DNA from: a bacterium
GTDB lineage: Bacteria > Electryoneota > Electryoneia > Electryoneales > Electryoneaceae
Direction of reading: 5' to 3'
Assembly: GCA_020444265.1 (NCBI GenBank)
Contig: JAHLLH010000015.1
Span: forward strand, 1 to 57,982
Length of the DNA: 57,982 nucleotides
Below are positions 1 through 57,982 of the stretch, one piece after another (position 1 is the stretch's first letter; the number at the start of each line of letters is the position of its first letter). The notes under the pieces are model-generated. The model worked only from the letters and a program-made list of their open reading frames with translations, ran no database searches and had not been told where the DNA came from. The position numbers and the translations under genes are program-made.

Positions 1-31
1 GAACTCGAGGGGGACAACACGAATATACAAG

Positions 32-224
32 GCCGGATTCTTGAATCCGGCGAGGTCATGGCAACGCCATGACGTTCCGTTTAAGGTTCCGTCAGACGCC
101 CACGTCTGACGGATTTTGCGTCAGGCTCGGGGGCCTGACGCAACCGCATGATGACGTTCCGTTCAAAAGGTGTCAGGGCCCTGAGGCCCTTCTCCTGTTG
201 CCGGATTCAAGAATCCGGCCTACA
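32..224. repeat. Cluster of six short palindromes (REP-like hairpins)
   Basis: Six perfect or near-perfect inverted repeats follow one another: 32-51 (arms GCCGGATTC/GAATCCGGC), 55-73 (GTCATGGC/GCCATGAC), 89-112 (CCGTCAGACG/CGTCTGACGG), 118-141 (GCGTCAGGC/GCCTGACGC), 173-184 (TCAGGGCCCTGA) and 200-219 (GCCGGATTC/GAATCCGGC again). The last has CCTAC next to its foot, so the minus strand reads GTAGG-hairpin, the layout of bacterial REP palindromes recognised by RAYT/TnpA-REP proteins. No gene is seen before the glycosylase stop at 220. Whether this is a REP cluster or a complex 3' structure cannot be settled here. Confidence 0.7.
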
Positions 225-942
225 CCTGACTCCCCACCACGCACCGTGCCTGGAGCGGACAATCCCCACACTGTGGATTCCGCGCGGTGCAATGTTCCTT
301 GCTGAGGACTACAATTAAGCCGTGCAGATGGTTCAGCAGCATCGGGTCTCGCGGCAGTTCTTCGTCTACCTCGCTCTGGATGGAATCATAGCTGGGCCGT
401 TCTTCCAAGCCACGCAACCTTGCGAGCATTCGCTGTGTGTAAGTATCGACGACAAAAAGCGGACGGCCCAGTGCATAGCAGGCAATCGCATCGGCGGTTT
501 CCGGGCCGACTCCCCAGAGGGCGAGTAGCTCATCGCGCAGCTCATCATCCCCGAGGGATTCCACCGCGCCACTTTCGACACGGTTCCCCCACCATTCGGC
601 GAGCTCTTTCAGCTTGCGCGCCTTCTGGTTGAAGTACCCCGCCGGACGAATGACCGGGGCGAGCTCGTCCTGGTCCGTCAAGCGGATCGCGTCCGCCGTG
701 ATCCATCCCCGTTCACGCAACCCGACCAGTGCCTGCTCGACATTGGTCCAGGCAGTATTCTGTGTAAGGACCTCACCCGCCGCTACCTCCCAGGCATCCC
801 GTCCCGGCCACCAGTAGGGATCGCCGAATCTCTCCCACAAAGCCGTATAGATCGATCCCCAAAAGCCGTTGCCCGGATCGGCCACCAATTTGGTGTCCAG
901 ACCGGAAGGGAGAAAACGTTCACGTTCGAGGTGCAGGCTCAT
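220..942 (-). CDS. Endonuclease III-family DNA glycosylase (MagIII-like)
   Basis: A 240-residue HhH-GPD base-excision glycosylase that would remove damaged bases. Visible features are the helix-hairpin-helix LLALWGVGPETAD, the VVDTYTQR strand with the family's catalytic Asp, and a C-terminal C-x6-C-x2-C-x5-C cluster (Cys 218, 225, 228, 234) that should hold a 4Fe-4S centre. In bifunctional endonuclease III the hairpin reads GVGRKTA and the Lys forms the Schiff base; here that position is Glu (GVGPETA), as in the Helicobacter 3-methyladenine glycosylase MagIII. I infer a monofunctional glycosylase without lyase activity; the substrate is unknown. The gene stands alone, with the terminator at 1017-1045 separating it from the upstream minus-strand operon. 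Confidence 0.85.
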   Translation of the reverse strand: MSLHLERERFLPSGLDTKLVADPGNGFWGSIYTALWERFGDPYWWPGRDAWEVAAGEVLTQNTAWTNVEQALVGLRERGWITADAIRLTDQDELAPVIRPAGYFNQKARKLKELAEWWGNRVESGAVESLGDDELRDELLALWGVGPETADAIACYALGRPLFVVDTYTQRMLARLRGLEERPSYDSIQSEVDEELPRDPMLLNHLHGLIVVLSKEHCTARNPQCGDCPLQARCVVGSQV

Positions 943-1016
943 GGGTATAACTCACCGGTTGGGAAATCGTGCGGGAATGATACGCATCGGGATGAGGGAA
1001 GAAAAGGGAACGAAGC

Positions 1017-1045
1017 GAAAAACGCCCGGCCAAGACCGGGCGTTT
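1017..1045 (-). terminator. Rho-independent terminator of the birA-to-DUF5668 operon
   Basis: Arms AACGCCCGG (1021-1029) and CCGGGCGTT (1036-1044) form a 9-bp GC-rich stem. On the minus strand the stem is followed by a T tract (plus-strand AAAA at 1017-1020). It lies directly after the stop of the minus-strand gene ending at 1053. Confidence 0.75.
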
Positions 1046-1052
1046 GGAATCA

Positions 1053-1574
1053 TCATGGTAGTGGGTCAGGTGGTTTGGGACGGCGATCCTTCACCAGCAG
1101 CCAGACTCCCAGTCCAAGCAGGATCAAGGGCCACCATTCGAAGATGTCACCGACGACTTTCCACTCAAAGTAGTGGTATTCGGTTGCGAGGAAGATGGCA
1201 CCGATGGCGAGGAGGATGATCCCACCGGTCAAACTGCCACGTTTCTTCGGGTTGGCCCAGTAGCCAACGATAGATGAGATACCGACGGCGAAGAGGATCA
1301 GAGGCCAGTCACGGCTCATGCCCCAGGGCAACCACCGTTCCTGATCCGCGAGGAACACCAGGCCCAGCAGCAGGAGCAGGACACCCCCCTGCACCGGCTG
1401 GTGGTGTTTGTCGAGAACAGATTGGATCAGCAGGACTGCACCGATCCCGATCAGGATCATTGGCCAACTGAACTCGAACAGATCGAGATTGTCCAGCAGG
1501 AAGAGGCCACCGATCAGGATGAGGATTGAACCCCCGACAATCCGTCCACGTTTCTCTTCGCCAGCGTCACTCAT
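1053..1574 (-). CDS. LiaI/LiaF-like (DUF5668) multi-pass membrane protein
   Basis: A 173-residue inner-membrane protein with about six hydrophobic stretches in repeated pairs of the form GGxILILIGxxFLLDNL...WPLILIGIGxxLL, the pattern of the LiaI-LiaF-like (DUF5668) transmembrane region. The pattern occurs at about residues 13-45, 62-105 and 113-160. Its start overlaps the stop of the upstream PspC gene by four bases, indicating translational coupling. The linkage with two PspC proteins suggests an envelope-stress module like the Lia or Psp systems, but no sensor kinase or PspA lies nearby. Molecular function is unknown. Confidence 0.75.
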   Translation of the reverse strand: MSDAGEEKRGRIVGGSILILIGGLFLLDNLDLFEFSWPMILIGIGAVLLIQSVLDKHHQPVQGGVLLLLLGLVFLADQERWLPWGMSRDWPLILFAVGISSIVGYWANPKKRGSLTGGIILLAIGAIFLATEYHYFEWKVVGDIFEWWPLILLGLGVWLLVKDRRPKPPDPLP

Positions 1575-2266
1575 AACTCCTCCTCATCGGGAATCACGAG
1601 CGCCAGAACGAGGTATGCGATCAGTAGGACACCGGCACCCAGAACAGTTCCGAGCGCACAGATGACACGGATCAGGGTAGCATCCACACGCCAGTGCTTT
1701 GCCAGGCCACCACAAACACCGAGCAGGACTCGATCCCGTCTTGAGCGGCGGATACCCGACGTCTCGAAGGTTCGTTTCTTCCCGGACTCCTCGTCGGTAT
1801 CATCCGTTTCGCCCTCGTCACCAGCCTCTTCCGTCTGAGCCATTGGTTCCGGCGCGATCTCGGAGGCAGCATGCACCGAGGGGCGCATCAGCAACGCGAC
1901 ACCCAGCGCAATCAGCGCAGCGGGGCCGATCCAGCCAATGTGCACCCAGTGGAAGGAGTGGCCGAAGATGCGGCTTGCCAACCAGATCAGGGAGATGACA
2001 ATCAGAATGACGGCGAGGATGCGAACACCATCTGTTTCACGTTCCACCTTGCCGGGGTCACGTCCCTCCGGGGCTTCCGGGATAAGGATCCAGGCGATCA
2101 GGTAGGCGATCAGACCGACACCGCCAAGCAGAACAGCGGCGAGCCAGATGATGCGCAGGACGACGGGGTCGATGTTCAGGTAACCACCCGCGCCGCCGCA
2201 GACACCGCCAATCACACGGTCGCGTCTCGATCGGAACAGTCGTTTGTAAGCTGCTGTATCACTCAT
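1571..2266 (-). CDS. Double PspC-domain membrane protein
   Basis: A 231-residue protein with two PspC domains. The first (about residues 5-65) has RSRRDRVIGGVCGGAGGYLNID and the second (about 170-230) RSRRDRVLLGVCGGLAKHW; each is followed by a long hydrophobic helix ending in a VIP/LIP motif. A further pair of membrane segments (about 78-125) and an acidic linker (EEAGDEGETDDTDEES) lie between. PspC proteins sit in the inner membrane and take part in phage-shock or envelope-stress responses. I use ATG at 2266; a GTG at 2272 in the same frame is possible. It overlaps the previous gene's stop, and its own stop overlaps the next start. Confidence 0.8.
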   Translation of the reverse strand: MSDTAAYKRLFRSRRDRVIGGVCGGAGGYLNIDPVVLRIIWLAAVLLGGVGLIAYLIAWILIPEAPEGRDPGKVERETDGVRILAVILIVISLIWLASRIFGHSFHWVHIGWIGPAALIALGVALLMRPSVHAASEIAPEPMAQTEEAGDEGETDDTDEESGKKRTFETSGIRRSRRDRVLLGVCGGLAKHWRVDATLIRVICALGTVLGAGVLLIAYLVLALVIPDEEEL

Positions 2267-2498
2267 GGGCACTCTCGTGAGTCATCTCATCGTGCGCAGG
2301 AATAAATTCGGAGGCGTTCGGGATCACCAGCCAGCAGATCAGGTACGCTAGCAAACCGGTGCCAAATCCCAACAGCAGCACCAGCCAGATGATCCGCATG
2401 ACGACCGGATCAATCCCGAAGTACTCCCCTAAACCACCGCAGACACCAGCAATGACACGGTTGCTACGGCTTCGAACCAGACGTTTATCGCTGCTCAT
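2259..2498 (-). CDS. Small PspC-domain protein
   Basis: A single PspC domain of 79 residues: basic N-terminus, the signature NRVIAGVCGGLGEYFGID, then a transmembrane helix ending LICWLVIP. The start at 2498 is chosen because AAGGAGGAGG lies directly upstream on the minus strand; a start further up would leave this ribosome-binding site inside the gene. It lies 45 bp after the amidase stop and overlaps the double PspC gene, so it probably belongs to the same transcript. A role in envelope stress is inferred from the family only. Confidence 0.82.
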   Translation of the reverse strand: MSSDKRLVRSRSNRVIAGVCGGLGEYFGIDPVVMRIIWLVLLLGFGTGLLAYLICWLVIPNASEFIPAHDEMTHESAHE

Positions 2499-2543
2499 GC
2501 TCCTCCTCCTTGTACCCATAGGAGCGTGCGAACGGCCAAAAGG

Positions 2544-4184
2544 TTACCGTACGCGCAAACCTTCCAGGCTCTCCTGCTGACGCTCACGCAGATCCTCGAG
2601 GTACTGTTCCAACCCAGAGGTCAGCATCGATGCGATCCAGGCATGATGTTCCGGCTTTTTGAACTGGACTTCTTCGTTTGGATGCAGCATGAATCCCGCT
2701 TCGACCAACACCGCAGGACAGAAGCTGGGACGAGTCATCGCGAGATCCTGGTAACGGACACCGTCGCCATGCCACTCGCTGTCGCTGATTCCACGGTAAA
2801 TCGCCTCGGCCGCATCGAGAGAGTGACGCTGGTAGTAGTGGACACTGGCACCCTTGTGCAGAGCAGGGTTGATCCCCTGAGGAAGGGCATTGTGATGCAG
2901 GCTGATCAGGATATCGGCGTTGTGGTGCTTTGCAAAATCAATCCGCTCGATCAGGCCGAGAGTCACATCCTTGGTCCGTGTCGGGAAAACGGTTGCGCCA
3001 CTTGCACGAAGGGTGGCATTGACCTGTTCGCCCAGCATCTGGTTGGCATCCTTCTCCATCAGGCCTGTCGGGCCGATGGCGCTGAACTGGCTGCCACCAT
3101 GCCCGGGATCGGTGACGATAGTGATCCCTTCGAGCGGTTTCTTGCCAATTTCCGGAGCTTCGATAATTTTCCAGGTCAGATTGTCTTCATCGTCGTACCC
3201 ATCATCCCAACCCCAGAACCATTCGGGACGGATATAAGCGGTCAGGCGATACGTTGTACTGTCTACCTGGCTCCAGCGAATTTCATCGACCGCACGGCTT
3301 TCGGTCGGCTGAAGGATGATATCTGTCTGGCTGACGGCACCGTAGATGGTCAGGTCGAGGCGGTCCTCGTCAACTCGGTCGACACGGTAGAGCTTACGCT
3401 GGCCGACGGGGATATTGACTCGAGTGTTCCGCCCGTCCACTTCGCACATCGCTTTGGTGATCAGGGCATCGTCCGGGATGAGCAGGGAAGCATCGACAGT
3501 GACCATGTCATCGTCAATCCAGCCGACCTGACCCATGCTAAGCGGGATACGCCACCGTTTGGTGGTCAACCCCTGGTACCCATCAGCAATCAGGATAGTC
3601 CCAGGTGCGGGGAACATGTCGTAGGTGCCAGGATTTCCACAACGCAACTTCGCATTGTCGGATGTCACCTTCAGACGCATTTCCTGCGGATGGAACTCGA
3701 GCTCCATCGGGTTGATACCTTGCGGGCCGGTCGTAATAAAGTGGATGCGACGGGATGTCCTGTGTACTTCCTGTCCGGGGTACTTGGCCGTCTCGTACTT
3801 GATGGAGACGGTCGATTTGTTTCCCGGATGGTAAGGGGAGTCTGTAGGCAACGGCAGCACATTTCCACGTGCGACCCAGGCCAACCATCCTCCTTCTGGA
3901 TGGATCGGGATATCGCGTCCATTGATTTCCAACCTGCCGTTGGCATCCTCGACATGGCCGAAGAGGAAGAGGCTGTCCGGTGCAGTCTGGATCAGGATCG
4001 AGTCTGCGGGAGAGAGAAAAGTGTTCCCCTCGCCCGCTTCCCGCGGATAGATCACGGTGACCAATTGATCGTCCGGCGGAAAGATGCGCACCGTTTGTTT
4101 TGGTGCGGAACAACCGACAAGTATCAGGGCTGCGAACAGGGGCGGCAGCCATCTCAGGGTCGCGTTTACCACAATTTGCTCCAT
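2544..4184 (-). CDS. N-acetylmuramoyl-L-alanine amidase (Amidase_3), predicted lipoprotein
   Basis: A 546-residue cell-wall hydrolase. The N-terminus is a lipoprotein signal with lipobox LVGC (Cys25). The middle 300 residues look like beta-rich accessory domains without an assignment. The C-terminal Amidase_3 domain (from about residue 355) shows the zinc and catalytic signatures TDPGHGG, MEKDANQ, SLHHNA and VLVEAGFMLHPNEE. It would cut the bond between N-acetylmuramic acid and the stem peptide, in the periplasm and probably anchored to a membrane. The start overlaps the coaX stop by 19 bp. Such enzymes act in daughter-cell separation or wall recycling; which one is not shown by the sequence. 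Confidence 0.88.
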   Translation of the reverse strand: MEQIVVNATLRWLPPLFAALILVGCSAPKQTVRIFPPDDQLVTVIYPREAGEGNTFLSPADSILIQTAPDSLFLFGHVEDANGRLEINGRDIPIHPEGGWLAWVARGNVLPLPTDSPYHPGNKSTVSIKYETAKYPGQEVHRTSRRIHFITTGPQGINPMELEFHPQEMRLKVTSDNAKLRCGNPGTYDMFPAPGTILIADGYQGLTTKRWRIPLSMGQVGWIDDDMVTVDASLLIPDDALITKAMCEVDGRNTRVNIPVGQRKLYRVDRVDEDRLDLTIYGAVSQTDIILQPTESRAVDEIRWSQVDSTTYRLTAYIRPEWFWGWDDGYDDEDNLTWKIIEAPEIGKKPLEGITIVTDPGHGGSQFSAIGPTGLMEKDANQMLGEQVNATLRASGATVFPTRTKDVTLGLIERIDFAKHHNADILISLHHNALPQGINPALHKGASVHYYQRHSLDAAEAIYRGISDSEWHGDGVRYQDLAMTRPSFCPAVLVEAGFMLHPNEEVQFKKPEHHAWIASMLTSGLEQYLEDLRERQQESLEGLRVR

Positions 4185-4954
4185 TGATGGATGATACGTA
4201 TCCCTTCCAGCACGAGGTTCGGCTCGATGGATTTTACTTCAGGTAAATGGGGGACAATGATCTTGGCCATGCCCCCGGTGGCGATGACTGTTGCGTCCGA
4301 GTCGCCCAGTTCGTCACGCATTCGCTGAATGATCCCGCGAATGGAAAAGACCGCCCCGGTCATCAGCCCAATCTGAATGCTCTCGTCCGTTGTCTTCCCG
4401 ATGGCATTTTCCGGGAAAGTGAGACGAGCTTCGGGCAGCAGTGCGGTGGTGGTTTTCAACATCTGGGCACTGGTTTCGATTCCTGGCATGATCACCCCGC
4501 CCATATAGGCACCATCGTGTTCGATGGCATCGAAGGTGATCGCGGTACCGAAATCGAGGATGAGCAGGGGACCGCCATACTTGGCAAATCCAGCGACAGC
4601 ATCGCAGACACGGTCCGCACCAACGGCGCGTGGGTTGCGGTAGTGGTTGGCAAAACCGGGAATCTCGCCATGCACAAATAGCGGCTTACAGCCGAGGAAG
4701 GATTCGGCCATCTCACCAATCACCATCCCCGTCTTCGGGGCGACACTGGCAATCGCCACTGCGTCGATCTGCGCCGGATCAATCCCACCATCCTGACACA
4801 GCATCTTAACCAGTACTCCGGCTTCGTCGGAGGTACGTGAGGATTGTGTCGACATCCGTCGCCTCACAACCAGGTCACCGTTTCGGAAAATGCCCATCAC
4901 AATGTGAGTGTTCCCGACATCGAAGGCGAGCAGCAGTTGGGAATTGTCGCTCAT
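4166..4954 (-). CDS. coaX: Type III pantothenate kinase
   Basis: A 262-residue kinase of the ASKHA fold that phosphorylates pantothenate in the first step of CoA synthesis. The N-terminal phosphate-binding motif LLAFDVGNTHIVMGIF, the PHOSPHATE-2 motif LILDFGTAITFD and the strand GGVIMPGIETSAQML are characteristic of CoaX. Length is normal for the family. It overlaps birA by an ATGA-type junction (4951-4954). The birA-coaX pairing is common in many phyla and supports both calls. CoA supply is relevant to the methylmalonyl-CoA pathway elsewhere in the window. Confidence 0.95.
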   Translation of the reverse strand: MSDNSQLLLAFDVGNTHIVMGIFRNGDLVVRRRMSTQSSRTSDEAGVLVKMLCQDGGIDPAQIDAVAIASVAPKTGMVIGEMAESFLGCKPLFVHGEIPGFANHYRNPRAVGADRVCDAVAGFAKYGGPLLILDFGTAITFDAIEHDGAYMGGVIMPGIETSAQMLKTTTALLPEARLTFPENAIGKTTDESIQIGLMTGAVFSIRGIIQRMRDELGDSDATVIATGGMAKIIVPHLPEVKSIEPNLVLEGIRIIHQWSKLW

Positions 4955-5766
4955 TCGTGCACCTCGATGCCTTCGGCGGCGTTAATCTCGATGCTCCCCT
5001 CCTCGGTGCGGATTTTCAGGGCGCCGTTGTCGTTGATGCCTTCGGCGATCCCGAAGATCGGTTCTTTACCAGCCCGAACACGGATTCGTTTCCCCATCAA
5101 CCCACTGATCGCAGTCCAATCGGTCCGTATGATGGCGGGGTCTGTCTCCCACTGGTCGAGACGTTCCTTCAGTCGCCTTAAAAAGGCGATGAGGACTGCT
5201 TCACGTGTCCACTCGATGTCGCACTCCTCCATCAGGGAGGTCGGAGTGTTTGCCTGGACACTCTTGCGTATATCGGGTCCAAGAGGTCGAATGTTGATAC
5301 CGACTCCGGCAACAACCAGCCAGTGGGAGTCTGTCAGGGCAGTTTCACACAGGATACCAGCCAGCTTCCCGTTGGAACTGAGCAGGTCATTGGGCCACTT
5401 CAACTGGAGCGAAAGCTCCTCGCCCTGTTCGGCAGCGATTTCGTACAGTCCCTCGGCGAGTGCAAGACCGACTGTCAGCGGGACGAGGGTAATGGGCGAT
5501 TTGTCGCGCGGCAGCTTGAGCAGGGTTGAAAAGTAGAGTCCGCCCTCCGGTGATGCCCAGGGACGGCTACGTCGCCCACGGCCCTCAGTTTGACGGTCGC
5601 TGACCAGAACGGTCCACGCCGGAGCATCCGTCTCCGCCATGGTCATCAGGTCACGGTTAGTCGAGGTTGACTCGGAAACATGCAGAATCCCCAGGGGGGG
5701 GAGCAGATTATGCAGAGTCTCTTCTACATGGTCTTTTTCGAATGTTGTCGTGCTCTGGAAATCCAC
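4951..5766 (-). CDS. birA: Biotin--[acetyl-CoA-carboxylase] ligase, no DNA-binding domain
   Basis: A 271-residue biotin protein ligase. It carries the adenylation motifs STSTNRDLM, GRGRRSRPWASPEGGLYFS and LKWPNDLL, then KLAGILCE, followed by a small C-terminal SH3-like domain. It makes biotinyl-5'-AMP and attaches biotin to carboxylase carrier proteins. The ligase motifs begin by about residue 35, leaving no room for the winged helix of the bifunctional E. coli BirA, so it is a group I ligase and should not repress biotin genes directly. It is first in the coaX-amidase-PspC gene string. A biotin importer, bioY, is encoded 5 kb away. Confidence 0.95.
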   Translation of the reverse strand: MDFQSTTTFEKDHVEETLHNLLPPLGILHVSESTSTNRDLMTMAETDAPAWTVLVSDRQTEGRGRRSRPWASPEGGLYFSTLLKLPRDKSPITLVPLTVGLALAEGLYEIAAEQGEELSLQLKWPNDLLSSNGKLAGILCETALTDSHWLVVAGVGINIRPLGPDIRKSVQANTPTSLMEECDIEWTREAVLIAFLRRLKERLDQWETDPAIIRTDWTAISGLMGKRIRVRAGKEPIFGIAEGINDNGALKIRTEEGSIEINAAEGIEVHE

Positions 5767-5991
5767 GTTGTCCAGCTCATGTTGATGATACTAACTTGAA
5801 CCAGCAATGTAGGAATGGAAGCCGTTCGGCAAAAGTGGAATCGTTGAATGGACGGCATGCTTGCGGGACTGCTCAAACTCCTCCTGTTTGACCACTATTT
5901 CGGGTAATCGACGGTTTAGGAGCCGGGTGTTGCTCCAGCCCGCAGGATGAGCTAACCTTACAGGATGCTGTGACATGAAAGGACAGGCATC

Positions 5992-6237
5992 GTGGCAACC
6001 CCTTCAGCTGAACCAACAAAAAATGAGATTGTACGCCTTTTCCTTGCGGAAGCTAACCGTATTTTCGAGGAACAGGGTGTGGTGGTGATGGGCACCGCGG
6101 AGATCTTTACCGCGATTGATCAGCCTTTCAGTTTTGAAGTTTTGAGCTACTTGCGCAAGCTCGATTTTATCCGCGAGGAATCCGGATCGATGTTCTCCCT
6201 GACTGAACGGGGCAAAAATATGGCCCAGAAAGAATGA
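5992..6237 (+). CDS. Small winged-helix-like hypothetical protein
   Basis: An 81-residue protein starting at GTG 5992 with AAAGGA upstream. Composition and spacing (helical N-terminus, then EIFTAIDQPFSFEVLSYLRK and FIREESGSMFSLTERGKNM) resemble a winged helix-turn-helix whose last strands carry the F-x-L-T-x-x-G pattern common in MarR/ArsR-like folds. It has no clear basic recognition helix, so DNA binding is a guess. It is monocistronic, with a terminator at 6263-6294. Confidence 0.6.
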   Translation: MATPSAEPTKNEIVRLFLAEANRIFEEQGVVVMGTAEIFTAIDQPFSFEVLSYLRKLDFIREESGSMFSLTERGKNMAQKE

Positions 6238-6262
6238 TGGGAGCGGTGTGATGTGAAACAAC

Positions 6263-6294
6263 AGCCGGGCGAGTTGCCTGGCTTTTCTTTTTTT
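6263..6294 (+). terminator. Rho-independent terminator after the winged-helix-like gene
   Basis: Stem AGCCGGGC (6263-6270) with GCCTGGCT (6276-6283), one G-T pair, followed by a run of T with a single C interruption to 6294. It sits 26 bp after the stop. Confidence 0.8.
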
Positions 6295-6494
6295 GGGGGA
6301 GCGGTTCGGATTGGTTTTGGACTGCCTGAAAGCTACAGAACGGGAGAAGAAGTGCGAAGTATCCTAAAAGAACCAAAAAAGCCAATACAGAAAACAAAAA
6401 TCTTGGGTTCTTGTTGCACAGAATTGCCTCTTTGTTCCTGTTCTGTGTTACATTCCTTCGATTGTAACATATCTGTTGGTCTGTCGCTGGGGAG

Positions 6495-8138
6495 ATGGGG
6501 ATGATTGAGTCATCCAGCAACCTGTTTCATAGTCTGGACCGTGTGAAAGTCGTTGAAGCGGAAGCGATGCTGAAATCCTTCCATGCGGAACCGGGGGATC
6601 TTGTTTACCGGGATGGTGAGTCGCCAATCGGACTTTACCTGATTGGAGCTGGGTATGTCGAGGTACATCACAGCTCGCTTGAAGGTGAACAGACCCCGGA
6701 GCTGCGTGCGGTGCGTGGCCCAGGAGACTATTTCGGTGAACTTGCCCTGATAGACCGCCGCCGTCGCCATATCACCGTTACCGCCATCGAAAAAGTACGT
6801 GGCCACGTACTCCCGGAAGATGCCTTCGAACGTTTCATCCTGCGTGAACCACGTTTCCTGATCAATCTCGCACGTGATATCCTGGCACGGAACAACCAGC
6901 ATGACTCCGAGCTGATCCGTGAGCTGATTCGCGCCAAAAATGCAGCAGAGAATTTCATTGATCGGCTGAAATCGCTGCGCAGTGCTGGCGAATCGATCAA
7001 CAGCACCCTCGATCTTGACCAGTTGTTGACCACCATCCTCAAGGAGGGGATTCGACACACGGAAGCCGACAAGGGCACCATTTACCTGGTGGACAGGGAT
7101 ACCGATGAACTGGTCAGCCGTGTGCTCGATGGGCAGGTGGCGAAGGAAATCCGTCTCCCGATCGGTGCGGGCATCGCAGGGCATGTTGCAGAAACCGGGG
7201 AGGTTGTGAACCTCGCGGACGCTTATGAGGATGATCGTTTCAACCCTGCCGTCGACAAGGAAACCGGCTACCGCACCATCAGCATGCTGACCATGCCAAT
7301 GCGTGACCCTGAGCGACGGATTGTCGGGGTGATCCAACTCCTGAACAAAGACAATGGTGGTGTGTTCAACCGCGGCGACGAGGAATTCATCAAGGCGATG
7401 GGGGTGCAGGCCTCGATTGCGATTGAGAAGGCCCGTCTCGCCGAGAGCATGGTGCGTAACGAGTCGATGGCGACTGTTGGAAGGCTTGCTGCAGGCATCA
7501 TCCACGACTTTAAAAATCCGATGGCAATTATCCGCGGCTATGCGCAACTGCTTGAACAGCCGATGGATGACGAAGACCGTAAAGGCTACCTCAAGATCAT
7601 CATCGCTCAAGTGGATCGTCTCGTTGGCATGTCGCAGGAAGTGCTCGATTTTTCCCGTGGCGAGACACGTGTCGAACCGACCCAGACCCTGATCGGACCC
7701 TTCGTTGAGGACCTCTGCAAGACGATCGAGGTGGAATACAAGGAGCAAGGGATCGAGGTCGAACTCTATTTGCCGAAGGGGCAGATCGAGGCGGCCTTCG
7801 ACTCGGACCGCTTGAGCCGCGTTTTTTATAACCTGGTGGGCAACGCGCGCGATGCGATGCCGGACGGGGGCACGTTAACTGTCGAAGTGCGCAGCGGTCA
7901 GGAGAACTGGACCCTGACTGTACAGGATACCGGCATCGGGATTCCTGTTGAACGGATTGATCTGATCTACAACGCCTTCATGACGTTCGGGAAACCCCAC
8001 GGTACTGGTCTTGGCCTGGCGATCGCAAAGAAGGTGGTCGAGGATCATGGCGGGACCATTGATGTAAGCAGCGAATTGAACAGGGGCACCATCTTCACCC
8101 TGACCTTCCCTTTCAGCGGACGACCCGAACTGGTCTGA
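6495..8138 (+). CDS. Soluble histidine kinase: cyclic-nucleotide-binding, GAF, HisKA, HATPase
   Basis: A 547-residue sensor kinase without membrane segments. Order: cNMP-binding domain (about 10-125, with GDYFGELALIDRRRR in the phosphate-binding cassette), a connecting helix, a GAF domain (about 165-320), the DHp helix with the phospho-acceptor in GIIHDFKNPMAIIRGYAQLL, and a Bergerat ATPase with NLVGNARDAM (N box), VQDTGIGIP (G1) and GTGLGLAIAKKVVEDHGG (G2). It probably senses a small ligand or the redox/energy state in the cytoplasm. No response regulator is adjacent, so it is an orphan here. GGGGAG precedes the start; ATG 6501 is an alternative. Confidence 0.92.
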   Translation: MGMIESSSNLFHSLDRVKVVEAEAMLKSFHAEPGDLVYRDGESPIGLYLIGAGYVEVHHSSLEGEQTPELRAVRGPGDYFGELALIDRRRRHITVTAIEKVRGHVLPEDAFERFILREPRFLINLARDILARNNQHDSELIRELIRAKNAAENFIDRLKSLRSAGESINSTLDLDQLLTTILKEGIRHTEADKGTIYLVDRDTDELVSRVLDGQVAKEIRLPIGAGIAGHVAETGEVVNLADAYEDDRFNPAVDKETGYRTISMLTMPMRDPERRIVGVIQLLNKDNGGVFNRGDEEFIKAMGVQASIAIEKARLAESMVRNESMATVGRLAAGIIHDFKNPMAIIRGYAQLLEQPMDDEDRKGYLKIIIAQVDRLVGMSQEVLDFSRGETRVEPTQTLIGPFVEDLCKTIEVEYKEQGIEVELYLPKGQIEAAFDSDRLSRVFYNLVGNARDAMPDGGTLTVEVRSGQENWTLTVQDTGIGIPVERIDLIYNAFMTFGKPHGTGLGLAIAKKVVEDHGGTIDVSSELNRGTIFTLTFPFSGRPELV

Positions 8139-8157
8139 AAACTTAATATCTACGCGG

Positions 8158-8236
8158 CTGTGACAGTCACCAAGCCGTTGCTTTTTGGGAGTGACTGTCA
8201 CGAGCCCTGCGGGAGAGCGAAATGCGGTGACTGTCA
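8158..8236. repeat. Three copies of the dyad GTGACwGTCAC
   Basis: GTGACAGTCAC (8160-8170), GTGACTGTCAC (8191-8201) and the partial copy GTGACTGTCA (8227-8236). Each full copy is itself a 5-1-5 palindrome, and the first two centres are 31 bp apart, close to three helical turns. They lie between two convergent genes, which argues against promoter operators; they could also pair as an RNA stem. Confidence 0.6.
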
Positions 8237-8291
8237 TCAGCGGTCCCCGCACCTGCCATGACCTGTCCCCCCTGCCCCTGCAAACAACAAT

Positions 8292-8325
8292 CGCGCCCCA
8301 CTCATTCAAGCGGGGCGCGTTTTTT
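8292..8325 (+). terminator. Terminator downstream of the cNMP-GAF kinase
   Basis: Arms CGCGCCCC (8292-8299) and GGGGCGCG (8312-8319) followed by TTTTTT (8320-8325). It lies between the convergent kinase and Asp-box protein genes; the T run favours plus-strand termination. Confidence 0.85.
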
Positions 8326-8348
8326 CTGTGATGCAGTCCGACGACCCC

Positions 8349-10634
8349 CTACTTCACATACACCACTTTCCGCAGGGCCGAGGCATTCCCCGCACGCAAC
8401 TGGACGAGATAAACCCCACTCGCCAGCCCATCCGGCTGCCATGCCATCCGGTGCTCGCCTGCAGCCAGGGGCGACGCCAGTAACTCCTGAACCAACCGTC
8501 CCTGGATATCGTAAACCACGACCCGTGCCTCCCCTGCGGAGGGAAGCACAAACTCCAGCTGGACGGTGCTGTTGAAGGGATTGGGCCAGGGTGTAGCCAA
8601 GTTGATAGAGGAGGGCTGAGCTGGTGTATCAGGTTCCTCTACGTCCAGGTCGATGCCCGATGTCGTGTAGACTCCCTGGAATGTGGTACCGTAGTAGATT
8701 CGTTCATCCGCAAGGGAGAAGCTTCGTGCCTGCTCACCCCAGTCGGGAGTCAGCACCGCGTGGAAAAAGCCCATACTGTCTTCGCTTGCCCAGACAAGTC
8801 CGGCCCCCAACCGGAGAAACCAGAGAATGCCAGGGTAGGCAGGATCGACCTGCAAAGCTCCGTTCCTGTTATGAGCTGTGTTGCCAATCTCCAACCAATT
8901 GCCTGCAATTTGGTAACGGTAGAGAAGAGCGTCACTGGTCGAGACGAACAGTATCCAGCGATCATGATTCATCACCGCGATATCTCGTACGGCACCGTCC
9001 ACGGTCATGTCGTACCACGTCGTACCCCCATCGAGCGAAAAATGGAGCACCCCGTAACTGCCAACGTAGATATGGTCAGGATCGCCCGCCTCGATGAAAG
9101 GTGCACTTAGCCCTGTTGCCTCCAGTCCAGGTGCGGCAACGACCCAGCTTTCACCGCCGTCGGTCGATCTGATGATTTCTTCGGTTGTGTCAACACCCCA
9201 CAGGATGAGAGGGTCGGTGGGGTGGGCAGTAATGGCGATGTGTCGGCTACCGGAAGCGGCCAGATGTGAAGTGGTCCAGCTGTCCCCCCCATCGCTGCTT
9301 TTAGCAATGCTGCGGTAAGTCGCAATGTGAATCACAAGGGAGTCCGTCGCTGCGATCTCCACGTCATAAACCCGGGAAGAGTAGATCTTCTCCCATGAAT
9401 TACCAGCGTCATAGGTGCGGAAGAGACCGGTGAGTCCGGCAGCGTAGCAGGTGTCGGGATGGAAGGGGTGGGGAGCGAGATCCCAGATGGTCGAGTTGCT
9501 TGTCCCGTCCATCGGCAAGCGGGTCCCGTTGCCGGTCTCGTCACGGATCACCTGGTCTTGAAGTGAAGCGATCAAGATCGAATCTTCGCTTGTACCCACC
9601 CAACCGAGCGTTGCATCTCCCAGTTGAGGGGCCAGGTGAGCGGGACCATCGTAGGAGACGGCGAGGGTATCGGCGACCGTGGGGTCTTCCGCATGATTAC
9701 GGATGAACTCGTGGATACCGTGGTACGCGATATTTCCAGATGGTGAGCGGTAGATCCGTGCCGGATGCAAATCCATTGTAACACTTGTGGCGGTAAGTGT
9801 CGATGGGATAATATGCCAAAGCCGTGGCCAGGGGATCCAGTCGCTGTCGGTCAGCACCCAGACTGCATCGGTCGTGGATTCGTCCACTTCGATCCGTCGT
9901 ACGACATCTGAGAGGGGGACATTGGTCGGCCAGTCTTCTCCACCGTTCTCAGAGATCGAAAAGCTTCCCCCCAAACTGGCAAAAATCGTATCGGAAGGAC
10001 TTGGGCATCCGATGACAGCCAGGCAGGCATACCCACTATTCGTGATCTGGGTCAATTCCTCCTCGAGGGGATCATATCGCCAGGCAAGATCGTTGGTGTC
10101 CACGTAAAACAGGCCCGCTGCATTCATTACCGGTGCCTTGAAGTGATACCTCGTTTCAATGAATACCCCCATTCCTTCCCATGTTTCCCCAGCGTCGTCA
10201 CTGTGGTAGAGATGGTTCCCGATCATGGTGAAAACGTGATCAGGAAAAGCTTCGTTCGTTCCAACCCAATGAGTTGGAAACATCGAACCCCAGTAGGCGG
10301 ACCGCTCCGATGCAGTGTCGAGCACGGTCGAACTTGACCAGAAGAAGTAGGCATCGTCCTCGACGACAGGAGGGCGGGAGGAACCCACGTTCATCCGTGT
10401 CCAAGTGCCCGTATCACGTTCCAGACGATAGAGTCCGTTGTTGGCGGTCCCAACAAAAATCAGGTTGGCATCCCACTCGGCTCCGTGTACAGCTGTGGCC
10501 TGCAAACCGGGCGGGCCATGGGATTCCCACTGAGCAGAGACACTCTGCGAAAGGGAGAGGAAAAGCATGAAACTGAAAAAAACGAGGGCAAAAGGATGGA
10601 TAGGGTACAGGTGCGATCCATGCAGGCGGCTCAT
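8349..10634 (-). CDS. Secreted Asp-box (BNR/sortilin-like) propeller protein with T9SS-type C-terminus
   Basis: A 761-residue exported protein. It has an N-terminal signal peptide (about residues 12-35, ending VSAQW) and at least six Asp boxes of the form S-x-D-x-G-x-x-W (for example HSDDAGETW, RTYDAGNSW, KSSDGGDSW, RSTDGGESW, FSLDGGTTW), which mark beta-propeller blades of the sortilin/BNR type. The last 80 residues are a T9SS type A / FlgD-Ig-like domain: PWPNPFNSTVQLEF, VVVYDIQGRLVQEL, LASGVYLVQL. The glycosidase residues of sialidases are not visible, so a binding or structural role is more likely. It is a distant relative of the protein at 52607-54967. A promoter is proposed at 10679-10707. 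Confidence 0.82.
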   Translation of the reverse strand: MSRLHGSHLYPIHPFALVFFSFMLFLSLSQSVSAQWESHGPPGLQATAVHGAEWDANLIFVGTANNGLYRLERDTGTWTRMNVGSSRPPVVEDDAYFFWSSSTVLDTASERSAYWGSMFPTHWVGTNEAFPDHVFTMIGNHLYHSDDAGETWEGMGVFIETRYHFKAPVMNAAGLFYVDTNDLAWRYDPLEEELTQITNSGYACLAVIGCPSPSDTIFASLGGSFSISENGGEDWPTNVPLSDVVRRIEVDESTTDAVWVLTDSDWIPWPRLWHIIPSTLTATSVTMDLHPARIYRSPSGNIAYHGIHEFIRNHAEDPTVADTLAVSYDGPAHLAPQLGDATLGWVGTSEDSILIASLQDQVIRDETGNGTRLPMDGTSNSTIWDLAPHPFHPDTCYAAGLTGLFRTYDAGNSWEKIYSSRVYDVEIAATDSLVIHIATYRSIAKSSDGGDSWTTSHLAASGSRHIAITAHPTDPLILWGVDTTEEIIRSTDGGESWVVAAPGLEATGLSAPFIEAGDPDHIYVGSYGVLHFSLDGGTTWYDMTVDGAVRDIAVMNHDRWILFVSTSDALLYRYQIAGNWLEIGNTAHNRNGALQVDPAYPGILWFLRLGAGLVWASEDSMGFFHAVLTPDWGEQARSFSLADERIYYGTTFQGVYTTSGIDLDVEEPDTPAQPSSINLATPWPNPFNSTVQLEFVLPSAGEARVVVYDIQGRLVQELLASPLAAGEHRMAWQPDGLASGVYLVQLRAGNASALRKVVYVK

Positions 10635-10678
10635 GAAATTCTCGCAGTAAAGAGTATAGCGGGGTATTGATTACTCTA

Positions 10679-10707
10679 AAGATAGATGGGGGTGGATAGG
10701 ATCGCAA
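10679..10707 (-). promoter_or_regulatory. Candidate sigma-70 promoter for the Asp-box protein
   Basis: On the minus strand TTGCGA (10702-10707), a 17-bp spacer and TATCTT (10679-10684). The inferred start of transcription would give a leader of about 40 nt before the start codon at 10634. Confidence 0.5.
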
Positions 10708-10737
10708 CAAGCACAGCAATGAACCATAAATGAAACA

Positions 10738-10754
10738 CACCTCCAGGGGAGGTG
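10738..10754 (-). terminator. Hairpin downstream of bioY, possible weak terminator
   Basis: CACCTCC (10738-10744), loop AGG, GGAGGTG (10748-10754). On the minus strand it is followed by TGTTTCATTT, a poor T tract, so termination is uncertain. Confidence 0.4.
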
Positions 10755-10787
10755 CGGGAAGCTTCATGGATTCAGCCGGAGTTACAT

Positions 10788-11375
10788 CTATTTCCCGGAT
10801 AGCCTCTTTACACCCAGGTAAATCCCCGTTGCCGCCGCGATCTTGACCAATCCACCGGGAATAAATGGCAGGACACCCAGCTTGAAAGCCATGAAGCCGT
10901 CCATGTGGGTGTAGAAGAGGGTCATGTGGGCCCATCCTGCAAAGAGGATGATTGCAGTGCCGAAGAAAAAGACGGCGACCACTCCCGAGGTTCCCTGGGC
11001 ACGTTTGATCACTGCGCCAACATAGAGGGCGGCCAAGATGAAGCCGACAATGTACCCGCCGGATGGACCGGCGAGGATGGCCAGCCCGGTTGAGGCGCCA
11101 GCAAACAAAGGCAACCCGATTGCTCCCCAAACCACATAGAGAAACTGGCTGACGCTACCGCGCCAGGGACCGAGAAAGGCACCCGAAAGAAGGACTGCGA
11201 GGGTTTGCAATGTAATCGGCACAGGGGTGAAGGGCAGAGGTACGATGACCTGCGCTGCAAGGGTCGTCAGGAGAGTGAACCCCAGCACGAGAAAAAAGGA
11301 ACGTACCGCTTGAGCTGCGCTGACTGCGTACTCGTTGGCCATATTCCCATCATAGGAATTTGTAAAACGACTCAT
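10788..11375 (-). CDS. bioY: BioY biotin transporter S component
   Basis: An integral membrane protein of about 195 residues with six hydrophobic segments. It has the BioY signatures PLPFTPVPITLQTLAVLLSG near the N-terminus and GPSGGYIVGF in the middle. BioY is the substrate-binding unit of the ECF biotin importer; no EcfA/EcfT genes are adjacent, so it would use a shared energy module or work alone. Start choice is open: ATG 11375 has GGGG six bases upstream, while ATG 11342 also fits the family length. It diverges from mutA, a sensible context because biotin serves the carboxylase feeding the methylmalonyl-CoA mutase. Confidence 0.92.
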   Translation of the reverse strand: MSRFTNSYDGNMANEYAVSAAQAVRSFFLVLGFTLLTTLAAQVIVPLPFTPVPITLQTLAVLLSGAFLGPWRGSVSQFLYVVWGAIGLPLFAGASTGLAILAGPSGGYIVGFILAALYVGAVIKRAQGTSGVVAVFFFGTAIILFAGWAHMTLFYTHMDGFMAFKLGVLPFIPGGLVKIAAATGIYLGVKRLSGK

Positions 11376-11767
11376 CACGTGCCCCAGAATCAACGTGAAT
11401 CAACAATGTTCAAATCGGCGGAAAGATAACGATTCAGGATGAGCAAGCAAACTTTTTCGCAATCCGATTCGAATTTACTCCCACAGACCAGATCATCTAA
11501 TCGGGGGCCTTGAGAGCACCCACGCTTGAGTATGTTTTCACAAAGCCATCTCTCTATATTATCGCTCCCTGAAGCGTGGGATCGACGGTCGCTTTTTCGA
11601 AACGTATCTTCCTGCTCAGGAAGGATGTAATACGGACATGCATGTGACTTGAGTGCTCCATCACCCAAGCGTGTATGTCAGCACGATTCAGCAACTTTTT
11701 ACGTTGACAGGTAGGGATGAAAACCTGGGTGACAGCTGCCTGGGTACCCTGAACAACTTTCAACCGG
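11376..11767. other. Intergenic region between divergent bioY and mutA
   Basis: Some 390 bp with no convincing gene. It holds a 9-bp inverted repeat (CCCACGCTT 11519-11527 and AAGCGTGGG 11572-11580) around an AT-rich stretch with TATATTAT (11555-11562) that could hold a -10 element. A tandem AATCAAC motif lies near the bioY start. I looked for a cobalamin riboswitch before mutA and did not see its conserved B12 box. Confidence 0.4.
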
Positions 11768-13918
11768 ATGGCATCGATGGTTGACACGAACCAATCCGCC
11801 GCTGAACCTAAGCGGCTTTTGAGCGAATTTGAGGCGCCCACCCTCGAGCAGTGGCACGAGGAAGTGGTGCGTCTGCTGAAAGGGGCACCCTTCGAAAAGA
11901 AGATGTTAACCCCGACCTATGAGGGCATTACCCTCAAGCCGATTTATACGCAAGAAGATGTGGAAGGCCTCGAGCATGTCAAGGCGCTCCCGGGCGACCC
12001 GCCCTATGTGCGCGGGACCGATCCGATCCACTACCGGACCCACGGTTGGGAGATCGCGCAGGAACTGCCTTATCCAACCTACGAAGAGTTTAATGCTGCA
12101 CTGAAGCATGACATGGCGCGCGGACAGTCGGCGGTCAATCTCCTGCTCGATGAGGCGACCCAGGCCGGGCTCGATCCGGACTACGCTCAGCAGGGGCAGG
12201 TGGGGAAGGATGGCACATCCATCTCGAGTGTAATCGGGCTGGGACGGGCGTTGGATGGTCTTGACCTTTCCGAAACACCGATCTACATCCAGGCTGGTTC
12301 TGCGGCGCTGCCCTTTGCGGCGTTGCTCATCGCGCTGATGCGACGTAACGGGCAGGATGTGTCAAAACTGCGCGGCAGCATCGGTTTTGATCCCCTCGCA
12401 GGTCTTGCGACCCACGGCTCCCTGCCGATCAGCCTGGAACGTGCCTGGGCGGAGATCGCCCTGCTGACTCGTTGGGCTCGTTCCCATGCTCCGCAGGTGA
12501 AGACGATTTCGATCTGGTCGCACATGTGGCATGAGGCAGGTGCAAATGCGGTGCAGGAGTTGGCGATTGCCCTCGCGACTGGCGTGTGCTACCTGCGCGA
12601 GATGGAACAGCGTGGGCTGAGTGTCGAAGAAACAGCCGGGAAGATGCAATTTGGCTTCAGCATCGGCGGTCACTTCTTCATGGAAATCGCCAAGTTGCGC
12701 GCGGCACGTCTGCTCTGGGCGAAAGTCGTGCAGGCGTCGGGTGGTTCGCCGGATGCGGGCAAAATGACCATTCATGGACGAACCAGCCGCCGTCAGCAAA
12801 CCACGTTCGATCCCTACACCAACATTCTCCGTTCGACGACTCAGGCCTTTTCGGCCGTCGTAGGTGGAGTCGACAGCCTCCACGTAGCACCCTTCGACGA
12901 GGCTCTCGGGGTGCCGGGTGAATTTGGACGTCGCATCGCACGGAATACGCACATCATCCTACGCGATGAGGCGCACCTGAACAACGTGCTCGACCCGGCT
13001 GGCGGAAGCTGGTATGTCGAAACGTTGACCGACCAGCTTTCGCAAGAAGCGTGGAAGCTTTTCCAGCAGATCGAAGCGGAAGGTGGTATTGAGAAGGCGC
13101 TTGAAAAGGGTTTCCTGCAGGAGATGGTCGAAGCGACCGCGCAGGAACGTCACGCCAACCTCGCGACGCGGAAGGATGTGCAGGTAGGGATCAACATGTA
13201 TCCGAACCTTGCTGAACGTCCAGTCGATGCAATCATTCCTGACCTCGAAAAGGTCTTCGAGGATCGAACGAAACGGTTGCAGGCGCTGCGAGTTTCCAGC
13301 GAGCATGGCAAGGAAGTGCAGGTCCTCTTCAAGCTTGGCGCCATCATGGAAGCGGATCCCGAGGATGTCTTCGAGGCGGTGATCGATGCTGCAGCGCACG
13401 GTGCGACGATTGGCGAATTCACCAAGACGTTGCGTCACGGGGACGGCACAAAACCGACAGCTAGGCAGTTGATAGCGAAACGAGTGTCAGAGGATTTTGA
13501 GAACCTTCGCCGTCGCGTGCTGGCTGCTCAAGATGAGCGGAAACCTTCAGTATTCCTCGCCAATGTGGGCCCGGTCGCGGGCTACATGCCGCGAGTCGAC
13601 TTCACTCGTTCCTTCTTCCAGGTCGGCGGGTTCCGTGTTGCGGGCGATGACTGGTTCGAAGATGCCGAGGCCGCCGTCGAAGCCGCCAAGGCAAGCCGTG
13701 CCTCGGTCGTCGTCATTGTCTCAACGGATGATCAGTACGAGGAGATCGTCCCCACCATCGCGGGCAGCTTGAAGCAGCAGGCGAAGATCATCCTCGCTGG
13801 CTACCCGAAGGAACAGATCGAGAGCTTCACCGCCGCAGGTGTGGAGAGCTTCATCCACATGCGCAGCGATGTCTATGCCGTGCTCAATGAGCTGGCGGAC
13901 AACCTCGAGGGCAAGTGA
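11768..13918 (+). CDS. mutA: Methylmalonyl-CoA mutase small (non-catalytic) subunit
   Basis: A 716-residue beta subunit of the adenosylcobalamin-dependent mutase that interconverts (R)-methylmalonyl-CoA and succinyl-CoA. It is homologous along its length to the large subunit encoded next to it, with a TIM-barrel domain (about 1-560) and a C-terminal flavodoxin-like domain. The cobalamin-binding motif D-x-H-x-x-G is missing; the corresponding stretch reads [13 protein letters not shown], as expected of the structural MutA chain. No strong ribosome-binding site precedes ATG 11768; ATG 11777 is an alternative. It almost touches mutB, so the two are co-translated. Confidence 0.95.
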
Positions 13919-13920
13919 TC

Positions 13921-16104
13921 ATGAACAAGACAACCATACCTGATTTTACGAAGGTCGAGTTGACGACCAACGGTGCGAAGGGGGATGTCGCCGGGTGGCA
14001 GTCGCGTGTCGAAGAGCAGGTAAACGGGGATCTCGACTCGCTGCTCTGGAAGACCAATGAGCAGATTCCGGTCAAGCCGCTTTACACGTTGGATGATCTC
14101 GACGATACCGAGCATCTGAAGTTTACGGCGGGTATTGCGCCTTTCCTCCGTGGTCCCTACGCCAGCATGTACGTGATCCGTCCCTGGACAGTCCGTCAGT
14201 ATGCGGGCTTCTCCACCGCTGAAGAATCCAATGCTTTCTATCGCCGGAACCTTGCTGCGGGGCAGAAGGGCTTGTCGGTGGCGTTCGATTTAGCGACCCA
14301 TCGTGGCTACGATTCCGATCATCCGCGAGTTGTTGGCGATGTCGGCAAGGCTGGCGTTGCGATTGATTCGATCCTCGACATGAAGATGCTGTTTGATGGC
14401 ATCCCGCTCGACACGATGTCGGTGTCGATGACCATGAACGGTGCCGTGCTGCCGGTGATGGCCTTTTACATTGTCACCGGCCTCGAGCAAGGCGCGAGCC
14501 TGGACCAGCTCACCGGAACCATCCAGAACGACATCCTCAAAGAGTACATGGTGCGGAATACTTACATTTATCCGCCCATACACTCGATGAAGATCATCGC
14601 CGACATCTTCGAGTACACCTCGAAGAACATGCCGAAGTTCAACAGCATCTCCATCTCCGGCTACCACATGCAGGAGGCGGGAGCGACCGCCGACCTCGAG
14701 CTGGCCTACACCCTTGCCGATGGTCTCGAGTATGTCCGGACCGGCATGGCCGCCGGACTTCCCGTTGACAAATTCGCCCCACGCCTCAGCTTCTTCTGGG
14801 CCGAGGGGATGAACTACTTCATGGAAGTGGCGAAACTCCGCGCTGGCCGACTGCTGTGGGCAAAGCTCATCAAGCAGTTCGATCCGCAAAACCCGAAATC
14901 GATGGCCTTGCGTACACATTCCCAGACCTCCGGCTGGTCGCTTGCGGAGCAGGATCCCTTCAACAATGTGGTCCGTACCTGTGTCGAAGCGATGGCAGCA
15001 TCGTTGGGCCATACCCAGAGCCTCCACACCAATGCTCTAGACGAAGCGATTGCACTGCCGACCGATTTCTCAGCCCGGATTGCGCGTAACACTCAGCTCT
15101 ACCTGCAGGATGAGACCGGCATTTGCCGCGTGGTTGACCCTTGGGGCGGATCGTATTATCTGGAGCGCCTTACCCACGAGCTGATGCACAAAGCATGGGC
15201 GCACATCCAGGAAGTGGAAGAGATGGGCGGCATGGCGAAAGCGATCGAGTCCGGCCTGCCGAAGATGCGTATCGAAGAAGCGGCGGCACGCAGGCAGGCG
15301 CACATCGACAGTGGCGCGGAGACGATTGTCGGTGTTAACAAGTACCGTCTCGACAAAGAAGAACCGCTCGAAATTCTCGATATTGACAACACGGAAGTAC
15401 GTCGTCAGCAGATCGCACGACTGGAGAAGCTGAAGGCCGGACGTGACAGTGCAGCGGTCGAGAAGACACTGAACGCTCTGTCGGTCGCGGCGAAAACGGG
15501 TGAGGGTAACCTGCTCGAGCTGGCGGTGGAAGCGGCGAAGGCACGGGCTTCATTGGGCGAGATCAGTGATGCGCTCGAGAAACATTTTGGACGGCATAAA
15601 GCGGAGATCAGAACCATCAGCGGAGTCTATTCCAGCGAATTTGCGCAGGACGATGCGATTCAGGAAGTCCGTGCGCTGACCAAGTCCTTCGAGGATCAGG
15701 AGGGGCGTCGTCCACGTATCCTCGTCGCTAAGATGGGGCAGGATGGGCATGACCGTGGTGCGAAGGTGGTCGCCACCGCCTTCGCCGACCTTGGTTTCGA
15801 TGTCGATGTCGGTCCCCTCTTCCAGACTCCGGAAGAGACGGCTCGGCAGGCGGTAGAGAATGATGTCCACATCGTCGGCATGAGTTCCCTCGCCGCCGGG
15901 CACAAGACCCTGCTTCCGGAGTTGGTCGCCGAGCTGAAGAAGCTGGGACGTGAGGACATCATGGTCATCTGTGGTGGGGTCATCCCGGCACAGGACTACG
16001 ACTACCTGCGTGAACAGGGTGCCGCTGCCATCTTTGGCCCGGGAACCGTCATCCCCCACGCAGCGAAGGTGCTGCTGGAAGAACTGATGGAGCGTCTCAG
16101 CTAA
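13921..16104 (+). CDS. mutB: Methylmalonyl-CoA mutase large (catalytic) subunit
   Basis: A catalytic alpha subunit of about 727 residues. The barrel domain includes [20 protein letters not shown], with the substrate-site tyrosine and arginine region. The C-terminal cobalamin domain has the base-off motif GQDGHDRG, whose His ligates cobalt, then the GxSxL equivalent GMSSLAAGH and the GG of VICGGVIP. With MutA it forms the heterodimer linking propionyl-CoA metabolism to succinyl-CoA. I use ATG 13921, with GAGG ten bases upstream; a GTG at 13915 overlapping the mutA stop is possible. The chaperone meaB lies 9.6 kb downstream rather than in this operon. Confidence 0.97.
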
Positions 16105-16112
16105 GTCAAGGC

Positions 16113-16287
16113 GAGGATTCCGGCAAAGGCCGGATGACAAAGCCAACCCCTTTGATAGAGATCTTCAACCCCGGTACTCATCTGCCGGTGTCAGGTTTCA
16201 GCTTTCAACTTGCAAGCGACCGTCCGGTGATTTCTAGCTTCATCGTTCCCCTTGCAAGAAAACCCGGACATCAAGCTGTCCGGGCCA
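16113..16287. repeat. Two hairpins downstream of mutB
   Basis: The first, ATTCCGGC-AAA-GGCCGGAT, lies about 10 bp after the mutB stop, near 16116-16135. The second is CCCGGACA-TCAAGC-TGTCCGGG near 16263-16284 followed by CCAG, so on the minus strand CTGG precedes the palindrome as in other members of the hairpin family. Neither has a clear T run. Either could end mutAB or the converging minus-strand gene. Confidence 0.6.
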
Positions 16288-16313
16288 GTAAAGTATCACT
16301 GTCTCGTGAGAAG

Positions 16314-16646
16314 TCACCCGATGAAATTCAGGTGGCTTTCTTTTTTCTTTTCCTTCAGCGGTTCGTGGATGAAGAAGTACCACATGGCGGCGAGAGGGAT
16401 GTCGAGGTCCCCGATGATTTCGCGCTGAAGGGCAGAAGCGGTAGCAAGGATGTCTCCCGTGGCGGAACGCATCTTTTTGCCATCGAACGAGGCGGCACGT
16501 GCGCCCACACGATCCTTGATGTTTTTTCCTTTCACTGATCCAAGCCGTTTGCCCTTGGCATCGTGAACGGTTTTTCCATCAAAGAAGCCGACCGGCACCT
16601 TGTGCAGGTCCACCAACACCTTCCCATCGAACTTCAAGCTGGCCAT
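16314..16646 (-). CDS. Beta-flower-like repeat protein, function unknown
   Basis: A 110-residue cytoplasmic protein. The start at 16646 is chosen because GGGGGA lies four bases upstream. The N-terminal half repeats a short motif FDGKxVxDxxGKRLGSVKGxxIxDxxG-ASFDGKK, where strands alternate with DGK/D-x-G turns. This matches the look of the 4- or 5-fold beta-flower folds, although I cannot confirm the family. The C-terminus is helical and basic. It has no signal peptide and converges on mutB. Confidence 0.6.
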   Translation of the reverse strand: MASLKFDGKVLVDLHKVPVGFFDGKTVHDAKGKRLGSVKGKNIKDRVGARAASFDGKKMRSATGDILATASALQREIIGDLDIPLAAMWYFFIHEPLKEKKKESHLNFIG

Positions 16647-16722
16647 CGTATCCCCCAAAGGCGTTTCGTGCAAGCGAACGAGTGAAAGATACCGCCTTGA
16701 AACGCGTTCGCCAAATAAGTGC

Positions 16723-17376
16723 TCAGAAGGTCAAGGCCAGTTTCATGCCCGCCGTCCCATTTTCCAGGTTGAGCTGCGGTTCGAGGCCGAGTTTCAGCTG
16801 CTGGCCGTACTTGTAGCGGACACGGTCCCGCTTTTCCTGGATCACATGGATGCCGTGGACCCAGTCGTAGAGGTAGTCGGCAGCCAGCAAGGTGCCACCG
16901 AGGACAATCAGGGCCATCCCCAGGTCGCTGGGTCTCTGATCCTTTTTCAGCTTACGCAGATCGTAGGTCGTGGTTGTGGTGGTGCCATCATCTTCGACAC
17001 GGATTGGGATGCGTTCATACCGGATGTTGTTGATGTCCACGGTCGAATAGTCCGTGTCCACATAACCGTTCTCGTCGCCAGTGGAGATGCCCCCGACAAT
17101 CGCCAGACCGCCTGTGACCGCTGCACCGGCCAGCATCCACCCGGTCCTTGACTCACCCGCCTGGAAATGCATCATCCCCGGTAGCGGTGCAAATCCAGCC
17201 ACGAGGACTGCGGGGAGGAGGCGACGGTTGGCATCACGGTACTCCTCATAACTCATACCGTTGGGGACGGGGAAAAAGTCATTTTCGTTGAGGACTTCAC
17301 CCTGCTGTGCGAAAGCTGTCGACAAGCTTACCAGCAGGATCAGGCAACTCGAGATGATGCGATTTGTAGGGATCAT
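16723..17376 (-). CDS. Exported or membrane hypothetical protein
   Basis: A 217-residue protein with a signal peptide (about 1-23, cleavage after AFA). A hydrophobic pair (LLPAVLVAGFAPLPGMMHF and WMLAGAAVTGGLAIVGG), a polar stretch with TTTTTT, and another hydrophobic hairpin (LGMALIVLGGTLLAADYLYDWV) follow. The layout recalls the DUF5683-type P-G-M/G-Q-x-Y membrane proteins common in this superphylum, but the match is loose. It ends LGLEPQLN...GMKLALTF with a terminal Phe, which is compatible with an outer-membrane strand. Function unknown. Confidence 0.65.
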   Translation of the reverse strand: MIPTNRIISSCLILLVSLSTAFAQQGEVLNENDFFPVPNGMSYEEYRDANRRLLPAVLVAGFAPLPGMMHFQAGESRTGWMLAGAAVTGGLAIVGGISTGDENGYVDTDYSTVDINNIRYERIPIRVEDDGTTTTTTYDLRKLKKDQRPSDLGMALIVLGGTLLAADYLYDWVHGIHVIQEKRDRVRYKYGQQLKLGLEPQLNLENGTAGMKLALTF

Positions 17377-17586
17377 GGAGGCTCCAGGTTAGGACAAGGA
17401 CAACGTACAATCACGGATCGATCGGTTCCACTCCTTTTGCGTCGCGATTGATTTGACAATTACACAACGTTCCATGCAACGAGCACCGTAAACAAGAGTC
17501 GAGAAGCTCACCCATCACGCCGGAGTGGATTGGATATGCAGCTCGTAGTCTCTAAGCTGTAGGAAATGGGATCCAGGGGAGGAATC

Positions 17587-18306
17587 ATGCGCGTACTTCG
17601 TCAGTTTTCCAACAATCTGTCCCTCCTTGACAAAAAAGCGCGAGGGAGTCTGATTCGTATCCCGATTGCGGTCCTCGTAAGTCTCGCCATTATGCTTCCG
17701 ATCGCGGGACGGTGGAGTTATCTGGGAGGATGGCTCAATGCTGCGTGGATGCTGGTGTACACCGGAGTCTATTCGGTCTGGTTGATCGCGGCCAATCCAG
17801 AACTCTTTAATCAGCGCATGAACATTTTCCTGCCGGGCACCAAACGATTCGATAAAGTGTTCTGGATTGTCTGGCGAAGCCTCACCTTTGCGATGATCAT
17901 CCTCGCCCCGTTGGATGTCCGTCTCGGCTGGTCGACCGTTCCTGCCTGGCTGGCATGGTCTGCCTTTATCCTCAGCTTGTTGCTCAGTTGTGTGGGAGTC
18001 TGGCCGATCATCATCAACCGTCACTTTGAAGCAAATGTCCGTATCCAGACGGATCGTGACCACAGAGTTGTGGATCAGGGTCCCTACCGGATTGTCCGTC
18101 ATCCGGGGTACTCTCTGGCTGTGCCCGGGATGTTTCTGATGTCCCTGATGATGGAAAGCTTCTGGGCGATGATCCCCGCTACAGGAATTGTGATCGCCTT
18201 TGTCGTCCGGACCACACTGGAGGACCGAACCTTGAGGAATGAACTGGAGGGCTACGAGGAGTATGCACAACGAGTCCGTTGGCGTCTTCTGCCCGGCATC
18301 TGGTGA
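17587..18306 (+). CDS. Isoprenylcysteine carboxyl methyltransferase-like (ICMT/PEMT family) membrane protein
   Basis: A 239-residue membrane protein with five or six hydrophobic helices. The C-terminal signature is shared by ICMT and phospholipid methyltransferases: DQGPYRIVRHPGYSL, then a helix, then LEDRTLRNELEGYEEYAQRV and RWRLLPGIW. These residues bind S-adenosylmethionine and the substrate head group. Bacterial members act on unknown lipids or small thiols. The start at 17587 has an excellent GGGGAGGA upstream. It is apparently monocistronic, and the substrate cannot be inferred. Confidence 0.82.
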   Translation: MRVLRQFSNNLSLLDKKARGSLIRIPIAVLVSLAIMLPIAGRWSYLGGWLNAAWMLVYTGVYSVWLIAANPELFNQRMNIFLPGTKRFDKVFWIVWRSLTFAMIILAPLDVRLGWSTVPAWLAWSAFILSLLLSCVGVWPIIINRHFEANVRIQTDRDHRVVDQGPYRIVRHPGYSLAVPGMFLMSLMMESFWAMIPATGIVIAFVVRTTLEDRTLRNELEGYEEYAQRVRWRLLPGIW

Positions 18307-18458
18307 GAACCGAGTTCAGCCGAAATCGTCCGTTTGTTCAGTCAATCTTGTGTTTCTGACCGGGGAAATGTAGGTTCTTTCATCTGCACATTCCTCAGTG
18401 AGCTGCATCAGGACAATACGTCTGACCTGCATCACGAAAGGTCGGAAAGGGGGGAGTT

Positions 18459-18926
18459 ATGGTCCGCGCTGCTCTGATTGTGGGTCTACTTGTAGTCCTA
18501 CTTGTACCTGCCTGTACAATCGCGAATACGGTCACAATCGCCAAAGTTCATGAAGGCTGCCTGGTTGAAGTGGAGGGTGGGTTCATGTTGCGCCTGACAG
18601 GTATCAAGGTGCCGTGCGCAGATGAACCGCACGGAGAGGAAGCCTATACCTACCTCAAGGATGCCCTCGAAGGGAAGCGGGTGAAGCTCTTCACCTGGAC
18701 ACGTGACACGACCGCCGCGGGAATTGTCCGCGACAAGGATGGGCACGCCTTTGGTGAGATCTGGTATGGTCCCGAGTTTGAGTATCAAATCAATGCGGAG
18801 ATGCTCAAGCTTGGGCTGGGGATTATCGATCCGATCTACATGCCGGACGACAAAGCGGACGAGTACAAATCCTGTGAAGATGAAGCCCGTGCCAACCACC
18901 AGGGGATCTGGGCGACGATTGAGTAG
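18459..18926 (+). CDS. Staphylococcal-nuclease-like exported protein, catalytic Arg apparently missing
   Basis: A 155-residue protein with a hydrophobic signal (residues 4-20) ending VPAC, a possible lipobox. The rest is an SNase/TNase OB fold: VxxVHEGCLVEVEG, FMLRLTGIKVPCADEPHGEEAYTYLKDAL, then INAEMLKLGLGIIDP and a C-terminal ARANHQGIW. The Arg and Glu of the active site (R45 and E60/E61) have counterparts. The third residue, the Arg in the usual DKYGR, aligns with His in DKDGH (His96). It may therefore be a binding rather than a cutting protein. A strong GGGGGGAG precedes ATG 18459. The aldo/keto reductase gene 104 bp downstream has its own ribosome-binding site. Confidence 0.75.
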   Translation: MVRAALIVGLLVVLLVPACTIANTVTIAKVHEGCLVEVEGGFMLRLTGIKVPCADEPHGEEAYTYLKDALEGKRVKLFTWTRDTTAAGIVRDKDGHAFGEIWYGPEFEYQINAEMLKLGLGIIDPIYMPDDKADEYKSCEDEARANHQGIWATIE

Positions 18927-19029
18927 GCTGGGATTCAAGCATCCGTGACGTGCTCGTTCGGTCACACGCTGCTTGTCTTTGAACCAGTTCAAGATGTACC
19001 CTACCACCAGACCAACATCTGGAGGAGTG

Positions 19030-20004
19030 ATGCAGTACGCCAATCTTGGACGGACCGGGGTCCGTGTCAGCCGTTTGTGCCTCGGCACGATGAATTTCGG
19101 TCACTGGACCACCGAAGCAGACAGCCACGCCATTCTTGACCGTGCTTTCGACGATGGTATCAACTTCATTGATACCGCCAATGTCTATGGTGGAGATAAA
19201 GGACGTGGGACCAGCGAAGAGTACATCGGACGCTGGTTCGAGAAGAACCCGGGGAAACGTGCGCAGGTGGTCCTCGCGACCAAGGTCTACGGTGCGATGG
19301 CAGATGATGGGATCAACAACCGTCGCCTGAGTGCGTACAACATCCGTCAGGCTTGTGAGGAGAGTCTCCTTCGCCTGAAAACCGACCACATCGACCTCTA
19401 CCAGATGCATCACATCGATCGCACAACCCCATGGGAAGAGATCTGGCAGGCGATGGAACAGCTGGTCCGTGAGGGCAAGGTGATCTATGTCGGCAGCAGC
19501 AATTTTGCCGGTTGGCATATCGCGCAGGCCAATGAGCTGGCGAAACAGCGCAACTTCATGGGGCTGGTCAGCGAACAGAGTCTCTACCATCTGGCGATGC
19601 GGGCCATCGAATCGGATCTGATTCCCGCCTGTGAAGAATACGGCCTGGGGATTATTCCCTGGAGCCCTCTGGGTGGTGGATTATTGGGTGGTGTCTTGAA
19701 GAAGCTGGATGGCGGCCGTCGCATGGAAGAGCGCATGGCGAAATGGGTTGAGGATGCACGTCCCCAATTGGAGCAATACGAAGCCCTCTGCGACGAGTTG
19801 GGTCAACCGCCCGCTGTCGTTGCCCTGAGTTGGCTGCTGCACAACAAAGCTGTTACCGCACCGATTATCGGTCCGCGCACCATGGAGCAGCTGACCAGCG
19901 CACTACCTGCAGTGGACCTCGGACTATCCGACGAGACCCTGACCAAGTTGGACGAAATCTTCCCGGGACCCGGTGGTCCCGCGCCGGAATGTTATGCTTG
20001 GTAA
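19030..20004 (+). CDS. Aldo/keto reductase
   Basis: A 324-residue NADPH-dependent oxidoreductase of the AKR superfamily (Kvbeta/YghZ-like). The tetrad is visible: Asp and Tyr in FIDTANVYGGDKGRG, Lys in LATKVYG, His in YQMHHIDRTTPWEE. The cofactor-side pattern GIIPWSPLGGGLLGG and the C-terminal TAPIIGPRTMEQL also fit. It would reduce aldehydes or ketones in the cytoplasm; the substrate is unknown. The start at 19030 follows GGAGGAG directly. It ends at a terminator (20030-20059). Confidence 0.92.
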   Translation: MQYANLGRTGVRVSRLCLGTMNFGHWTTEADSHAILDRAFDDGINFIDTANVYGGDKGRGTSEEYIGRWFEKNPGKRAQVVLATKVYGAMADDGINNRRLSAYNIRQACEESLLRLKTDHIDLYQMHHIDRTTPWEEIWQAMEQLVREGKVIYVGSSNFAGWHIAQANELAKQRNFMGLVSEQSLYHLAMRAIESDLIPACEEYGLGIIPWSPLGGGLLGGVLKKLDGGRRMEERMAKWVEDARPQLEQYEALCDELGQPPAVVALSWLLHNKAVTAPIIGPRTMEQLTSALPAVDLGLSDETLTKLDEIFPGPGGPAPECYAW

Positions 20005-20029
20005 GATCGATCCGGATGAGAATTTGTGG

Positions 20030-20059
20030 CGTGGTAAGCAATAGCTTGCCACGTTTTTT
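20030..20059 (+). terminator. Rho-independent terminator of the aldo/keto reductase
   Basis: CGTGGTAAGC (20030-20039) pairs with GCTTGCCACG (20044-20053), one G-T pair, followed by TTTTTT (20054-20059). Confidence 0.9.
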
Positions 20060-20454
20060 CACTCATGAGATGCACGGTACTGGTTCAAGGCTTTGCTCAG
20101 CTCGCGGTTGACCGTGTCGAGGTAGGAGCGGCTTGTGATCTCGTCGATGTAAATGCTGACATCTGAGGTCGTTGTGATTTTCAGGGTGGCTTTACCGTTA
20201 TCGTTGCCAACTTTTGAGGCGACGTACCAGGTGCCCCAGAGTGCCACAAGAGACAGGTAAATCGAGGCAAAGGCGAGGAGTACTGTCATGAGGGCGCCAA
20301 TGATATAGACCGCATTTTTATTGCTCTTGCTTTCCTGCGCCAGCCATTGGATAGAGGTGACGTGGGAAAGAGGGAAGGTCGTCCCCCGAACGGTCAATGA
20401 AGTCGATGTGATGGTGACACCTTTGTCATCCTGATAGAGCACCTTGCTGGTCAT
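20059..20454 (-). CDS. DUF6232-like small membrane protein
   Basis: A 131-residue protein. The first 40 residues form a PH-like start (LYQDDKGVTITSTSLTVRGTTFPLSHVTSIQW), followed by two transmembrane helices (NAVYIIGALMTVLLAFASIY and LSLVALWGTWYVAS), then strands ATLKITTTSDVSIYIDEI and a closing helix. This arrangement resembles DUF6232 proteins that often sit near toxin or export genes, but none of those is nearby. It converges on the aldo/keto reductase and shares the terminator region. Function unknown. Confidence 0.65.
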   Translation of the reverse strand: MTSKVLYQDDKGVTITSTSLTVRGTTFPLSHVTSIQWLAQESKSNKNAVYIIGALMTVLLAFASIYLSLVALWGTWYVASKVGNDNGKATLKITTTSDVSIYIDEITSRSYLDTVNRELSKALNQYRASHE

Positions 20455-20587
20455 TCATCCCCCGTACATAATATCTTCGTGAAGATACGAACCAGGTGAT
20501 GTGGTAAAAAGCCTGTGCCACGTAGGTAGCTACAAAGAACCGTGCATGGCAAGCTGCGCTTACCATGCCTCACCTTTGGAGGTGAAT

Positions 20588-20959
20588 ATGGACTTGGCAG
20601 CCGAAGTCTGGGCGGTGATGCGCAGCATCAACCGTGCTTGGACGGAGAAGGACTTCGATGCGTTTGAAGAGTTCTTTCGGGAAGATGCTGTCATGCTGAT
20701 GCCCGGATTCAAGGAGAAGGTTGAGGGACGGCAGCCGTTGTGTGATTCGTACCGACAATTTGCCGAGATGAGCACCGTGTATCGCTACGAGGAAGAGGAA
20801 CCCTCCATCGATGTGATCGGGAATGTGGCGATGGTGACCTATGGCTACACGATCGACTACGAACTTGAGAGTGGACGGTTCGAGGAGAAGGGCCGTGACC
20901 TCTTCCTCTTCATCAAGACAGATGGCGAATGGAAAGCGGCTTGGCGAACGATGCTGTAA
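20588..20959 (+). CDS. SnoaL/NTF2-like protein (DUF4440 type)
   Basis: A 123-residue cone-shaped alpha+beta protein: an N-terminal helix with INRAWTEKDFDAFEEFFREDAVMLMPGF, then strands SIDVIGNVAMVTYGYTIDYEL, FEEKGRDLFLFIKTDGEWKAAWRTML. This is the DUF4440/SnoaL arrangement used by small cyclases, dehydratases and many proteins of unknown role. The start at 20588 is supported by GGAGGTGA. It is the first of three plus-strand genes, followed 104 bp on by a monooxygenase-like protein and an SDR. Confidence 0.8.
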   Translation: MDLAAEVWAVMRSINRAWTEKDFDAFEEFFREDAVMLMPGFKEKVEGRQPLCDSYRQFAEMSTVYRYEEEEPSIDVIGNVAMVTYGYTIDYELESGRFEEKGRDLFLFIKTDGEWKAAWRTML

Positions 20960-21063
20960 AAGCATACCGTGCCTGAGAATGCATCTCTCCCCATTTTCAG
21001 CTAGTACGTTGCATCCCACCTGATCATCTGCTTGATTGAAGCCACCATCAACAGGAGGTCTTC

Positions 21064-21390
21064 ATGGGCAGAATGGTCCTAGTCGTCTACCGTCCCAAAC
21101 CGGGTTGTGAGCAGGAGCTCGCAGCTCTCATCCGCACCCATGTGTTCCGTTTGCGAACCCTCAATCTCGCCACAGATCGTCCCTCCCTTGCGATGACCGC
21201 CACCAATGGCGATATCGTCGAAGCTTTCGAATGGGTCAGCGCAGAGGCGATGGCGAAAGCGCATGAGCACCCCGCTGTGCTCGAGATGTGGGCTGAATTT
21301 GAACAGGTCTGCAGCTACCAGCCTTTGAAGGAGCTCGACCAGGCGGACGACCTCTTTGCCGAATTTACTCCGCTCGAGGTGGAGGGATGA
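21064..21390 (+). CDS. Dimeric alpha-beta barrel protein (antibiotic biosynthesis monooxygenase-like)
   Basis: A 108-residue ferredoxin-like protein: first strand MVLVVYRPKPGCEQELAALI, then a long helix, strand DIVEAFEWVSAEAMAKAHEHPAVLEMWAEFEQVC. This is the plan of ABM/Dabb domains. No metal or cofactor site is evident. AGGAGG lies five bases before the start. The stop overlaps the SDR start (21387-21390), so the two are coupled and may act on the same substrate. Confidence 0.7.
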   Translation: MGRMVLVVYRPKPGCEQELAALIRTHVFRLRTLNLATDRPSLAMTATNGDIVEAFEWVSAEAMAKAHEHPAVLEMWAEFEQVCSYQPLKELDQADDLFAEFTPLEVEG

Positions 21391-22259
21391 GCATGCCATC
21401 AGGGTGGGAATCGTTCATCAAAAGCAGACCGCTGGAAGGGAAAATCTGCCTGGTTGCGGGTGCGAGTCGTGGTGTGGGACGTGGAATCGCGTTGGCACTG
21501 GGGGATGCCGGTGCGACGGTGCTGGTGACCGGACGGACTCCTGCCAAGACCACCCATCCCGATGGGATGGTAGGGACGGTGGAGGAGACCGCACAGCTGG
21601 TTCGTGAACGTGGCGCCAGCTGCGAAGCATTCATCTGTGATCACACCGATGTTGACCAGTTGGAGAGTCTGCGAGAAGCGGTCGAAACAGGATACGGCAA
21701 ACTAGACTTGCTGGTGAACAACGTCTGGGCTGGCTATGAGCACAATGCGACGGCAAGCTTCATGGCTCCCTTCCACGAGCAGGATCCGCACCATTGGGAG
21801 AGGATGTTTGGTGGTGGAGTCCGTCCCGCCCTCTTCACCAGCCGAGTGTTGGTGCCTCTACTCATCGCCAACAAGGGCGGCCTGATCGTCAACACCCTCG
21901 CCTGGGACCGTGGCCGCTACCTCGGCAATGTCTTCTATGATACGGCGAAGGGCGCGATTGCGCGGATGGCGTACGCGCTGTCGCGTGATCTGCGCGGCCA
22001 CAACATCGAGGCGCTTGCAGTGGCGCCGGGATTCACACGGACCGAACGCGTGATGGCACATCACGCGAAGGAACCTTTCGAATTGGAGGGGACGGAATCG
22101 GCGGAATATGTGGGCCGTGGCATTGCGCATCTGCTGGCCGATTCAAAGCGTGAGCGATTCAATGGCGAGGTGGTAAAATCGGGGGAATTGGCGGCGGAAT
22201 ATGGATTCAGCGACACCGATGGACGACAAATTCCACCCTTCGAGATTCCGGAACAGTAG
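21387..22259 (+). CDS. Short-chain dehydrogenase/reductase (DHRS1-like), altered catalytic Ser
   Basis: A 290-residue SDR with the Rossmann motif VAGASRGVGRGIA (about 34-46), NNVWAG in place of the usual NNAG, and the active-site YDTAK. The strand normally reading IVNISS reads IVNTLAWDRGRY, so the catalytic Ser appears replaced. DHRS1-type relatives keep a serine there. It may be a reduced-activity or non-enzymatic member, or another Thr may substitute. It is coupled to the ABM-like gene upstream. Substrate unknown. Confidence 0.85.
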   Translation: MSMPSGWESFIKSRPLEGKICLVAGASRGVGRGIALALGDAGATVLVTGRTPAKTTHPDGMVGTVEETAQLVRERGASCEAFICDHTDVDQLESLREAVETGYGKLDLLVNNVWAGYEHNATASFMAPFHEQDPHHWERMFGGGVRPALFTSRVLVPLLIANKGGLIVNTLAWDRGRYLGNVFYDTAKGAIARMAYALSRDLRGHNIEALAVAPGFTRTERVMAHHAKEPFELEGTESAEYVGRGIAHLLADSKRERFNGEVVKSGELAAEYGFSDTDGRQIPPFEIPEQ

Positions 22260-22580
22260 ACGTTTAGCCTGCTGATCATTGCATTCTATATCGAAATGAA
22301 TGATGCAGGGTAGGGACCTGTATCATTGTGTGATAGCAATTTATTTGGGATGATGTTCAAGTCGGTTTATATCACAGGGGTAGCGTTATTTGACTCTCCT
22401 AACTTCATAACAGACATGCTAATGATAGATTGACAAAAATTTCACAAGGATATGTCGCGTCACCCCTCTACATTTGTTCCGCTACGCAGTTCATTGTGGT
22501 GGTCTGTTTGCATGGTTCGCCTGGCTACCTGCTTACCGAAACGCAACCAATTGGGATTCAGATACTTTTCAGGGGGGAGT
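22260..22580. other. AT-rich intergenic region before the lipoprotein gene
   Basis: 320 bp without a convincing gene. It contains the dyad TATCA-TTGTG-TGATA (about 22320-22334) and TTGACA (22430-22435), which could be a -35 element although no good -10 follows at 17 bp. An open frame extends upstream from the lipoprotein start through this stretch but lacks coding character. Confidence 0.35.
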
Positions 22581-23777
22581 ATGAAGAAGGTTTTTGGTCT
22601 TCTTCTGGTCGTGTTGTTTCTGGCGGTCGGATTGTTTGTCGGGTGCGATGACGATGATGACGATACCGCATCGCCAACCATCTACAATGGTCTGTCGGGT
22701 ACATGGGAATTCTCGGTCATTCCGCACGACACCGCGACTGGCGAAACTGCCGTCGTTGACGAGGTTTTCCTGTACGAGTATGAGGGTGTACTGTCGGGTT
22801 ATTCCAACGTTTTCCAGTTCCAGGGGTCTCGGGACGGTAACGATGTGACGATTGACGTGCTCCGCTTCGTCGATGAGATTGCAGAGATGGAATCTCGGAT
22901 GCAGTTGCACCTGACGGACAACAACACATTGGTCGGGGCAGGCACTCATATCAAACCAGCTGTCCAGCCTTATCTGCTGAACGATGGGACAACTCATCCG
23001 AAGTTCGCCACGATCCATGAGGATTGGGATGGTGGTTTGGGCGGAACGGTATTCTACGACATTGAGGCGCAGCGCATTGCCGATCCTCCGTCCGAGACAA
23101 TGGCCCAGAAGATTTCTGTGGAACGGATGAATGCCGACATCAATTGGTGCGATATCATTTGGGGAATCGATTCGTTCCTGATCGCTACCTTGACGGACAA
23201 CGTTGTTCGGCCTATTGGAAACTGTGGCTTCCGGCATGATGGGGGTGGCTACTACCTTGCGGGACGAGTTGGCCCCGGAAGTGTCGCACCGATCTGGACA
23301 CAAACGGTCTACTACCCCATCGAATGGGCCTACTGCGACACACGCAGCTATGGGTTCGAAATGTCCATCGGCGGCCCCTGGTCCGGGTATGACTACTTGA
23401 CCTGGCTGCACGATAACTGGTCTCAGTACATGGTGGACATGTATGCAATGACTGTTGAAGAAGTGTACCAGTTGACCACGGACTTCTACGACACCTATGG
23501 TGGGTTTGCGTTGTGTGCCGGATATAGCACTCGTACACACAACACCTCGCTTTACATGCTCAGTGTCAATGGGCACAATGAGCAGGTGTTCGAATCGCAT
23601 CCGCTTACGTCAAACATCATTGATGTCGTTGATGCAGAACGTCCCGGTGGCCTATGGGTCTTCACTGGCAGTTCTGTACATGATACCTGGAGCCTCCGAC
23701 GGGATATCACGGGTGTTTGCGGGTCACCCGCCGTGTTTGCTTACCTGATTGGAACAAACACGGTAAACTTCGATTAA
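22581..23777 (+). CDS. Predicted lipoprotein, function unknown
   Basis: A 398-residue lipoprotein starting at 22581, seven bases after GGGGGGAG. The signal MKKVFGLLLVVLFLAVGLFVGC ends in a lipobox with Cys22, followed by a poly-Asp stretch (DDDDDD). The mature part is rich in aromatic residues and probable beta strands (for example TVYYPIEWAYCDTRSYGFEM), with several cysteines. No family is recognised. An acidic +2 residue is an inner-membrane retention signal in Enterobacteria; whether it applies here is unknown. It is monocistronic and ends at a strong terminator. Confidence 0.75.
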   Translation: MKKVFGLLLVVLFLAVGLFVGCDDDDDDTASPTIYNGLSGTWEFSVIPHDTATGETAVVDEVFLYEYEGVLSGYSNVFQFQGSRDGNDVTIDVLRFVDEIAEMESRMQLHLTDNNTLVGAGTHIKPAVQPYLLNDGTTHPKFATIHEDWDGGLGGTVFYDIEAQRIADPPSETMAQKISVERMNADINWCDIIWGIDSFLIATLTDNVVRPIGNCGFRHDGGGYYLAGRVGPGSVAPIWTQTVYYPIEWAYCDTRSYGFEMSIGGPWSGYDYLTWLHDNWSQYMVDMYAMTVEEVYQLTTDFYDTYGGFALCAGYSTRTHNTSLYMLSVNGHNEQVFESHPLTSNIIDVVDAERPGGLWVFTGSSVHDTWSLRRDITGVCGSPAVFAYLIGTNTVNFD

Positions 23778-23800
23778 TCTGGTTTGATTGTGTACAAAGC

Positions 23801-23831
23801 AAGAGGGTCCGGATTGCCGGACCCTCTTTTG
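23801..23831. terminator. Bidirectional terminator between lipoprotein and DinB-family genes
   Basis: AAGAGGGTCCGG (23801-23812), loop ATTG, CCGGACCCTCTT (23817-23828), followed by TT; the A residues at the left foot provide a T tract on the other strand. It lies between convergent genes. Confidence 0.9.
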
Positions 23832-23838
23832 TGTTTAC

Positions 23839-24309
23839 TCATTCGCCATAAGGCATGCGCGGCTCTTTGCCCAGTACACGGGCATAGGTTGCCAGGGCTC
23901 CACGATGGTGGGCGGTGTGGTCGGTGATGGAGCCGACGATTACACGCTTCGGCATTGGTCCCATGATCTCGTTGTCCGGGATGGTCGCATCAAGCTGTTC
24001 TTCGGTCAGAACACCAAAAGCAGTACAGGCATCATCCACGGCCTTGTCAAACGCGGCCTTCTCTTCATCGAACGAGATCGCTTCGTCGATGTAAGCGAAC
24101 TGCTTTTCCCAATCCATGTCGAAGCCCTTACCGAACACGGCATCAGTGAACCAAGTGATTGTCATCGTCGTGTGACGCATCTGCTTGGCAACAGTCCAAG
24201 CCTTCTCATGCGGTTGGTACTTGGAATCACCTTCATCCAGCACCGAAATTGATTTGTTGAAAAAGTCCTGCATTGTCCTTAGCTGCATCACTGCCGAGTT
24301 GCCTTCCAT
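23839..24309 (-). CDS. DinB-family metal-dependent protein
   Basis: A 156-residue four-helix-bundle protein of the DinB/YfiT-like superfamily. The three-His metal site typical of the family is suggested by MRHTTMTITW (first helix pair) and SITDHTAHHRGALATYARVLG near the C-terminus. Many members are thiol-S-transferases using bacillithiol or mycothiol, others are of unknown role; B. subtilis dinB itself is DNA-damage induced. Here a LexA-type dyad sits in the predicted promoter (24396-24425), supporting damage control. AGGGGAG precedes the start at 24309. Confidence 0.85.
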   Translation of the reverse strand: MEGNSAVMQLRTMQDFFNKSISVLDEGDSKYQPHEKAWTVAKQMRHTTMTITWFTDAVFGKGFDMDWEKQFAYIDEAISFDEEKAAFDKAVDDACTAFGVLTEEQLDATIPDNEIMGPMPKRVIVGSITDHTAHHRGALATYARVLGKEPRMPYGE

Positions 24310-24395
24310 CTTTCTCCCCTTTCATCTACGGCCCCCAGACCGCGTGGTGTCGCGCCGCTGCTATTCCGGGCAGTGGCTCTGTTGTTGTGTCGTTC

Positions 24396-24425
24396 AAGAT
24401 AGCATAGTGAACATATGTTCAGCAA
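24396..24425 (-). promoter_or_regulatory. Promoter with embedded LexA-type box upstream of the DinB-family gene
   Basis: The plus strand at 24408-24421 reads TGAACATATGTTCA, a perfect 14-bp palindrome containing GAAC-N4-GTTC, the LexA (DinR) box of Bacillus-type SOS regulons. On the minus strand it falls in the 18-bp spacer between TTGCTG (24420-24425) and TATCTT (24396-24401), where a bound repressor would block polymerase. The leader to the DinB start would be about 80 nt. Confidence 0.65.
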
Positions 24426-24585
24426 GAGTAGAGAGAGCTTTTTTTGGGGGCATTTCGCTACGAAAGGGGAGATCACGGTCTTGATAGAACGTCTAAAAAC
24501 CGTCATTCTCCTCTCATACATTGGCGGGATTATCCTCCAATACTACCTTCCCCTATCCTGAAAAGCTGGAAATGAGGTAATTCAC

Positions 24586-25146
24586 ATGATTCCACCCCTC
24601 GAAACAGATCGTCTCATCCTGCGAGAGCTGATTGAGACAGATAAGCAGGCGTTGCACCGCATTCTCTCCGACCCGGTGGTGATGGAGTTTTATCCGAAGG
24701 TGGCGGATTGGGAGCTGACAGAGTTCTGGTATGACAAAATCCGAGCACGCTATGACAAATTCGGGCGCTCCTTTTACGCAGTTGAGCTGAAGGGTGAAGG
24801 GGACATGATCGGGATTTGCGGTCTGCTTGATCAGTTGGTTGAGGAAGAACCCTTCCTCGAAGTCGGCTATCTCTTCGCACAAGCGTGGTGGCACAAGGGG
24901 TATGCGACCGAAGCAGCCCGTCGCTGCCGGGACGAGGGCTTTCTTACACACAGGGTCGACCACATCATCTCCCTGATTGACCCTGAGAACAAACCGTCGA
25001 TTCATGTCGCGGAGCGAAATGGTATGGTTTACGAGCGCACAGTCGCCTTCAAAGAGGTTCCAAATGCCTCTGTCTATGGCATTACCAGGAACCATTGGCT
25101 GGCGCTCGACCAGAGCGAAAAGCCAGGGGTTGAAGGTGCTGGTTGA
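24586..25146 (+). CDS. GNAT acetyltransferase, RimJ/RimL type (copy 1)
   Basis: A 186-residue acetyl-CoA-dependent N-acetyltransferase. It shows the N-terminal TDRLILRELIETDKQALHRI, motif A EVGYLFAQAWWHKGYATEAARRCRDEGF with the pyrophosphate-binding Q/W-x-x-G-x-A segment, and motif B IDPENKPSIHVAERNGM. This type acetylates protein N-termini, amino sugars or small amines; the target is unknown. It overlaps a close paralogue by 11 bp and that one overlaps meaB, so the three form a tight operon. Confidence 0.9.
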   Translation: MIPPLETDRLILRELIETDKQALHRILSDPVVMEFYPKVADWELTEFWYDKIRARYDKFGRSFYAVELKGEGDMIGICGLLDQLVEEEPFLEVGYLFAQAWWHKGYATEAARRCRDEGFLTHRVDHIISLIDPENKPSIHVAERNGMVYERTVAFKEVPNASVYGITRNHWLALDQSEKPGVEGAG

Positions 25147-25687
25147 AACATTGACCACGGATCGTCTCATTCTACGTGAGCTGCTCGAATCAGATTTTGA
25201 TGCCCTCTTCCGCATCCTTGGTGACCCGGTGGTGTTGGAACACTATGATGCGGTTGCCGATGAAGAGATGACACGTCGTTGGTTGACTGGTATTCGTACC
25301 GGGTACGAACGTGATGGCCATTCCTTCTTTGCGGTGGAACTGCCAGCCGAGGGTGAGATAATCGGGATCTGCGGCTTGTTGATGCAGCCGTTCGAGGGGA
25401 AAGTCTACCAGGAGGTAGCCTACCTGCTGGCGCAGCAGTGGTGGGGTAGAGGGTATGCCACTGAAGCGGCACGGGCGGTGCGTGACGAGGGCTTTGAACG
25501 ATTTGGCTACGACCACCTCATTTCAGTGATCGAACCGGCGAATGCTCCATCGGTCCGTGTTGCTGAACGTATTGGGATGATCCTCGAACGAATCGCTACC
25601 TTTCAGGATGTGACCGATGCGCACATTTACGGCATGACTCGCGATCAATGGGATGAGATTCGCCGAAACGAACAGGATCAGGTATGA
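25136..25687 (+). CDS. GNAT acetyltransferase, RimJ/RimL type (copy 2)
   Basis: A 183-residue paralogue of the preceding gene, roughly half identical by eye: TTDRLILRELLESDFDALFRI, EVAYLLAQQWWGRGYATEAA, IEPANAPSVRVAERIGMI. It starts at GTG 25136, inside the end of copy 1, with AGGGG upstream; this start leaves the same N-terminus as copy 1. A longer frame upstream runs through copy 1 and is not believed. Its stop overlaps the meaB start (ATGA). The pair looks like a local tandem duplication followed by divergence. Confidence 0.87.
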   Translation: MLVETLTTDRLILRELLESDFDALFRILGDPVVLEHYDAVADEEMTRRWLTGIRTGYERDGHSFFAVELPAEGEIIGICGLLMQPFEGKVYQEVAYLLAQQWWGRGYATEAARAVRDEGFERFGYDHLISVIEPANAPSVRVAERIGMILERIATFQDVTDAHIYGMTRDQWDEIRRNEQDQV

Positions 25688-26805
25688 CTTCCGGCAGCAA
25701 GGGAAAGAAGATTGTCCCCGAAATCCAGCAGACGGCGCTCCATGTGATGCAGGGCGTCGAAGGTGGCCATGAGGGATTGCCAGGCTTTGTGCGAAAGGTC
25801 AGCGAACGATCCTTTTCCGCGAAACGTAAACTGACCACCGAGCAATATGTCGAAGGTGTTCTCGAAGGGGATCGTGTCCACCTCGCCCAGGCGATCACCC
25901 TTGTTGAATCCAATGCCCCGCACCACTTCGAGCAGGCGCAGGAAGTGGTTAAGGCACTGCTGCCTCACTCAGGAAAATCCATTCGTATCGGTGTATCCGG
26001 GGTTCCCGGGGCCGGCAAATCGACGCTGATTGAGGCATTGGGCAGCTATTTGACCGAACTGGGCCACCGTGTTGCTGTGACTGCCGTCGACCCAACCAGT
26101 TCGGTTACTGGCGGATCGATCATGGGCGACAAAACCCGGATGGAAAAACTCTCCAGTGATCCGAATGCCTTTATCCGTCCCTCTCCAAGTGGCGGTACGC
26201 TAGGCGGCGTGACTCGTAAAACTCGCGAGACCATCGTCCTCTTCGAAGCAGCAGGCTATGATGTGATCCTGGTCGAGACAGTAGGGGTTGGCCAGAGCGA
26301 GATTACAGTCCGCTCAATGGTCGATTTCTTTCTGCTGGTGCTGGTGTCAGGTGCTGGCGATGAATTGCAGGGAATAAAAAAAGGTGTCGTTGAAATTGCC
26401 GATGCCATCCTGATCAACAAGGCGGATGGCGACAACAAGACGGCGGCTATGCGTGCTCGCGGCGAATACGCCCAGGCCCTCCACTACCTCCAGCCGGCAA
26501 CCAAAGGCTGGACCACCCCAGCGGTCACTGCTTCATCCACCACGGGGGAGGGCATCCCGGAGCTGTGGACGATGATCGGCGAGTACAAGCAGGTGACTTC
26601 GGATAATGCGGTCTTTACCGAGCGTCGTCGACATCAGGCACGTGATTGGATCCATGCCCTGGTCGGGGACTACCTGAGCTCCCTCTTTCACGCGCACCCA
26701 AAGGTAAAGGAACTCCTGCCCGAGCTCGAACAAGCGGTTATGGATGGAGAACTGCCTGCCACAACTGCGGCGATGAGGTTGTTGGAGGTGTTTGGACGGC
26801 GGTAG
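25684..26805 (+). CDS. meaB: Methylmalonyl-CoA mutase-associated GTPase
   Basis: A 373-residue G3E-family GTPase (MeaB/ArgK). Seen: helical N-terminal arm, Walker A GVSGVPGAGKSTLIEALG (about residue 101), switch I AVDPTSSVTGGSIMGDKTRM, Walker B VILVETVGVGQSE, base-recognition NKADGDN and the C-terminal dimerisation helices. It gates delivery of adenosylcobalamin to the mutase and protects it from inactivation. It is separated from mutAB by about 9.6 kb and is translationally coupled to two acetyltransferases instead, which is unusual. The stop lies three bases from the stop of the convergent CWC protein. Confidence 0.96.
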   Translation: MTSGSKGKKIVPEIQQTALHVMQGVEGGHEGLPGFVRKVSERSFSAKRKLTTEQYVEGVLEGDRVHLAQAITLVESNAPHHFEQAQEVVKALLPHSGKSIRIGVSGVPGAGKSTLIEALGSYLTELGHRVAVTAVDPTSSVTGGSIMGDKTRMEKLSSDPNAFIRPSPSGGTLGGVTRKTRETIVLFEAAGYDVILVETVGVGQSEITVRSMVDFFLLVLVSGAGDELQGIKKGVVEIADAILINKADGDNKTAAMRARGEYAQALHYLQPATKGWTTPAVTASSTTGEGIPELWTMIGEYKQVTSDNAVFTERRRHQARDWIHALVGDYLSSLFHAHPKVKELLPELEQAVMDGELPATTAAMRLLEVFGRR

Positions 26806-26808
26806 GGG

Positions 26809-27009
26809 CTACTGTTTCTCTTTAATCGCCTTCTTCAGGCACTCAGGACAGAGGCACTCTTTTGCGTTCTCGTCAAGGGGCATCAATGGTGGGAAGGCGG
26901 TGCACCAGCAATCTTTTTTACCCGCGGCAAGGTCGCAGGTGAAAGCGGCGCCGCATTGGGGGCATGTACGGCGTGGGTTCCCCCGAAAGGGCTTGCGCTC
27001 CTTGATCAT
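26809..27009 (-). CDS. Cysteine-rich CWC-type small protein
   Basis: A 66-residue protein with the pattern C-P-x-C-G-x-x-F-x-C, C-W-C, C-L-C-x-x-C (TCPQCGAAFTC, DCWCTAFPPLMP, CLCPECLKKAI), matching the Cys-rich CWC family, probably a zinc-binding knuckle protein of unknown role. The start at 27009 is preferred; 27018 and 27039 are further upstream in frame. It sits downstream of a small membrane-anchored protein on the same strand. Confidence 0.78.
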   Translation of the reverse strand: MIKERKPFRGNPRRTCPQCGAAFTCDLAAGKKDCWCTAFPPLMPLDENAKECLCPECLKKAIKEKQ

Positions 27010-27039
27010 CGAGGGCATCCCTGGGGCGAACAGCAGCAA

Positions 27040-27264
27040 TTAAGCATGTGGCGCATCGCCGTCGCTGTCATCATCCGCATTGCCATCCGGCATCACATCA
27101 CGGTACTTCACATCCTCGACATCACCCAGGTCCAAATCAGAACCGCCTTCCTTACGCTGCCCCTTGACATCGTTTTCCTTCGGGGCCATCGGACGGAAGA
27201 GGGTTTTCAGAGCGAAACGGGCGCCCGCATAGAGCAGACCCACCCAAATCAACAATTTGATCAT
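27040..27264 (-). CDS. Small membrane-anchored hypothetical protein
   Basis: A 74-residue protein with one N-terminal transmembrane helix (MIKLLIWVGLLYAGARFALK) and a highly charged acidic tail (SDLDLGDVEDVKYRDVMPDG...DDDSDGDAPHA). The start at 27264 is fixed by AGGAGG six bases upstream; it lies one base from the stop of the deoxynucleoside kinase. The layout resembles DUF4834-like anchors. Function unknown, probably cotranscribed with its neighbours. Confidence 0.75.
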   Translation of the reverse strand: MIKLLIWVGLLYAGARFALKTLFRPMAPKENDVKGQRKEGGSDLDLGDVEDVKYRDVMPDGNADDDSDGDAPHA

Positions 27265-27265
27265 A

Positions 27266-27910
27266 TCATCCTCCTGCCAGGGGATTGTAGTACGTGGTGC
27301 CATCTGGAGCATTCATGATGCGCTGGAAGAGATCCTCGAACTGATCCTCATGACGGACGAAGTCGAGATCATTGGCATTGACCACCAGCAGCGGGCTCTG
27401 GTCGTAGCGGAAGAAGTAATGGTTGTAGGCTTCGACCAGTTCGGAGATGTACTCCGGGTTCATCTGACGCTCGTACTCACGGTCCCGGACACGAATGTTG
27501 CGCATCAAACGCTGGGTATTACTCTGCAGGTAGACGACCAGGTCAGGAGCAGCAATATCGCGTTCCAAAATTGAGATCAGCATGTCGTACAGCTTCCACT
27601 CCCGTTCATCAAGGGTGATGCTGGCGAAGATGCGGTTCTTGACAAAATGGTAGTCCGCGATTAAGTGGCTTTGGAAAAGGTCGGTCTGCGAGATCTGTTC
27701 GGTTTGCTGACGATACCGGCTGAGCAGGAAGAAGAGCTCTGTCTGGAAAGCGAATCGCTGGGGGTCGTGGTAAAAATCTACCAGAAAGGGGTTTTGCTCG
27801 TGTTCTTCGAGAAGAATACGTGAATCGAGACGTTCCGCGAGCATTCGGGCGAGGGTAGTTTTGCCCGCCCCGATAACCCCTTCTACGATGATATACTGGC
27901 GATCGTTCAC
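27266..27910 (-). CDS. Deoxynucleoside kinase
   Basis: A 214-residue kinase of the dCK/dGK/TK2 type that phosphorylates deoxynucleosides in salvage. Walker A is VEGVIGAGKTT (residues 9-19). The region LIADYHFVKNRIFA and the lid-type arginine cluster RDREYERQMNPEYI, preceded by LVVYLQSNTQRLMRNI, fit the family. Length is typical. Its promoter should lie in the 173 bp before it. FolK is often a neighbour of this kinase in the superphylum, as here. Confidence 0.9.
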   Translation of the reverse strand: MNDRQYIIVEGVIGAGKTTLARMLAERLDSRILLEEHEQNPFLVDFYHDPQRFAFQTELFFLLSRYRQQTEQISQTDLFQSHLIADYHFVKNRIFASITLDEREWKLYDMLISILERDIAAPDLVVYLQSNTQRLMRNIRVRDREYERQMNPEYISELVEAYNHYFFRYDQSPLLVVNANDLDFVRHEDQFEDLFQRIMNAPDGTTYYNPLAGG

Positions 27911-28083
27911 AGGACCTTCCGGCTGCCCAGGTGGTTCCGTCTCGTACGAAAGTTTTCCTCACGGAGTATAGCACACGCGGGCAGTGGTTCGCTCGTCTCC
28001 AGGGTGGGTTGGGGCAGGAGAACGGGGCAGACGGAGGGCAACAGACTTACCAAGGTTGGGGTATCCCACTCTTGTCGCCAGGA

Positions 28084-28611
28084 TCAGGTTTCGAGCCAGA
28101 CCTTCCAATGTCCACCGCTGACCGGGGTGACAGCTCCGTGATCCTCACAGACACGCAGCGCCTCCTCAACGTCCATCTGCCAGCCCGGCGGGACCAGGTC
28201 TGGTGCGAGGTCAAACAGAGGTGCGAGGACAAAACGTCGAAGCTGGATGTGCGGGTGCGGGATCGTCAACTCGTCGTTGTCGATCTGCTCCTCACCGAAG
28301 ACCAGGATGTCAATGTCCAAGGGACGAGGACCGTTTTTACGTTCCTTGCTGCGATCGCGTCCAGCGCGTCTTTCAAGCGCGAAACACATTTGCGCGAGGT
28401 AGTCGGCTGAATCGGTCCAGGTCATTTCAGCAACGAGGTTCAGGTAATCGGGCTGGTCCGGGTCGCCCCACGGGGCGGTTCGATAGAGACGGCTGGCACG
28501 TAACGAATCGCAAGCCATCATGGCAGAGAGGTGACGCAACGCATCGGCAAAGGTGCGCTCGACATCCCCCATGTTCCCCCCGAGAGCGATGAACGCTGTG
28601 GTTGTTGCCAT
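28084..28611 (-). CDS. folK: 2-amino-4-hydroxy-6-hydroxymethyldihydropteridine pyrophosphokinase
   Basis: A 175-residue HPPK that transfers pyrophosphate from ATP to 6-hydroxymethyl-dihydropterin in folate synthesis. Signatures: AFIALGGNMGD at the N-terminus, SRLYRTAPWGDPDQPDYLN, and the Mg-binding GPRPLDIDILVFGE followed by LTIPHPHIQLRRFVLAPL. ATG 28611 is used because GGGAG lies five bases upstream; a GTG at 28617 is in frame. It follows folB by 18 bp, the standard pairing of successive pathway steps. Confidence 0.96.
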   Translation of the reverse strand: MATTTAFIALGGNMGDVERTFADALRHLSAMMACDSLRASRLYRTAPWGDPDQPDYLNLVAEMTWTDSADYLAQMCFALERRAGRDRSKERKNGPRPLDIDILVFGEEQIDNDELTIPHPHIQLRRFVLAPLFDLAPDLVPPGWQMDVEEALRVCEDHGAVTPVSGGHWKVWLET

Positions 28612-28629
28612 GGTCACTCCCGGCTGTGG

Positions 28630-29019
28630 TTATCGACGGATGATCTCGACCTCGTACCCTGCGGCAGGGCCGGGAAGGGGAACTCGGTCCTTGTGGCAGG
28701 TAACACGGACTGCTTCGAGGTTAAATCCATCGAGTAAGGCTTGGGCAATATCCTCAGCGACCGTTTCCAGCAGGTTTCTGGTCGGTCCGGTCACCACCTC
28801 GAGGATGGTCGCGAAGACCTTCGCAACATCGGCCGTGTGCTCGAGGTTGTCTGTCTCGGCCGCATCATGGGTATCGAGGTAGAGCTCTACACTGACATGG
28901 AACATGGCACCCAGTTCTCGTTCCGCCGGACTGCACCCGTGCCTGGCCTGAAAGACCATATCCTGCACACGGATAACATCCAACCCCTCCAGTTCAGATC
29001 GTTTTGCTCGCGATGCCAT
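28630..29019 (-). CDS. folB: Dihydroneopterin aldolase
   Basis: A 129-residue FolB/FolX-type aldolase that releases glycolaldehyde from dihydroneopterin to give the FolK substrate. Seen: VIRVQDMVFQARHGCSPAERELGAMFHVSVEL, with the catalytic tyrosine position of the family apparently Phe or Arg, NLEHTADVAKVFATI, and NLLETVAEDIAQALLD with the conserved pterin-anchoring Glu. It ends VPLPGPAAGYEVEI. GAGGAG supports the start at 29019. First gene of the folB-folK pair. Confidence 0.92.
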   Translation of the reverse strand: MASRAKRSELEGLDVIRVQDMVFQARHGCSPAERELGAMFHVSVELYLDTHDAAETDNLEHTADVAKVFATILEVVTGPTRNLLETVAEDIAQALLDGFNLEAVRVTCHKDRVPLPGPAAGYEVEIIRR

Positions 29020-29188
29020 GACGCTCCTCAAACAGTTTCCGTGCACAAAGATAGGATGCCCGACCCCTCAACCCAATGCGTTTCATCACAGGGAGTGACA
29101 GCTACGCTCGCACAGATCCAAACTCGGGTGAAACGATTGTTTCTCCCTGTGCTTTCAACTCATAGAGAAGACAGCTAAGAAATTGTCA

Positions 29189-30358
29189 CTACCCCACTTG
29201 TAGCAGCACTCCGTGCAGGTATTCCGACTCGGGATGGCTGACCAGGACCGGATGGTCCATACCGGCAGTGAAAAGGCTGAGACGGCGGGTTTTGGTCCTT
29301 GCACGTCGCTCCGCACGTTTGATTTGTTCCAGCATGTCGCCCCGGCTCACTTGGTGTGAGCAGGTGAAGAGTGCGGCGAACCCTTCCGGTTTGGTCCAGC
29401 CATACGTGGATGCGAAAAGGGTTTCGTACTTGCGCAACCCTTCCGCCATTTTTGACTTGCTCTTGACGAGCGGCGGCGGGTCGCAGGAGACGACATCAAA
29501 GGGGCCGTGCAAATCGGATGCTGAGAACTCTTTGTGCAGCAGGTCGGCAGTGAGGCAGACCGGTTCAACCAGTTTATTGCGTGCGAAGGCTTGTTTTGCA
29601 AGGTCAAGTGCACGCTCGCTGCGGTCGACAAGCACCACATGACTCGCGCCTGCCTTTGCGGCACGCATTCCGAAACCGCCGGTGTAGCTGAAGGCATCAA
29701 GAAAGGAGCCGCCGGATGCAAATGGAGCCAGCAGTTTCTGGGCGTTTACCTGGTCGAGGTAGCCACCTGTTTTCTGCCCTTCGGTCAGGTCGAGTGGCCA
29801 CTCGAGTCCATCCTGCGAGTACCAGACAATCCCATCCCCGAGCTCTCCCGCCACCGCTTTTCCACGTGGTAATCCCTCCAATTCACGCGCTGGGGTGTCG
29901 TCCGCAGCGACGACTGCTTTTGGTGCAAAGAGACGATCCAGAATGTCGAGGATGAGCTCACGCCTGCGGTCCATTCCGACCGAATTGTGCTGGACGGCAA
30001 GGACATCGCCATAACGGTCAATGATCAAACCGGGCAGGCCATCCGCTTCAGCGTGGACGAGACGATAGACATCACTGTAGCCAAGCCGTTCACGTAGACG
30101 TTGAGCGGTGGTGATTTTCCGCTCGAGGTACTCGAGATCGAGATCATCGTCGGCACGGCGCGAGTGAATTCGCACGGCGATCAGTGAGTGGGGATTGACC
30201 GTTCCGCTGCCAAGAGGGACACCTTTGGCGTCCGCAAGGCTGACCGCTTCACCCGGTTCAAACTGCTTGATATCGTCCGCGATCTCATTGCTGTAGACCC
30301 AAAGGTGTCCACGTTGGATCCGACGTTCCTCGCCCTGTTTCAGGGATATGATGCGCAT
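29189..30358 (-). CDS. Class I SAM-dependent rRNA methyltransferase, RlmI-like
   Basis: A 389-residue protein with an N-terminal PUA-like domain (KQGEERRIQRGHLWVYSNEI), a middle domain with VHAEADGLPGLIIDRYGDVLAVQ, and a Rossmann methyltransferase domain: FLDAFSYTGGFGMRAAKAGA (motif I), VLVDRSERALDLA (motif II), VSCDPPPLVKSK (motif IV). RlmI makes m5C in 23S rRNA. The order of domains and the VYSNEI start fit RlmI/RlmK-like enzymes; the exact target base is inferred. It lies 14 bp after the transglycosylase gene, so the two are probably one transcript. Confidence 0.92.
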   Translation of the reverse strand: MRIISLKQGEERRIQRGHLWVYSNEIADDIKQFEPGEAVSLADAKGVPLGSGTVNPHSLIAVRIHSRRADDDLDLEYLERKITTAQRLRERLGYSDVYRLVHAEADGLPGLIIDRYGDVLAVQHNSVGMDRRRELILDILDRLFAPKAVVAADDTPARELEGLPRGKAVAGELGDGIVWYSQDGLEWPLDLTEGQKTGGYLDQVNAQKLLAPFASGGSFLDAFSYTGGFGMRAAKAGASHVVLVDRSERALDLAKQAFARNKLVEPVCLTADLLHKEFSASDLHGPFDVVSCDPPPLVKSKSKMAEGLRKYETLFASTYGWTKPEGFAALFTCSHQVSRGDMLEQIKRAERRARTKTRRLSLFTAGMDHPVLVSHPESEYLHGVLLQVG

Positions 30359-30372
30359 GGTGTTTCCTGTTT

Positions 30373-31071
30373 CTATTTCGGTCCTCGAGGGGCAAGTACA
30401 GCCGACCCGTCGTAGTAAACATCCATCAAACCGGCCGGTTGGATACGTCCCTCGAGGTAGCCCTCGATGCGACGGACCCGTTCCGCATTTGCCTCTGCAT
30501 GGTACAACGGATCGAGGTCCGCGGGCGAGGGATACATGCCGATCAGAGAGATGTACTCCGCACGGTCCAGGTCGGGGATAGACTTTCCATAGTACACCTG
30601 CGCGGCTCTGTCCAATCCGAGGACCGTCTCTCCATTGACACGTCCAAACCAGCCGTAATTAATGAAAAGGGTGAGTAAATCCGCTTTTTCGACAAGCGGA
30701 TCGATGACCCATCGTGCCAGCCACATCAGGCGCAGTTTACGAATGCCGGGTTTGAAGTGATCAAAATAGAACCATTTGCCAACCGATTGGGTGATCGTGG
30801 TCAGGCCTGCGCCTGGAGTTTTCAGGTCGATCCCGTGATGGGTGAAAAAGGTGGGATCCTCGACACGGATCAGGATATCGAGCTGCTCGGGTGTCAGGCA
30901 GTCTGCGGGGAAGGTGACCTGGGTAGAGTCGAGCGCGTCACGGATAATTCGCGGAGTACCCTGCCGAGCCGCAACGATGTCAATCATGATATAGAAGGCC
31001 AGAACAAGCAGAATCAGAGTGAGAATGATCACCCACCATCTCCGAGGAATCTCCTGAGTCCGCTCTCTCAT
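30373..31071 (-). CDS. mtgA: Monofunctional peptidoglycan transglycosylase (GT51)
   Basis: A 232-residue single-pass membrane protein (helix about 12-34) with a GT51 domain: the first catalytic Glu in RVEDPTFFTHHGIDLKTPGA, GLTTITQSVGKWF, the second Glu region RLMWLARWVIDPLVEKADLL (unusual: family members often read KxxE), and NYGWFGRVNGETVLGLDRAAQVYYGK. It would polymerise lipid II glycan strands at the periplasmic face. There is no transpeptidase domain. The divergence of the lid region makes activity less certain than the fold. Confidence 0.85.
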   Translation of the reverse strand: MRERTQEIPRRWWVIILTLILLVLAFYIMIDIVAARQGTPRIIRDALDSTQVTFPADCLTPEQLDILIRVEDPTFFTHHGIDLKTPGAGLTTITQSVGKWFYFDHFKPGIRKLRLMWLARWVIDPLVEKADLLTLFINYGWFGRVNGETVLGLDRAAQVYYGKSIPDLDRAEYISLIGMYPSPADLDPLYHAEANAERVRRIEGYLEGRIQPAGLMDVYYDGSAVLAPRGPK

Positions 31072-31246
31072 GCTGATCTCCCATGTCCAAGACAGGGTGG
31101 CCCGGACAGCCCCTTGCCCGTGCTTGCCCGCATTGGGCGGGTTTCACTCCCCACTGGTTTTGTTGCATATGGTGCTGACATGCAAGCTTGGGTGGCAGGG
31201 CACCCAAGCCACTACCTCAGACACATCAGAAGAGATACAACAAAGA

Positions 31247-31270
31247 CCCGGGGCTGAAGCCCCGGGCCAT
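31247..31270 (-). terminator. Palindromic hairpin after pyrG
   Basis: CCCGGGGCT (31247-31255) with AGCCCCGGG (31258-31266). On the minus strand it is preceded by ATGG and followed by TCTTTGTTG, so it can serve as the pyrG terminator. The foot sequence GGGCCAT relates it to the dispersed hairpin family seen elsewhere in the window. A half-copy, GGGTGGCCCGGAC, lies near 31097. Confidence 0.6.
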
Positions 31271-31295
31271 CCGCTTGAACCTGGATCGTACCAAG

Positions 31296-32966
31296 CTACT
31301 TCTTCGCGTCACGATTAGCACGGAATGCCATCGAGGCTTTTACGAAGTTGACAAACAAGGGGTGCGGGGTCGTAAGACGGCTCTTCAGCTCCGGGTGGAA
31401 CTGGCAACCAACGAACCAGGGGTGATCCTTCAACTCGATCATTTCGACCAGGTCGGCATCCGGGTTGGTGCCGCTGACCACCAGGCCAGCCTTGACCAGC
31501 TTGTCACGGTACTTGTTATTAAACTCGTAACGGTGACGGTGCCGTTCACGGATCAGCTCGTTGCCATATGCTTCCAGCGAACGGGTCCCCGGCTTCAGGT
31601 GGCAGGCCCAAGCGCCAAGGCGCATCGTGCCGCCCTTCTGTCGGACATTGCGCTGGTCGACCATCAAATCGATGACCGGCTGCGAAGTGCGGGCGAACTC
31701 AGTAGAGTTGGCGCGCTTCAGGCCCGCAACATTTCGCGCGAACTCGACGACAGCCATTTGCATACCGAGGCAGATGCCGAAGAATGGAACCTTGTTCTCA
31801 CGTGCCCAGCGGATCGCCTCGATTTTTCCTTCCGAGCCACGAATACCGAAACCAGGTGCGACCAGCAGGCCGTCATACTGCGACAGCATCTTCTCTGCAC
31901 CTTCCGACTCGACCTTTTCGCTGTCCACCCAACTGACGTTCACCTTGGTGTCGAGCAGCGATCCGGAGTGGATGAAGGCTTCACCGATCGACTTGTAAGC
32001 ATCCTGCAAGCTGACATATTTGCCGCAGACGGCGATGTTGACGACGCCGGAGGGCTTTTTGATCCGGTCGACTCGCTCCTTCCACTGCTTCAGGTCGGGG
32101 GCCTTGTCCTTCATCCCGAATTTCTGCAACACACTCTTCGCGAGGCCTTCCTTTTCGAGCATCAGCGGAACTTCATAAATCGTTTCAGCGTCTCGCGCCG
32201 CGAAGACATCCTTGGTCGGCACATTGGTGAACAAACCAATCTTCTCGCGCACTTCTTTTGTGATGGGCTTTTCGGTTCGCGCAACAATGATGTTCGGTTG
32301 GAGGCCGATTTCACGCAGACGATACACACTGTGCTGAGTCGGTTTGGTCTTGACCTCATTGGATGCCGCGATGAAGGGCAACAGGGTCACATGGAGGAAG
32401 ACCACGTTGCGCGGTCCCGCTTTGAGGAAAAATTGACGGAACGCTTCAAGGAAAGGTAGCGACTCGATGTCACCAACCGTTCCGCCCACCTCGATGATGA
32501 CCACTTCTGGCTTTTGCGTGCTGCGTGGAAGATCACCAATCCGTTCGATGATCTCGTCCGTCACATGCGGAATCACCTGGACGGTTCCGCCGAGGTAGTC
32601 GCCATCCCGCTCTTTTTGCAGGACACGCTCGTAAATCTGACCCGAGGTGACATTGTTGAGCTTCGACATCGAGATGTCAATGAAGCGCTCGTAATGCCCG
32701 AGGTCGAGGTCGGTCTCCGCACCATCGTCCGTCACATAGACTTCACCATGCTGATAGGGGCTCATGGTGCCGGGGTCGACATTGAGGTACGGGTCACACT
32801 TGAGGATGGTGACCCGATAGCCGCGCTGTTTCAGCAACAAGCCGAGGGAGGCGGAGGTAATTCCCTTCCCGAGGCTCGAGACGACACCACCGGTTACAAA
32901 AACATACTTGGCTTTTGGAATGCGCGGTTTTCTCAGGCGACGCTTTCCGGCTGTTTCCTTCGGCAT
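31296..32966 (-). CDS. pyrG: CTP synthase
   Basis: A 556-residue enzyme converting UTP to CTP with glutamine. The synthetase domain (about 15-285) begins [23 protein letters not shown] and includes the Mg/ATP site [13 protein letters not shown]. The glutaminase domain (about 305-550) has the nucleophile Cys in [18 protein letters not shown] and the His-x-Glu of CQFHPELKS. It follows kdsB by 63 bp; CTP is the co-substrate of KdsB, a classic operon pairing. Confidence 0.98.
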
Positions 32967-33029
32967 ATCCCATCCTCATCAAACGTGTCGTACACTATCG
33001 TGCATCCAACTTGTTTACGCTTCGAACGG

Positions 33030-33791
33030 CTACCCTTCGCGGCGCAGGAAAAGTTCCCGTACGCGCTCGAGGTCTGCTTCTGTATCCACCCCGATGGAGT
33101 CACAGTTCACATCCGCCACCCCGATGCTACGTCCGTGCTCCAGCAGACGGAGCTGCTCGAGTCGTTCGGTCTGTTCAAGCGGGGAAGGCGGCCAAGAGCA
33201 GAAGGCTTCAAGGGCTTCGCGACGGTAGACATAAATCCCGATGTGTCGTCTAAACAAGGGTCCTGGTGGCTGGTTGCCACGTGGGAAGGGGATCGGCGCT
33301 CGCGAGAAATAGAGCGCTCGTCCACCTTCTGCGACGGCAACCTTGACAACATCCGGGTTGGCGAGATCTTTCTCCTCCAGTGGGGCTGATGCGGTGGTGA
33401 CATCAAAGGTCGCATCGTCCAGCAAGAGCTGAACGATGGCATCAATCACACCTGCCGGCATCAACGGCTCATCCCCCTGCAAATTCACCAGGATGTCGGC
33501 ATCGAGGTCTTTCGCTGCTGCCCAGATACGATCCGAGCCGGAGGGCAGCTCGGGGTCCGTGAGGACCGCACGGCCTCCAGCAGCTTCAACGGCATCTTTG
33601 AGACGCTTATCATCGGTTGCGACAAGCACGATATCCAGTGAAGATGCGCGCTTCGCCGCCTCGTAGGTGCGGACAATCAGAGGTTTGCCGGCAACATCGG
33701 CCAGCATTTTTTGGGGGAGACGGGTTGAGCCCCAACGTGCGGGGATGATTCCGGCGACCTTGCCGGGAGTGGATGCGCCCGCCGGGCGCAT
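33030..33791 (-). CDS. kdsB: 3-deoxy-manno-octulosonate cytidylyltransferase
   Basis: A 253-residue CMP-KDO synthetase activating KDO for LPS. Seen: AGIIPARWGSTRLPQKMLADVAGKPLIVRTYEAA (nucleotide loop), LVNLQGDEPLM, IPFPRG, HIGIYVYRREALEAFCSWPPSPLEQTERLEQLRLLE, the family C-terminal signature. The proposed start (33791) lies inside a perfect hairpin (33772-33792), which is noted separately. It is preceded by the UPF0173 gene (37 bp) and followed by pyrG. Confidence 0.97.
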   Translation of the reverse strand: MRPAGASTPGKVAGIIPARWGSTRLPQKMLADVAGKPLIVRTYEAAKRASSLDIVLVATDDKRLKDAVEAAGGRAVLTDPELPSGSDRIWAAAKDLDADILVNLQGDEPLMPAGVIDAIVQLLLDDATFDVTTASAPLEEKDLANPDVVKVAVAEGGRALYFSRAPIPFPRGNQPPGPLFRRHIGIYVYRREALEAFCSWPPSPLEQTERLEQLRLLEHGRSIGVADVNCDSIGVDTEADLERVRELFLRREG

Positions 33792-33792
33792 C
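33772..33792 (-). promoter_or_regulatory. Hairpin covering the kdsB start codon
   Basis: GATGCGCCC (33772-33780), loop GCC, GGGCGCATC (33784-33792): nine perfect pairs. The ATG of kdsB (33789-33791) is inside one arm, so initiation would need the stem to open, for instance by ribosomes finishing the upstream gene. It could also simply reflect GC-rich coding sequence. Confidence 0.4.
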
Positions 33793-33828
33793 AGGATCGC
33801 GCCCTGTCGGCAGGGAGGAATCGTCGAA

Positions 33829-34458
33829 TCACGTTACAGGCTCCTTGATGACGACCTGGCAGGGTACGTTGTCACGGATATACTCGGCATCGCCGCGCTC
33901 CCCGACAATGTCCCCCCAGTGCATCGGAACAACAACCCTGGGGTTAATCTTTCTCACGGCGGCCACCGCTTCTTCGGCAGTCATCGTGTAGGTTCCACCT
34001 ACCGGGAGCAAGGCGATATCACAGCGAACCTGCTCCATCTCGTCAATTACATCCGTGTCGCCGGCATGATAGATGCGGGTACCGTCCAACTCGACAATGT
34101 ACCCCAGGCCGCCGTCATCTGCCGGATGAAATTTCTTGTTGATGTTGTACGCCCTCACTGCTTCAACCTTGACTCCATCAAGCTCAAGGGAGTCGCCAGC
34201 GGCGAAAACTCTTCCAACGGGTAGACCATATTTCTTCGCCGCAACTTCAGGCATGACCAACAGGGCATCCGGCTTGGCTGCCCGTTTGATATCCTCTGGC
34301 GACAGATGATCGTAGTGATGGTGTGTCATCAGGACCAGGTCGCCGTCATGCGGCTCGCCATCAATCTTCCAGGGGTCGATGTAGACCACTTTCGATCCGC
34401 GGAGGCGGAAGGAAGCATGGCCCAGCCAGTCGATCGGAGCGGTCAAGTCCTCACTCAT
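33829..34458 (-). CDS. UPF0173 metal-dependent hydrolase
   Basis: A 209-residue metallo-beta-lactamase-fold hydrolase. IDWLGHASFRL at the start, the metal motif MTHHHYDHLSPEDI, IYHAGDTDVIDEM and PMHWGDIVGERGDAEYI are diagnostic of UPF0173 (UlaG/YtkL-like) proteins. Function unproven in most species. ATG 34458 with GAGGGG upstream is used. It leads the UPF0173-kdsB-pyrG set and is separated from the upstream gene by a terminator (34487-34518). Confidence 0.93.
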   Translation of the reverse strand: MSEDLTAPIDWLGHASFRLRGSKVVYIDPWKIDGEPHDGDLVLMTHHHYDHLSPEDIKRAAKPDALLVMPEVAAKKYGLPVGRVFAAGDSLELDGVKVEAVRAYNINKKFHPADDGGLGYIVELDGTRIYHAGDTDVIDEMEQVRCDIALLPVGGTYTMTAEEAVAAVRKINPRVVVPMHWGDIVGERGDAEYIRDNVPCQVVIKEPVT

Positions 34459-34479
34459 GGCATCATCCCCTCGGGATGT

Positions 34480-34518
34480 AAAGAAAAAGGACGGAGACAC
34501 CGAATGTGCTCCGTCCTT
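34480..34518 (-). terminator. Rho-independent terminator of the 156-residue hypothetical gene
   Basis: AAGGACGGAG (34487-34496) pairs with CTCCGTCCTT (34509-34518); on the minus strand the stem is followed by TTTTTCTTT. It separates the hypothetical gene from the UPF0173 operon. Confidence 0.85.
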
Positions 34519-34523
34519 CAGGA

Positions 34524-34994
34524 TCAGATCATGCCGAAGACAACGAACCGGTCGGCACGTTGCCCGGCGAGGCTTTGGCCGTGACGGAAATCCCAGATGA
34601 GCATGCGGGTTGGTGCCATGCCCTTCTTTTCCTTGATCTTGGCCTCAAGCTGCTTCACCGTCTGCTTGACTGTCTTCAAGGGTCCCTGGTGGACTTCGGA
34701 GAAGACATGGGTCTGCTCCATCGCAACGACCGAAGCATCATAATCGCCCGGTTCGACAATTTGCACGAGCAGACGGCCCTTGAAGGTGCCGGTCTCCATC
34801 AGCATCATGCCCTCGTCACGGATATTGTACTCCTTGGTGCTGATCTCAGCACGGAGCTGAGCGACAGCGTCGAAAAGATTTCGAGGAGTACCGAACAGGC
34901 ATGAGAGGGGGACGGTGTAGTAAACGCGTCGTTCCCAGTCAAATTCCCCGCCTTCCCACTTCTCAGGATCGGTAAAACTTGGCTCTTTGGACAC
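34524..34994 (-). CDS. Conserved-looking hypothetical protein
   Basis: A 156-residue cytoplasmic protein. GTG 34994 is chosen since GGAGG lies four bases upstream. Regular alternation of strands and helices (WERRVYYTVPLSCLFGTPRNLFDAVAQL, GTFKGRLLVQIVEPGDYDASVVAMEQTHVF, LKTVKQTVKQLEAKIKEKKG, PTRMLIWDFRHGQSL) suggests a compact alpha/beta protein, perhaps one similar to heme- or ligand-binding GyrI-type folds, but I recognise no family. It diverges from the tryptophanase gene and has its own terminator. Confidence 0.65.
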   Translation of the reverse strand: MSKEPSFTDPEKWEGGEFDWERRVYYTVPLSCLFGTPRNLFDAVAQLRAEISTKEYNIRDEGMMLMETGTFKGRLLVQIVEPGDYDASVVAMEQTHVFSEVHQGPLKTVKQTVKQLEAKIKEKKGMAPTRMLIWDFRHGQSLAGQRADRFVVFGMI

Positions 34995-35229
34995 ACAACC
35001 TCCACGGAATTCACATGCGGCTAAGATAGCCTCGTGGACTAGAGTCGTCAACACTGCCTCCCCCTGCCTGAAAAGCCGCGTCCAATTTGATGAACGGGTG
35101 GGGAGGAGCGCCAGCTTGCTACTCCCAACAGTGGGGTGTACCTTTCCGCAGGCTACCTATCAAGAGGACTGGTTTTACACGGTTCACAAGCAGGATAGCC
35201 GGATAAACGAACCCCGAACGAGGCTGTTG

Positions 35230-36609
35230 ATGAATCATACGTACCGTGCTCCCGAACCTTTCAAGATCAAGATGGTCGAACCAATTCGTCTCCTTCCGCG
35301 AGAGGAACGTGAACGGATTCTCGCTGAAGCGGGTCTGAACGTCTTTAATGTTCCCGCGGAGGCAGTATTCATCGATTTGTTGACTGACTCGGGCACGGGT
35401 GCGATGAGCGAGGGACAGTGGTCTTCGATGATGCAGGGCGATGAGTCCTATGCAGGCAGCCCCTCCTTCCTTCGACTCAAGCAAGCCGTCGAGGATGTGA
35501 CAGGATTTCCCTATGTACTGCCGACTCACCAGGGACGTGCTGCAGAGAACGTGCTTCATTCCGCCCTGATCAAGGCGGGCGACATCATCCCAGGCAACAG
35601 CCATTTCGACACAACCAAGGGGCACATCGAATTTCGTCACGCACATGCGATCGACTGCACCGTGAATGAGTGCTTCGATCCCACCCTGGATGCACCCTTC
35701 AAGGGCAATGTTGACCTCGCCAAGCTCGAGAAGGTGGTCGACGAGCATGGTGTCGAGAAGATCCCCTTTGTCCTGATCACCATAACCAACAATTCTGGCG
35801 GCGGCCAGCCGGTCAGCCTCGGGAACATCAAAGAGGTTCACGCCTTTTGTGAAGCGCGCGGCCTGAAGCTCTTCATCGACGCAGCTCGTTTCGCGGAGAA
35901 TGCCTGGTTCATCAAAAAGCGTGAACCCGGTCAGGAAAACCGCACGATCCGTGAGATTGTTGCCGAAACCTTCTCCTATGCCGACGGTGCAACCATGTCG
36001 GCGAAGAAGGATGCGATTGTCAACATGGGCGGTCTGCTCATGTTGCGGGACGAAGCGACCTACCAGGCGTGCAGCACCTTCAACATCCTCTTCGAGGGCT
36101 ACCTAACTTATGGTGGTCTCTCAGGACGCGATATGGAAGCGCTTGCCACGGGTCTCTACGAAGGCACGGAAGAGGACTACCTGACAGCCCGTATCGGCCA
36201 GGTGAAGATGCTGGGCGATGCACTGCATGATGCTGGCATCCCAACCCTGCGCCCGCCGGGAGGCCATGCGATTTACCTCGACGCGAAACGATTCCTGCCC
36301 GACATGGACCAGGAGCTTTTCCCTGCCCAGGCACTTACCTGTGAACTCTACCTCGAGGGCGGAGTACGTGGTGTGGAAATCGGGACCGTCTTAGCGGATC
36401 GTGACCCGGACACCGGGAAAAACCGTCCCCCGAAACTCGAGCTGGTGCGTTTGACGATCCCCCGTCGTGTCTACACCGACAACCACCTGATGTATGTCTA
36501 CGACACCATCCTGAAGCTGTGGGAACGGCGCGATCAGGTCCGTGGCCTGAAATTCACCTACGAGCCCCCGCTCCTGCGTCACTTCAGCGCACGGTACGAG
36601 TGGTTGTAA
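35230..36609 (+). CDS. tnaA: Tryptophanase (tryptophan indole-lyase)
   Basis: A 459-residue PLP enzyme of the beta-eliminating lyase family. The Schiff-base Lys is in TMSAKKDAIVNMGGLL. Two spots separate tryptophanase from tyrosine phenol-lyase: the segment reading GVEIGTVLADR here (tyrosine phenol-lyases have MERG with a substrate-binding Arg), and the C-terminal LRHFSARYEWL with His (tyrosine phenol-lyases have LRFFTARF). Both favour tryptophanase, giving indole, pyruvate and ammonia. No tnaC-like leader or tnaB permease is evident. ATG 35230 follows GAGG at a suitable distance; a longer frame upstream is not supported. Confidence 0.9.
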   Translation: MNHTYRAPEPFKIKMVEPIRLLPREERERILAEAGLNVFNVPAEAVFIDLLTDSGTGAMSEGQWSSMMQGDESYAGSPSFLRLKQAVEDVTGFPYVLPTHQGRAAENVLHSALIKAGDIIPGNSHFDTTKGHIEFRHAHAIDCTVNECFDPTLDAPFKGNVDLAKLEKVVDEHGVEKIPFVLITITNNSGGGQPVSLGNIKEVHAFCEARGLKLFIDAARFAENAWFIKKREPGQENRTIREIVAETFSYADGATMSAKKDAIVNMGGLLMLRDEATYQACSTFNILFEGYLTYGGLSGRDMEALATGLYEGTEEDYLTARIGQVKMLGDALHDAGIPTLRPPGGHAIYLDAKRFLPDMDQELFPAQALTCELYLEGGVRGVEIGTVLADRDPDTGKNRPPKLELVRLTIPRRVYTDNHLMYVYDTILKLWERRDQVRGLKFTYEPPLLRHFSARYEWL

Positions 36610-36630
36610 GAACGATTGACGAAATCGAAT

Positions 36631-36661
36631 GCCCCGGCTTTTTTGAAGTCGGGGCCTTTCT
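36631..36661 (+). terminator. Terminator of tryptophanase
   Basis: GCCCCGGCTT (36631-36640) and AAGTCGGGGC (36646-36655), one G-T pair, with CTTTCT after it. Confidence 0.75.
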
Positions 36662-36714
36662 ATCAATAATGAGATAGCCTAGTGAGTTGTATTCAGGCGT
36701 TCTGGTTTTCAATT

Positions 36715-37120
36715 ACCTTATTGTGTTGTTAGTGGGAGTCTGAGCTATGAGGGTAACAAGCGCATCCAGAATTGCTGTAAACCTGGCTATCATCCTTCTG
36801 GTATTTACTGGTTCAGAATTGTCATTGGGTCAGATCCCCCTATCCGGAAATTTGTCTGGAACCCTTGAGGATACCGTTTATTCTGTTATCGACGATGTTT
36901 TTATCTCCTCTTCAGACACCTTATTGTGTTGTTAGTGGGAGTCTGAGCTATGAGGGTAACAAGCGCATCCAGAATTGCTGTAAACCTGGCTATCATCCTT
37001 CTGGTATTTACTGGTTCAGAATTGTCATTGGGTCAGATCCCCCTATCCGGAAATTTGTCGGGAACCCTTGAGGATACTGTTTACTCTGTTATTGATGATG
37101 TATATATCTCCTCTGCTGAT
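36715..37120 (+). repeat. 203-bp tandem direct repeat containing the 5' end of the beta-helix gene
   Basis: Unit 1 spans 36715-36917 and unit 2 starts at 36918. The first 142 bp of both (36715-36856 and 36918-37059) are identical, covering the leader, start codon and signal peptide. The next 61 bp differ at about ten places, mostly third codon positions (TCT/TCG, ACC/ACT, TAT/TAC, ATC/ATT, GAC/GAT). The sharp change from identity to divergence indicates a mosaic rather than a simple recent duplication. Confidence 0.9.
36747..36935 (+). pseudogene. Truncated duplicate of the beta-helix protein gene 5' end
   Basis: A 62-codon frame whose first 50 residues are identical to the signal peptide and start of the protein at 36950, with FISSSDTL in place of YISSADTL. 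It ends LLCC and a stop where it runs into the leader of the second repeat unit. The frame keeps its own ribosome-binding context, so a short signal-peptide fragment could still be made. I regard it as debris of the tandem duplication. Confidence 0.85.
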
Positions 37121-38623
37121 ACATTGTTCATCCTGCCTGGTGCTGAACTTCGATTTTCCGCAGATGTATTGTTTACAATTGATGGCCGTCTTGTCGCTGA
37201 AGGTGTTGAAGGTGATTCGGTTTTCTTCATTCCGGATGTGGAAGGAGAGAACTGGGGCGGGCTGGATTTCACGGACGATTCTCATTACAACTCCCACATC
37301 TATTACTGCCATATCGAAGGCTCCAACTCGAGTGGAATCTTCATCGACGACAGAAGCTCCGTCCACCTTAGACACTCCTTAATTGTGAACAACTCCAATG
37401 AAGGATCGTACCTGGGTGGTGGGATCTATTGGGTAAGCATCTGGACCAACCACACGTTGGAGTATTGTACGATTTCCAGTAATGAGAACAATGGACTATA
37501 CATCTCTGGTCAGGCGAACGTCATCCCAAGGAACTGTGTGATATCAGGAAACTCAGGCACCGGGTTGATTGTTCATGCCTATTTCCAGGAACTGTACGAC
37601 CTGGTAATTGAGGATAACTCTGGATCCGACTATGGGGGTGGACTGTTCGTTGGCGGAGGAGCCACCCGGATAGAGGATTGTGTCATCCGAAACAACACGT
37701 GCAGTCATTGGGGCGGCGGTGTGCGGAATGAAGGTTCTGTCATCATGGAACGCTGCGTCATCTCAGGGAACACAGCAGTAGATGGAATCGGGGGAATGGG
37801 GGGCGAAGGTGAGGGCGCAGATACCATAAGGTACAACTTGTTCGAAGGGAACGAAGCACCCTTCGCAGGGGCGCTAACACTTGATACAGATTCTGTGCTC
37901 GATCATTGTACGATCGTAAACAACACATCGAGTAATACGCAGGCTGGTGGTATGGGCGGAGTGGTTGTTGCATCCATTGCTGGTATAGTATCTAACTCTG
38001 TGTTTTATAACAATTATGGCTTATCAACAATCTATTCAGATTACAACATTGAGTTATACCTCACTTATAACGATTTCAATGATAATGAAATAAGTGAAAT
38101 ATGGATTAGTCACAATGTACCAGTTGATTTTGGCGAACTAACTAATACAAACAGCAATGGAGATCCTTGTGATCCTTTTCAAAACATCATCATGGACCCA
38201 CTGTTCACTGATGCCTCCAATCATGATTATTCGCTATTAGATGACTCGCCCTGCATCAATGCGGGTGATCCTGACTATCCATTGGATGCCAATCAAAGTT
38301 TTACCGATCTGGGAGCATTTCCCTTTGATGTACTAAACTCTTTCGAGAATCCGACTTGGCCAACGCAGCCATCCAACGGAATACTCGCCTATCCAAACCC
38401 GTTTAATTCGAGCATCACCATCGTTCCGCGAACATCTACGATGAAGATGAAAACAATCGTTGTCTATAATGTTCTCGGAAAACGAGTGTCGAATGTACCT
38501 GTGGCAAAGCACCAGACTGCCGTGAGTTTCGCGCCAAAAGGGTTAGCTGCAGGGGTTTATTTCATTGAGACGACAACAGATAACGGTGATATTTATAGAA
38601 ATAACATTATTTATCAGAAATAA
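36950..38623 (+). CDS. Secreted parallel beta-helix protein with T9SS-type C-terminus
   Basis: A 557-residue exported protein. It has a signal peptide (about 1-29, ending SLGQ), then roughly 350 residues of short repeated coils rich in CxISxN/NxxxGG patterns (EYCTISSNENNGLYISG, RNCVISGNSGTGLIV, EDCVIRNNTCSHWGGGV, ERCVISGNTAVDGIGGMGG), typical of right-handed parallel beta-helices (NosD/pectate-lyase-like). The C-terminal domain is AYPNPFNSSITIV, IVVYNVLGKRVSNV, GLAAGVYFIETT. The coding sequence is more AT-rich than its neighbours. It lacks recognisable lyase residues, so a surface or adhesion role is as likely as polysaccharide cleavage. Confidence 0.82.
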   Translation: MRVTSASRIAVNLAIILLVFTGSELSLGQIPLSGNLSGTLEDTVYSVIDDVYISSADTLFILPGAELRFSADVLFTIDGRLVAEGVEGDSVFFIPDVEGENWGGLDFTDDSHYNSHIYYCHIEGSNSSGIFIDDRSSVHLRHSLIVNNSNEGSYLGGGIYWVSIWTNHTLEYCTISSNENNGLYISGQANVIPRNCVISGNSGTGLIVHAYFQELYDLVIEDNSGSDYGGGLFVGGGATRIEDCVIRNNTCSHWGGGVRNEGSVIMERCVISGNTAVDGIGGMGGEGEGADTIRYNLFEGNEAPFAGALTLDTDSVLDHCTIVNNTSSNTQAGGMGGVVVASIAGIVSNSVFYNNYGLSTIYSDYNIELYLTYNDFNDNEISEIWISHNVPVDFGELTNTNSNGDPCDPFQNIIMDPLFTDASNHDYSLLDDSPCINAGDPDYPLDANQSFTDLGAFPFDVLNSFENPTWPTQPSNGILAYPNPFNSSITIVPRTSTMKMKTIVVYNVLGKRVSNVPVAKHQTAVSFAPKGLAAGVYFIETTTDNGDIYRNNIIYQK

Positions 38624-38653
38624 TGGGATTGACCTCAAACATCAGGAACGACC

Positions 38654-39460
38654 ATGTCCCACCGCCTCGCTCTCATTGATGCCTTTACCGATAATCCGTT
38701 CGGCGGTAATCCTGCCGGGGTATTACTCCTCCATCAGTGGCCCTCGGACAGGTGGCTGCAGCAATTCGCTGACGAGATGAAACATAGCGAGACAGCCTTC
38801 CTAGTCCAGCTCGGGGACAACCACTTTCACCTGCGCTGGTTCACTCCGGCAGTCGAAATGAAGCTCTGTGGCCATGCGACCCTCGCGTCGGGTCACTTTC
38901 TTCTCAAGGCCGGGTTGGTGGACTCGGCAAAACCGATCCGTTTCGATACCCTTTCCGGTGAGTTACGTCTCAAACCGGAGGGTGAAGAGCTCTACCTCGA
39001 TTTCCCCGTGTGGACTCCCAAGCCATCCAGCATGCCCGAGGTAGCGCTATCAGCACTCGGTTGCGAGGGGGCGAAGGTTTTTCAATCCGTGCTGGGAGAG
39101 GAGTACCTGATCGTCCTTGAATCGCCTGAGCAGGTCAGAGCCTTACAACCTGACTATGCCGCGTTGGCACCGTTCGACATCCATCTCTACATCGCCACTG
39201 CACCCGGCGATGCGCCTTTTGACTTCACCTCCCGAGTATTTGCTCCGGCACTGGGCATTAACGAAGACCCGGTCACCGGCTCGGCGCATACTTTGCTGGC
39301 GCCCTATTGGGCGGATCGTCTCGGAAAGAAGGAACTACTGGCGTTGCAGGCGTCCGAGCGGGGCGGGAAACTCCGTCTGATAATGAACGGGGATCGCGTG
39401 CAGATCGGTGGGAGCGCCCGTACAATCTTCACGGCTGATTTGCGGATCGAACCAACCTGA
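38654..39460 (+). CDS. PhzF-family isomerase/epimerase
   Basis: A 268-residue protein of the diaminopimelate-epimerase fold. The catalytic Glu lies in MKHSETAFLV; FTPAVEMKLCGHATLASGHF and GINEDPVTGSAHTLLAPYW are the two family signatures. PhzF isomerises a phenazine precursor, but most homologues have unknown substrates and no phenazine genes are present here. The start is at 38654, 30 bp after the beta-helix gene stop, with its own weak AGGA context (CATCAGGAACGACC). Confidence 0.9.
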   Translation: MSHRLALIDAFTDNPFGGNPAGVLLLHQWPSDRWLQQFADEMKHSETAFLVQLGDNHFHLRWFTPAVEMKLCGHATLASGHFLLKAGLVDSAKPIRFDTLSGELRLKPEGEELYLDFPVWTPKPSSMPEVALSALGCEGAKVFQSVLGEEYLIVLESPEQVRALQPDYAALAPFDIHLYIATAPGDAPFDFTSRVFAPALGINEDPVTGSAHTLLAPYWADRLGKKELLALQASERGGKLRLIMNGDRVQIGGSARTIFTADLRIEPT

Positions 39461-39593
39461 TCTGAATCGAGTTCAGCCTGCCCTTTCGATTTCAAAGAAT
39501 TCCTCTTGTTGAAGAAGCCTTTAATGGTGTACCATAGGGGCGTTTGGGGCACCTCTGGTCCCCTGGGGCGAACCGATTCGAGTTACACGTCGT

Positions 39594-42545
39594 ATGGACC
39601 ATCTTTTACTCGTCAACAGCCTGCGTCCACATGCCGAATCCTCCCTGCTGAAAAGCTGGGAGGAGGAGCTTCAGCTCCTGGATTCGGCGATCTCCAGCTT
39701 CGAGTCGATTGCCGGGATCGATGGTACTGGTGAGGTCAGAAGTCAGGCGCAACGTGTTACCGAAGCGATCGACTGGTGCCGTACCACCATTCGTACCCTG
39801 GAAAACCGTCCTGCCGAAGCTGAGCTGACTAAGCTGGCCGAGGTTATGGACGCGGCTGTCGCTACCCTGCCTGAATCTCAGACGTTGCCGCTTTTGACGG
39901 AAAACCTCCAACGTCAGCAGAATGATTCGTTCCGTCAGGGTGCCTGGAAGCAGTGGACATCGGTTCGCTGGACAATGCAAACAGCACGACGCTCAACGGC
40001 GAATGGGGTCCGTCGCCTGTTCAAACGTGAACTGCCACAGGCCATCCAACACACGCGAACCTTTTCCCCGCAGCACTTCGCACGATTCCAACTGGTACAG
40101 CCCATTCTCAGTATCGTCCACGAATCCTGGCGTCTGCGCCGTGAACTACTTGATGATCTCTTTCATCCCCTTACCAGCGTTCTGGCAGGTGGAGCAGATT
40201 CCAGCGATGTGGAACTCCAATCTGTCCTGAGCGAAGCACGGGAGGCGCTCACTGCTGCGACAGAAACCTTCCGAACTCTGCTGGCCGAACGGCTTGATGC
40301 TCTACCAGAGCAGGTGGAAACCCTGTTCCAGTTTGCAGGAACAGGGGCTTACCCGGAAGGGAAGTATAGTCCGCAACGGTTCGCGCAGGGTCATAACCAA
40401 CTGCTGCGTACCGCATCACGCATCAGCAGCGAGTGGAGCAACTACCTGGTCGCGGTGCGCGACAGCACCATCAAGGATCTCGAGCTGACCCTGCTTCGTG
40501 TCCGCGCGCAGGATGCTGCGAGGAATGCGACCCAACGGCTGCAGGATCGTGTCGAATCGGATGCCAAAAAGGCGATTCAGTCTGCACGCGATACCATCGC
40601 CCATTCCCTCGAGATTTTCAGCGGTGAGGCGGTGAAGGATGAGGACACCTTACGCGCGCTGTTGCGCCGCGAGGGGCGTTCCCTGCTGAAACAGTTGCAG
40701 AAGGATGCGCTGCCTGCAATGATGGATGGGGTGTTGGCATCACGTTCCGACACCCTGCTTGCCGGAGTGCTCGCTTCGATCAAACGATCTACCGCCGATT
40801 TATCCCCGATTCACCGGATCGCACTGAACCGTGACGAGAACCAGCGTCCCCGAGTCCGTGTCGAAGAAATTGCCTTGCGTGAGCTGGTCGAGAAGGATTT
40901 ACTGCCCGACCTGGAGCGAGATCACCGTCAGGTGGTCGCGCACGCTGAAAAGGCACTGCAGGAGATGCTGCGCAAGATTTCCGAGACCGACCAGGTAGTC
41001 GAATTTAACCTCGAGGCGGCACTCAATGTGATGCGCGGCGAGGATGGTAGCGAAGCACTGGAAGAGGCTCGCAATGCGGCGGTGGAAGGGGTAGAGAGAG
41101 CCCTGCGGCAAGTGGATGACCTGCTCGAAATGGCCGACCTGTACGTGGCCGAGACTCGGGATGGCCTGGAGGAGGATGCGAGGGAGTTCGGGGAGGGAGT
41201 CGCCTCGCTCGCCGACAACCGTAAAATTGTCGACCTGAAACTCCAGTTGGCACGTGCCGCCGCTGAGCAGCAATTCCGTCAAACCCTGCGCAACATTCTG
41301 TCACGCATCCTCGGTGCGCTGCCCGGTCTCTTGCGAATTGTACGAGGAGCTCTAGGCTGGTTGCGGCAACGGTACACCCGAATCCGCAGCATCTCAGGGC
41401 TGGCGGATGAGTCGATTGCATCGCGTGAAGGAGTGGAACGGTTCCTGCGCGAGACAAATGGTGCGATCAATGCCTTGCCAACCGTTTATCGTCGTCTTTT
41501 CCGTCTCGAACCACTTACCGATGAGCGATTTTTTGCCGGACGGGACCATGAGTCAACGTCCCTTTCCAAAGCGGTCGAGTTGTGGAGGAAGGGACATTTT
41601 GCTGCGACGGTTGTCATTGGCGAGAAGGGCAGCGGACGGACCTCAATGCTGAACATGGCTCAGCAGAAATTGCTGAAAGGGATTTCCGTCAAACGAATGG
41701 AGATGACACGGGAACTGCGTGATGAATCCGCTCTGGTGGACGCCCTGCTAGCTCTCAATGGCGAGGGAGAAGCGACAACATTGGAGGAGCTGGGGATCGT
41801 TTTACTCGAGCAGTCCCCGCATGTCTTTATCCTCGAGGACGTGCAAAACCTCTTCCTCCGCCATGTCCACGGCTTCGCCCTGCTCGAACGGTTCCTGCAG
41901 CTTATTACCCGGACGGGTCGTCACCACCTCTTCCTCCTCACCTGCAGCCAGTACGCTTGGAACTACCTCGAACGCGTGATCCAGATGGACCGTTATTTCA
42001 ACCGCCTGATTCCGCTCGGTGGTTTTTCCGAGGAACGGTTGCGTGACATCCTGCTGAAACGGCACCGTGTCAGCGGGTATCGTCTCGAGTTTTCCCTGCC
42101 AGATTCGGTGGAGAAGTCGCGACGGTATAAAAAGGCTTCTACAGATGCGGTTCGTCACGAGATTCTTCTGGAAAACTTCCTCGAGCGGATCAATGACATT
42201 GCATCTGGTAACGTGACCGTGGCACTCTTTCTCTGGATGCGCGCGGTTCGACCTGCGGAAGGTGGCGTCCTCGATGTGGACACCGACTTCGAATTTGATC
42301 CGGCCTTCCTTGCCGGCCTACCCGCCGAAGAGATGTTCAGCCTGGCTGCGCTGATCCTGCACGAGGGATTGAGTATCACAGATCATGCCATCGTCTTTCA
42401 CCAGGTCGAAGAAAAAAGTCGTCTGATGCTGGGCCGTCTGACCAACCGTGGCCTCTTGCAGGTGGAAGAGGAGCTCTATCGTGTCCATCCCTTCCTCTAC
42501 CGTGCCGTCGTCCAGATGCTTCGCTCGAGGAACATGCTGCCATGA
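39594..42545 (+). CDS. Large coiled-coil P-loop ATPase with C-terminal winged helix, coupled to MscS
   Basis: A 983-residue protein of no recognised family. Residues 1-560 are almost entirely charged alpha-helix with heptad character (AAGARDSTIKDLELTLLRV-like stretches, many Leu/Ala/Glu), suggesting a long coiled coil. A more hydrophobic basic segment, ILGALPGLLRIVRGALGWL (about 570-590), might touch the membrane. The NTPase part follows: Walker A GEKGSGRTS (676-684) with Arg682 where Lys is usual, Walker B VFILEDV (744-750), a sensor-like strand HHLFLLTCSQ, and a C-terminal winged-helix-like region LAALILHEGLSITDHAIVF. This order is that of AAA+/STAND ATPases. It overlaps the MscS gene by ATGA, so the two are made together. 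Confidence 0.75.
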   Translation: MDHLLLVNSLRPHAESSLLKSWEEELQLLDSAISSFESIAGIDGTGEVRSQAQRVTEAIDWCRTTIRTLENRPAEAELTKLAEVMDAAVATLPESQTLPLLTENLQRQQNDSFRQGAWKQWTSVRWTMQTARRSTANGVRRLFKRELPQAIQHTRTFSPQHFARFQLVQPILSIVHESWRLRRELLDDLFHPLTSVLAGGADSSDVELQSVLSEAREALTAATETFRTLLAERLDALPEQVETLFQFAGTGAYPEGKYSPQRFAQGHNQLLRTASRISSEWSNYLVAVRDSTIKDLELTLLRVRAQDAARNATQRLQDRVESDAKKAIQSARDTIAHSLEIFSGEAVKDEDTLRALLRREGRSLLKQLQKDALPAMMDGVLASRSDTLLAGVLASIKRSTADLSPIHRIALNRDENQRPRVRVEEIALRELVEKDLLPDLERDHRQVVAHAEKALQEMLRKISETDQVVEFNLEAALNVMRGEDGSEALEEARNAAVEGVERALRQVDDLLEMADLYVAETRDGLEEDAREFGEGVASLADNRKIVDLKLQLARAAAEQQFRQTLRNILSRILGALPGLLRIVRGALGWLRQRYTRIRSISGLADESIASREGVERFLRETNGAINALPTVYRRLFRLEPLTDERFFAGRDHESTSLSKAVELWRKGHFAATVVIGEKGSGRTSMLNMAQQKLLKGISVKRMEMTRELRDESALVDALLALNGEGEATTLEELGIVLLEQSPHVFILEDVQNLFLRHVHGFALLERFLQLITRTGRHHLFLLTCSQYAWNYLERVIQMDRYFNRLIPLGGFSEERLRDILLKRHRVSGYRLEFSLPDSVEKSRRYKKASTDAVRHEILLENFLERINDIASGNVTVALFLWMRAVRPAEGGVLDVDTDFEFDPAFLAGLPAEEMFSLAALILHEGLSITDHAIVFHQVEEKSRLMLGRLTNRGLLQVEEELYRVHPFLYRAVVQMLRSRNMLP

Positions 42546-43543
42546 TGAGGAAAAATTCGACACTACGGCGGACGGTCCTCGTCCTTGTGATCTTGCTGCT
42601 GGCCGGTGTGACAGCGTGGGCGGTGGACAGCACCCAGGTTGTTTCACAGGCTGCGGATTCTGTTCAGACGGCTGTTGATTCGACCGCTTCCGTTCAACCG
42701 GACAGCGCCTCCGCCACCAGCCTGCGTGGTGCAATTGGTGAATCACGTCCTGAGATCAAGTGGTCTATTTCAGTCGGCAAGGTTTTCTGGGCGCTGGTCG
42801 TTTTCGGAATCATCTGGATTGTGCTCCACTACCTGACCCGTCTGCTTGAAACCATCGCGGAACGACGTACGAACTGGCGCTTGGGTATTAAAGCGGCCAT
42901 CCCAATTGTCCGGATCGGTACCTGGACCGCCGTCCTCTACCTGATCATCGCACGCATTTTCGCGCCTCCGATTGAAACCCTGCTCGCGTTGACCGCATCG
43001 GCGGGTATCGCGGTAGGCTTCGCGGCGCAGGACATCCTGAAGAACATTTTTGGCGGTATTACCATCCTCTTTGATCACCCCTTCCAGGTCGGCGACAAGA
43101 TCCAGGTGAAAGAGCATTATGGCGAGGTGGTGTCGATTGGCCTGCGTACGGTCCGGATTGTCACCCCGGATGATTCCCTCGTCTCGATCCCCAATGCCGA
43201 ACTGGTCAACCAGTCGGTCTCAAATGCCAATGCAGGCGAGAACAACTGCCAGGTCGTTGCCGAGTTTTACCTGCCACCGGATGTGGATGTGGAGCGGGTA
43301 AAAGCGATTGCGTACCGAGCGGCGGCGGTCTCGAGGTATGTCTACCTGAAAAAGCCGATCGCTGTTGTGATGAAGAATGTGATCGAAGAGGGACGCAGCC
43401 TCTACAAGCTGAGGCTCAAGGCCTATGTCCTCGACCTGCGCTACGAGTTCCCCTTCCAGAGTGACATGACCGAAGTCTTCCTGGCCACCTTGCTCGAGGA
43501 AGGTCTTGTGACTGCCGATCAACTGACTGGTATCTCCACCTGA
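42542..43543 (+). CDS. MscS-family mechanosensitive channel
   Basis: A 333-residue small-conductance channel. An N-terminal hydrophobic stretch (11-28) is a signal peptide or extra helix, followed by a Ser/Asp/Gln-rich periplasmic linker. Then come TM helices about 79-98, 120-140 and the pore helix TM3 (147-175) with TASAGIAVGFAAQDILKNIFGGI, the Ala/Gly-packed MscS pore. The beta domain FDHPFQVGDKIQV and SLVSIPNAELVNQSVSN and a cytoplasmic vestibule follow. It would release solutes under membrane tension. Start and stop of the two genes overlap, implying stoichiometric expression with the ATPase, which could gate or localise the channel. Confidence 0.93.
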   Translation: MMRKNSTLRRTVLVLVILLLAGVTAWAVDSTQVVSQAADSVQTAVDSTASVQPDSASATSLRGAIGESRPEIKWSISVGKVFWALVVFGIIWIVLHYLTRLLETIAERRTNWRLGIKAAIPIVRIGTWTAVLYLIIARIFAPPIETLLALTASAGIAVGFAAQDILKNIFGGITILFDHPFQVGDKIQVKEHYGEVVSIGLRTVRIVTPDDSLVSIPNAELVNQSVSNANAGENNCQVVAEFYLPPDVDVERVKAIAYRAAAVSRYVYLKKPIAVVMKNVIEEGRSLYKLRLKAYVLDLRYEFPFQSDMTEVFLATLLEEGLVTADQLTGIST

Positions 43544-43645
43544 TCCAGTCAGGGTAGCCGTCTCCTCCTGCAGCCAGCCTTCATTTGCGATGAAGAGTCT
43601 ACGTCCTATCTTTTCGCAGGGAAATCGTGTAACGGAGTATCGTGG

Positions 43646-44335
43646 ATGACCGCGAAAGAACTACTCGCCGAATTGAAGGCACTCGGGACCGGCCAGAATG
43701 TCAAGGTGTACACTCGTCATGGAGTTGGGGCGAATGTCTATGGCGTCAGCTACAGCAACCTCAGCAAGCTGAAGAAAAAGGTGAAAGTCGATCATGCGGT
43801 TGCCATCGAACTGTGGGAAAGTGGCAACCATGATGCTCGTCTGCTGGCGACCATGATTGCCAATCCGGACGCGGCCACCGAAAAGCTCTTGAGCCAGTGG
43901 GTGAGCGAGCTTGACAGTTATGTGATCACCGATGCCTTCTCCTCATTCGCTGCCAAAAGCGAGGTGGGGAGGACACTGGCAGAGGAGTGGCGACGGTCCC
44001 GTGAGGAGTGGGTCAGCAGCGCGGGGTGGAACATCATCGCGATGATGGCGAACCATGATGACGATACGCCTGACAAAAACTTCCATTCCTACCTGTCAAC
44101 CATCGCAGCCACTATCCACACCGCGCCCAACCGAACTCGCTACTCGATGAACAGCGCCCTGATTGCCATCGGTGGTCGCAGCGAGGCTCTTGCCGAGCTG
44201 GCAACTTCCGCGGCGGAGGGCATTGGCAAGGTCGAGGTAGATCACGGTGAGACCGGCTGCAAGACCCCCGACGCCATCCCCTACATTAAAAAGACCCGCA
44301 AACACCGGGAAGAGAAAGCCGCGAAGAAGAAATGA
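43646..44335 (+). CDS. DNA alkylation repair protein (AlkD-like)
   Basis: A 229-residue HEAT-repeat protein. Seen: YGVSYSNLSKLKKKVKVDHAVAIELWESGNHDARLLATMIANP and LSQWVSELDSYVITDAFSS, which match the AlkC/AlkD-type glycosylase superfamily. These lift alkylated bases by contacts with the backbone; residues for catalysis cannot be assigned by eye. The C-terminus is unusually basic (KKTRKHREEKAAKKK). A second base-excision gene lies at 220-942. Not clearly cotranscribed with mscS, 102 bp upstream. Confidence 0.82.
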   Translation: MTAKELLAELKALGTGQNVKVYTRHGVGANVYGVSYSNLSKLKKKVKVDHAVAIELWESGNHDARLLATMIANPDAATEKLLSQWVSELDSYVITDAFSSFAAKSEVGRTLAEEWRRSREEWVSSAGWNIIAMMANHDDDTPDKNFHSYLSTIAATIHTAPNRTRYSMNSALIAIGGRSEALAELATSAAEGIGKVEVDHGETGCKTPDAIPYIKKTRKHREEKAAKKK

Positions 44336-44377
44336 CCCTGGCCTCGGCCTGCGGCCCTGCCTACATCGCATTAAAAG

Positions 44378-44453
44378 GTAGCGTCAGGTCCGAAGACCTG
44401 ACGTATTTTTCTGATGAATATACCCGACTTGACAAGCAAGTCGGGCCACCCTG
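44378..44453. repeat. Pair of REP-like hairpins
   Basis: GTAG (44378-44381) precedes CGTCAGGTC-CGAA-GACCTGACG (44382-44403). The second is CCCGACTTG-ACAAG-CAAGTCGGG (44423-44445) followed by GCCACCC. The 15-bp tail CAAGTCGGGCCACCC is the exact reverse complement of 57892-57906. On the minus strand the second hairpin may also end the FG-GAP gene. Confidence 0.75.
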
Positions 44454-44474
44454 CAACAAATCCCACAGTGAGTA

Positions 44475-45878
44475 TCACTTCACCAGCACTACCCGCTGCA
44501 CCTTTGCTTCGCCGCCCTCGAACGAGGCGTGGAGAAAATAGACACCCGTGCTGAGGTCGTTCGCGTTGAGTGAGAAGTGGTGGGTGCCTGGGGAATGGAT
44601 GCCGTCGGTCAGTTCGGCCACCTCGCGGCCCAGTATATCGAACAAGGTCAGGGTCAGGTCGCCCCGGGCGGGCAGCTCGACGGTGACCGTCGCTTGTGCG
44701 TTGAAGGGGTTGGGGGAGACAGGACTCAGCACAAAGCCGCCGGGTAGCATGGACCCGGTTTCCTGCTTGACCCCCGCTTGCGGCAGCAGGTTTTCGTAGA
44801 GCAGGATGGTGGCTTCGCTGCTCGAGGTGGCGGCAATGTCGAAGTCGCCATCGTTGTCGATGTCCCCGATCCCCAGTCCGAAAGCGTGGTTGAAGTTTTC
44901 CGAGAGGATCTGACGGGTGAACTCAGGTGTTTCACCGCCATCGTTTTCCCACCATGAGACCTCATCCCCACCATCGGCGGTTGCGACCAGGTCAACATCC
45001 CCATCCCAGTCGAAATCGGCCACATGGACTGTCGCCGCACCGAAGAAATAGCCGAGCGAATGCTGAGTCATCACATTGCTGCCCTCATTCTCCCACCAGG
45101 AGAGGTTGCTGCCGGACCAGGCGACGGTGGCGATATCCTTGTCGCCATCGCCATCGAGATCGGCGACCGCGACCCAATGGGCGGCGTTGTACCCTTCGAC
45201 CAGGGACATGAAACCGAACGATCCGCTGCCATCATTGGTCCAGAGGTAGACCGCATCCCCATCCTCACTGACCCCGATCAGGTCCTTGTCGCCATCATCA
45301 TCCCAGTCGAGAACATCCATCATCGTCCCGGATACGGCCCCTTCGAGCAGCGTGTGGGAGGTGAAGTTCTGATCGCCATCATTTTCCCACCAGAGGTACC
45401 CGGCAGCGAAGGTGGAAAGCGCGATGTCGAGGTCACCATCTCCATCGAGGTCGGCGACAGCAGGCGTGTGCGCCTGGGTCATCTCATCGGAGATGAGGTG
45501 GTTGGTGAACGATCCATCCTCCTGCTGCTCGAACCAACGGAAAGCATTCTGGTTGAAGGAGGCGCCGACCACATCCATGTCGCCATCCCCATCGAGGTCG
45601 GCGATGTCGATGTCACGGGCGTAGAAGCTCCACGAAATCGGGTGGCTTGGCCAGTCGCCGTTTTCCGTCTGCTCAAACCACGCCACACGCGATGCCGACC
45701 AGCCCGTTGAGACGAGATCCATGTCACCATCACCGTCCATGTCCGCGAATTTTACCGCGCAGGCGTTGTCCATGTTTTCGGTGACGGTATGGGTTTCAAA
45801 GGTGGATTCCGCGAACGTGCGGAGTGGTGCGGCTGCCAGGATGGCACACGCAAACATCAGGGCTACAAACTGCTTCAT
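44475..45878 (-). CDS. Secreted FG-GAP/VCBS-repeat protein with T9SS-type C-terminus
   Basis: A 467-residue exported protein starting at 45878 (GGGAG upstream), with signal peptide ending TFAES. Seven repeats of the calcium-binding type DxDGDGDxDIxxxxW follow (FADMDGDGDMDL, IADLDGDGDMDV, VADLDGDGDLDI, VLDWDDDGDKDL, VADLDGDGDKDI, VADFDWDGDVDL, IGDIDNDGDFDI), which should form a seven-bladed FG-GAP propeller. The end is VSPNPFNAQATVTV, LTLFDILGREVAEL, DLSTGVYFLHASF. Such proteins bind partners or surfaces outside the cell. No enzyme motif is evident. Confidence 0.87.
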   Translation of the reverse strand: MKQFVALMFACAILAAAPLRTFAESTFETHTVTENMDNACAVKFADMDGDGDMDLVSTGWSASRVAWFEQTENGDWPSHPISWSFYARDIDIADLDGDGDMDVVGASFNQNAFRWFEQQEDGSFTNHLISDEMTQAHTPAVADLDGDGDLDIALSTFAAGYLWWENDGDQNFTSHTLLEGAVSGTMMDVLDWDDDGDKDLIGVSEDGDAVYLWTNDGSGSFGFMSLVEGYNAAHWVAVADLDGDGDKDIATVAWSGSNLSWWENEGSNVMTQHSLGYFFGAATVHVADFDWDGDVDLVATADGGDEVSWWENDGGETPEFTRQILSENFNHAFGLGIGDIDNDGDFDIAATSSSEATILLYENLLPQAGVKQETGSMLPGGFVLSPVSPNPFNAQATVTVELPARGDLTLTLFDILGREVAELTDGIHSPGTHHFSLNANDLSTGVYFLHASFEGGEAKVQRVVLVK

Positions 45879-46278
45879 TCTGGTCTCCCTCGGGAGGGGG
45901 GGGACGTCCACGCGGATCCACAACTACCGTGAGATGTCGCGTCCAAGGAAACGTCCCGAGGTCAACCGGCTCCGCCTCTAACATAGAGAGTCTCTATTCA
46001 TAGTACAAACAAGGGATTTCGAAAAGTGGATAAAAGTCATGACTGATCAGTCAAATCAGCCCATTTCGTCAGTCTGAACCATCTTTGTTCGGGAAATCTA
46101 ATACTTTAGGCGAGGCTCTAAGTCTTGACTTAACTTCATAGCAGCCGTAAATAAAATACGTTCTACTTGTGTTCTAAATTGTATGAAAACTAGTCATTTT
46201 TAGTTTGGTTGGAATGATAGTTCTGGCATCCAGGTCGCTGGCTGCTTGCACGGACCACTTTTTGATCGTCTAGGGAAT
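45879..46278. other. Divergent intergenic region between two secreted-protein genes
   Basis: About 400 bp, distinctly AT-rich from 45985, without a gene. It must hold promoters for both the FG-GAP protein (minus) and the protein starting at 46279 (plus); the plus-strand promoter is proposed at 46125-46153. Nothing else structured is seen. Confidence 0.5.
46125..46153 (+). promoter_or_regulatory. Candidate sigma-70 promoter
   Basis: TTGACT (46125-46130), 17-bp spacer, TAAATA (46148-46153); the transcription start would fall near 46160, about 120 nt before the ATG at 46279. Confidence 0.55.
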
Positions 46279-47943
46279 ATGACTATGCCAGCATGCTTCA
46301 GGCCATTCCAGCGATTGTTTATCCTCGTTGTGTTCTGCTGGATTGGTACGACTGCTACGGCATATTCGCAGGAGCGCTGGTATACCCATCCGGATTCTGT
46401 TGAGAATTTACCGGTTTATCCGTATCACGGAATGCAGATTATTGCCGACCGTCATGGCGGGTTCTACCTCAAGACGCCTTGGCCTTTCTCATTTCTTCCC
46501 TACATCCTCTACCATTTCGATGAAAATGGTGCCTCGACGTTCCCCGATCCGACCTATGTCTGGTGCTACCCGTACGAAAACGAGATAGGCGGATATCCAC
46601 GAAGTCTTTTCGCCCTTGATGATGGTTCACTCTTCTACTCGATGCTGATCCACAACGGACTAGAAGATCAATATGAAACCCACCTGATGCGGGTCGATCA
46701 GGAAGGGAACCAGCTCTGGGGACCGTCAGGTGTTGCTGAATCAGGGGATTGGCGTTATCAGGAAATCGCTCGTGCGACCGATAATTCGATCTGGGCACTT
46801 CGTTATGTGAGTGCTGATGTAGTTGAGGATATTCGGTATGAGTTGGTTCAATATGACTATCAGGGAAATCAGCTCCACGAAGATCCAGCTTGGGTTGTGA
46901 ATTCACGTGATCAAGGTTATGTCAGAAGCGCATTCAAGCTGGTCGATGATGAGAATGGTGGCGTTTACGTTTGTGGTACATGGCGGAGAGATAATGATCA
47001 TGGATTTTGTATAAACCACATCGATGCTAACGGTACGATAGCCGACACATCAGGACTGCGCTACTTTGAATATTTGATCGGGGGTGAGGGGGCCGATTAT
47101 TGGATTGGGCCCAACGGAGATTTATTTGGCGCGAATTCGCTCCGGATGATTAGGTTAACACGCGAACTTGAACTGGTCTGGCCGGAAGGCGCGCGCCCAC
47201 TTCCTTGTATCGTCGAGAACCCCAGTAGTACTGTAACGAAGTTCAGCCAGGAAAATGGGATATTTTGGACAAAGGTTCAACTTGACAACCTTGTCTGGTG
47301 GATGGCGTGTTATACCCCTGAGGGCGAATTGCTAACCGAATTCCCAATCTCACCATGCGATTTTCATGTTGCAGAAGATGGTCGGTTGTGGGCAATTATT
47401 GGGGAAGAATCAGGGCTTGAAGTACGATACAAGGCCTTTGTATACGCGCAAGACAGTGAAGGTACCCCTCAGGATTCAGTTTTCCTCTACGATCAGCCGG
47501 AGTCCACAACGTCCATTGGTGCCCTTTGCACGGACAATCGAAACGGTCTCGAATTCGCGTTAAGTACAACCTATGGTCCATCTGGTGGATTGGTTGGTCG
47601 AGTTACCTCCGATGGCTATTTGGGATTCTCGCCCAGCGAAACTGGAATTTCCGCTGAAAATCATCCCCAACCGCAGATGTGCCAACTTTTATCAAACTTC
47701 CATCCTAACCCTACGAACGGCGCAGTCCGCTTTCAGCTAGCCGGTAGATCAGAATATACAATCAGTGTTTACAATATTTTAGGCAAGAGAATCTTGCGCC
47801 AATCGTACCGGGGTCGTCAAGATGTAAATGAGGTCTCACTAGATCTTGCAGCTTTGAATCTCAGTTCAGGGAGATACTTCGTGAGGGTTGTCGATAATAA
47901 ACGATCAAAAGTTGATGTTATCCATTTTCAGTATTTGAAATAA
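46279..47943 (+). CDS. Secreted hypothetical protein with T9SS-type C-terminus
   Basis: A 554-residue exported protein. ATG 46279, five bases after AGGGA, gives a signal peptide ending AYSQERW. The body of about 440 residues has repeats of the form GxxLW/GNQLWGPSG, YQGNQLHEDPAW and TPEGELLTEFP with aromatic residues, suggesting a beta-propeller of a type I cannot name. C-terminus: SNFHPNPTNGAVRF, ISVYNILGKRILRQ, LSSGRYFVRVVD. The sequence is AT-rich compared with the housekeeping genes. Function unknown. Confidence 0.78.
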   Translation: MTMPACFRPFQRLFILVVFCWIGTTATAYSQERWYTHPDSVENLPVYPYHGMQIIADRHGGFYLKTPWPFSFLPYILYHFDENGASTFPDPTYVWCYPYENEIGGYPRSLFALDDGSLFYSMLIHNGLEDQYETHLMRVDQEGNQLWGPSGVAESGDWRYQEIARATDNSIWALRYVSADVVEDIRYELVQYDYQGNQLHEDPAWVVNSRDQGYVRSAFKLVDDENGGVYVCGTWRRDNDHGFCINHIDANGTIADTSGLRYFEYLIGGEGADYWIGPNGDLFGANSLRMIRLTRELELVWPEGARPLPCIVENPSSTVTKFSQENGIFWTKVQLDNLVWWMACYTPEGELLTEFPISPCDFHVAEDGRLWAIIGEESGLEVRYKAFVYAQDSEGTPQDSVFLYDQPESTTSIGALCTDNRNGLEFALSTTYGPSGGLVGRVTSDGYLGFSPSETGISAENHPQPQMCQLLSNFHPNPTNGAVRFQLAGRSEYTISVYNILGKRILRQSYRGRQDVNEVSLDLAALNLSSGRYFVRVVDNKRSKVDVIHFQYLK

Positions 47944-48441
47944 CTTGATCCCTCACAAGAAAGGTTGATAACAAGTACGAATCATCACTCCATTGTTGAT
48001 AAGAGATTAAATTCATCCGAACCAGCATCTTTCAATATCCAGAAGCCATTCCACAAACTGCAAATAAACAGATGAATATTTGAGTCCACCGCAATGAAAT
48101 TCCCGCCTCACCAGAGCGAGGAGAGACTCGCAACCGTGATAAGGTAGAAAGAGGAAGTTTGTCGCAGGGTTGTACGACGAAGTATATCCCTGTTCGCGAA
48201 CCGGAGGACCGTACCCGTAACCCCTGCGCGCAAACATAGTTCTGAGTTACATGATCGAGTTAAGCGCTGTTAACTATCGTAATCTCACGCTCTTGGGGTT
48301 CGAAACACAGTTTGTGAATTCTCTCACTGAGTTGAGGAGACCGGAAGAGAACACTATCTTTGACCTTAATCGAAACGGGGCCGACCGTCCTCAGGCCTTG
48401 ACCCCGAACCATTTCCCTCCAGACAAACCGGCGGAGGCTTC
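47944..48441. other. Intergenic region upstream of sdhCDAB
   Basis: Some 500 bp without a convincing gene; short frames here have no family character or ribosome-binding site. It contains a dyad AGTTAA-GCGCTG-TTAACT (48258-48275) and the proposed sdh promoter (48332-48360). The first half is AT-rich and may belong to the neighbouring secreted-protein region. Confidence 0.45.
48332..48360 (+). promoter_or_regulatory. Candidate promoter of the sdh operon
   Basis: TTGAGG (48332-48337), 17-bp spacer, TATCTT (48355-48360), placing transcription start near 48367 and leaving a leader of about 75 nt. The dyad at 48258-48275 lies about 57 bp upstream of the -35 and might bind an activator. Confidence 0.55.
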
Positions 48442-48852
48442 ATGCCATCGTTACGTACCCGCGGTTTTACTCACTACCGCTGGCAGACGGGAATGACCGC
48501 CTGGATGCTGCATCGGTTGACCGGGCTCGCACTGGTCTTCTACATCACCTTGCACATCTGGGTCGTATCCAGCCTGCAGCTCGGACCGGAAACGTTCGAA
48601 GCGACCATGGCGGTCGTCAGCGCACCCTTGTTCCGCTTCCTCGAAGTCGGGCTGCTGTTCTGCGTGATCTATCATGCGCTCAACGGCATCCGCTTGATCG
48701 CGATCGACTTCTTCGGGGCCACGGAAAAGCACGCTCCCCTCTTCTACGGCCTGATGGCTGTGGGCGCTATCCTCTGGATCTGGGGGGGAGGCACCATGGT
48801 TGGCCACGCGCTGCACCAGTTGCATGCTGGTGAGCCGTTCTTCCCGTTCTAA
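48442..48852 (+). CDS. sdhC: Succinate dehydrogenase cytochrome b556 subunit
   Basis: A 136-residue membrane anchor with three transmembrane helices (about 18-40, 60-85, 100-122). HRLTGLALVFYITLHIW is the SdhC start signature, and YHALNGIRLIAIDFF includes the His that ligates heme b and the quinone-side Arg. GGAGG lies four bases before the start. First gene of sdhCDAB. Confidence 0.93.
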   Translation: MPSLRTRGFTHYRWQTGMTAWMLHRLTGLALVFYITLHIWVVSSLQLGPETFEATMAVVSAPLFRFLEVGLLFCVIYHALNGIRLIAIDFFGATEKHAPLFYGLMAVGAILWIWGGGTMVGHALHQLHAGEPFFPF

Positions 48853-48868
48853 ACCTTAGGAGCCAGAC

Positions 48869-49237
48869 GTGAACCAATTGCTGAAGCAGTTCGGTACCCA
48901 GTCAGGCGGGTCGACGGCGTGGATCTGGCAGCGGATCACCGGCCTCGTGCTTGTCATCGCCCTGTTCCTGCACTATCTCTTCCTGCATTTCCTCAACGGC
49001 GGAAACGTCACCTATGGTGAGGTCTCCGGCCGTTTGGCAATGCCCCTCTGGAAGACCATCGACATCACCTTCCTCACCGCCGCATTGTACCATTCGGTGC
49101 AGGGAGTGATCATGAACATTCATGACTACGTCCATCGTGCGATGCTGCGTGTCACCCTCGTCTCGATTACCTGGGTGGTCGGGCTGATCCTCTGGATCAC
49201 CGGCATCGCGACTGTCATAGCCATTAAGAGCCTGTAA
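48869..49237 (+). CDS. sdhD: Succinate dehydrogenase membrane anchor subunit
   Basis: A 122-residue anchor subunit starting with GTG (48869) after TAGGAG. Three transmembrane helices (about 20-40, 58-80, 92-115); [22 protein letters not shown] and [15 protein letters not shown], the latter with a candidate heme His and the quinone-proximal Asp-Tyr pair. It lies 16 bp after sdhC and 13 bp before sdhA. Confidence 0.9.
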
Positions 49238-49250
49238 GGAGGCCTGGAAA

Positions 49251-50996
49251 ATGATCCATCGTCATGACGTGATCATCATCGGCGCCGGCCTTGCAGGGTC
49301 TCGTGCCGCTGTGGAAATCGGGCAGGTTGCCGATGTGGCAGTCCTGTCAAAGGTGTATCCCAGCCGTTCCCACTCGGGCGCCGCGCAGGGCGGGATCGCC
49401 GCCAGCCTGGCGAACATCTCGAAGACGGACCGTTGGGAATTCCACATGTTCGATACTGTCAAGGGATCGGACTACCTGGGCGACCAGGACGCCATCGAGC
49501 TGATGGTCCGTGAAGCACCCGAAACAGTAATCGAAATGGAACACTGGGGCTGCCCCTTTAGCCGTACCGAAGAGGGAAAGATCGCCCAGCGTAAATTCGG
49601 CGGGCACACGCTTGAGTTCGGAAAAGAGCCAAGCCTACGTGCCTGCTACTCGGCCGACTTTACTGGCCATGTGTTGCTGCACACGCTTCACGAGCAGTGC
49701 CTGAAGCACAATGTCAACTTCTATTCCGAATTTCAGGCACTCAGCCTGATCTTCCGCGATAATCGTGCGATAGGTGTCACCGCTTGGGACATGGTCAATG
49801 GCGGCCTTCATACCTTCTACGGTCGTGCGGTGATGTTCGGGACGGGCGGCTATGGCCGCGCCTTCCACATCACCTCCAATGCCCATGCAAACACGGGTGA
49901 TGGTCTCGCGCTGGTGACACGTGCCGGGCTGCCCTTGCAGGATCTCGAATTTGTCCAATTCCATCCGACCGGCCTTTGGAAGTCGGGCATCCTGGTGACC
50001 GAGGGTGCGCGTGGCGAAGGCGGCTACCTGGTCAATGGCGAGGGGCGTCGATTTATGGAGGATTACGCGCCCACGTTGATGGAGCTAGCCCCACGTGACA
50101 TGGTTTCCCGTTCGATGCAGACTGAGATCGACGAGGGACGTGGGATCAAGGGCGAGGACTACATCCACATCGATGTCTCGCACCTCGGCGAGCAGAAGCT
50201 GATGGAACGACTGCCGCAGATCACCGAGCTGGCGATGAACTTCGCAGGGGTCGATCCACGCATCGAACCGATTCCGATTCAGCCGACAGCCCACTACAGC
50301 ATGGGCGGCATTCCGGCCAATCCAAATTGCCGGGTGACCTACAATGCCAACCGTGACGAGACCGTCGGTTTCTACGCCGCTGGCGAATGTTCCTGCATCA
50401 GTGTGCACGGCGCAAACCGTCTCGGGACCAACTCCTTGCTCGAAGCGTTGCTCTTTGGACGTCGTGCAGGCAAGCAGATTGTCGAAGATTTGCCGCACCT
50501 CGAGTTCCCGAATCTGCCCGCCGATTACGAGGACGAGGCGAAGGGCGAAGTCGAGAAGATGTTCAACTCGACAGGCAAGGAGAAGGTCGGCGCGATTCGT
50601 GACGAATTGCAGAAGAGCATGACCCTCGATTGCGGTGTGTTCCGGACGAAAGAGCAGCTCGAGAAGCAGCACACGAAGATCGAAGAACTCGAAGATCGGT
50701 TCAAGCATATCACCATCGATGACAAGGGCAACCGTTTCAATACGGACCTGTTGGAAGCGATTGAGATGAAGCACTTGCTCAGCTTCTCCGGCGCGATTGT
50801 CGAAGGTGCGTTGCAGCGTGAGGAAAGCCGTGGCGGTCATTCCCGCAAGGACTTCCCGAAACGTGACGATGACAAGTTCCTCAAGCACACCCTCGCTTGG
50901 CGCAAGGATGGCAAGTGGGAACTGACCTTTGACAAGCCTGTTGTGCTCGAAGGTGTGAGCCACAAGGGCTTCGAGCCGATGGAGAGGAAGTACTGA
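49251..50996 (+). CDS. sdhA: Succinate dehydrogenase flavoprotein subunit
   Basis: A 581-residue FAD subunit oxidising succinate to fumarate. FAD-binding [17 protein letters not shown], then [18 protein letters not shown], where the His is the covalent FAD attachment site; the active-site [32 protein letters not shown] and [23 protein letters not shown]. Length is normal. AGGAGG precedes the ATG. The 150 bp separating it from sdhB contain two large hairpins. Confidence 0.97.
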
Positions 50997-51005
50997 TCAC
51001 GGGGG

Positions 51006-51107
51006 CCTCTGACCTGGCCCGACACTTCAGTGTCGGGTCTCATCAGAGGAAAAAGCTGGACGAATGCTAACGTCCGAAGAAACCCGACACTGAAGTGTCG
51101 GGGCCAG
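51006..51107 (+). repeat. Two mirror-image hairpins between sdhA and sdhB
   Basis: First: CCTCTGA (51006-51012) encloses CCCGACAC-TTCA-GTGTCGGG (51018-51037) and closes with TCAGAGG (51043-51049). Second: CCCGACAC-TGAA-GTGTCGGG (51083-51102). The outer CTGGCCCGACAC (51014-51025) can also pair with GTGTCGGGGCCAG (51095-51107), so the folds exclude one another. They belong to the REP-like family. Confidence 0.8.
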
Positions 51108-51146
51108 ATGAACGAAAGCTGTCCCGACACCAGAACGGAGTGATCG

Positions 51147-51851
51147 ATGGCCAAACGCACATTTAAAATCTTCCGCTTCAATCCGGAGACGGATGAGAAG
51201 CCTTCATACAAGACCTACGAGATTGACGTACAGCCTGCCTGGACCATCCTTGATGTGTTGAACGAGATCAAATGGTTTCAGGATGGGACGCTGACCTATC
51301 GCCGTTCCTGCCGTCATGGCATCTGCGGTTCCTGCGCGATGATGGTCAACGGCATCAACAACCTCGCCTGCGAGTTACAGATTGCGACGATGAAGAAGGA
51401 CCCCATCGTCATCGATCCGCTGCCCGGTTTCGAGATCTACAAGGATCTCGCGGTCAACATGGATCCCTTCTACGAGGCGCTCAAGCGGGTGAAACCATGG
51501 CTGATCAACAATGATCCGGCACCGAGCCGTGAACGCCTACAGTCGCAGGAAGAATTCGCGTTGATGGGTAATTCCATCGCCTGCATTCTCTGCGCCGCGT
51601 GCACCAGTTCCTGCCCGAGCTTCTGGACCGATGGCGAGTACCTCGGCCCGGCGGCGCTGTTGAAGGCCTTCCGTTACACCTTCGACACTCGCGACCACGG
51701 CCTTGACCAGCGCATCGAAGCGCTGGACAACAAGCACGGCCTCTGGCGCTGCCACAAGATCACCAACTGCTTCACCGCCTGCCCGAAGAACCTCAACCCA
51801 ACCGAGGCGATCAGCAAGCTGCAGAAGCGGATTGTGGAAGAGAAGTTGTAG
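51147..51851 (+). CDS. sdhB: Succinate dehydrogenase iron-sulfur subunit
   Basis: A 234-residue subunit passing electrons to the quinone. The plant-type ferredoxin domain has SCRHGICGSCAMMVNGINNLAC (2Fe-2S); the bacterial-type domain has CILCAACTSSCPSFW and CHKITNCFTACPKNLNP (4Fe-4S and 3Fe-4S). It ends LNPTEAISKLQKRIVEEKL; the last 61 bp and 8 bp beyond are repeated at 55076-55144. Its start has GGAGTG upstream. Last gene of sdhCDAB. Confidence 0.96.
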   Translation: MAKRTFKIFRFNPETDEKPSYKTYEIDVQPAWTILDVLNEIKWFQDGTLTYRRSCRHGICGSCAMMVNGINNLACELQIATMKKDPIVIDPLPGFEIYKDLAVNMDPFYEALKRVKPWLINNDPAPSRERLQSQEEFALMGNSIACILCAACTSSCPSFWTDGEYLGPAALLKAFRYTFDTRDHGLDQRIEALDNKHGLWRCHKITNCFTACPKNLNPTEAISKLQKRIVEEKL

Positions 51852-51858
51852 GGGAAAC
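51790..51858 (+). repeat. Left copy of a 69-bp direct repeat (sdhB 3' end)
   Basis: This stretch matches 55076-55144 at 68 of 69 positions; the single difference is at 51851 (TAG here, TAA there), inside the stop codon. The two copies are 3,286 bp apart and bracket a block containing only secreted-protein genes. Confidence 0.92.
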
Positions 51859-51887
51859 ACGCTGATAAGCACATTATTACTGACATA

Positions 51888-51921
51888 AGCCCCGTGTAAT
51901 ACGATTACACGGGGCTTTTTT
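51888..51921 (+). terminator. Terminator after sdhB (left copy)
   Basis: AGCCCCGTGTAAT (51888-51900), loop ACG, ATTACACGGGGCT (51904-51916), followed by a T run to 51921. A different terminator follows the second copy of the sdhB end (55160-55189). Confidence 0.92.
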
Positions 51922-52088
51922 AGTGGCGATATCCTGGAGAAATACTAAATAAGCATAAATATTTATAAAAAGAGACAAGCTATTAAAATAGACTAGAAAT
52001 ATTAGTAGTATTCCAACACTGAATCTGAAACTCACCCTGAAAGATCGGACCAATGGGGTCTGATTCGATAAAAAAGCAGGAGAATATC

Positions 52089-52493
52089 ATGAAGCGTACA
52101 GCACTCACCGTACTGATGCTCGTCGCTCTGGGTGCAACGACCCTCTTCGCTGCACCCCCGCCGCCGGAAGAATTGTATGGTGACTACGCCTCCGCAGGGT
52201 GGTGGGACATGGACACCTTCAGGGAGACCGACACTCCGGGTCTCAATCTCCCACTGAAGATTACTGCAAATGCAGCGTCCAATGTCGAAGACCCGAGCTA
52301 TGAGTACCTTCAGGGCGAGTACTACAATGGTTCTCTCTTCTGTACCATTGTCATGACTCGAACTGAGCACGATCAACACACGGCGAATGGTGGATGGTGG
52401 TCGAAATCCCAGAACTACACCAATGTCCCCGCAGATTACGATCCCTTTATCATTTCGCCGGGACCTACGGTCCGTACTTTGCGGAAACCGTAA
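52089..52493 (+). CDS. Small secreted protein, probable frameshift near the end
   Basis: A 134-residue frame with signal peptide (MKRTALTVLMLVALGATTLFA) and a mature part with many aromatic residues (YGDYASAGWWDMDTF, YEYLQGEYYNGSLFC). ATG 52089 follows AGGAG. From about 52455 the reading frame looks wrong (IISPGPTVRTLRKP), whereas the -1 frame gives FAGTYGPYFAETVSYLEGW and a stop at 52525, with better composition. A single missing base around 52441-52455 would explain it: mutation, sequencing error or, less likely, programmed shifting. No family recognised. Confidence 0.65.
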   Translation: MKRTALTVLMLVALGATTLFAAPPPPEELYGDYASAGWWDMDTFRETDTPGLNLPLKITANAASNVEDPSYEYLQGEYYNGSLFCTIVMTRTEHDQHTANGGWWSKSQNYTNVPADYDPFIISPGPTVRTLRKP

Positions 52494-52606
52494 GTTATCT
52501 TGAAGGCTGGTTGGACGAAGAATAATTGTCGTTTGATCATTCGCTGTACACCACGGTTCGAAATCAGGGTCGTGGTGTGCAGGTTTCTATCTGAGGTGTC
52601 AACGGT

Positions 52607-54967
52607 ATGAGAATCAGCAGGCTGATTGTCGCATGTCTCCTCTTTGTCATTATCCCCGCCTCATTCGGATGGGTGCATGTCCCATCTGGTACGGTCAATG
52701 CCTCGACTTTTGTCTGTAGCGACGACGAATCACGGATTGTGATGGGGGTCTCGGGGGGTGGCTACTGGATCACACAGGATGGGGGACAGACATGGGAGAT
52801 GTTGAACCCTTGGTCGCCTGCCCCGGTGAATCTCTATGACAGCATGGTCGCTGTTGACAGCGCGTGTGATACGGTCTATGTGGGGGCCGAATGCACGATG
52901 GATCCCGACAAAATCTTGTCCTATACCTTTAATGGTGGTGCAGATTGGGAGGTCATGCAGGATCAATCAGGCCTGCCAATTTTTCCGAATATTGAGCGCA
53001 TCGTGGTGGTGGATTGGAGCAACCATTCCCGTATCTGGTGTTTTCGTTCCAATTACATGATACAATCTGAAAATGCCGGTATTGACTGGAGTTACAATGT
53101 AGTAGACTCCATCAATTATGGTATCGGAAGTTTTTTTCAGGATCAGGATGATCCGTCAGTCATCTGGGCGGCAGGCTATTATTCGTTCTTGCCCATGCAC
53201 GTCGATGAACCCACCAACCGCTTTATTCGAAAAAGTGAAGATTATGGCCAGACCTGGTCCAGTCCGCTGAATCTTGACAATCTGGTCGATGATACTCAAC
53301 CATCCGGCGGCAGCGCCCGGTGTATGATCAAATTGTCCAATGGTGATTTGTTGGCGGGTGGTTTTCACTACCTCGATGGTGAAACGAACACACAGGAACA
53401 GCTGTTCCGAAGCACAGATGGGGGACTGACGGGAGAGTGGTTCAATGGGAACCTCCCAGATGGTTTTTTCCCCGAGCAGCTGATCGAAGACCCGCAACAG
53501 CCTGGAACAGTTTTTCTGTCCGGCGGTCTCATCTACGGCCTCTACCGGTCCACTGACTATGGCGCAACGTTTAACCGTGTTGCCAATGGCCTGCCAACCG
53601 GCCCCCTCACAGTGGTCAATATCAGTAAAAACGAGCACAACGGTACCGTCTATTTGAGTCTTCATGGCTGGGGTGTGTACGCCACGTCCGACGGGGGTGA
53701 AACCTGGCGCGAGTTGCCGAAACCACCCATCGGGAGTCGTGCAACGATAAACGTCTTCTCCGATTGTATCCAGCTTCGACATAGCGGGTACATCTACAAG
53801 CGGTATGGTTTTGCAACGGAATCTTGGGATCAGCTCTCGTTCCCCTCTTTTGATCCCTACCTGCCCCTCGTTTTCCCCATCACCTTTTCTGACGATCAGA
53901 CTATAGTGGTGGGTACACGTCTCTTCAATTCAGAGAATTCCGACGAATTGAGGATCGCAACGTTGAGGAGTGACGATCAGGGTGAAACCTGGCAGGAAAT
54001 CGGGGAACGTTTCACGAGGCAGACTGCACATTATTCGGCCTGGCAAGGTGAAACTGAGTCCCGTTTGGTCACAGTCACCGCAACGGATGTCGCTGATCTC
54101 TCCCAGGTATGTGTGTCGACCGATACGGGGAGGACCTGGACCTATGGAGCGGAGATTCAATCCGCACCCGGACGTCTGCCCGGCATCCATCAGAGTGAGA
54201 ATTATATCTACGCAGTCGTCCAGGTATCTCCCCAGGAAGGGAGTATTTATCGGTCCGCAGACGGTGGAATGACATTCGAAAACATGGATTTTCCGGACAG
54301 TCCGAATTTGCTGACTGTGCTGACCGGAGATCGTCTCGCAGTCAATGCCTACATCGACAATGATTTGAAGAAGGTCTACTATTATGACGGCGATTCCTGG
54401 GAATTGAGCAATCCATCGGTCAGTATGAATAGCGAAATCGTACAAGCCTCAGATGATCCCGAAAGATGGGTGGCAACACATATTAATGGGTGGGGGGAGA
54501 GCTCACTTCTGATCAGTGAAAACCATGGTCAAACCTGGGTGAGCCGTGACCTCGAGATTCCCTACGCAGAGTTCAAACCATTTTTGGGTACATTGTCAAG
54601 TGATCCCTGGAGGGAAAGGATCTGGGTATCGACTGGGATCGGACTCTGCTACCTGCCGACTTCGGACTTAGCTGTTGACGATGGACCGCTGAACCTGCTT
54701 CCGCTCGCGCACACTGTTCTGAGTAATTTCCCCAACCCATTCAACCAGACGACCAGCATTACCTACACCTTGCGACAGGCAGGCAGAATGGAGTTGACCC
54801 TGTATGATATGCAGGGCCGTTTGATTCGAACAATCGACACTGGCTTTCGTGAAGCTGGGTTTTATACCCATTCGCTTACAATGAATGATCTGGCCTCGGG
54901 GACGTACTTTCTTCGACTTGTTGCAAATGGAGATGTGGTAAACAGGAAGATCACCCTGCTGAAATGA
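52607..54967 (+). CDS. Secreted Asp-box propeller protein with T9SS-type C-terminus
   Basis: A 786-residue exported protein: signal peptide (about 1-21), then at least eleven Asp-box or near Asp-box motifs (ITQDGGQTW, YTFNGGADW, KSEDYGQTW, RSTDYGATF, ATSDGGETW, RSDDQGETW, VSTDTGRTW, RSADGGMTF, ISENHGQTW), indicating one or two sortilin/VPS10-like beta-propellers. The last 80 residues are SNFPNPFNQTTSITYT, LTLYDMQGRLIRTI, LASGTYFLRLV. It resembles the protein at 8349-10634. The gene lies within the segment bounded by the sdhB-end repeats. Confidence 0.83.
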   Translation: MRISRLIVACLLFVIIPASFGWVHVPSGTVNASTFVCSDDESRIVMGVSGGGYWITQDGGQTWEMLNPWSPAPVNLYDSMVAVDSACDTVYVGAECTMDPDKILSYTFNGGADWEVMQDQSGLPIFPNIERIVVVDWSNHSRIWCFRSNYMIQSENAGIDWSYNVVDSINYGIGSFFQDQDDPSVIWAAGYYSFLPMHVDEPTNRFIRKSEDYGQTWSSPLNLDNLVDDTQPSGGSARCMIKLSNGDLLAGGFHYLDGETNTQEQLFRSTDGGLTGEWFNGNLPDGFFPEQLIEDPQQPGTVFLSGGLIYGLYRSTDYGATFNRVANGLPTGPLTVVNISKNEHNGTVYLSLHGWGVYATSDGGETWRELPKPPIGSRATINVFSDCIQLRHSGYIYKRYGFATESWDQLSFPSFDPYLPLVFPITFSDDQTIVVGTRLFNSENSDELRIATLRSDDQGETWQEIGERFTRQTAHYSAWQGETESRLVTVTATDVADLSQVCVSTDTGRTWTYGAEIQSAPGRLPGIHQSENYIYAVVQVSPQEGSIYRSADGGMTFENMDFPDSPNLLTVLTGDRLAVNAYIDNDLKKVYYYDGDSWELSNPSVSMNSEIVQASDDPERWVATHINGWGESSLLISENHGQTWVSRDLEIPYAEFKPFLGTLSSDPWRERIWVSTGIGLCYLPTSDLAVDDGPLNLLPLAHTVLSNFPNPFNQTTSITYTLRQAGRMELTLYDMQGRLIRTIDTGFREAGFYTHSLTMNDLASGTYFLRLVANGDVVNRKITLLK

Positions 54968-55075
54968 ACCGCTCTGAAAGTGTGCAAGACGAATCATGTC
55001 CAATACGCGAACGATTGGCAGAGTGCACTTGGGTAGCGGATAGCTCTTTGGCCACAACATTCCTAGCCATGCCAC

Positions 55076-55144
55076 ACCTCAACCCAACCGAGGCGATCAG
55101 CAAGCTGCAGAAGCGGATTGTGGAAGAGAAGTTGTAAGGGAAAC
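55076..55144 (+). repeat. Right copy of the 69-bp repeat (remnant of the sdhB 3' end)
   Basis: Carries the last 20 codons of sdhB (LNPTEAISKLQKRIVEEKL) with stop TAA instead of TAG and the following GGGAAAC. No sdhB body precedes it; the upstream sequence is unrelated. It is followed within 50 bp by a terminator. Confidence 0.92.
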
Positions 55145-55159
55145 TTGGAAGCAAACTCA

Positions 55160-55189
55160 ACGCCCGGGCGATGAAGCTCGGGCGTTTTT
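55160..55189 (+). terminator. Terminator after the second sdhB-end copy
   Basis: ACGCCCGGGC (55160-55169) with GCTCGGGCGT (55176-55185), one G-T pair, then TTTTT (to 55189). It was possibly the original sdh operon terminator before the intervening segment arrived. It also faces the histidine kinase stop at 55191. Confidence 0.85.
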
Positions 55190-55190
55190 G

Positions 55191-56309
55191 TTACCGTCCG
55201 CAGGAGAAGCTGAAGGTTGTCCCGATACCGGGGCCGGAGAGGAAGGTGATGCGGCCTTTCAAGTAGGTCTCACCGATCAGCTTCATCGAGTAGGTGCCGA
55301 GGCCACGGCCTGATCCGCCCTTGCTGGTGTAGTGACGCTGGAAGATGCGCAATTGTTGATTGGGCGGGATGAAGGCATCGTTCCAGACATGGAAGGTGAT
55401 GGTCGAATCGGCGAGGTCGTACCAGAAACGGACCTCATCGCCTTGGCTGCTCGCCTCGAAGGCATTGGTCAGCATGTTCATCAGGACGCGCAGCAGCAGG
55501 GAATAGTCGGTCAGGATCAGGGTGCCATCTTCAACCTGCGGCAGCACAAAGTGGATGTTCTGTGCGAACGGGGCATTGCGGAAGATGCGATGGATGTCCT
55601 TCACCAGGTCTCGAAGTACAATCGGTTCGAGACGGGTTTCGTAGTCGTAGTCCTCCTGGGTCAGGAGACGGTGGACATCAAATTCCTTCTTAAGGCGCCA
55701 ACTTAACCGGTTGATATCGTGGACCGTTTCACTATCTGGGTTTTCCCCTTTCATGATCTCTGTATTCGCCACCAACCCCATCACCATGTTGTTCACGTCG
55801 TGATAAAAGATGCGCTCCATGTAGTGACGGACTTCTTCGCTGGTGACATCGCGCGCGAAGAGGAGGATAAATTTTTGCTCGTCAAATTCGACCGGCACCG
55901 CACGAACGCTCAGGCAGATGTCCTGCACAGCCCCGTTCTGCTGGGTTTGAATCGCGCAGAGTCGTTCCTCCGGTTTGTCCTCGGCCAGGCAAGTGACAAT
56001 CGCAATCGCCGCGCCGCAGGACGAGCAATAGCGGCTGGTGCCACACCCGGCGGTTTGCTTCCAGGCATGCACACAATGGAGCGCCTCGCCGGGACGCAAG
56101 CCGAGTACTCCGGCGGCATCGTCCACACCAAGCGCATCGAGAAAGGCTTTGTTGACGGATACAATCTGACGGTGTTCGTTGAGGACCGCTATCAAGCCAG
56201 CCACCGTTTGCAGCAAGCCATCTACGAAGGGGTTATTGCTGATCGAATCGATCGTCGAGGTGAGTTCGTCAAGGCTTTTTCGCTCAGGGGACGCGAAGAA
56301 GGATCCCAT
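55191..56309 (-). CDS. PAS histidine kinase with a four-cysteine motif
   Basis: A 372-residue soluble sensor kinase. PAS-like domain at about 30-155 with an insert carrying Cys79, His81, Cys89, Cys95 and Cys98 (LHCVHAWKQTAGCGTSRYCSSCGAA), spaced for a metal or Fe-S centre and known from PAS kinases of anaerobes as a CxH...C-x5-C-x2-C signature. The phospho-acceptor is in IFYHDVNNMVMGLVANTE. The ATPase has NMLTNAFEASSQG (N box) and the G2-like GSGRGLGTYSMKLIGE. No transmembrane helix and no response regulator beside it. It may sense redox or metal. Confidence 0.87.
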   Translation of the reverse strand: MGSFFASPERKSLDELTSTIDSISNNPFVDGLLQTVAGLIAVLNEHRQIVSVNKAFLDALGVDDAAGVLGLRPGEALHCVHAWKQTAGCGTSRYCSSCGAAIAIVTCLAEDKPEERLCAIQTQQNGAVQDICLSVRAVPVEFDEQKFILLFARDVTSEEVRHYMERIFYHDVNNMVMGLVANTEIMKGENPDSETVHDINRLSWRLKKEFDVHRLLTQEDYDYETRLEPIVLRDLVKDIHRIFRNAPFAQNIHFVLPQVEDGTLILTDYSLLLRVLMNMLTNAFEASSQGDEVRFWYDLADSTITFHVWNDAFIPPNQQLRIFQRHYTSKGGSGRGLGTYSMKLIGETYLKGRITFLSGPGIGTTFSFSCGR

Positions 56310-56491
56310 ACGAACCTCCGGGTATCGAGCGTTGCACGTGCAAGAGTGGAACCGTCAAAGCAGGCGAGCTCACTTTCAACCCTTGCGAAGAAAGATACTC
56401 ATTCGAGGTGTTGCGTACAACTTGCGTAATGGTTTTACCCAACTTATGGGAAGATGACTCAGATGTAGCGAGAACCTCATCCCATGTTTAA

Positions 56492-56524
56492 CCCATCCCC
56501 GCATCCACGGAGAGCGGGGATGGG
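56492..56524. terminator. Hairpin downstream of the MBL-TPR gene
   Basis: CCCATCCCCGC (56492-56502) with GCGGGGATGGG (56514-56524), 11 perfect pairs. The T tract on the minus strand is weak (GGGTTAAAC), so it may be a processing or termination structure. It lies just beyond the gene stop at 56540. Confidence 0.6.
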
Positions 56525-56539
56525 ATAAACATGAACAGA

Positions 56540-57781
56540 TCATTTTAGTGCTTTCAGCACCTGAATCGCGTTCTGATACTCGGGGTTACGAGTCAGGGCT
56601 GTCTCGTAATTCTGGATCGCATGGGTGGTGTCGCCCATCAGCAGGTAGCACTCACCGATGCTGTCCCACACATTGGCCGAGCTGTCAAACAGGGTAGCGT
56701 TGAACTTCAACACCTTCAGGGCCTCATCAAAACGATTACGGTAGACCAACTCATAACCAAGCTGATTGAGCTGAGCTTCGCCGAAGTCGTACTTGTCGGC
56801 CATATCCACCTTCAGCTTCTTGTACGCCGGCTCGAGCTGGTCGATCCCTTTCTCAGTGATCACCTCGCTCATCGGTTTTGAGACGGAGACCATCTGGGGC
56901 ATGGCGCCCAGTTTTCCACGGTCCCGTGCGATGGCATTGACCCACGCTCCAACCGGGATAGAACCGCTATTCAGCTCGCTCCATTGATCGAGGAAAAGGG
57001 TGTCGGCTGTGATGTCTGCCGGGGTTATCCCCGCTTCCAGCTTTTCATCGATCGCAGCTGCACTCGAGGCGAGCAGGTTGTGGTATTCGATCATCTGGTC
57101 CGCAGTCAGGTCGGGGCCGTGTGCTACCGCGAAAGTCGCTTCCGGGTACTCTTCCGCCAGCATTTTGGGACGTGCGATCACTTCGTCCACATCGCCAAAA
57201 TTCGGATCAACATAGGGCCAGGTTCCGGGCATGACACGGCTGCCGATGTAGACGACATTCGACTCGACAAAGCGGATTGTCATTTCGTCCTTGAAGTGTC
57301 CCATTGGCAGGCAAACAAACTCAATCGTCTCCCCAGCAAAACTCATCGTCTTTGAGTCTTCCACCTCGATGGTGGGCTGGGTGAAGGTTGGACGGTCCGG
57401 CAGGGAGTAATAGGAAGAGGTCATGCCTTTGCTGGATGCGATGACAGTCGCCTCGGGGAAAGCGGGCAGGCCTCCGGTGTGGTCCACATGGGTATGGCTG
57501 ATGGCGACATACTTGATGGGCGCATCCATTTTGCTCAGGACCGCCGCACGGGTTTGCTGGGCCGTTAACGGGAACCCGGTATCCACTACAAAAATCCCCT
57601 CCTCGCCATACAGGGCGATCACGTTAAACGTGAACCCCGGGGTGTAGAAATACCGGACGAGGTGGTCGTTGTAGGGATGGATTTCAATGGTCGAATCGGC
57701 GGGCAGTGTCATTTGCGCGTGCAAGGGAAGAACAGCGATCAACAGCAGGAACAGGACAACAATGGGGGCGCGTTGCGACAT
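56540..57781 (-). CDS. Exported metallo-beta-lactamase-fold hydrolase with C-terminal TPR-like repeats
   Basis: A 413-residue secreted enzyme: signal peptide ending LHAQM, then a beta-lactamase-fold domain (about 30-225) with HTHVDHTGG, MGHFKDEM, VVYIGSR and VAHGPDLTADQM, i.e. the zinc-ligand motifs (one Asp/His ligand of the third motif is less clear). After a linker come about three TPR-like helix pairs (NQLGYELVYRNRFDEALKVLK, VWDSIGECYLLMGDTTHAIQNYETALTRNP). Similar architectures occur in bacterial MBL-plus-TPR hydrolases of unknown substrate. Periplasmic by its signal. Monocistronic. Confidence 0.87.
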   Translation of the reverse strand: MSQRAPIVVLFLLLIAVLPLHAQMTLPADSTIEIHPYNDHLVRYFYTPGFTFNVIALYGEEGIFVVDTGFPLTAQQTRAAVLSKMDAPIKYVAISHTHVDHTGGLPAFPEATVIASSKGMTSSYYSLPDRPTFTQPTIEVEDSKTMSFAGETIEFVCLPMGHFKDEMTIRFVESNVVYIGSRVMPGTWPYVDPNFGDVDEVIARPKMLAEEYPEATFAVAHGPDLTADQMIEYHNLLASSAAAIDEKLEAGITPADITADTLFLDQWSELNSGSIPVGAWVNAIARDRGKLGAMPQMVSVSKPMSEVITEKGIDQLEPAYKKLKVDMADKYDFGEAQLNQLGYELVYRNRFDEALKVLKFNATLFDSSANVWDSIGECYLLMGDTTHAIQNYETALTRNPEYQNAIQVLKALK

Positions 57782-57891
57782 GGGGCTTCCTCCAGTTCAG
57801 AACGCAAGCCACCGGCTCGAGGGAAAGGTAGGGGAACAATGCAGAGTTCGCACATTCAAGAAGAACGAAAACAAAAATTCTACTAAAGGCT

Positions 57892-57917
57892 GGGTGGCCC
57901 GACTTGCTCGCAAGTCG
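57892..57917. repeat. REP-like hairpin
   Basis: GGGTGGCC precedes the palindrome CGACTTG-CTCG-CAAGTCG (57900-57906 with 57911-57917). The stretch 57892-57906 is the reverse complement of 44439-44453. No gene is seen from 57782 to the window end apart from the beginning of a promoter for the MBL-TPR gene that I cannot localise. Confidence 0.7.
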
Positions 57918-57982
57918 TGTCTACTTGTGTAGCGACTGTTTTGGCAGTCAAGCGATTTTCGTTTCGTAGTTCATGTTCCAAG

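Follow-up and report, generated by a model that had tools for sequence, protein, structure and literature searches.

A degenerate AAA+ protein paired with an MscS-family channel: probably an undescribed regulator tying membrane stretch to salt release in bacteria

Introduction

Why should a channel of the MscS family be encoded in overlap with a 983-residue ATPase-like protein? MscS channels are generally regarded as self-sufficient tension valves, and a preliminary description of this locus, made from the DNA letters alone, remarked that they need no ATPase. This remark holds for MscS generally, and the channel considered here belongs to a distinct MscS lineage. From the pairing with MscS and from fusions of the same large protein (hereafter the module) to potassium and chloride transporters in its relatives, it follows that the large protein is probably an undescribed regulator tying membrane stretch to salt release in bacteria.

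A two-gene locus conserved across phyla

Within the window, i.e. the whole stretch of 57,982 nucleotides that was analysed, the locus comprises:

39594..42545, + strand: module gene P0001, 983 aa, helical stalk, degenerate AAA+ and winged helix (open reading frame, homologues)
42542..43543, + strand: partner MscS-family channel P0002, 333 aa (Pfam, partner clade)
42542..42545, + strand: ATGA stop/start overlap of P0001 and P0002 (sequence)

Coordinates and overlap agree with the preliminary description. The overlap likely couples translation of the two genes, and the same gap of -4 between module and MscS genes recurs across the family; homologues of the module are conserved in length and order. 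Third-position GC contents of 0.64 (P0001) and 0.69 (P0002) are comparable to those of neighbouring genes, so that coding bias is ordinary. The promoter and terminator scan gave no terminator at the locus and promoter matches near chance level. Pfam, NCBIfam and PDB sequence searches with P0001 returned only sub-threshold AAA matches. None of the families in Pfam, NCBIfam or PADLOC accounts for this protein, in line with the first impression that it belongs to no described family. Nor was a description of the module/MscS pair found in the families or the open-access full-text literature searched.

An MscS-like gene is adjacent and on the same strand in 153 of the 155 non-redundant relatives with readable neighbourhoods, which span at least ten phyla. 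As the genomes concerned carry 3-8 MscS genes each, chance adjacency would be expected in less than ~0.5%. The preliminary description had foreseen a neighbourhood survey that might find homologues mostly without MscS; the reverse was found. The two genes mostly abut or overlap, and the MscS gene can lie up- or downstream, with adjacency holding at ~20-30% identity across many phyla. Large overlaps (L064, L139, L252 and others, mostly from GC-rich genomes) are only apparent and stem from over-extended longest open reading frames.

A dedicated MscS lineage

The partner protein has these features:

42542..42622, + strand: putative N-terminal hydrophobic, signal-peptide-like segment (hydropathy segment 5-34)
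42977..43072, + strand: TM3 pore helix, Gly/Ala-rich, TLLALTASAGIAVGFAAQDILKNIFGGITILF (aligned to MscS-family structures)
43031..43231, + strand: MscS beta-domain PF00924 (Pfam)

The three-helix channel proposed earlier is borne out by three TM-like hydropathy segments, in addition to the signal-peptide-like one, and by a match to MS_channel_2nd (PF00924; E 1e-22, 80.4 bits vs a cut-off of 20.2). P0002 is a putative tension-gated channel. The partner proteins form one lineage, separate from 28 of 29 other MscS proteins of the same genomes (SH-aLRT 97), and share ~48 conserved positions specific to them, some of which lie in the vestibule and in the cytosolic loop between TM1 and TM2. R113, K117, P121, K186, E195, D211, K271 and K293 are among these partner-specific residues. 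A Gly/Ala-rich TM3 is found in P0002 and is missing from the partners of transporter-fused modules: the A+G+S fraction of TM3 is 0.39-0.44 in the plain types (0.385 in type ia) vs 0.22-0.27 in the transporter-fused types. Judged by composition, the MscS pore helix of the latter is degenerate, its Gly/Ala packing being lost.

A helical stalk with a degenerate AAA+ domain

The module protein can be divided as follows:

39594..41408, + strand: long helical stalk or bundle, residues 1-605 (modelled alone with AF2: pLDDT 89.3, pTM 0.79)
41286..41369, + strand: cationic amphipathic segment, residues 565-592 (hydrophobic moment ~0.6)
41469..42308, + strand: AAA+ domain of ORC/Cdc6/TnsC/STAND type, residues 626-905 (structure alignment, Pfam in relatives)
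41619..41642, + strand: Walker A GEKGSGRT, residues 676-683, with Arg682 for Lys (sequence)
41835..41840, + strand: Walker B with Glu748-Asp749 instead of Asp-Glu (sequence)
42324..42542, + strand: winged-helix-like C-terminal domain, residues 911-983 (AF2 secondary structure)

The AlphaFold model of P0001 (mean pLDDT 87.5) places helices up to about residue 600, followed by an AAA+ fold and a winged helix; the full-model pTM of 0.56 leaves the relative placement of the domains uncertain. No Pfam family was found in the stalk region across 51 members, and Foldseek gave no match of the stalk to the PDB at E<=0.001. Structural alignment of the stalk with VIA-align gave Z 14 for generic designed bundles and Z 11.5 for dynamin-type stalks (5owv; 241 aligned, 4.8 Å). 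Because such scores fall within the range typical of common helical arrangements, homology to either is not claimed. A possible membrane-contacting helix had been suggested after about 560 helical residues. Its amphipathic character was found in residues 565-592, which may possibly contact the membrane; transmembrane character was not, as the KD19 maximum of the whole protein is 1.59.

The proposed STAND-like AAA+ fold with a winged-helix tail is recovered by alignment to a Drosophila ORC chain (7jgr_G; VIA-align Z 16.6, 242 aligned, 3.2 Å), and alignments to 1w5t, 2qen and TnsC extend to residues 977-983. Pfam detects AAA_22 in 39 and AAA_16 in 37 of 51 relatives; P0001 itself matches AAA_16 below threshold only (E 4e-4, 21.3 bits vs a cut-off of 32.6). 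The substitution of Arg682 (codon 41637-41639), pointed out at the outset, is one instance of a loss of the Walker A Lys that has occurred repeatedly in the family, yet the residue is retained in all 13 fused members of the alignment. The catalytic Walker B Glu is absent from 75 of 76 aligned members and present in one. P0001 thus lacks the combination of an active ATPase (Walker A Lys with Walker B Asp-Glu), and members with V, I, L, A or N in Walker A may have lost nucleotide binding as well. The arginine had been taken as a hint of sensing over fast turnover. The family takes this further: with Lys lost repeatedly and Glu missing nearly everywhere, hydrolysis has more likely been lost than merely slowed.

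Fusions to ion transporters

The full module is fused to CPA-type cation/proton antiporters in at least 22 relatives (~1500 aa; Na_H_Exchanger, E 7e-19). At least eight others carry it joined to an SLC12 K-Cl cotransporter (~1700 aa; AA_permease, E 1e-44; TIGR00930, 404 bits). The ion and transport direction of the antiporters are assumed by analogy with the family. All transporter-fused members retain the MscS-like neighbour except two, the antiporter-fused L060 and L236. Because the same module is joined to both transporter kinds, the osmotic or ion-control role first considered for this locus is strengthened.

Proposed role and alternative explanations

We consider it reasonably likely that the module is a hydrolysis-poor cytosolic regulatory subunit linking a tension sensor or channel of the MscS family with the control of ion and osmolyte efflux. 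The 983-aa protein would belong to a two-gene osmotic/ion-efflux unit, in which the helical stalk would carry the degenerate ORC/STAND-like AAA+ and winged helix, dock on its own MscS-family lineage and decide the timing of efflux; we infer the physical complex, the signal direction, the ligand and the osmotic role. Since the plain-type MscS, as in the window, keeps its pore helix, the output there would probably be the tension-gated channel itself, its gating tuned by the state of the module (nucleotide-bound or not, or crowding). In transporter-fused types, the output would be the fused K+/H+-type antiporter or K-Cl cotransporter, with the MscS-like partner probably serving mainly as tension sensor or scaffold. 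Tentatively, and with less than even confidence, this may extend to a general bacterial osmosensing cassette. In it, MscS-family proteins would sense membrane tension and, by way of a pseudo-AAA+ stalk module, control several sorts of efflux machinery, namely their own pore, K+/H+ antiporters and K-Cl cotransporters; the mechanosensor of the transporter types would then be non-conducting. If true, a shared regulator would connect membrane stretch with energy state and ion efflux, and bacteria would offer a model of volume control for cation-chloride cotransporters.

Other explanations fit parts of these observations. The module could be an assembly or insertion factor, a chaperone building or placing the MscS-family oligomer and not regulating its gate; complex remodelling is common among AAA+ proteins, and strict adjacency with ATGA coupling fits co-assembly. 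However, remodelling AAA+ proteins require hydrolysis, for which the residues described above are largely missing, and a permanent covalent transporter fusion better fits a stable subunit, making this role unlikely. Slightly less probable still is mere genomic linkage, i.e. co-transcription of two osmoregulation genes without physical or signalling coupling. Both genes plausibly act in one stress, but adjacency outlasts changes in gene order and deep sequence divergence, and the MscS lineage is dedicated, with its own conserved cytosolic residues.

We give very little weight to an anti-phage or conflict system, the parallel drawn in the preliminary description, where a STAND-type NTPase would detect infection and kill the cell by opening the MscS pore. 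A STAND/ORC-like ATPase does adjoin a membrane pore, and several paralogues occur in the G065 phylum sample (which includes a Myxococcota record). Against this, PADLOC gave no match for P0001 and weak matches only for 51 relatives, none of ten neighbouring proteins scanned matched a defence model, phages and viral contigs gave no match, and plasmids gave two weak ATPase-domain matches. Moreover, the partner is a single fixed lineage and not a set of exchangeable effectors, the secondary-transporter fusions fit ion homeostasis, and the catalytic Glu is lost. Equally improbable is a DNA-binding regulator, a winged-helix ORC-like ATPase controlling transcription of the channel operon: the winged helix does resemble ORC/Cdc6 and MarR-like domains, but a transcription factor would not usually be fused to integral membrane transporters, carry a conserved stalk of 600 aa or be linked almost without exception to a membrane partner.

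Comparison with known systems

The regulatory subunit favoured here has partial counterparts. Known members of the MscS superfamily (MscS, MscK, MscM, YnaI) are tension-gated, with modulation by K+ or crowding in some. P0002 shares their TM2-TM3-beta-domain core and Gly/Ala-rich TM3, and differs in its dedicated lineage, partner-specific residues and obligate-looking soluble partner. In bCNG channels a cyclic-nucleotide domain is fused to the MscS chain; here too an MscS pore is paired with a putative nucleotide-binding regulator, but this is a separate 1000-aa AAA+ protein, and Pfam finds no cyclic-nucleotide-binding domain in P0002. With ORC/Cdc6, TnsC and STAND proteins, P0001 shares the AAA+ fold and winged helix, a GR-x-x-E box and a Sensor-2-like Arg823, whereas the module lacks the catalytic Glu, has often lost the Walker A Lys, and has a long N-terminal stalk and membrane-transport partners.

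Kef systems are similar in that a cytosolic nucleotide-binding module, the KTN domain, which binds AMP and NADH, controls CPA2 K+ efflux together with an ancillary subunit, KefF or KefG (PMC10224563). Here, an unrelated helical-stalk AAA+ takes the place of KTN (Pfam finds no KTN/RCK (TrkA_N) domain in P0001 or its CPA-fused relatives), with an MscS-like protein as ancillary subunit. The SLC12 fusions share with KCC transporters the CCC core and, as proposed here, C-terminal regulation of volume-linked K-Cl efflux, and the C-terminal domain of human KCC binds ATP and ADP (PMC8280820); the bacterial fusions, unlike KCC, carry an appended 1000-aa AAA+ module followed by an MscS-like gene.

The module and its MscS partner

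The pair consists of two reading frames of normal coding bias that share an ATGA:

39594-42545, forward strand, module ORF of 983 codons
42542-43543, forward strand, MscS-family ORF

The channel ORF matches PF00924 (80 bits), while the module has a single, sub-threshold Pfam match (AAA_16) and nothing usable in NCBIfam or PADLOC. The preliminary description of a helical stalk, an ATPase and a winged-helix tail was accurate overall, except that its "membrane-contacting helix", at about residues 565-592, is a cationic amphipathic helix rather than a transmembrane one. An AlphaFold2 model built with 51 natural relatives (mean pLDDT 87.5, pTM 0.56; stalk alone, residues 1-605, pLDDT 89.3, pTM 0.79) depicts the stalk as an extended helical bundle with no clear relative among PDB structures. 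The modelled C-terminal part comprises an AAA+ domain, which is of the ORC/Cdc6/TnsC/STAND type, and a winged helix (7jgr_G, Z 16.6, 242 residues, 3.2 A; 1w5t_A, Z 16.0, 284 residues, 8.9 A). The parts of the system are known folds; searches of Pfam, NCBIfam, PADLOC and the open-access literature turned up neither a family nor a paper that describes the module or this combination.

A DNA alkylation repair enzyme gene (PF08713, 43646-44335) starts 102 bp downstream of the MscS gene. The host probably exports by T9SS, since several proteins in the window (44475-45923 on the reverse strand, 36950-38623, 46246-47943, 52607-54967) end in the Por_Secre_tail type-IX-secretion sorting domain, some also carrying FG-GAP, beta-helix or BNR repeats.

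Conservation of the gene pair

Searches of the module's own phylum (39 genomes) yielded full-length relatives about 30% identical to it; wherever the contig continues, an MscS gene (57-58% identity) comes next. A scan of 84,980 genomes, made without regard to neighbours, returned 52 module loci in Bacteroidota, Ignavibacteriota, Balneolota, KSB1, Calditrichota, Gemmatimonadota, Nitrospirota, Pseudomonadota, Bdellovibrionota, Myxococcota and others, and MscS abuts or overlaps the module at nearly all of them. Phyla were then sampled, each through one of these records; the counts are lower bounds, because the large samples had only a handful of candidates scored in each genome. The module was present in at least 72 of 395 genomes for the Fulvivirga record, 69 of 188 for the Deltaproteobacteria/Myxococcota one, 7 of 82 for KSB1 and 3 of 395 for 'Proteobacteria', where one of the three is a weak AAA match.

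Clustering at 90% identity left 160 loci, five of them cut by contig ends, and this neighbour survey of module homologues bears out the pairing first noted in the window: a same-strand MscS-like gene lies next to the module at 153 of 155 testable loci. It abuts or overlaps the module, allowing for over-long ORF starts, in all but one of these (L240, 2.1 kb away). Because genomes carry just 3-8 MscS genes, chance adjacency would be below about 0.5%. MscS is mostly downstream, and upstream in about 15 clusters. The two loci lacking such a neighbour, L060 and L236, are both antiporter fusions.

Fusion to transporters

In at least 22 relatives the whole module (about 1000 aa) follows an N-terminal antiporter of CPA type (Na_H_Exchanger, E 7e-19), and in at least eight it follows an SLC12 cation-chloride cotransporter (AA_permease, E 1e-44; the TIGR00930 model for K-Cl cotransporters scores 404 bits, under its curated cut-off). 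The neighbourhood table of clustered loci gives five of the latter, partial duplicates of three loci being labelled plain there.

Examples of transporter-module fusions
L060:489-5123, CPA-antiporter-module fusion
L133:3986-8491 (-), CPA-antiporter-module fusion
L232:4352-9055, CPA-antiporter-module fusion
L234:3654-8387, CPA-antiporter-module fusion
L095:5896-11046 (-), SLC12 K-Cl-type cotransporter with C-terminal module of about 1000 aa
L096:5127-10250, the same
L097:3733-8892, the same
L098:5444-10591 (-), the same

An MscS-like gene stands beside every cotransporter fusion and all antiporter fusions except two; PF00924 was above cut-off in 4/4 checked (E 3e-12, 1e-9, 2e-18, 3e-14). In L095-L098 it lies downstream of the fusion and encodes a small protein (214-256 aa) with degenerate TM3. 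Among the loci sampled in the phylum of record G065, a separate antiporter gene (about 450-500 aa) often lies directly upstream of the fusion, giving antiporter / antiporter-module / MscS-like operons. Genome G063 has a divergent split version in one operon: a 793-aa ATPase, an MscS-like protein (match of 19.0 bits, just under cut-off) and an antiporter.

A dedicated MscS lineage

In a 79-row tree of partners and 29 other MscS from the same genomes, one branch (SH-aLRT 97) separates all partners from 28 of the 29. The exception is a long branch:

L202 / L203:5528-6370, lone partner-lineage MscS, genome G061

As G061 also holds the L060 fusion, which lacks an MscS neighbour, L202 may, at a guess, be its displaced partner.

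Some 48 positions set plain-type partners apart, being conserved among them and different in other MscS. They cluster in the vestibule, at the base of TM3 and in the cytosolic loop between TM1 and TM2, and are natural candidate docking sites for the module. TM3 remains rich in Gly and Ala in plain-type partners (A+G+S content 0.39 and 0.44). Since fused-type partners have lost this richness (0.22 and 0.27) and the QDILKNIFGG motif, their sequences suggest that they may not make a standard pore. At another locus, a full-length module (L058:129-3137) adjoins a 177-aa MscS-like protein (L058:3134-3667) in which just a short N-terminal membrane stretch precedes the beta-domain, a candidate non-pore partner.

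Loss of ATPase motifs

Among 76 aligned modules, L064 alone has the Walker B catalytic Glu. The Lys of Walker A occurs in 28/51 plain downstream types, 2/11 MscS-upstream types and 13/13 transporter-fused types, being replaced elsewhere by R, V, I, L, N, A, M or T; on the tree, it must have been lost or gained at least nine times. All the aligned modules share Arg823 and the second P-loop Gly. Judged from these motifs and established AAA+ biochemistry, hydrolysis is unlikely in most members, because the Glu is nearly always missing and the Lys often lost; nucleotide binding is likely in fused types and uncertain in others.

Eight genomes encode the AAA+/winged-helix half alone (about 300-430 aa) with MscS, a natural truncation that could reveal the purpose of the stalk. 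Examples are:

L157:4430-5716 (-), stalkless AAA+/winged-helix form
L164:5085-6386, stalkless form
L160:4037-4933 (-), stalkless form

A possible regulator of efflux

The preliminary description drew a parallel to conflict systems, but gene content, mobility and partner variability all fail to back such a role. An assembly factor for MscS is possible, although both the loss of hydrolysis and the permanent fusion to transporters count against it. That fusion also disfavours a DNA-binding regulator, a role for which the winged helix might otherwise be considered.

These systems share three elements: the stalk-AAA+ module, a dedicated protein of the MscS family, and a device for efflux across the membrane, be it an MscS pore, a cation/proton antiporter or a K-Cl cotransporter. 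To our knowledge, no known system joins them. Under stress, MscS, Kef-type antiporters and KCCs release K+ or osmolytes. The sequences show the gene pairing, the fusions, the separate partner lineage and the motif loss; for complex formation, ligand, signalling direction and physiology of the module-MscS unit, we infer as the most economical reading that the module would be a regulator sensing membrane tension via its MscS-like partner; its AAA+ domain would perhaps sense nucleotide state or crowding, and the module would then set efflux. Kef (PMC10224563) and KCC (PMC8280820) each have a nucleotide-binding cytosolic domain and so share with the fused types an efflux transporter tied to a cytosolic nucleotide-binding or AAA+ part.

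Follow-up and report, generated by a model that had tools for sequence, protein, structure and literature searches.

A type IX cargo cassette bracketed by a duplicated sdhB 3' end in an Electryoneota genome

Insertion with long target duplication was reportedly described in 2000 by Nobusato, Uchiyama, Ohashi and Kobayashi for restriction-modification genes of Helicobacter pylori. Two papers portray the Helicobacter restriction-modification genes as flanked by a direct target duplication that is long and of variable length (PMC1643837; PMC3031569). Duplicated gene ends also arise in E. coli when a recircularised fragment integrates at lacZ by a single crossover; PCR revealed them in 56 clones out of 60, and in the 14 that were sequenced they measured 109-950 bp (PMC3240628). 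CIMEs and other integrative elements occupy protein-coding genes such as trmE, guaA and rplL at the 3' end (PMC5704250). Transfer hotspots that lack mobile elements are attributed to recombination at the flanking core genes (PMC5635113). Here we describe a locus in which the 3' end of sdhB is present twice, on either side of two genes for exported proteins, one of them carrying a sorting domain of the type IX secretion system (T9SS), in a bacterium of the same family as Candidatus Electryonea clarkiae.

The sdhB locus and its cassette

The window, that is, the whole stretch of DNA analysed, is the entire contig C3 (57,982 bases) of the source genome, and both repeat copies lie away from its ends. 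The intact sdhB gene (51147-51851, forward strand) encodes a succinate dehydrogenase iron-sulfur subunit of 234 aa, with Fer2_3 and Fer4 Pfam matches and 77-82% identity to the orthologues of the family. Positions 51790-51858 and 55076-55144, both on the forward strand and thus in direct orientation, are identical at 68 of 69 bases with a start-to-start spacing of 3286 bases (self-BLAST, E 2e-27); the sole mismatch turns the TAG of the left copy into TAA in the right copy. The left copy comprises approximately the last 61 bases of sdhB, stop codon included, and some 8 bases past the stop. Both edges of the identity are abrupt, and the right-hand edge falls just past the stop. Across the complete set of 19 contigs (4.33 Mb), a search returned only these two copies and one 22-base match elsewhere. 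Close repeats of comparable quality (same strand, at least 50 bp, at least 95% identity, within 15 kb) numbered three in the 1.26 Mb surveyed, the sdhB repeat being one of them. The 69-bp bracketing repeat is real and beyond chance.

Behind the left copy, a terminator-like stem of 14 bp (stem 1; 51887-51917, forward strand), probably part of the insert, is followed by an AT-rich spacer (51918-52088; 24% GC at 51930-52020). This spacer is the probable promoter region of the cassette and includes a sigma-70-like site at 51962-51989, recognised by consensus match only. The first cassette gene (52089-52493, forward strand) encodes a small, apparently secreted protein of 134 aa with a signal-peptide-like start, for which Pfam and NCBIfam searches gave no match. 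A second terminator-like stem, of 16 bp (52544-52582, forward strand), lies between the two cassette genes. The second gene (52607-54967, forward strand) encodes an Asp-box/BNR protein of 786 aa with Sortilin-Vps10 and BNR matches and a C-terminal T9SS type A sorting domain (Por_Secre_tail, 2.4e-08; TIGR04183, 3.8e-10; both above the cut-offs). It is followed by a 108-bp spacer (54968-55075), which has no second copy in the genome and extends to the right-hand junction. A 57-aa frame at 54964-55137 joins 37 codons to the SdhB tail and was judged to be a chance frame. Beyond the right copy, an 11-bp terminator-like stem (stem 2; 55159-55186, forward strand) adjoins the end of a convergent gene for a PAS/HATPase sensor kinase (55191-56309, reverse strand; HATPase_c, 4.5e-13), the resident right flank. 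An ORF and Pfam scan of the ~3.2 kb between the 69-bp copies found no recombinase, integrase, transposase or recombinase remnant. The preliminary description of this DNA had reported a 69-bp repeat of the sdhB 3' end offset by 3,286 bp with a single TAG/TAA change, enclosing an AT-rich stretch, a small secreted protein, a T9SS-type Asp-box protein and a separate terminator, with no integrase or transposase. Each of these points was confirmed, and the stem at 52544-52582, missing from its list, is added here.

The closest relatives of both cassette proteins are encoded in the same genome, where a paralogous pair in the same order (contig C16, 320343-323232) sits behind serC- and serA-like genes. 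The paralogue of the small protein (320343-320711; 36% identity) is the only relative found for it, with no match to the 134-aa protein found in the 20 related genomes searched, and the paralogue of the Asp-box protein (320898-323228) aligns over the full length at 40% identity. No bracketing repeat of at least 30 bp was found around the C16 pair. The low GC content of the cassette is uninformative on foreign origin, and was dropped as evidence for it, because most other Asp-box genes of the genome share it; four of the five others measured are more AT-rich than the cassette gene. A phage origin was rejected, the Asp-box protein having no relative in viral contigs. The cargo would most simply derive from a long-standing local gene family, which close relatives outside the sampled genomes may have exchanged.

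Variable DNA behind sdhB and similar scars at other gene ends

The preliminary description proposed looking for an empty site in close relatives, with sdhB running directly into the terminator at 55160 and the PAS kinase. No clean empty site was found, because the genomes compared include no congener of the source organism (none among 39 genomes of the phylum) and no family member keeps the PAS kinase neighbour. Family members contain one sdhB tail copy each, and the downstream genes differ in every one that has sequence there. In G005 and G006, two species of one sister genus, the final 90 bases of sdhB share 94% identity, and the identity breaks at the stop codon. The stop is followed in G005 by ~6.8 kb encoding two FG-GAP proteins of 790 aa with T9SS tails, and in G006 by ~0.7 kb with a short HNH-like gene (named by eye); synteny resumes past this variable segment. 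The G005 insert shows no tail scar or repeat. The break exactly at the stop, with differing cargo behind it, suggests that the sdhB stop is a point where T9SS cargo comes and goes.

Gene-end fragments near their parent gene were surveyed for 988 ORFs covering 1.36 Mb of the 4.33-Mb genome, and three clean stop-anchored tails were obtained, all downstream of the parent gene and on its strand: that of sdhB and two more, with a membrane protein and a lipoprotein-like protein as cargo. A PLP ammonia-lyase gene is followed by the membrane protein gene and then by a 131-bp copy of the lyase tail at 82% identity (C16, 373100-375825). A GlcF-like Fe-S gene (named by eye) is followed by the lipoprotein-like gene and a 110-bp tail copy at 87% identity (C11, 379256-381165). 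Both scars are older cases of the sdhB-type anatomy in the source genome. The remaining fragments of the survey were low-similarity or dispersed repeats, or adjoined related gene copies. For none of the 778 genes with a length of 600 bp or more was a tail fragment found far from the parent gene. Retro-copying of mRNA tails was rejected, as the tails were found in cis, 0.55-3.4 kb from the parent gene. Elsewhere in the window, positions 36747-36925 hold a gene head within a tandem duplication that contains no cargo.

Comparable arrangements were found in other genomes. In G001, the 238-bp tail of a cysteine-synthase-like gene recurs 3.4 kb downstream at 97% identity, with a HigB/HigA pair and a UPF0149 gene between the copies. 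In G003, it is the 5' head of sdhB that is repeated (59 bp, 58 identical), 305 bp upstream and around a HicB-like gene (read as HicB by eye). In G039, from a different phylum, sdhB is followed by a gene for an exported lipoprotein-like protein and then by a 176-bp sdhB tail at 86% identity. No such tail was found in samples of G005 (309 kb) and G014 (400 kb), 709 kb in total. Across the cases, the duplicated ends measure 59-238 bp and belong to different genes, one of them being a 5' end; the inserts span 0.2-3.4 kb, and a search for a common core or motif among the duplicated ends revealed no shared stretch longer than 9 bases. The addition of small genes at gene ends in this bacterium and its relatives appears to proceed without a recognisable mobile-element enzyme.

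A proposed insertion with long target duplication and its alternatives

The arrangement points, with a probability of about 0.5, to insertion with long target duplication, the target being the end of sdhB, for which one RecA-type crossover without a dedicated integrase would be the likeliest route. The locus has a Campbell-type layout, consisting of a complete gene, an insert and a 5'-truncated gene copy in direct orientation, and the 69-bp direct repeat surrounds inserted genes that include no transposase or integrase. Which way the insertion went, where the donor DNA came from, how the crossover took place and the exact mechanism are our inferences, as is the status of the right copy as the original. 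The incoming DNA, most likely derived from a close relative as a circle or a recircularised fragment, would have carried ~61 bases of an sdhB tail with the stop region, followed by a terminator of its own and by the genes for the small secreted protein and the Asp-box/T9SS protein. Through a single homologous (RecA-type) crossover with the resident sdhB tail, it would then give rise to a complete sdhB with the incoming tail (the left copy), followed by the cargo, the 5'-truncated resident tail, the old terminator and the PAS kinase gene. In the single-crossover model, the right copy, its TAA and the terminator at 55159-55186 would represent the original sdhB end, left as a scar, and the order before insertion would have been sdhB-TAA-GGGAAACTTGGAAGC-terminator 2-PAS kinase. 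The varied lengths of the duplicated ends and the lack of a shared core fit homology-driven insertion. Likewise, four of the five coding changes between the G001 copies are silent (counted by eye), as expected of an insert that arrives with an allele from a related strain. Homology of 61-69 bp is short for efficient RecA recombination. The genome encodes a ComEC-type protein, which is no demonstration of competence because such proteins are common, being encoded in 10 of 14 control genomes as well.

The least unlikely of the alternatives is a CIME-like remnant without an integrase, in which the 69-bp copies would be attL and attR and a tyrosine recombinase, acting in trans or since lost, would have cut the sdhB tail. 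The preliminary description had leaned towards such an integrative element. Insertion at the sdhB 3' end, an incoming copy that keeps the gene whole and a site that varies (as in G005 and G006) all hold up, but the site-specific element itself is not supported. The topology of such a remnant is identical to that observed, elements that use the 3' ends of housekeeping genes are well described, as are CIMEs (PMC5704250), and the genome contains six tyrosine-recombinase genes. However, two of the six adjoin tRNA-Lys genes instead, and no recombinase or remnant of one lies in the 3.2 kb. The similar scars share no core, vary in length from 59 to 238 bp and include one at a 5' end, which together argue against one dedicated integrase. 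The abrupt ends of the 69-bp identity are in keeping with att sites; the right-hand end could also reflect an allele whose downstream DNA is unrelated, a situation seen in G005 and G006. A literature search yielded no paper linking sdhB with integrase, attB and genomic island, and sdhB as a known attB was set aside for want of a supporting paper combining these terms. An integrase is possible but less supported than insertion with long target duplication.

It is also unlikely, and slightly more so, that the arrangement arose by local rearrangement with no incoming DNA, either by tandem duplication of the tail together with the downstream gene or by replication template switching, followed by divergence or deletion. 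Every copy lies in cis, 0.2-3.4 kb from its gene, and the GlcF-like case in particular can equally be explained by tandem duplication, because the lipoprotein genes behind its two tails are related to each other (24% identical). At sdhB, by contrast, what follows the second tail bears no relation to the cassette, so that a second loss would be needed. In favour of a local origin, the G039 relic has lost one Fe-S cysteine and is less like its orthologues than the intact gene; against it, the lyase relic is about as close to orthologues as the full lyase gene, and the mostly silent changes in G001 also speak against a purely local origin. In the older scars, 35 of 63 changes fall at third codon positions, which fits allele transfer and in-place duplication with decay alike. 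An assembly artefact, with two strain haplotypes joined at the sdhB tail, is very improbable: the genome is probably metagenome-assembled, like its named relatives, but one base distinguishes the two 69-bp copies, the DNA left of the 55075/55076 junction does not overlap sdhB, N runs are absent, and the anatomy recurs with diverged copies in the source and other genomes.

Comparison with known systems

T9SS-exported families are large and widespread in FCB-type genomes, and the addition of single cargo genes to them is little studied. A scar of the kind found here marks the insertion point, spares the host gene and roughly dates the event by its divergence, and thus provides a simple finder that can be applied genome by genome. 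A bolder reading, which we regard as rather improbable, is that Electryoneota-type bacteria possess a recurring route that adds T9SS cargo, lipoprotein and toxin-antitoxin cassettes at the ends of housekeeping genes with duplications of 59-238 bp. Gene tails would then be the places where exported repertoires expand without the help of mobile elements. A specialised mobility system that has so far escaped recognition, and that finds each gene end through the sequence of that end, might be responsible.

The comparison with described systems places the locus closest to insertion with long target duplication. It shares with mobile-element-free hotspots the variable cargo behind a conserved gene and the lack of mobile-element genes; however, the hotspot model places a crossover in each flanking gene and does not predict a repeat, whereas here one gene was used and a scar was left. 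As in CIMEs and other integrative elements, the incoming copy would restore the gene end and a direct repeat brackets the cargo, but there is no integrase and no core among the scars, the inserts measure 0.2-3.4 kb and one of the scars involves a 5' end. Campbell-type integration at lacZ of E. coli gives the same succession of gene region, insert and partial gene-end copy. That case, however, concerns a laboratory plasmid with 1 kb of homology, whose shortened fragments left lacZ broken, whereas the sdhB case is natural, involves 69 bp and kept the gene whole. The H. pylori insertions, as portrayed in the papers cited above, likewise have a small gene set between direct target duplications of long, variable length. 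They differ in that the cargo here consists of T9SS/exported-protein or toxin-antitoxin genes in Electryoneota-related bacteria, that housekeeping-gene ends recur as the duplicated target, and that the sdhB case is known from the filled site alone. The pattern, known mainly for restriction-modification genes, is thereby extended to exported proteins and toxin-antitoxin genes and to an uncultured phylum. The rearrangement at sdhB belongs to a known kind, which recurs in these bacteria with exported proteins and toxin-antitoxin genes as its cargo.

Ends of sdhB and their surroundings

Within the window, the gap between sdhA and sdhB contains REP-like palindromes (CCCGACA..TGTCGGG; 51018-51102), a type found nine times in the 1.26 Mb of the source genome (G000) that was covered. 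In the relative G003 (contig C73; L053, reverse complement 8795-9158), a 59-bp sdhB head with its upstream bases has a second copy 305 bp upstream, and a small HicB-like gene lies between the two. The genome from another phylum, G039 (contig C50; L071:5748-7977), carries a 176-bp sdhB tail (86%), a relic that has lost one Fe-S cysteine, downstream of a lipoprotein-like gene itself flanked by an imperfect repeat of ~80 bp. Immediately 3' of sdhB in G005 (contig C64; L055, reverse complement 9355-16194), ~6.8 kb encodes two similar FG-GAP/T9SS-tail proteins, whereas its congener G006 lacks this stretch and has an HNH-like gene at that place.

Duplications at other genes

At window 36715-37128, a tandem duplication (36715-36925 versus 36918-37128; 203 bp, 94%) covers the start region, including the start codon and the bases upstream of it, of a T9SS-tailed beta-helix protein (36950-38623). 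Small related lipoprotein-like genes form an array around a cobalamin-binding-type protein at G000:C11:373885-379918, and one of them sits within the GlcF-like tail scar, between the Fe-S gene and its partial 3' copy.

A cysteine-synthase-like gene in the relative G001 (contig C3; L051:2324-6907) has its 238-bp tail repeated 3.4 kb downstream, with HigB/HigA and UPF0149 genes in between. Because a short higA-end-like sequence directly follows the stop of the cysteine-synthase-like gene and a 41-bp piece similar to the UPF0149 tail lies upstream of the UPF0149 gene, this locus likely reflects several layered insertions.

A tRNA-Lys locus in the source genome

At G000:C16:73286-109451 (L113, L115), tRNA-Lys adjoins a tyrosine recombinase (74006), and a partial copy (90 bp, 82%) lies 36 kb distant. 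The genome that carries the sdhB cassette thus probably also harbours a true tRNA-targeted island.
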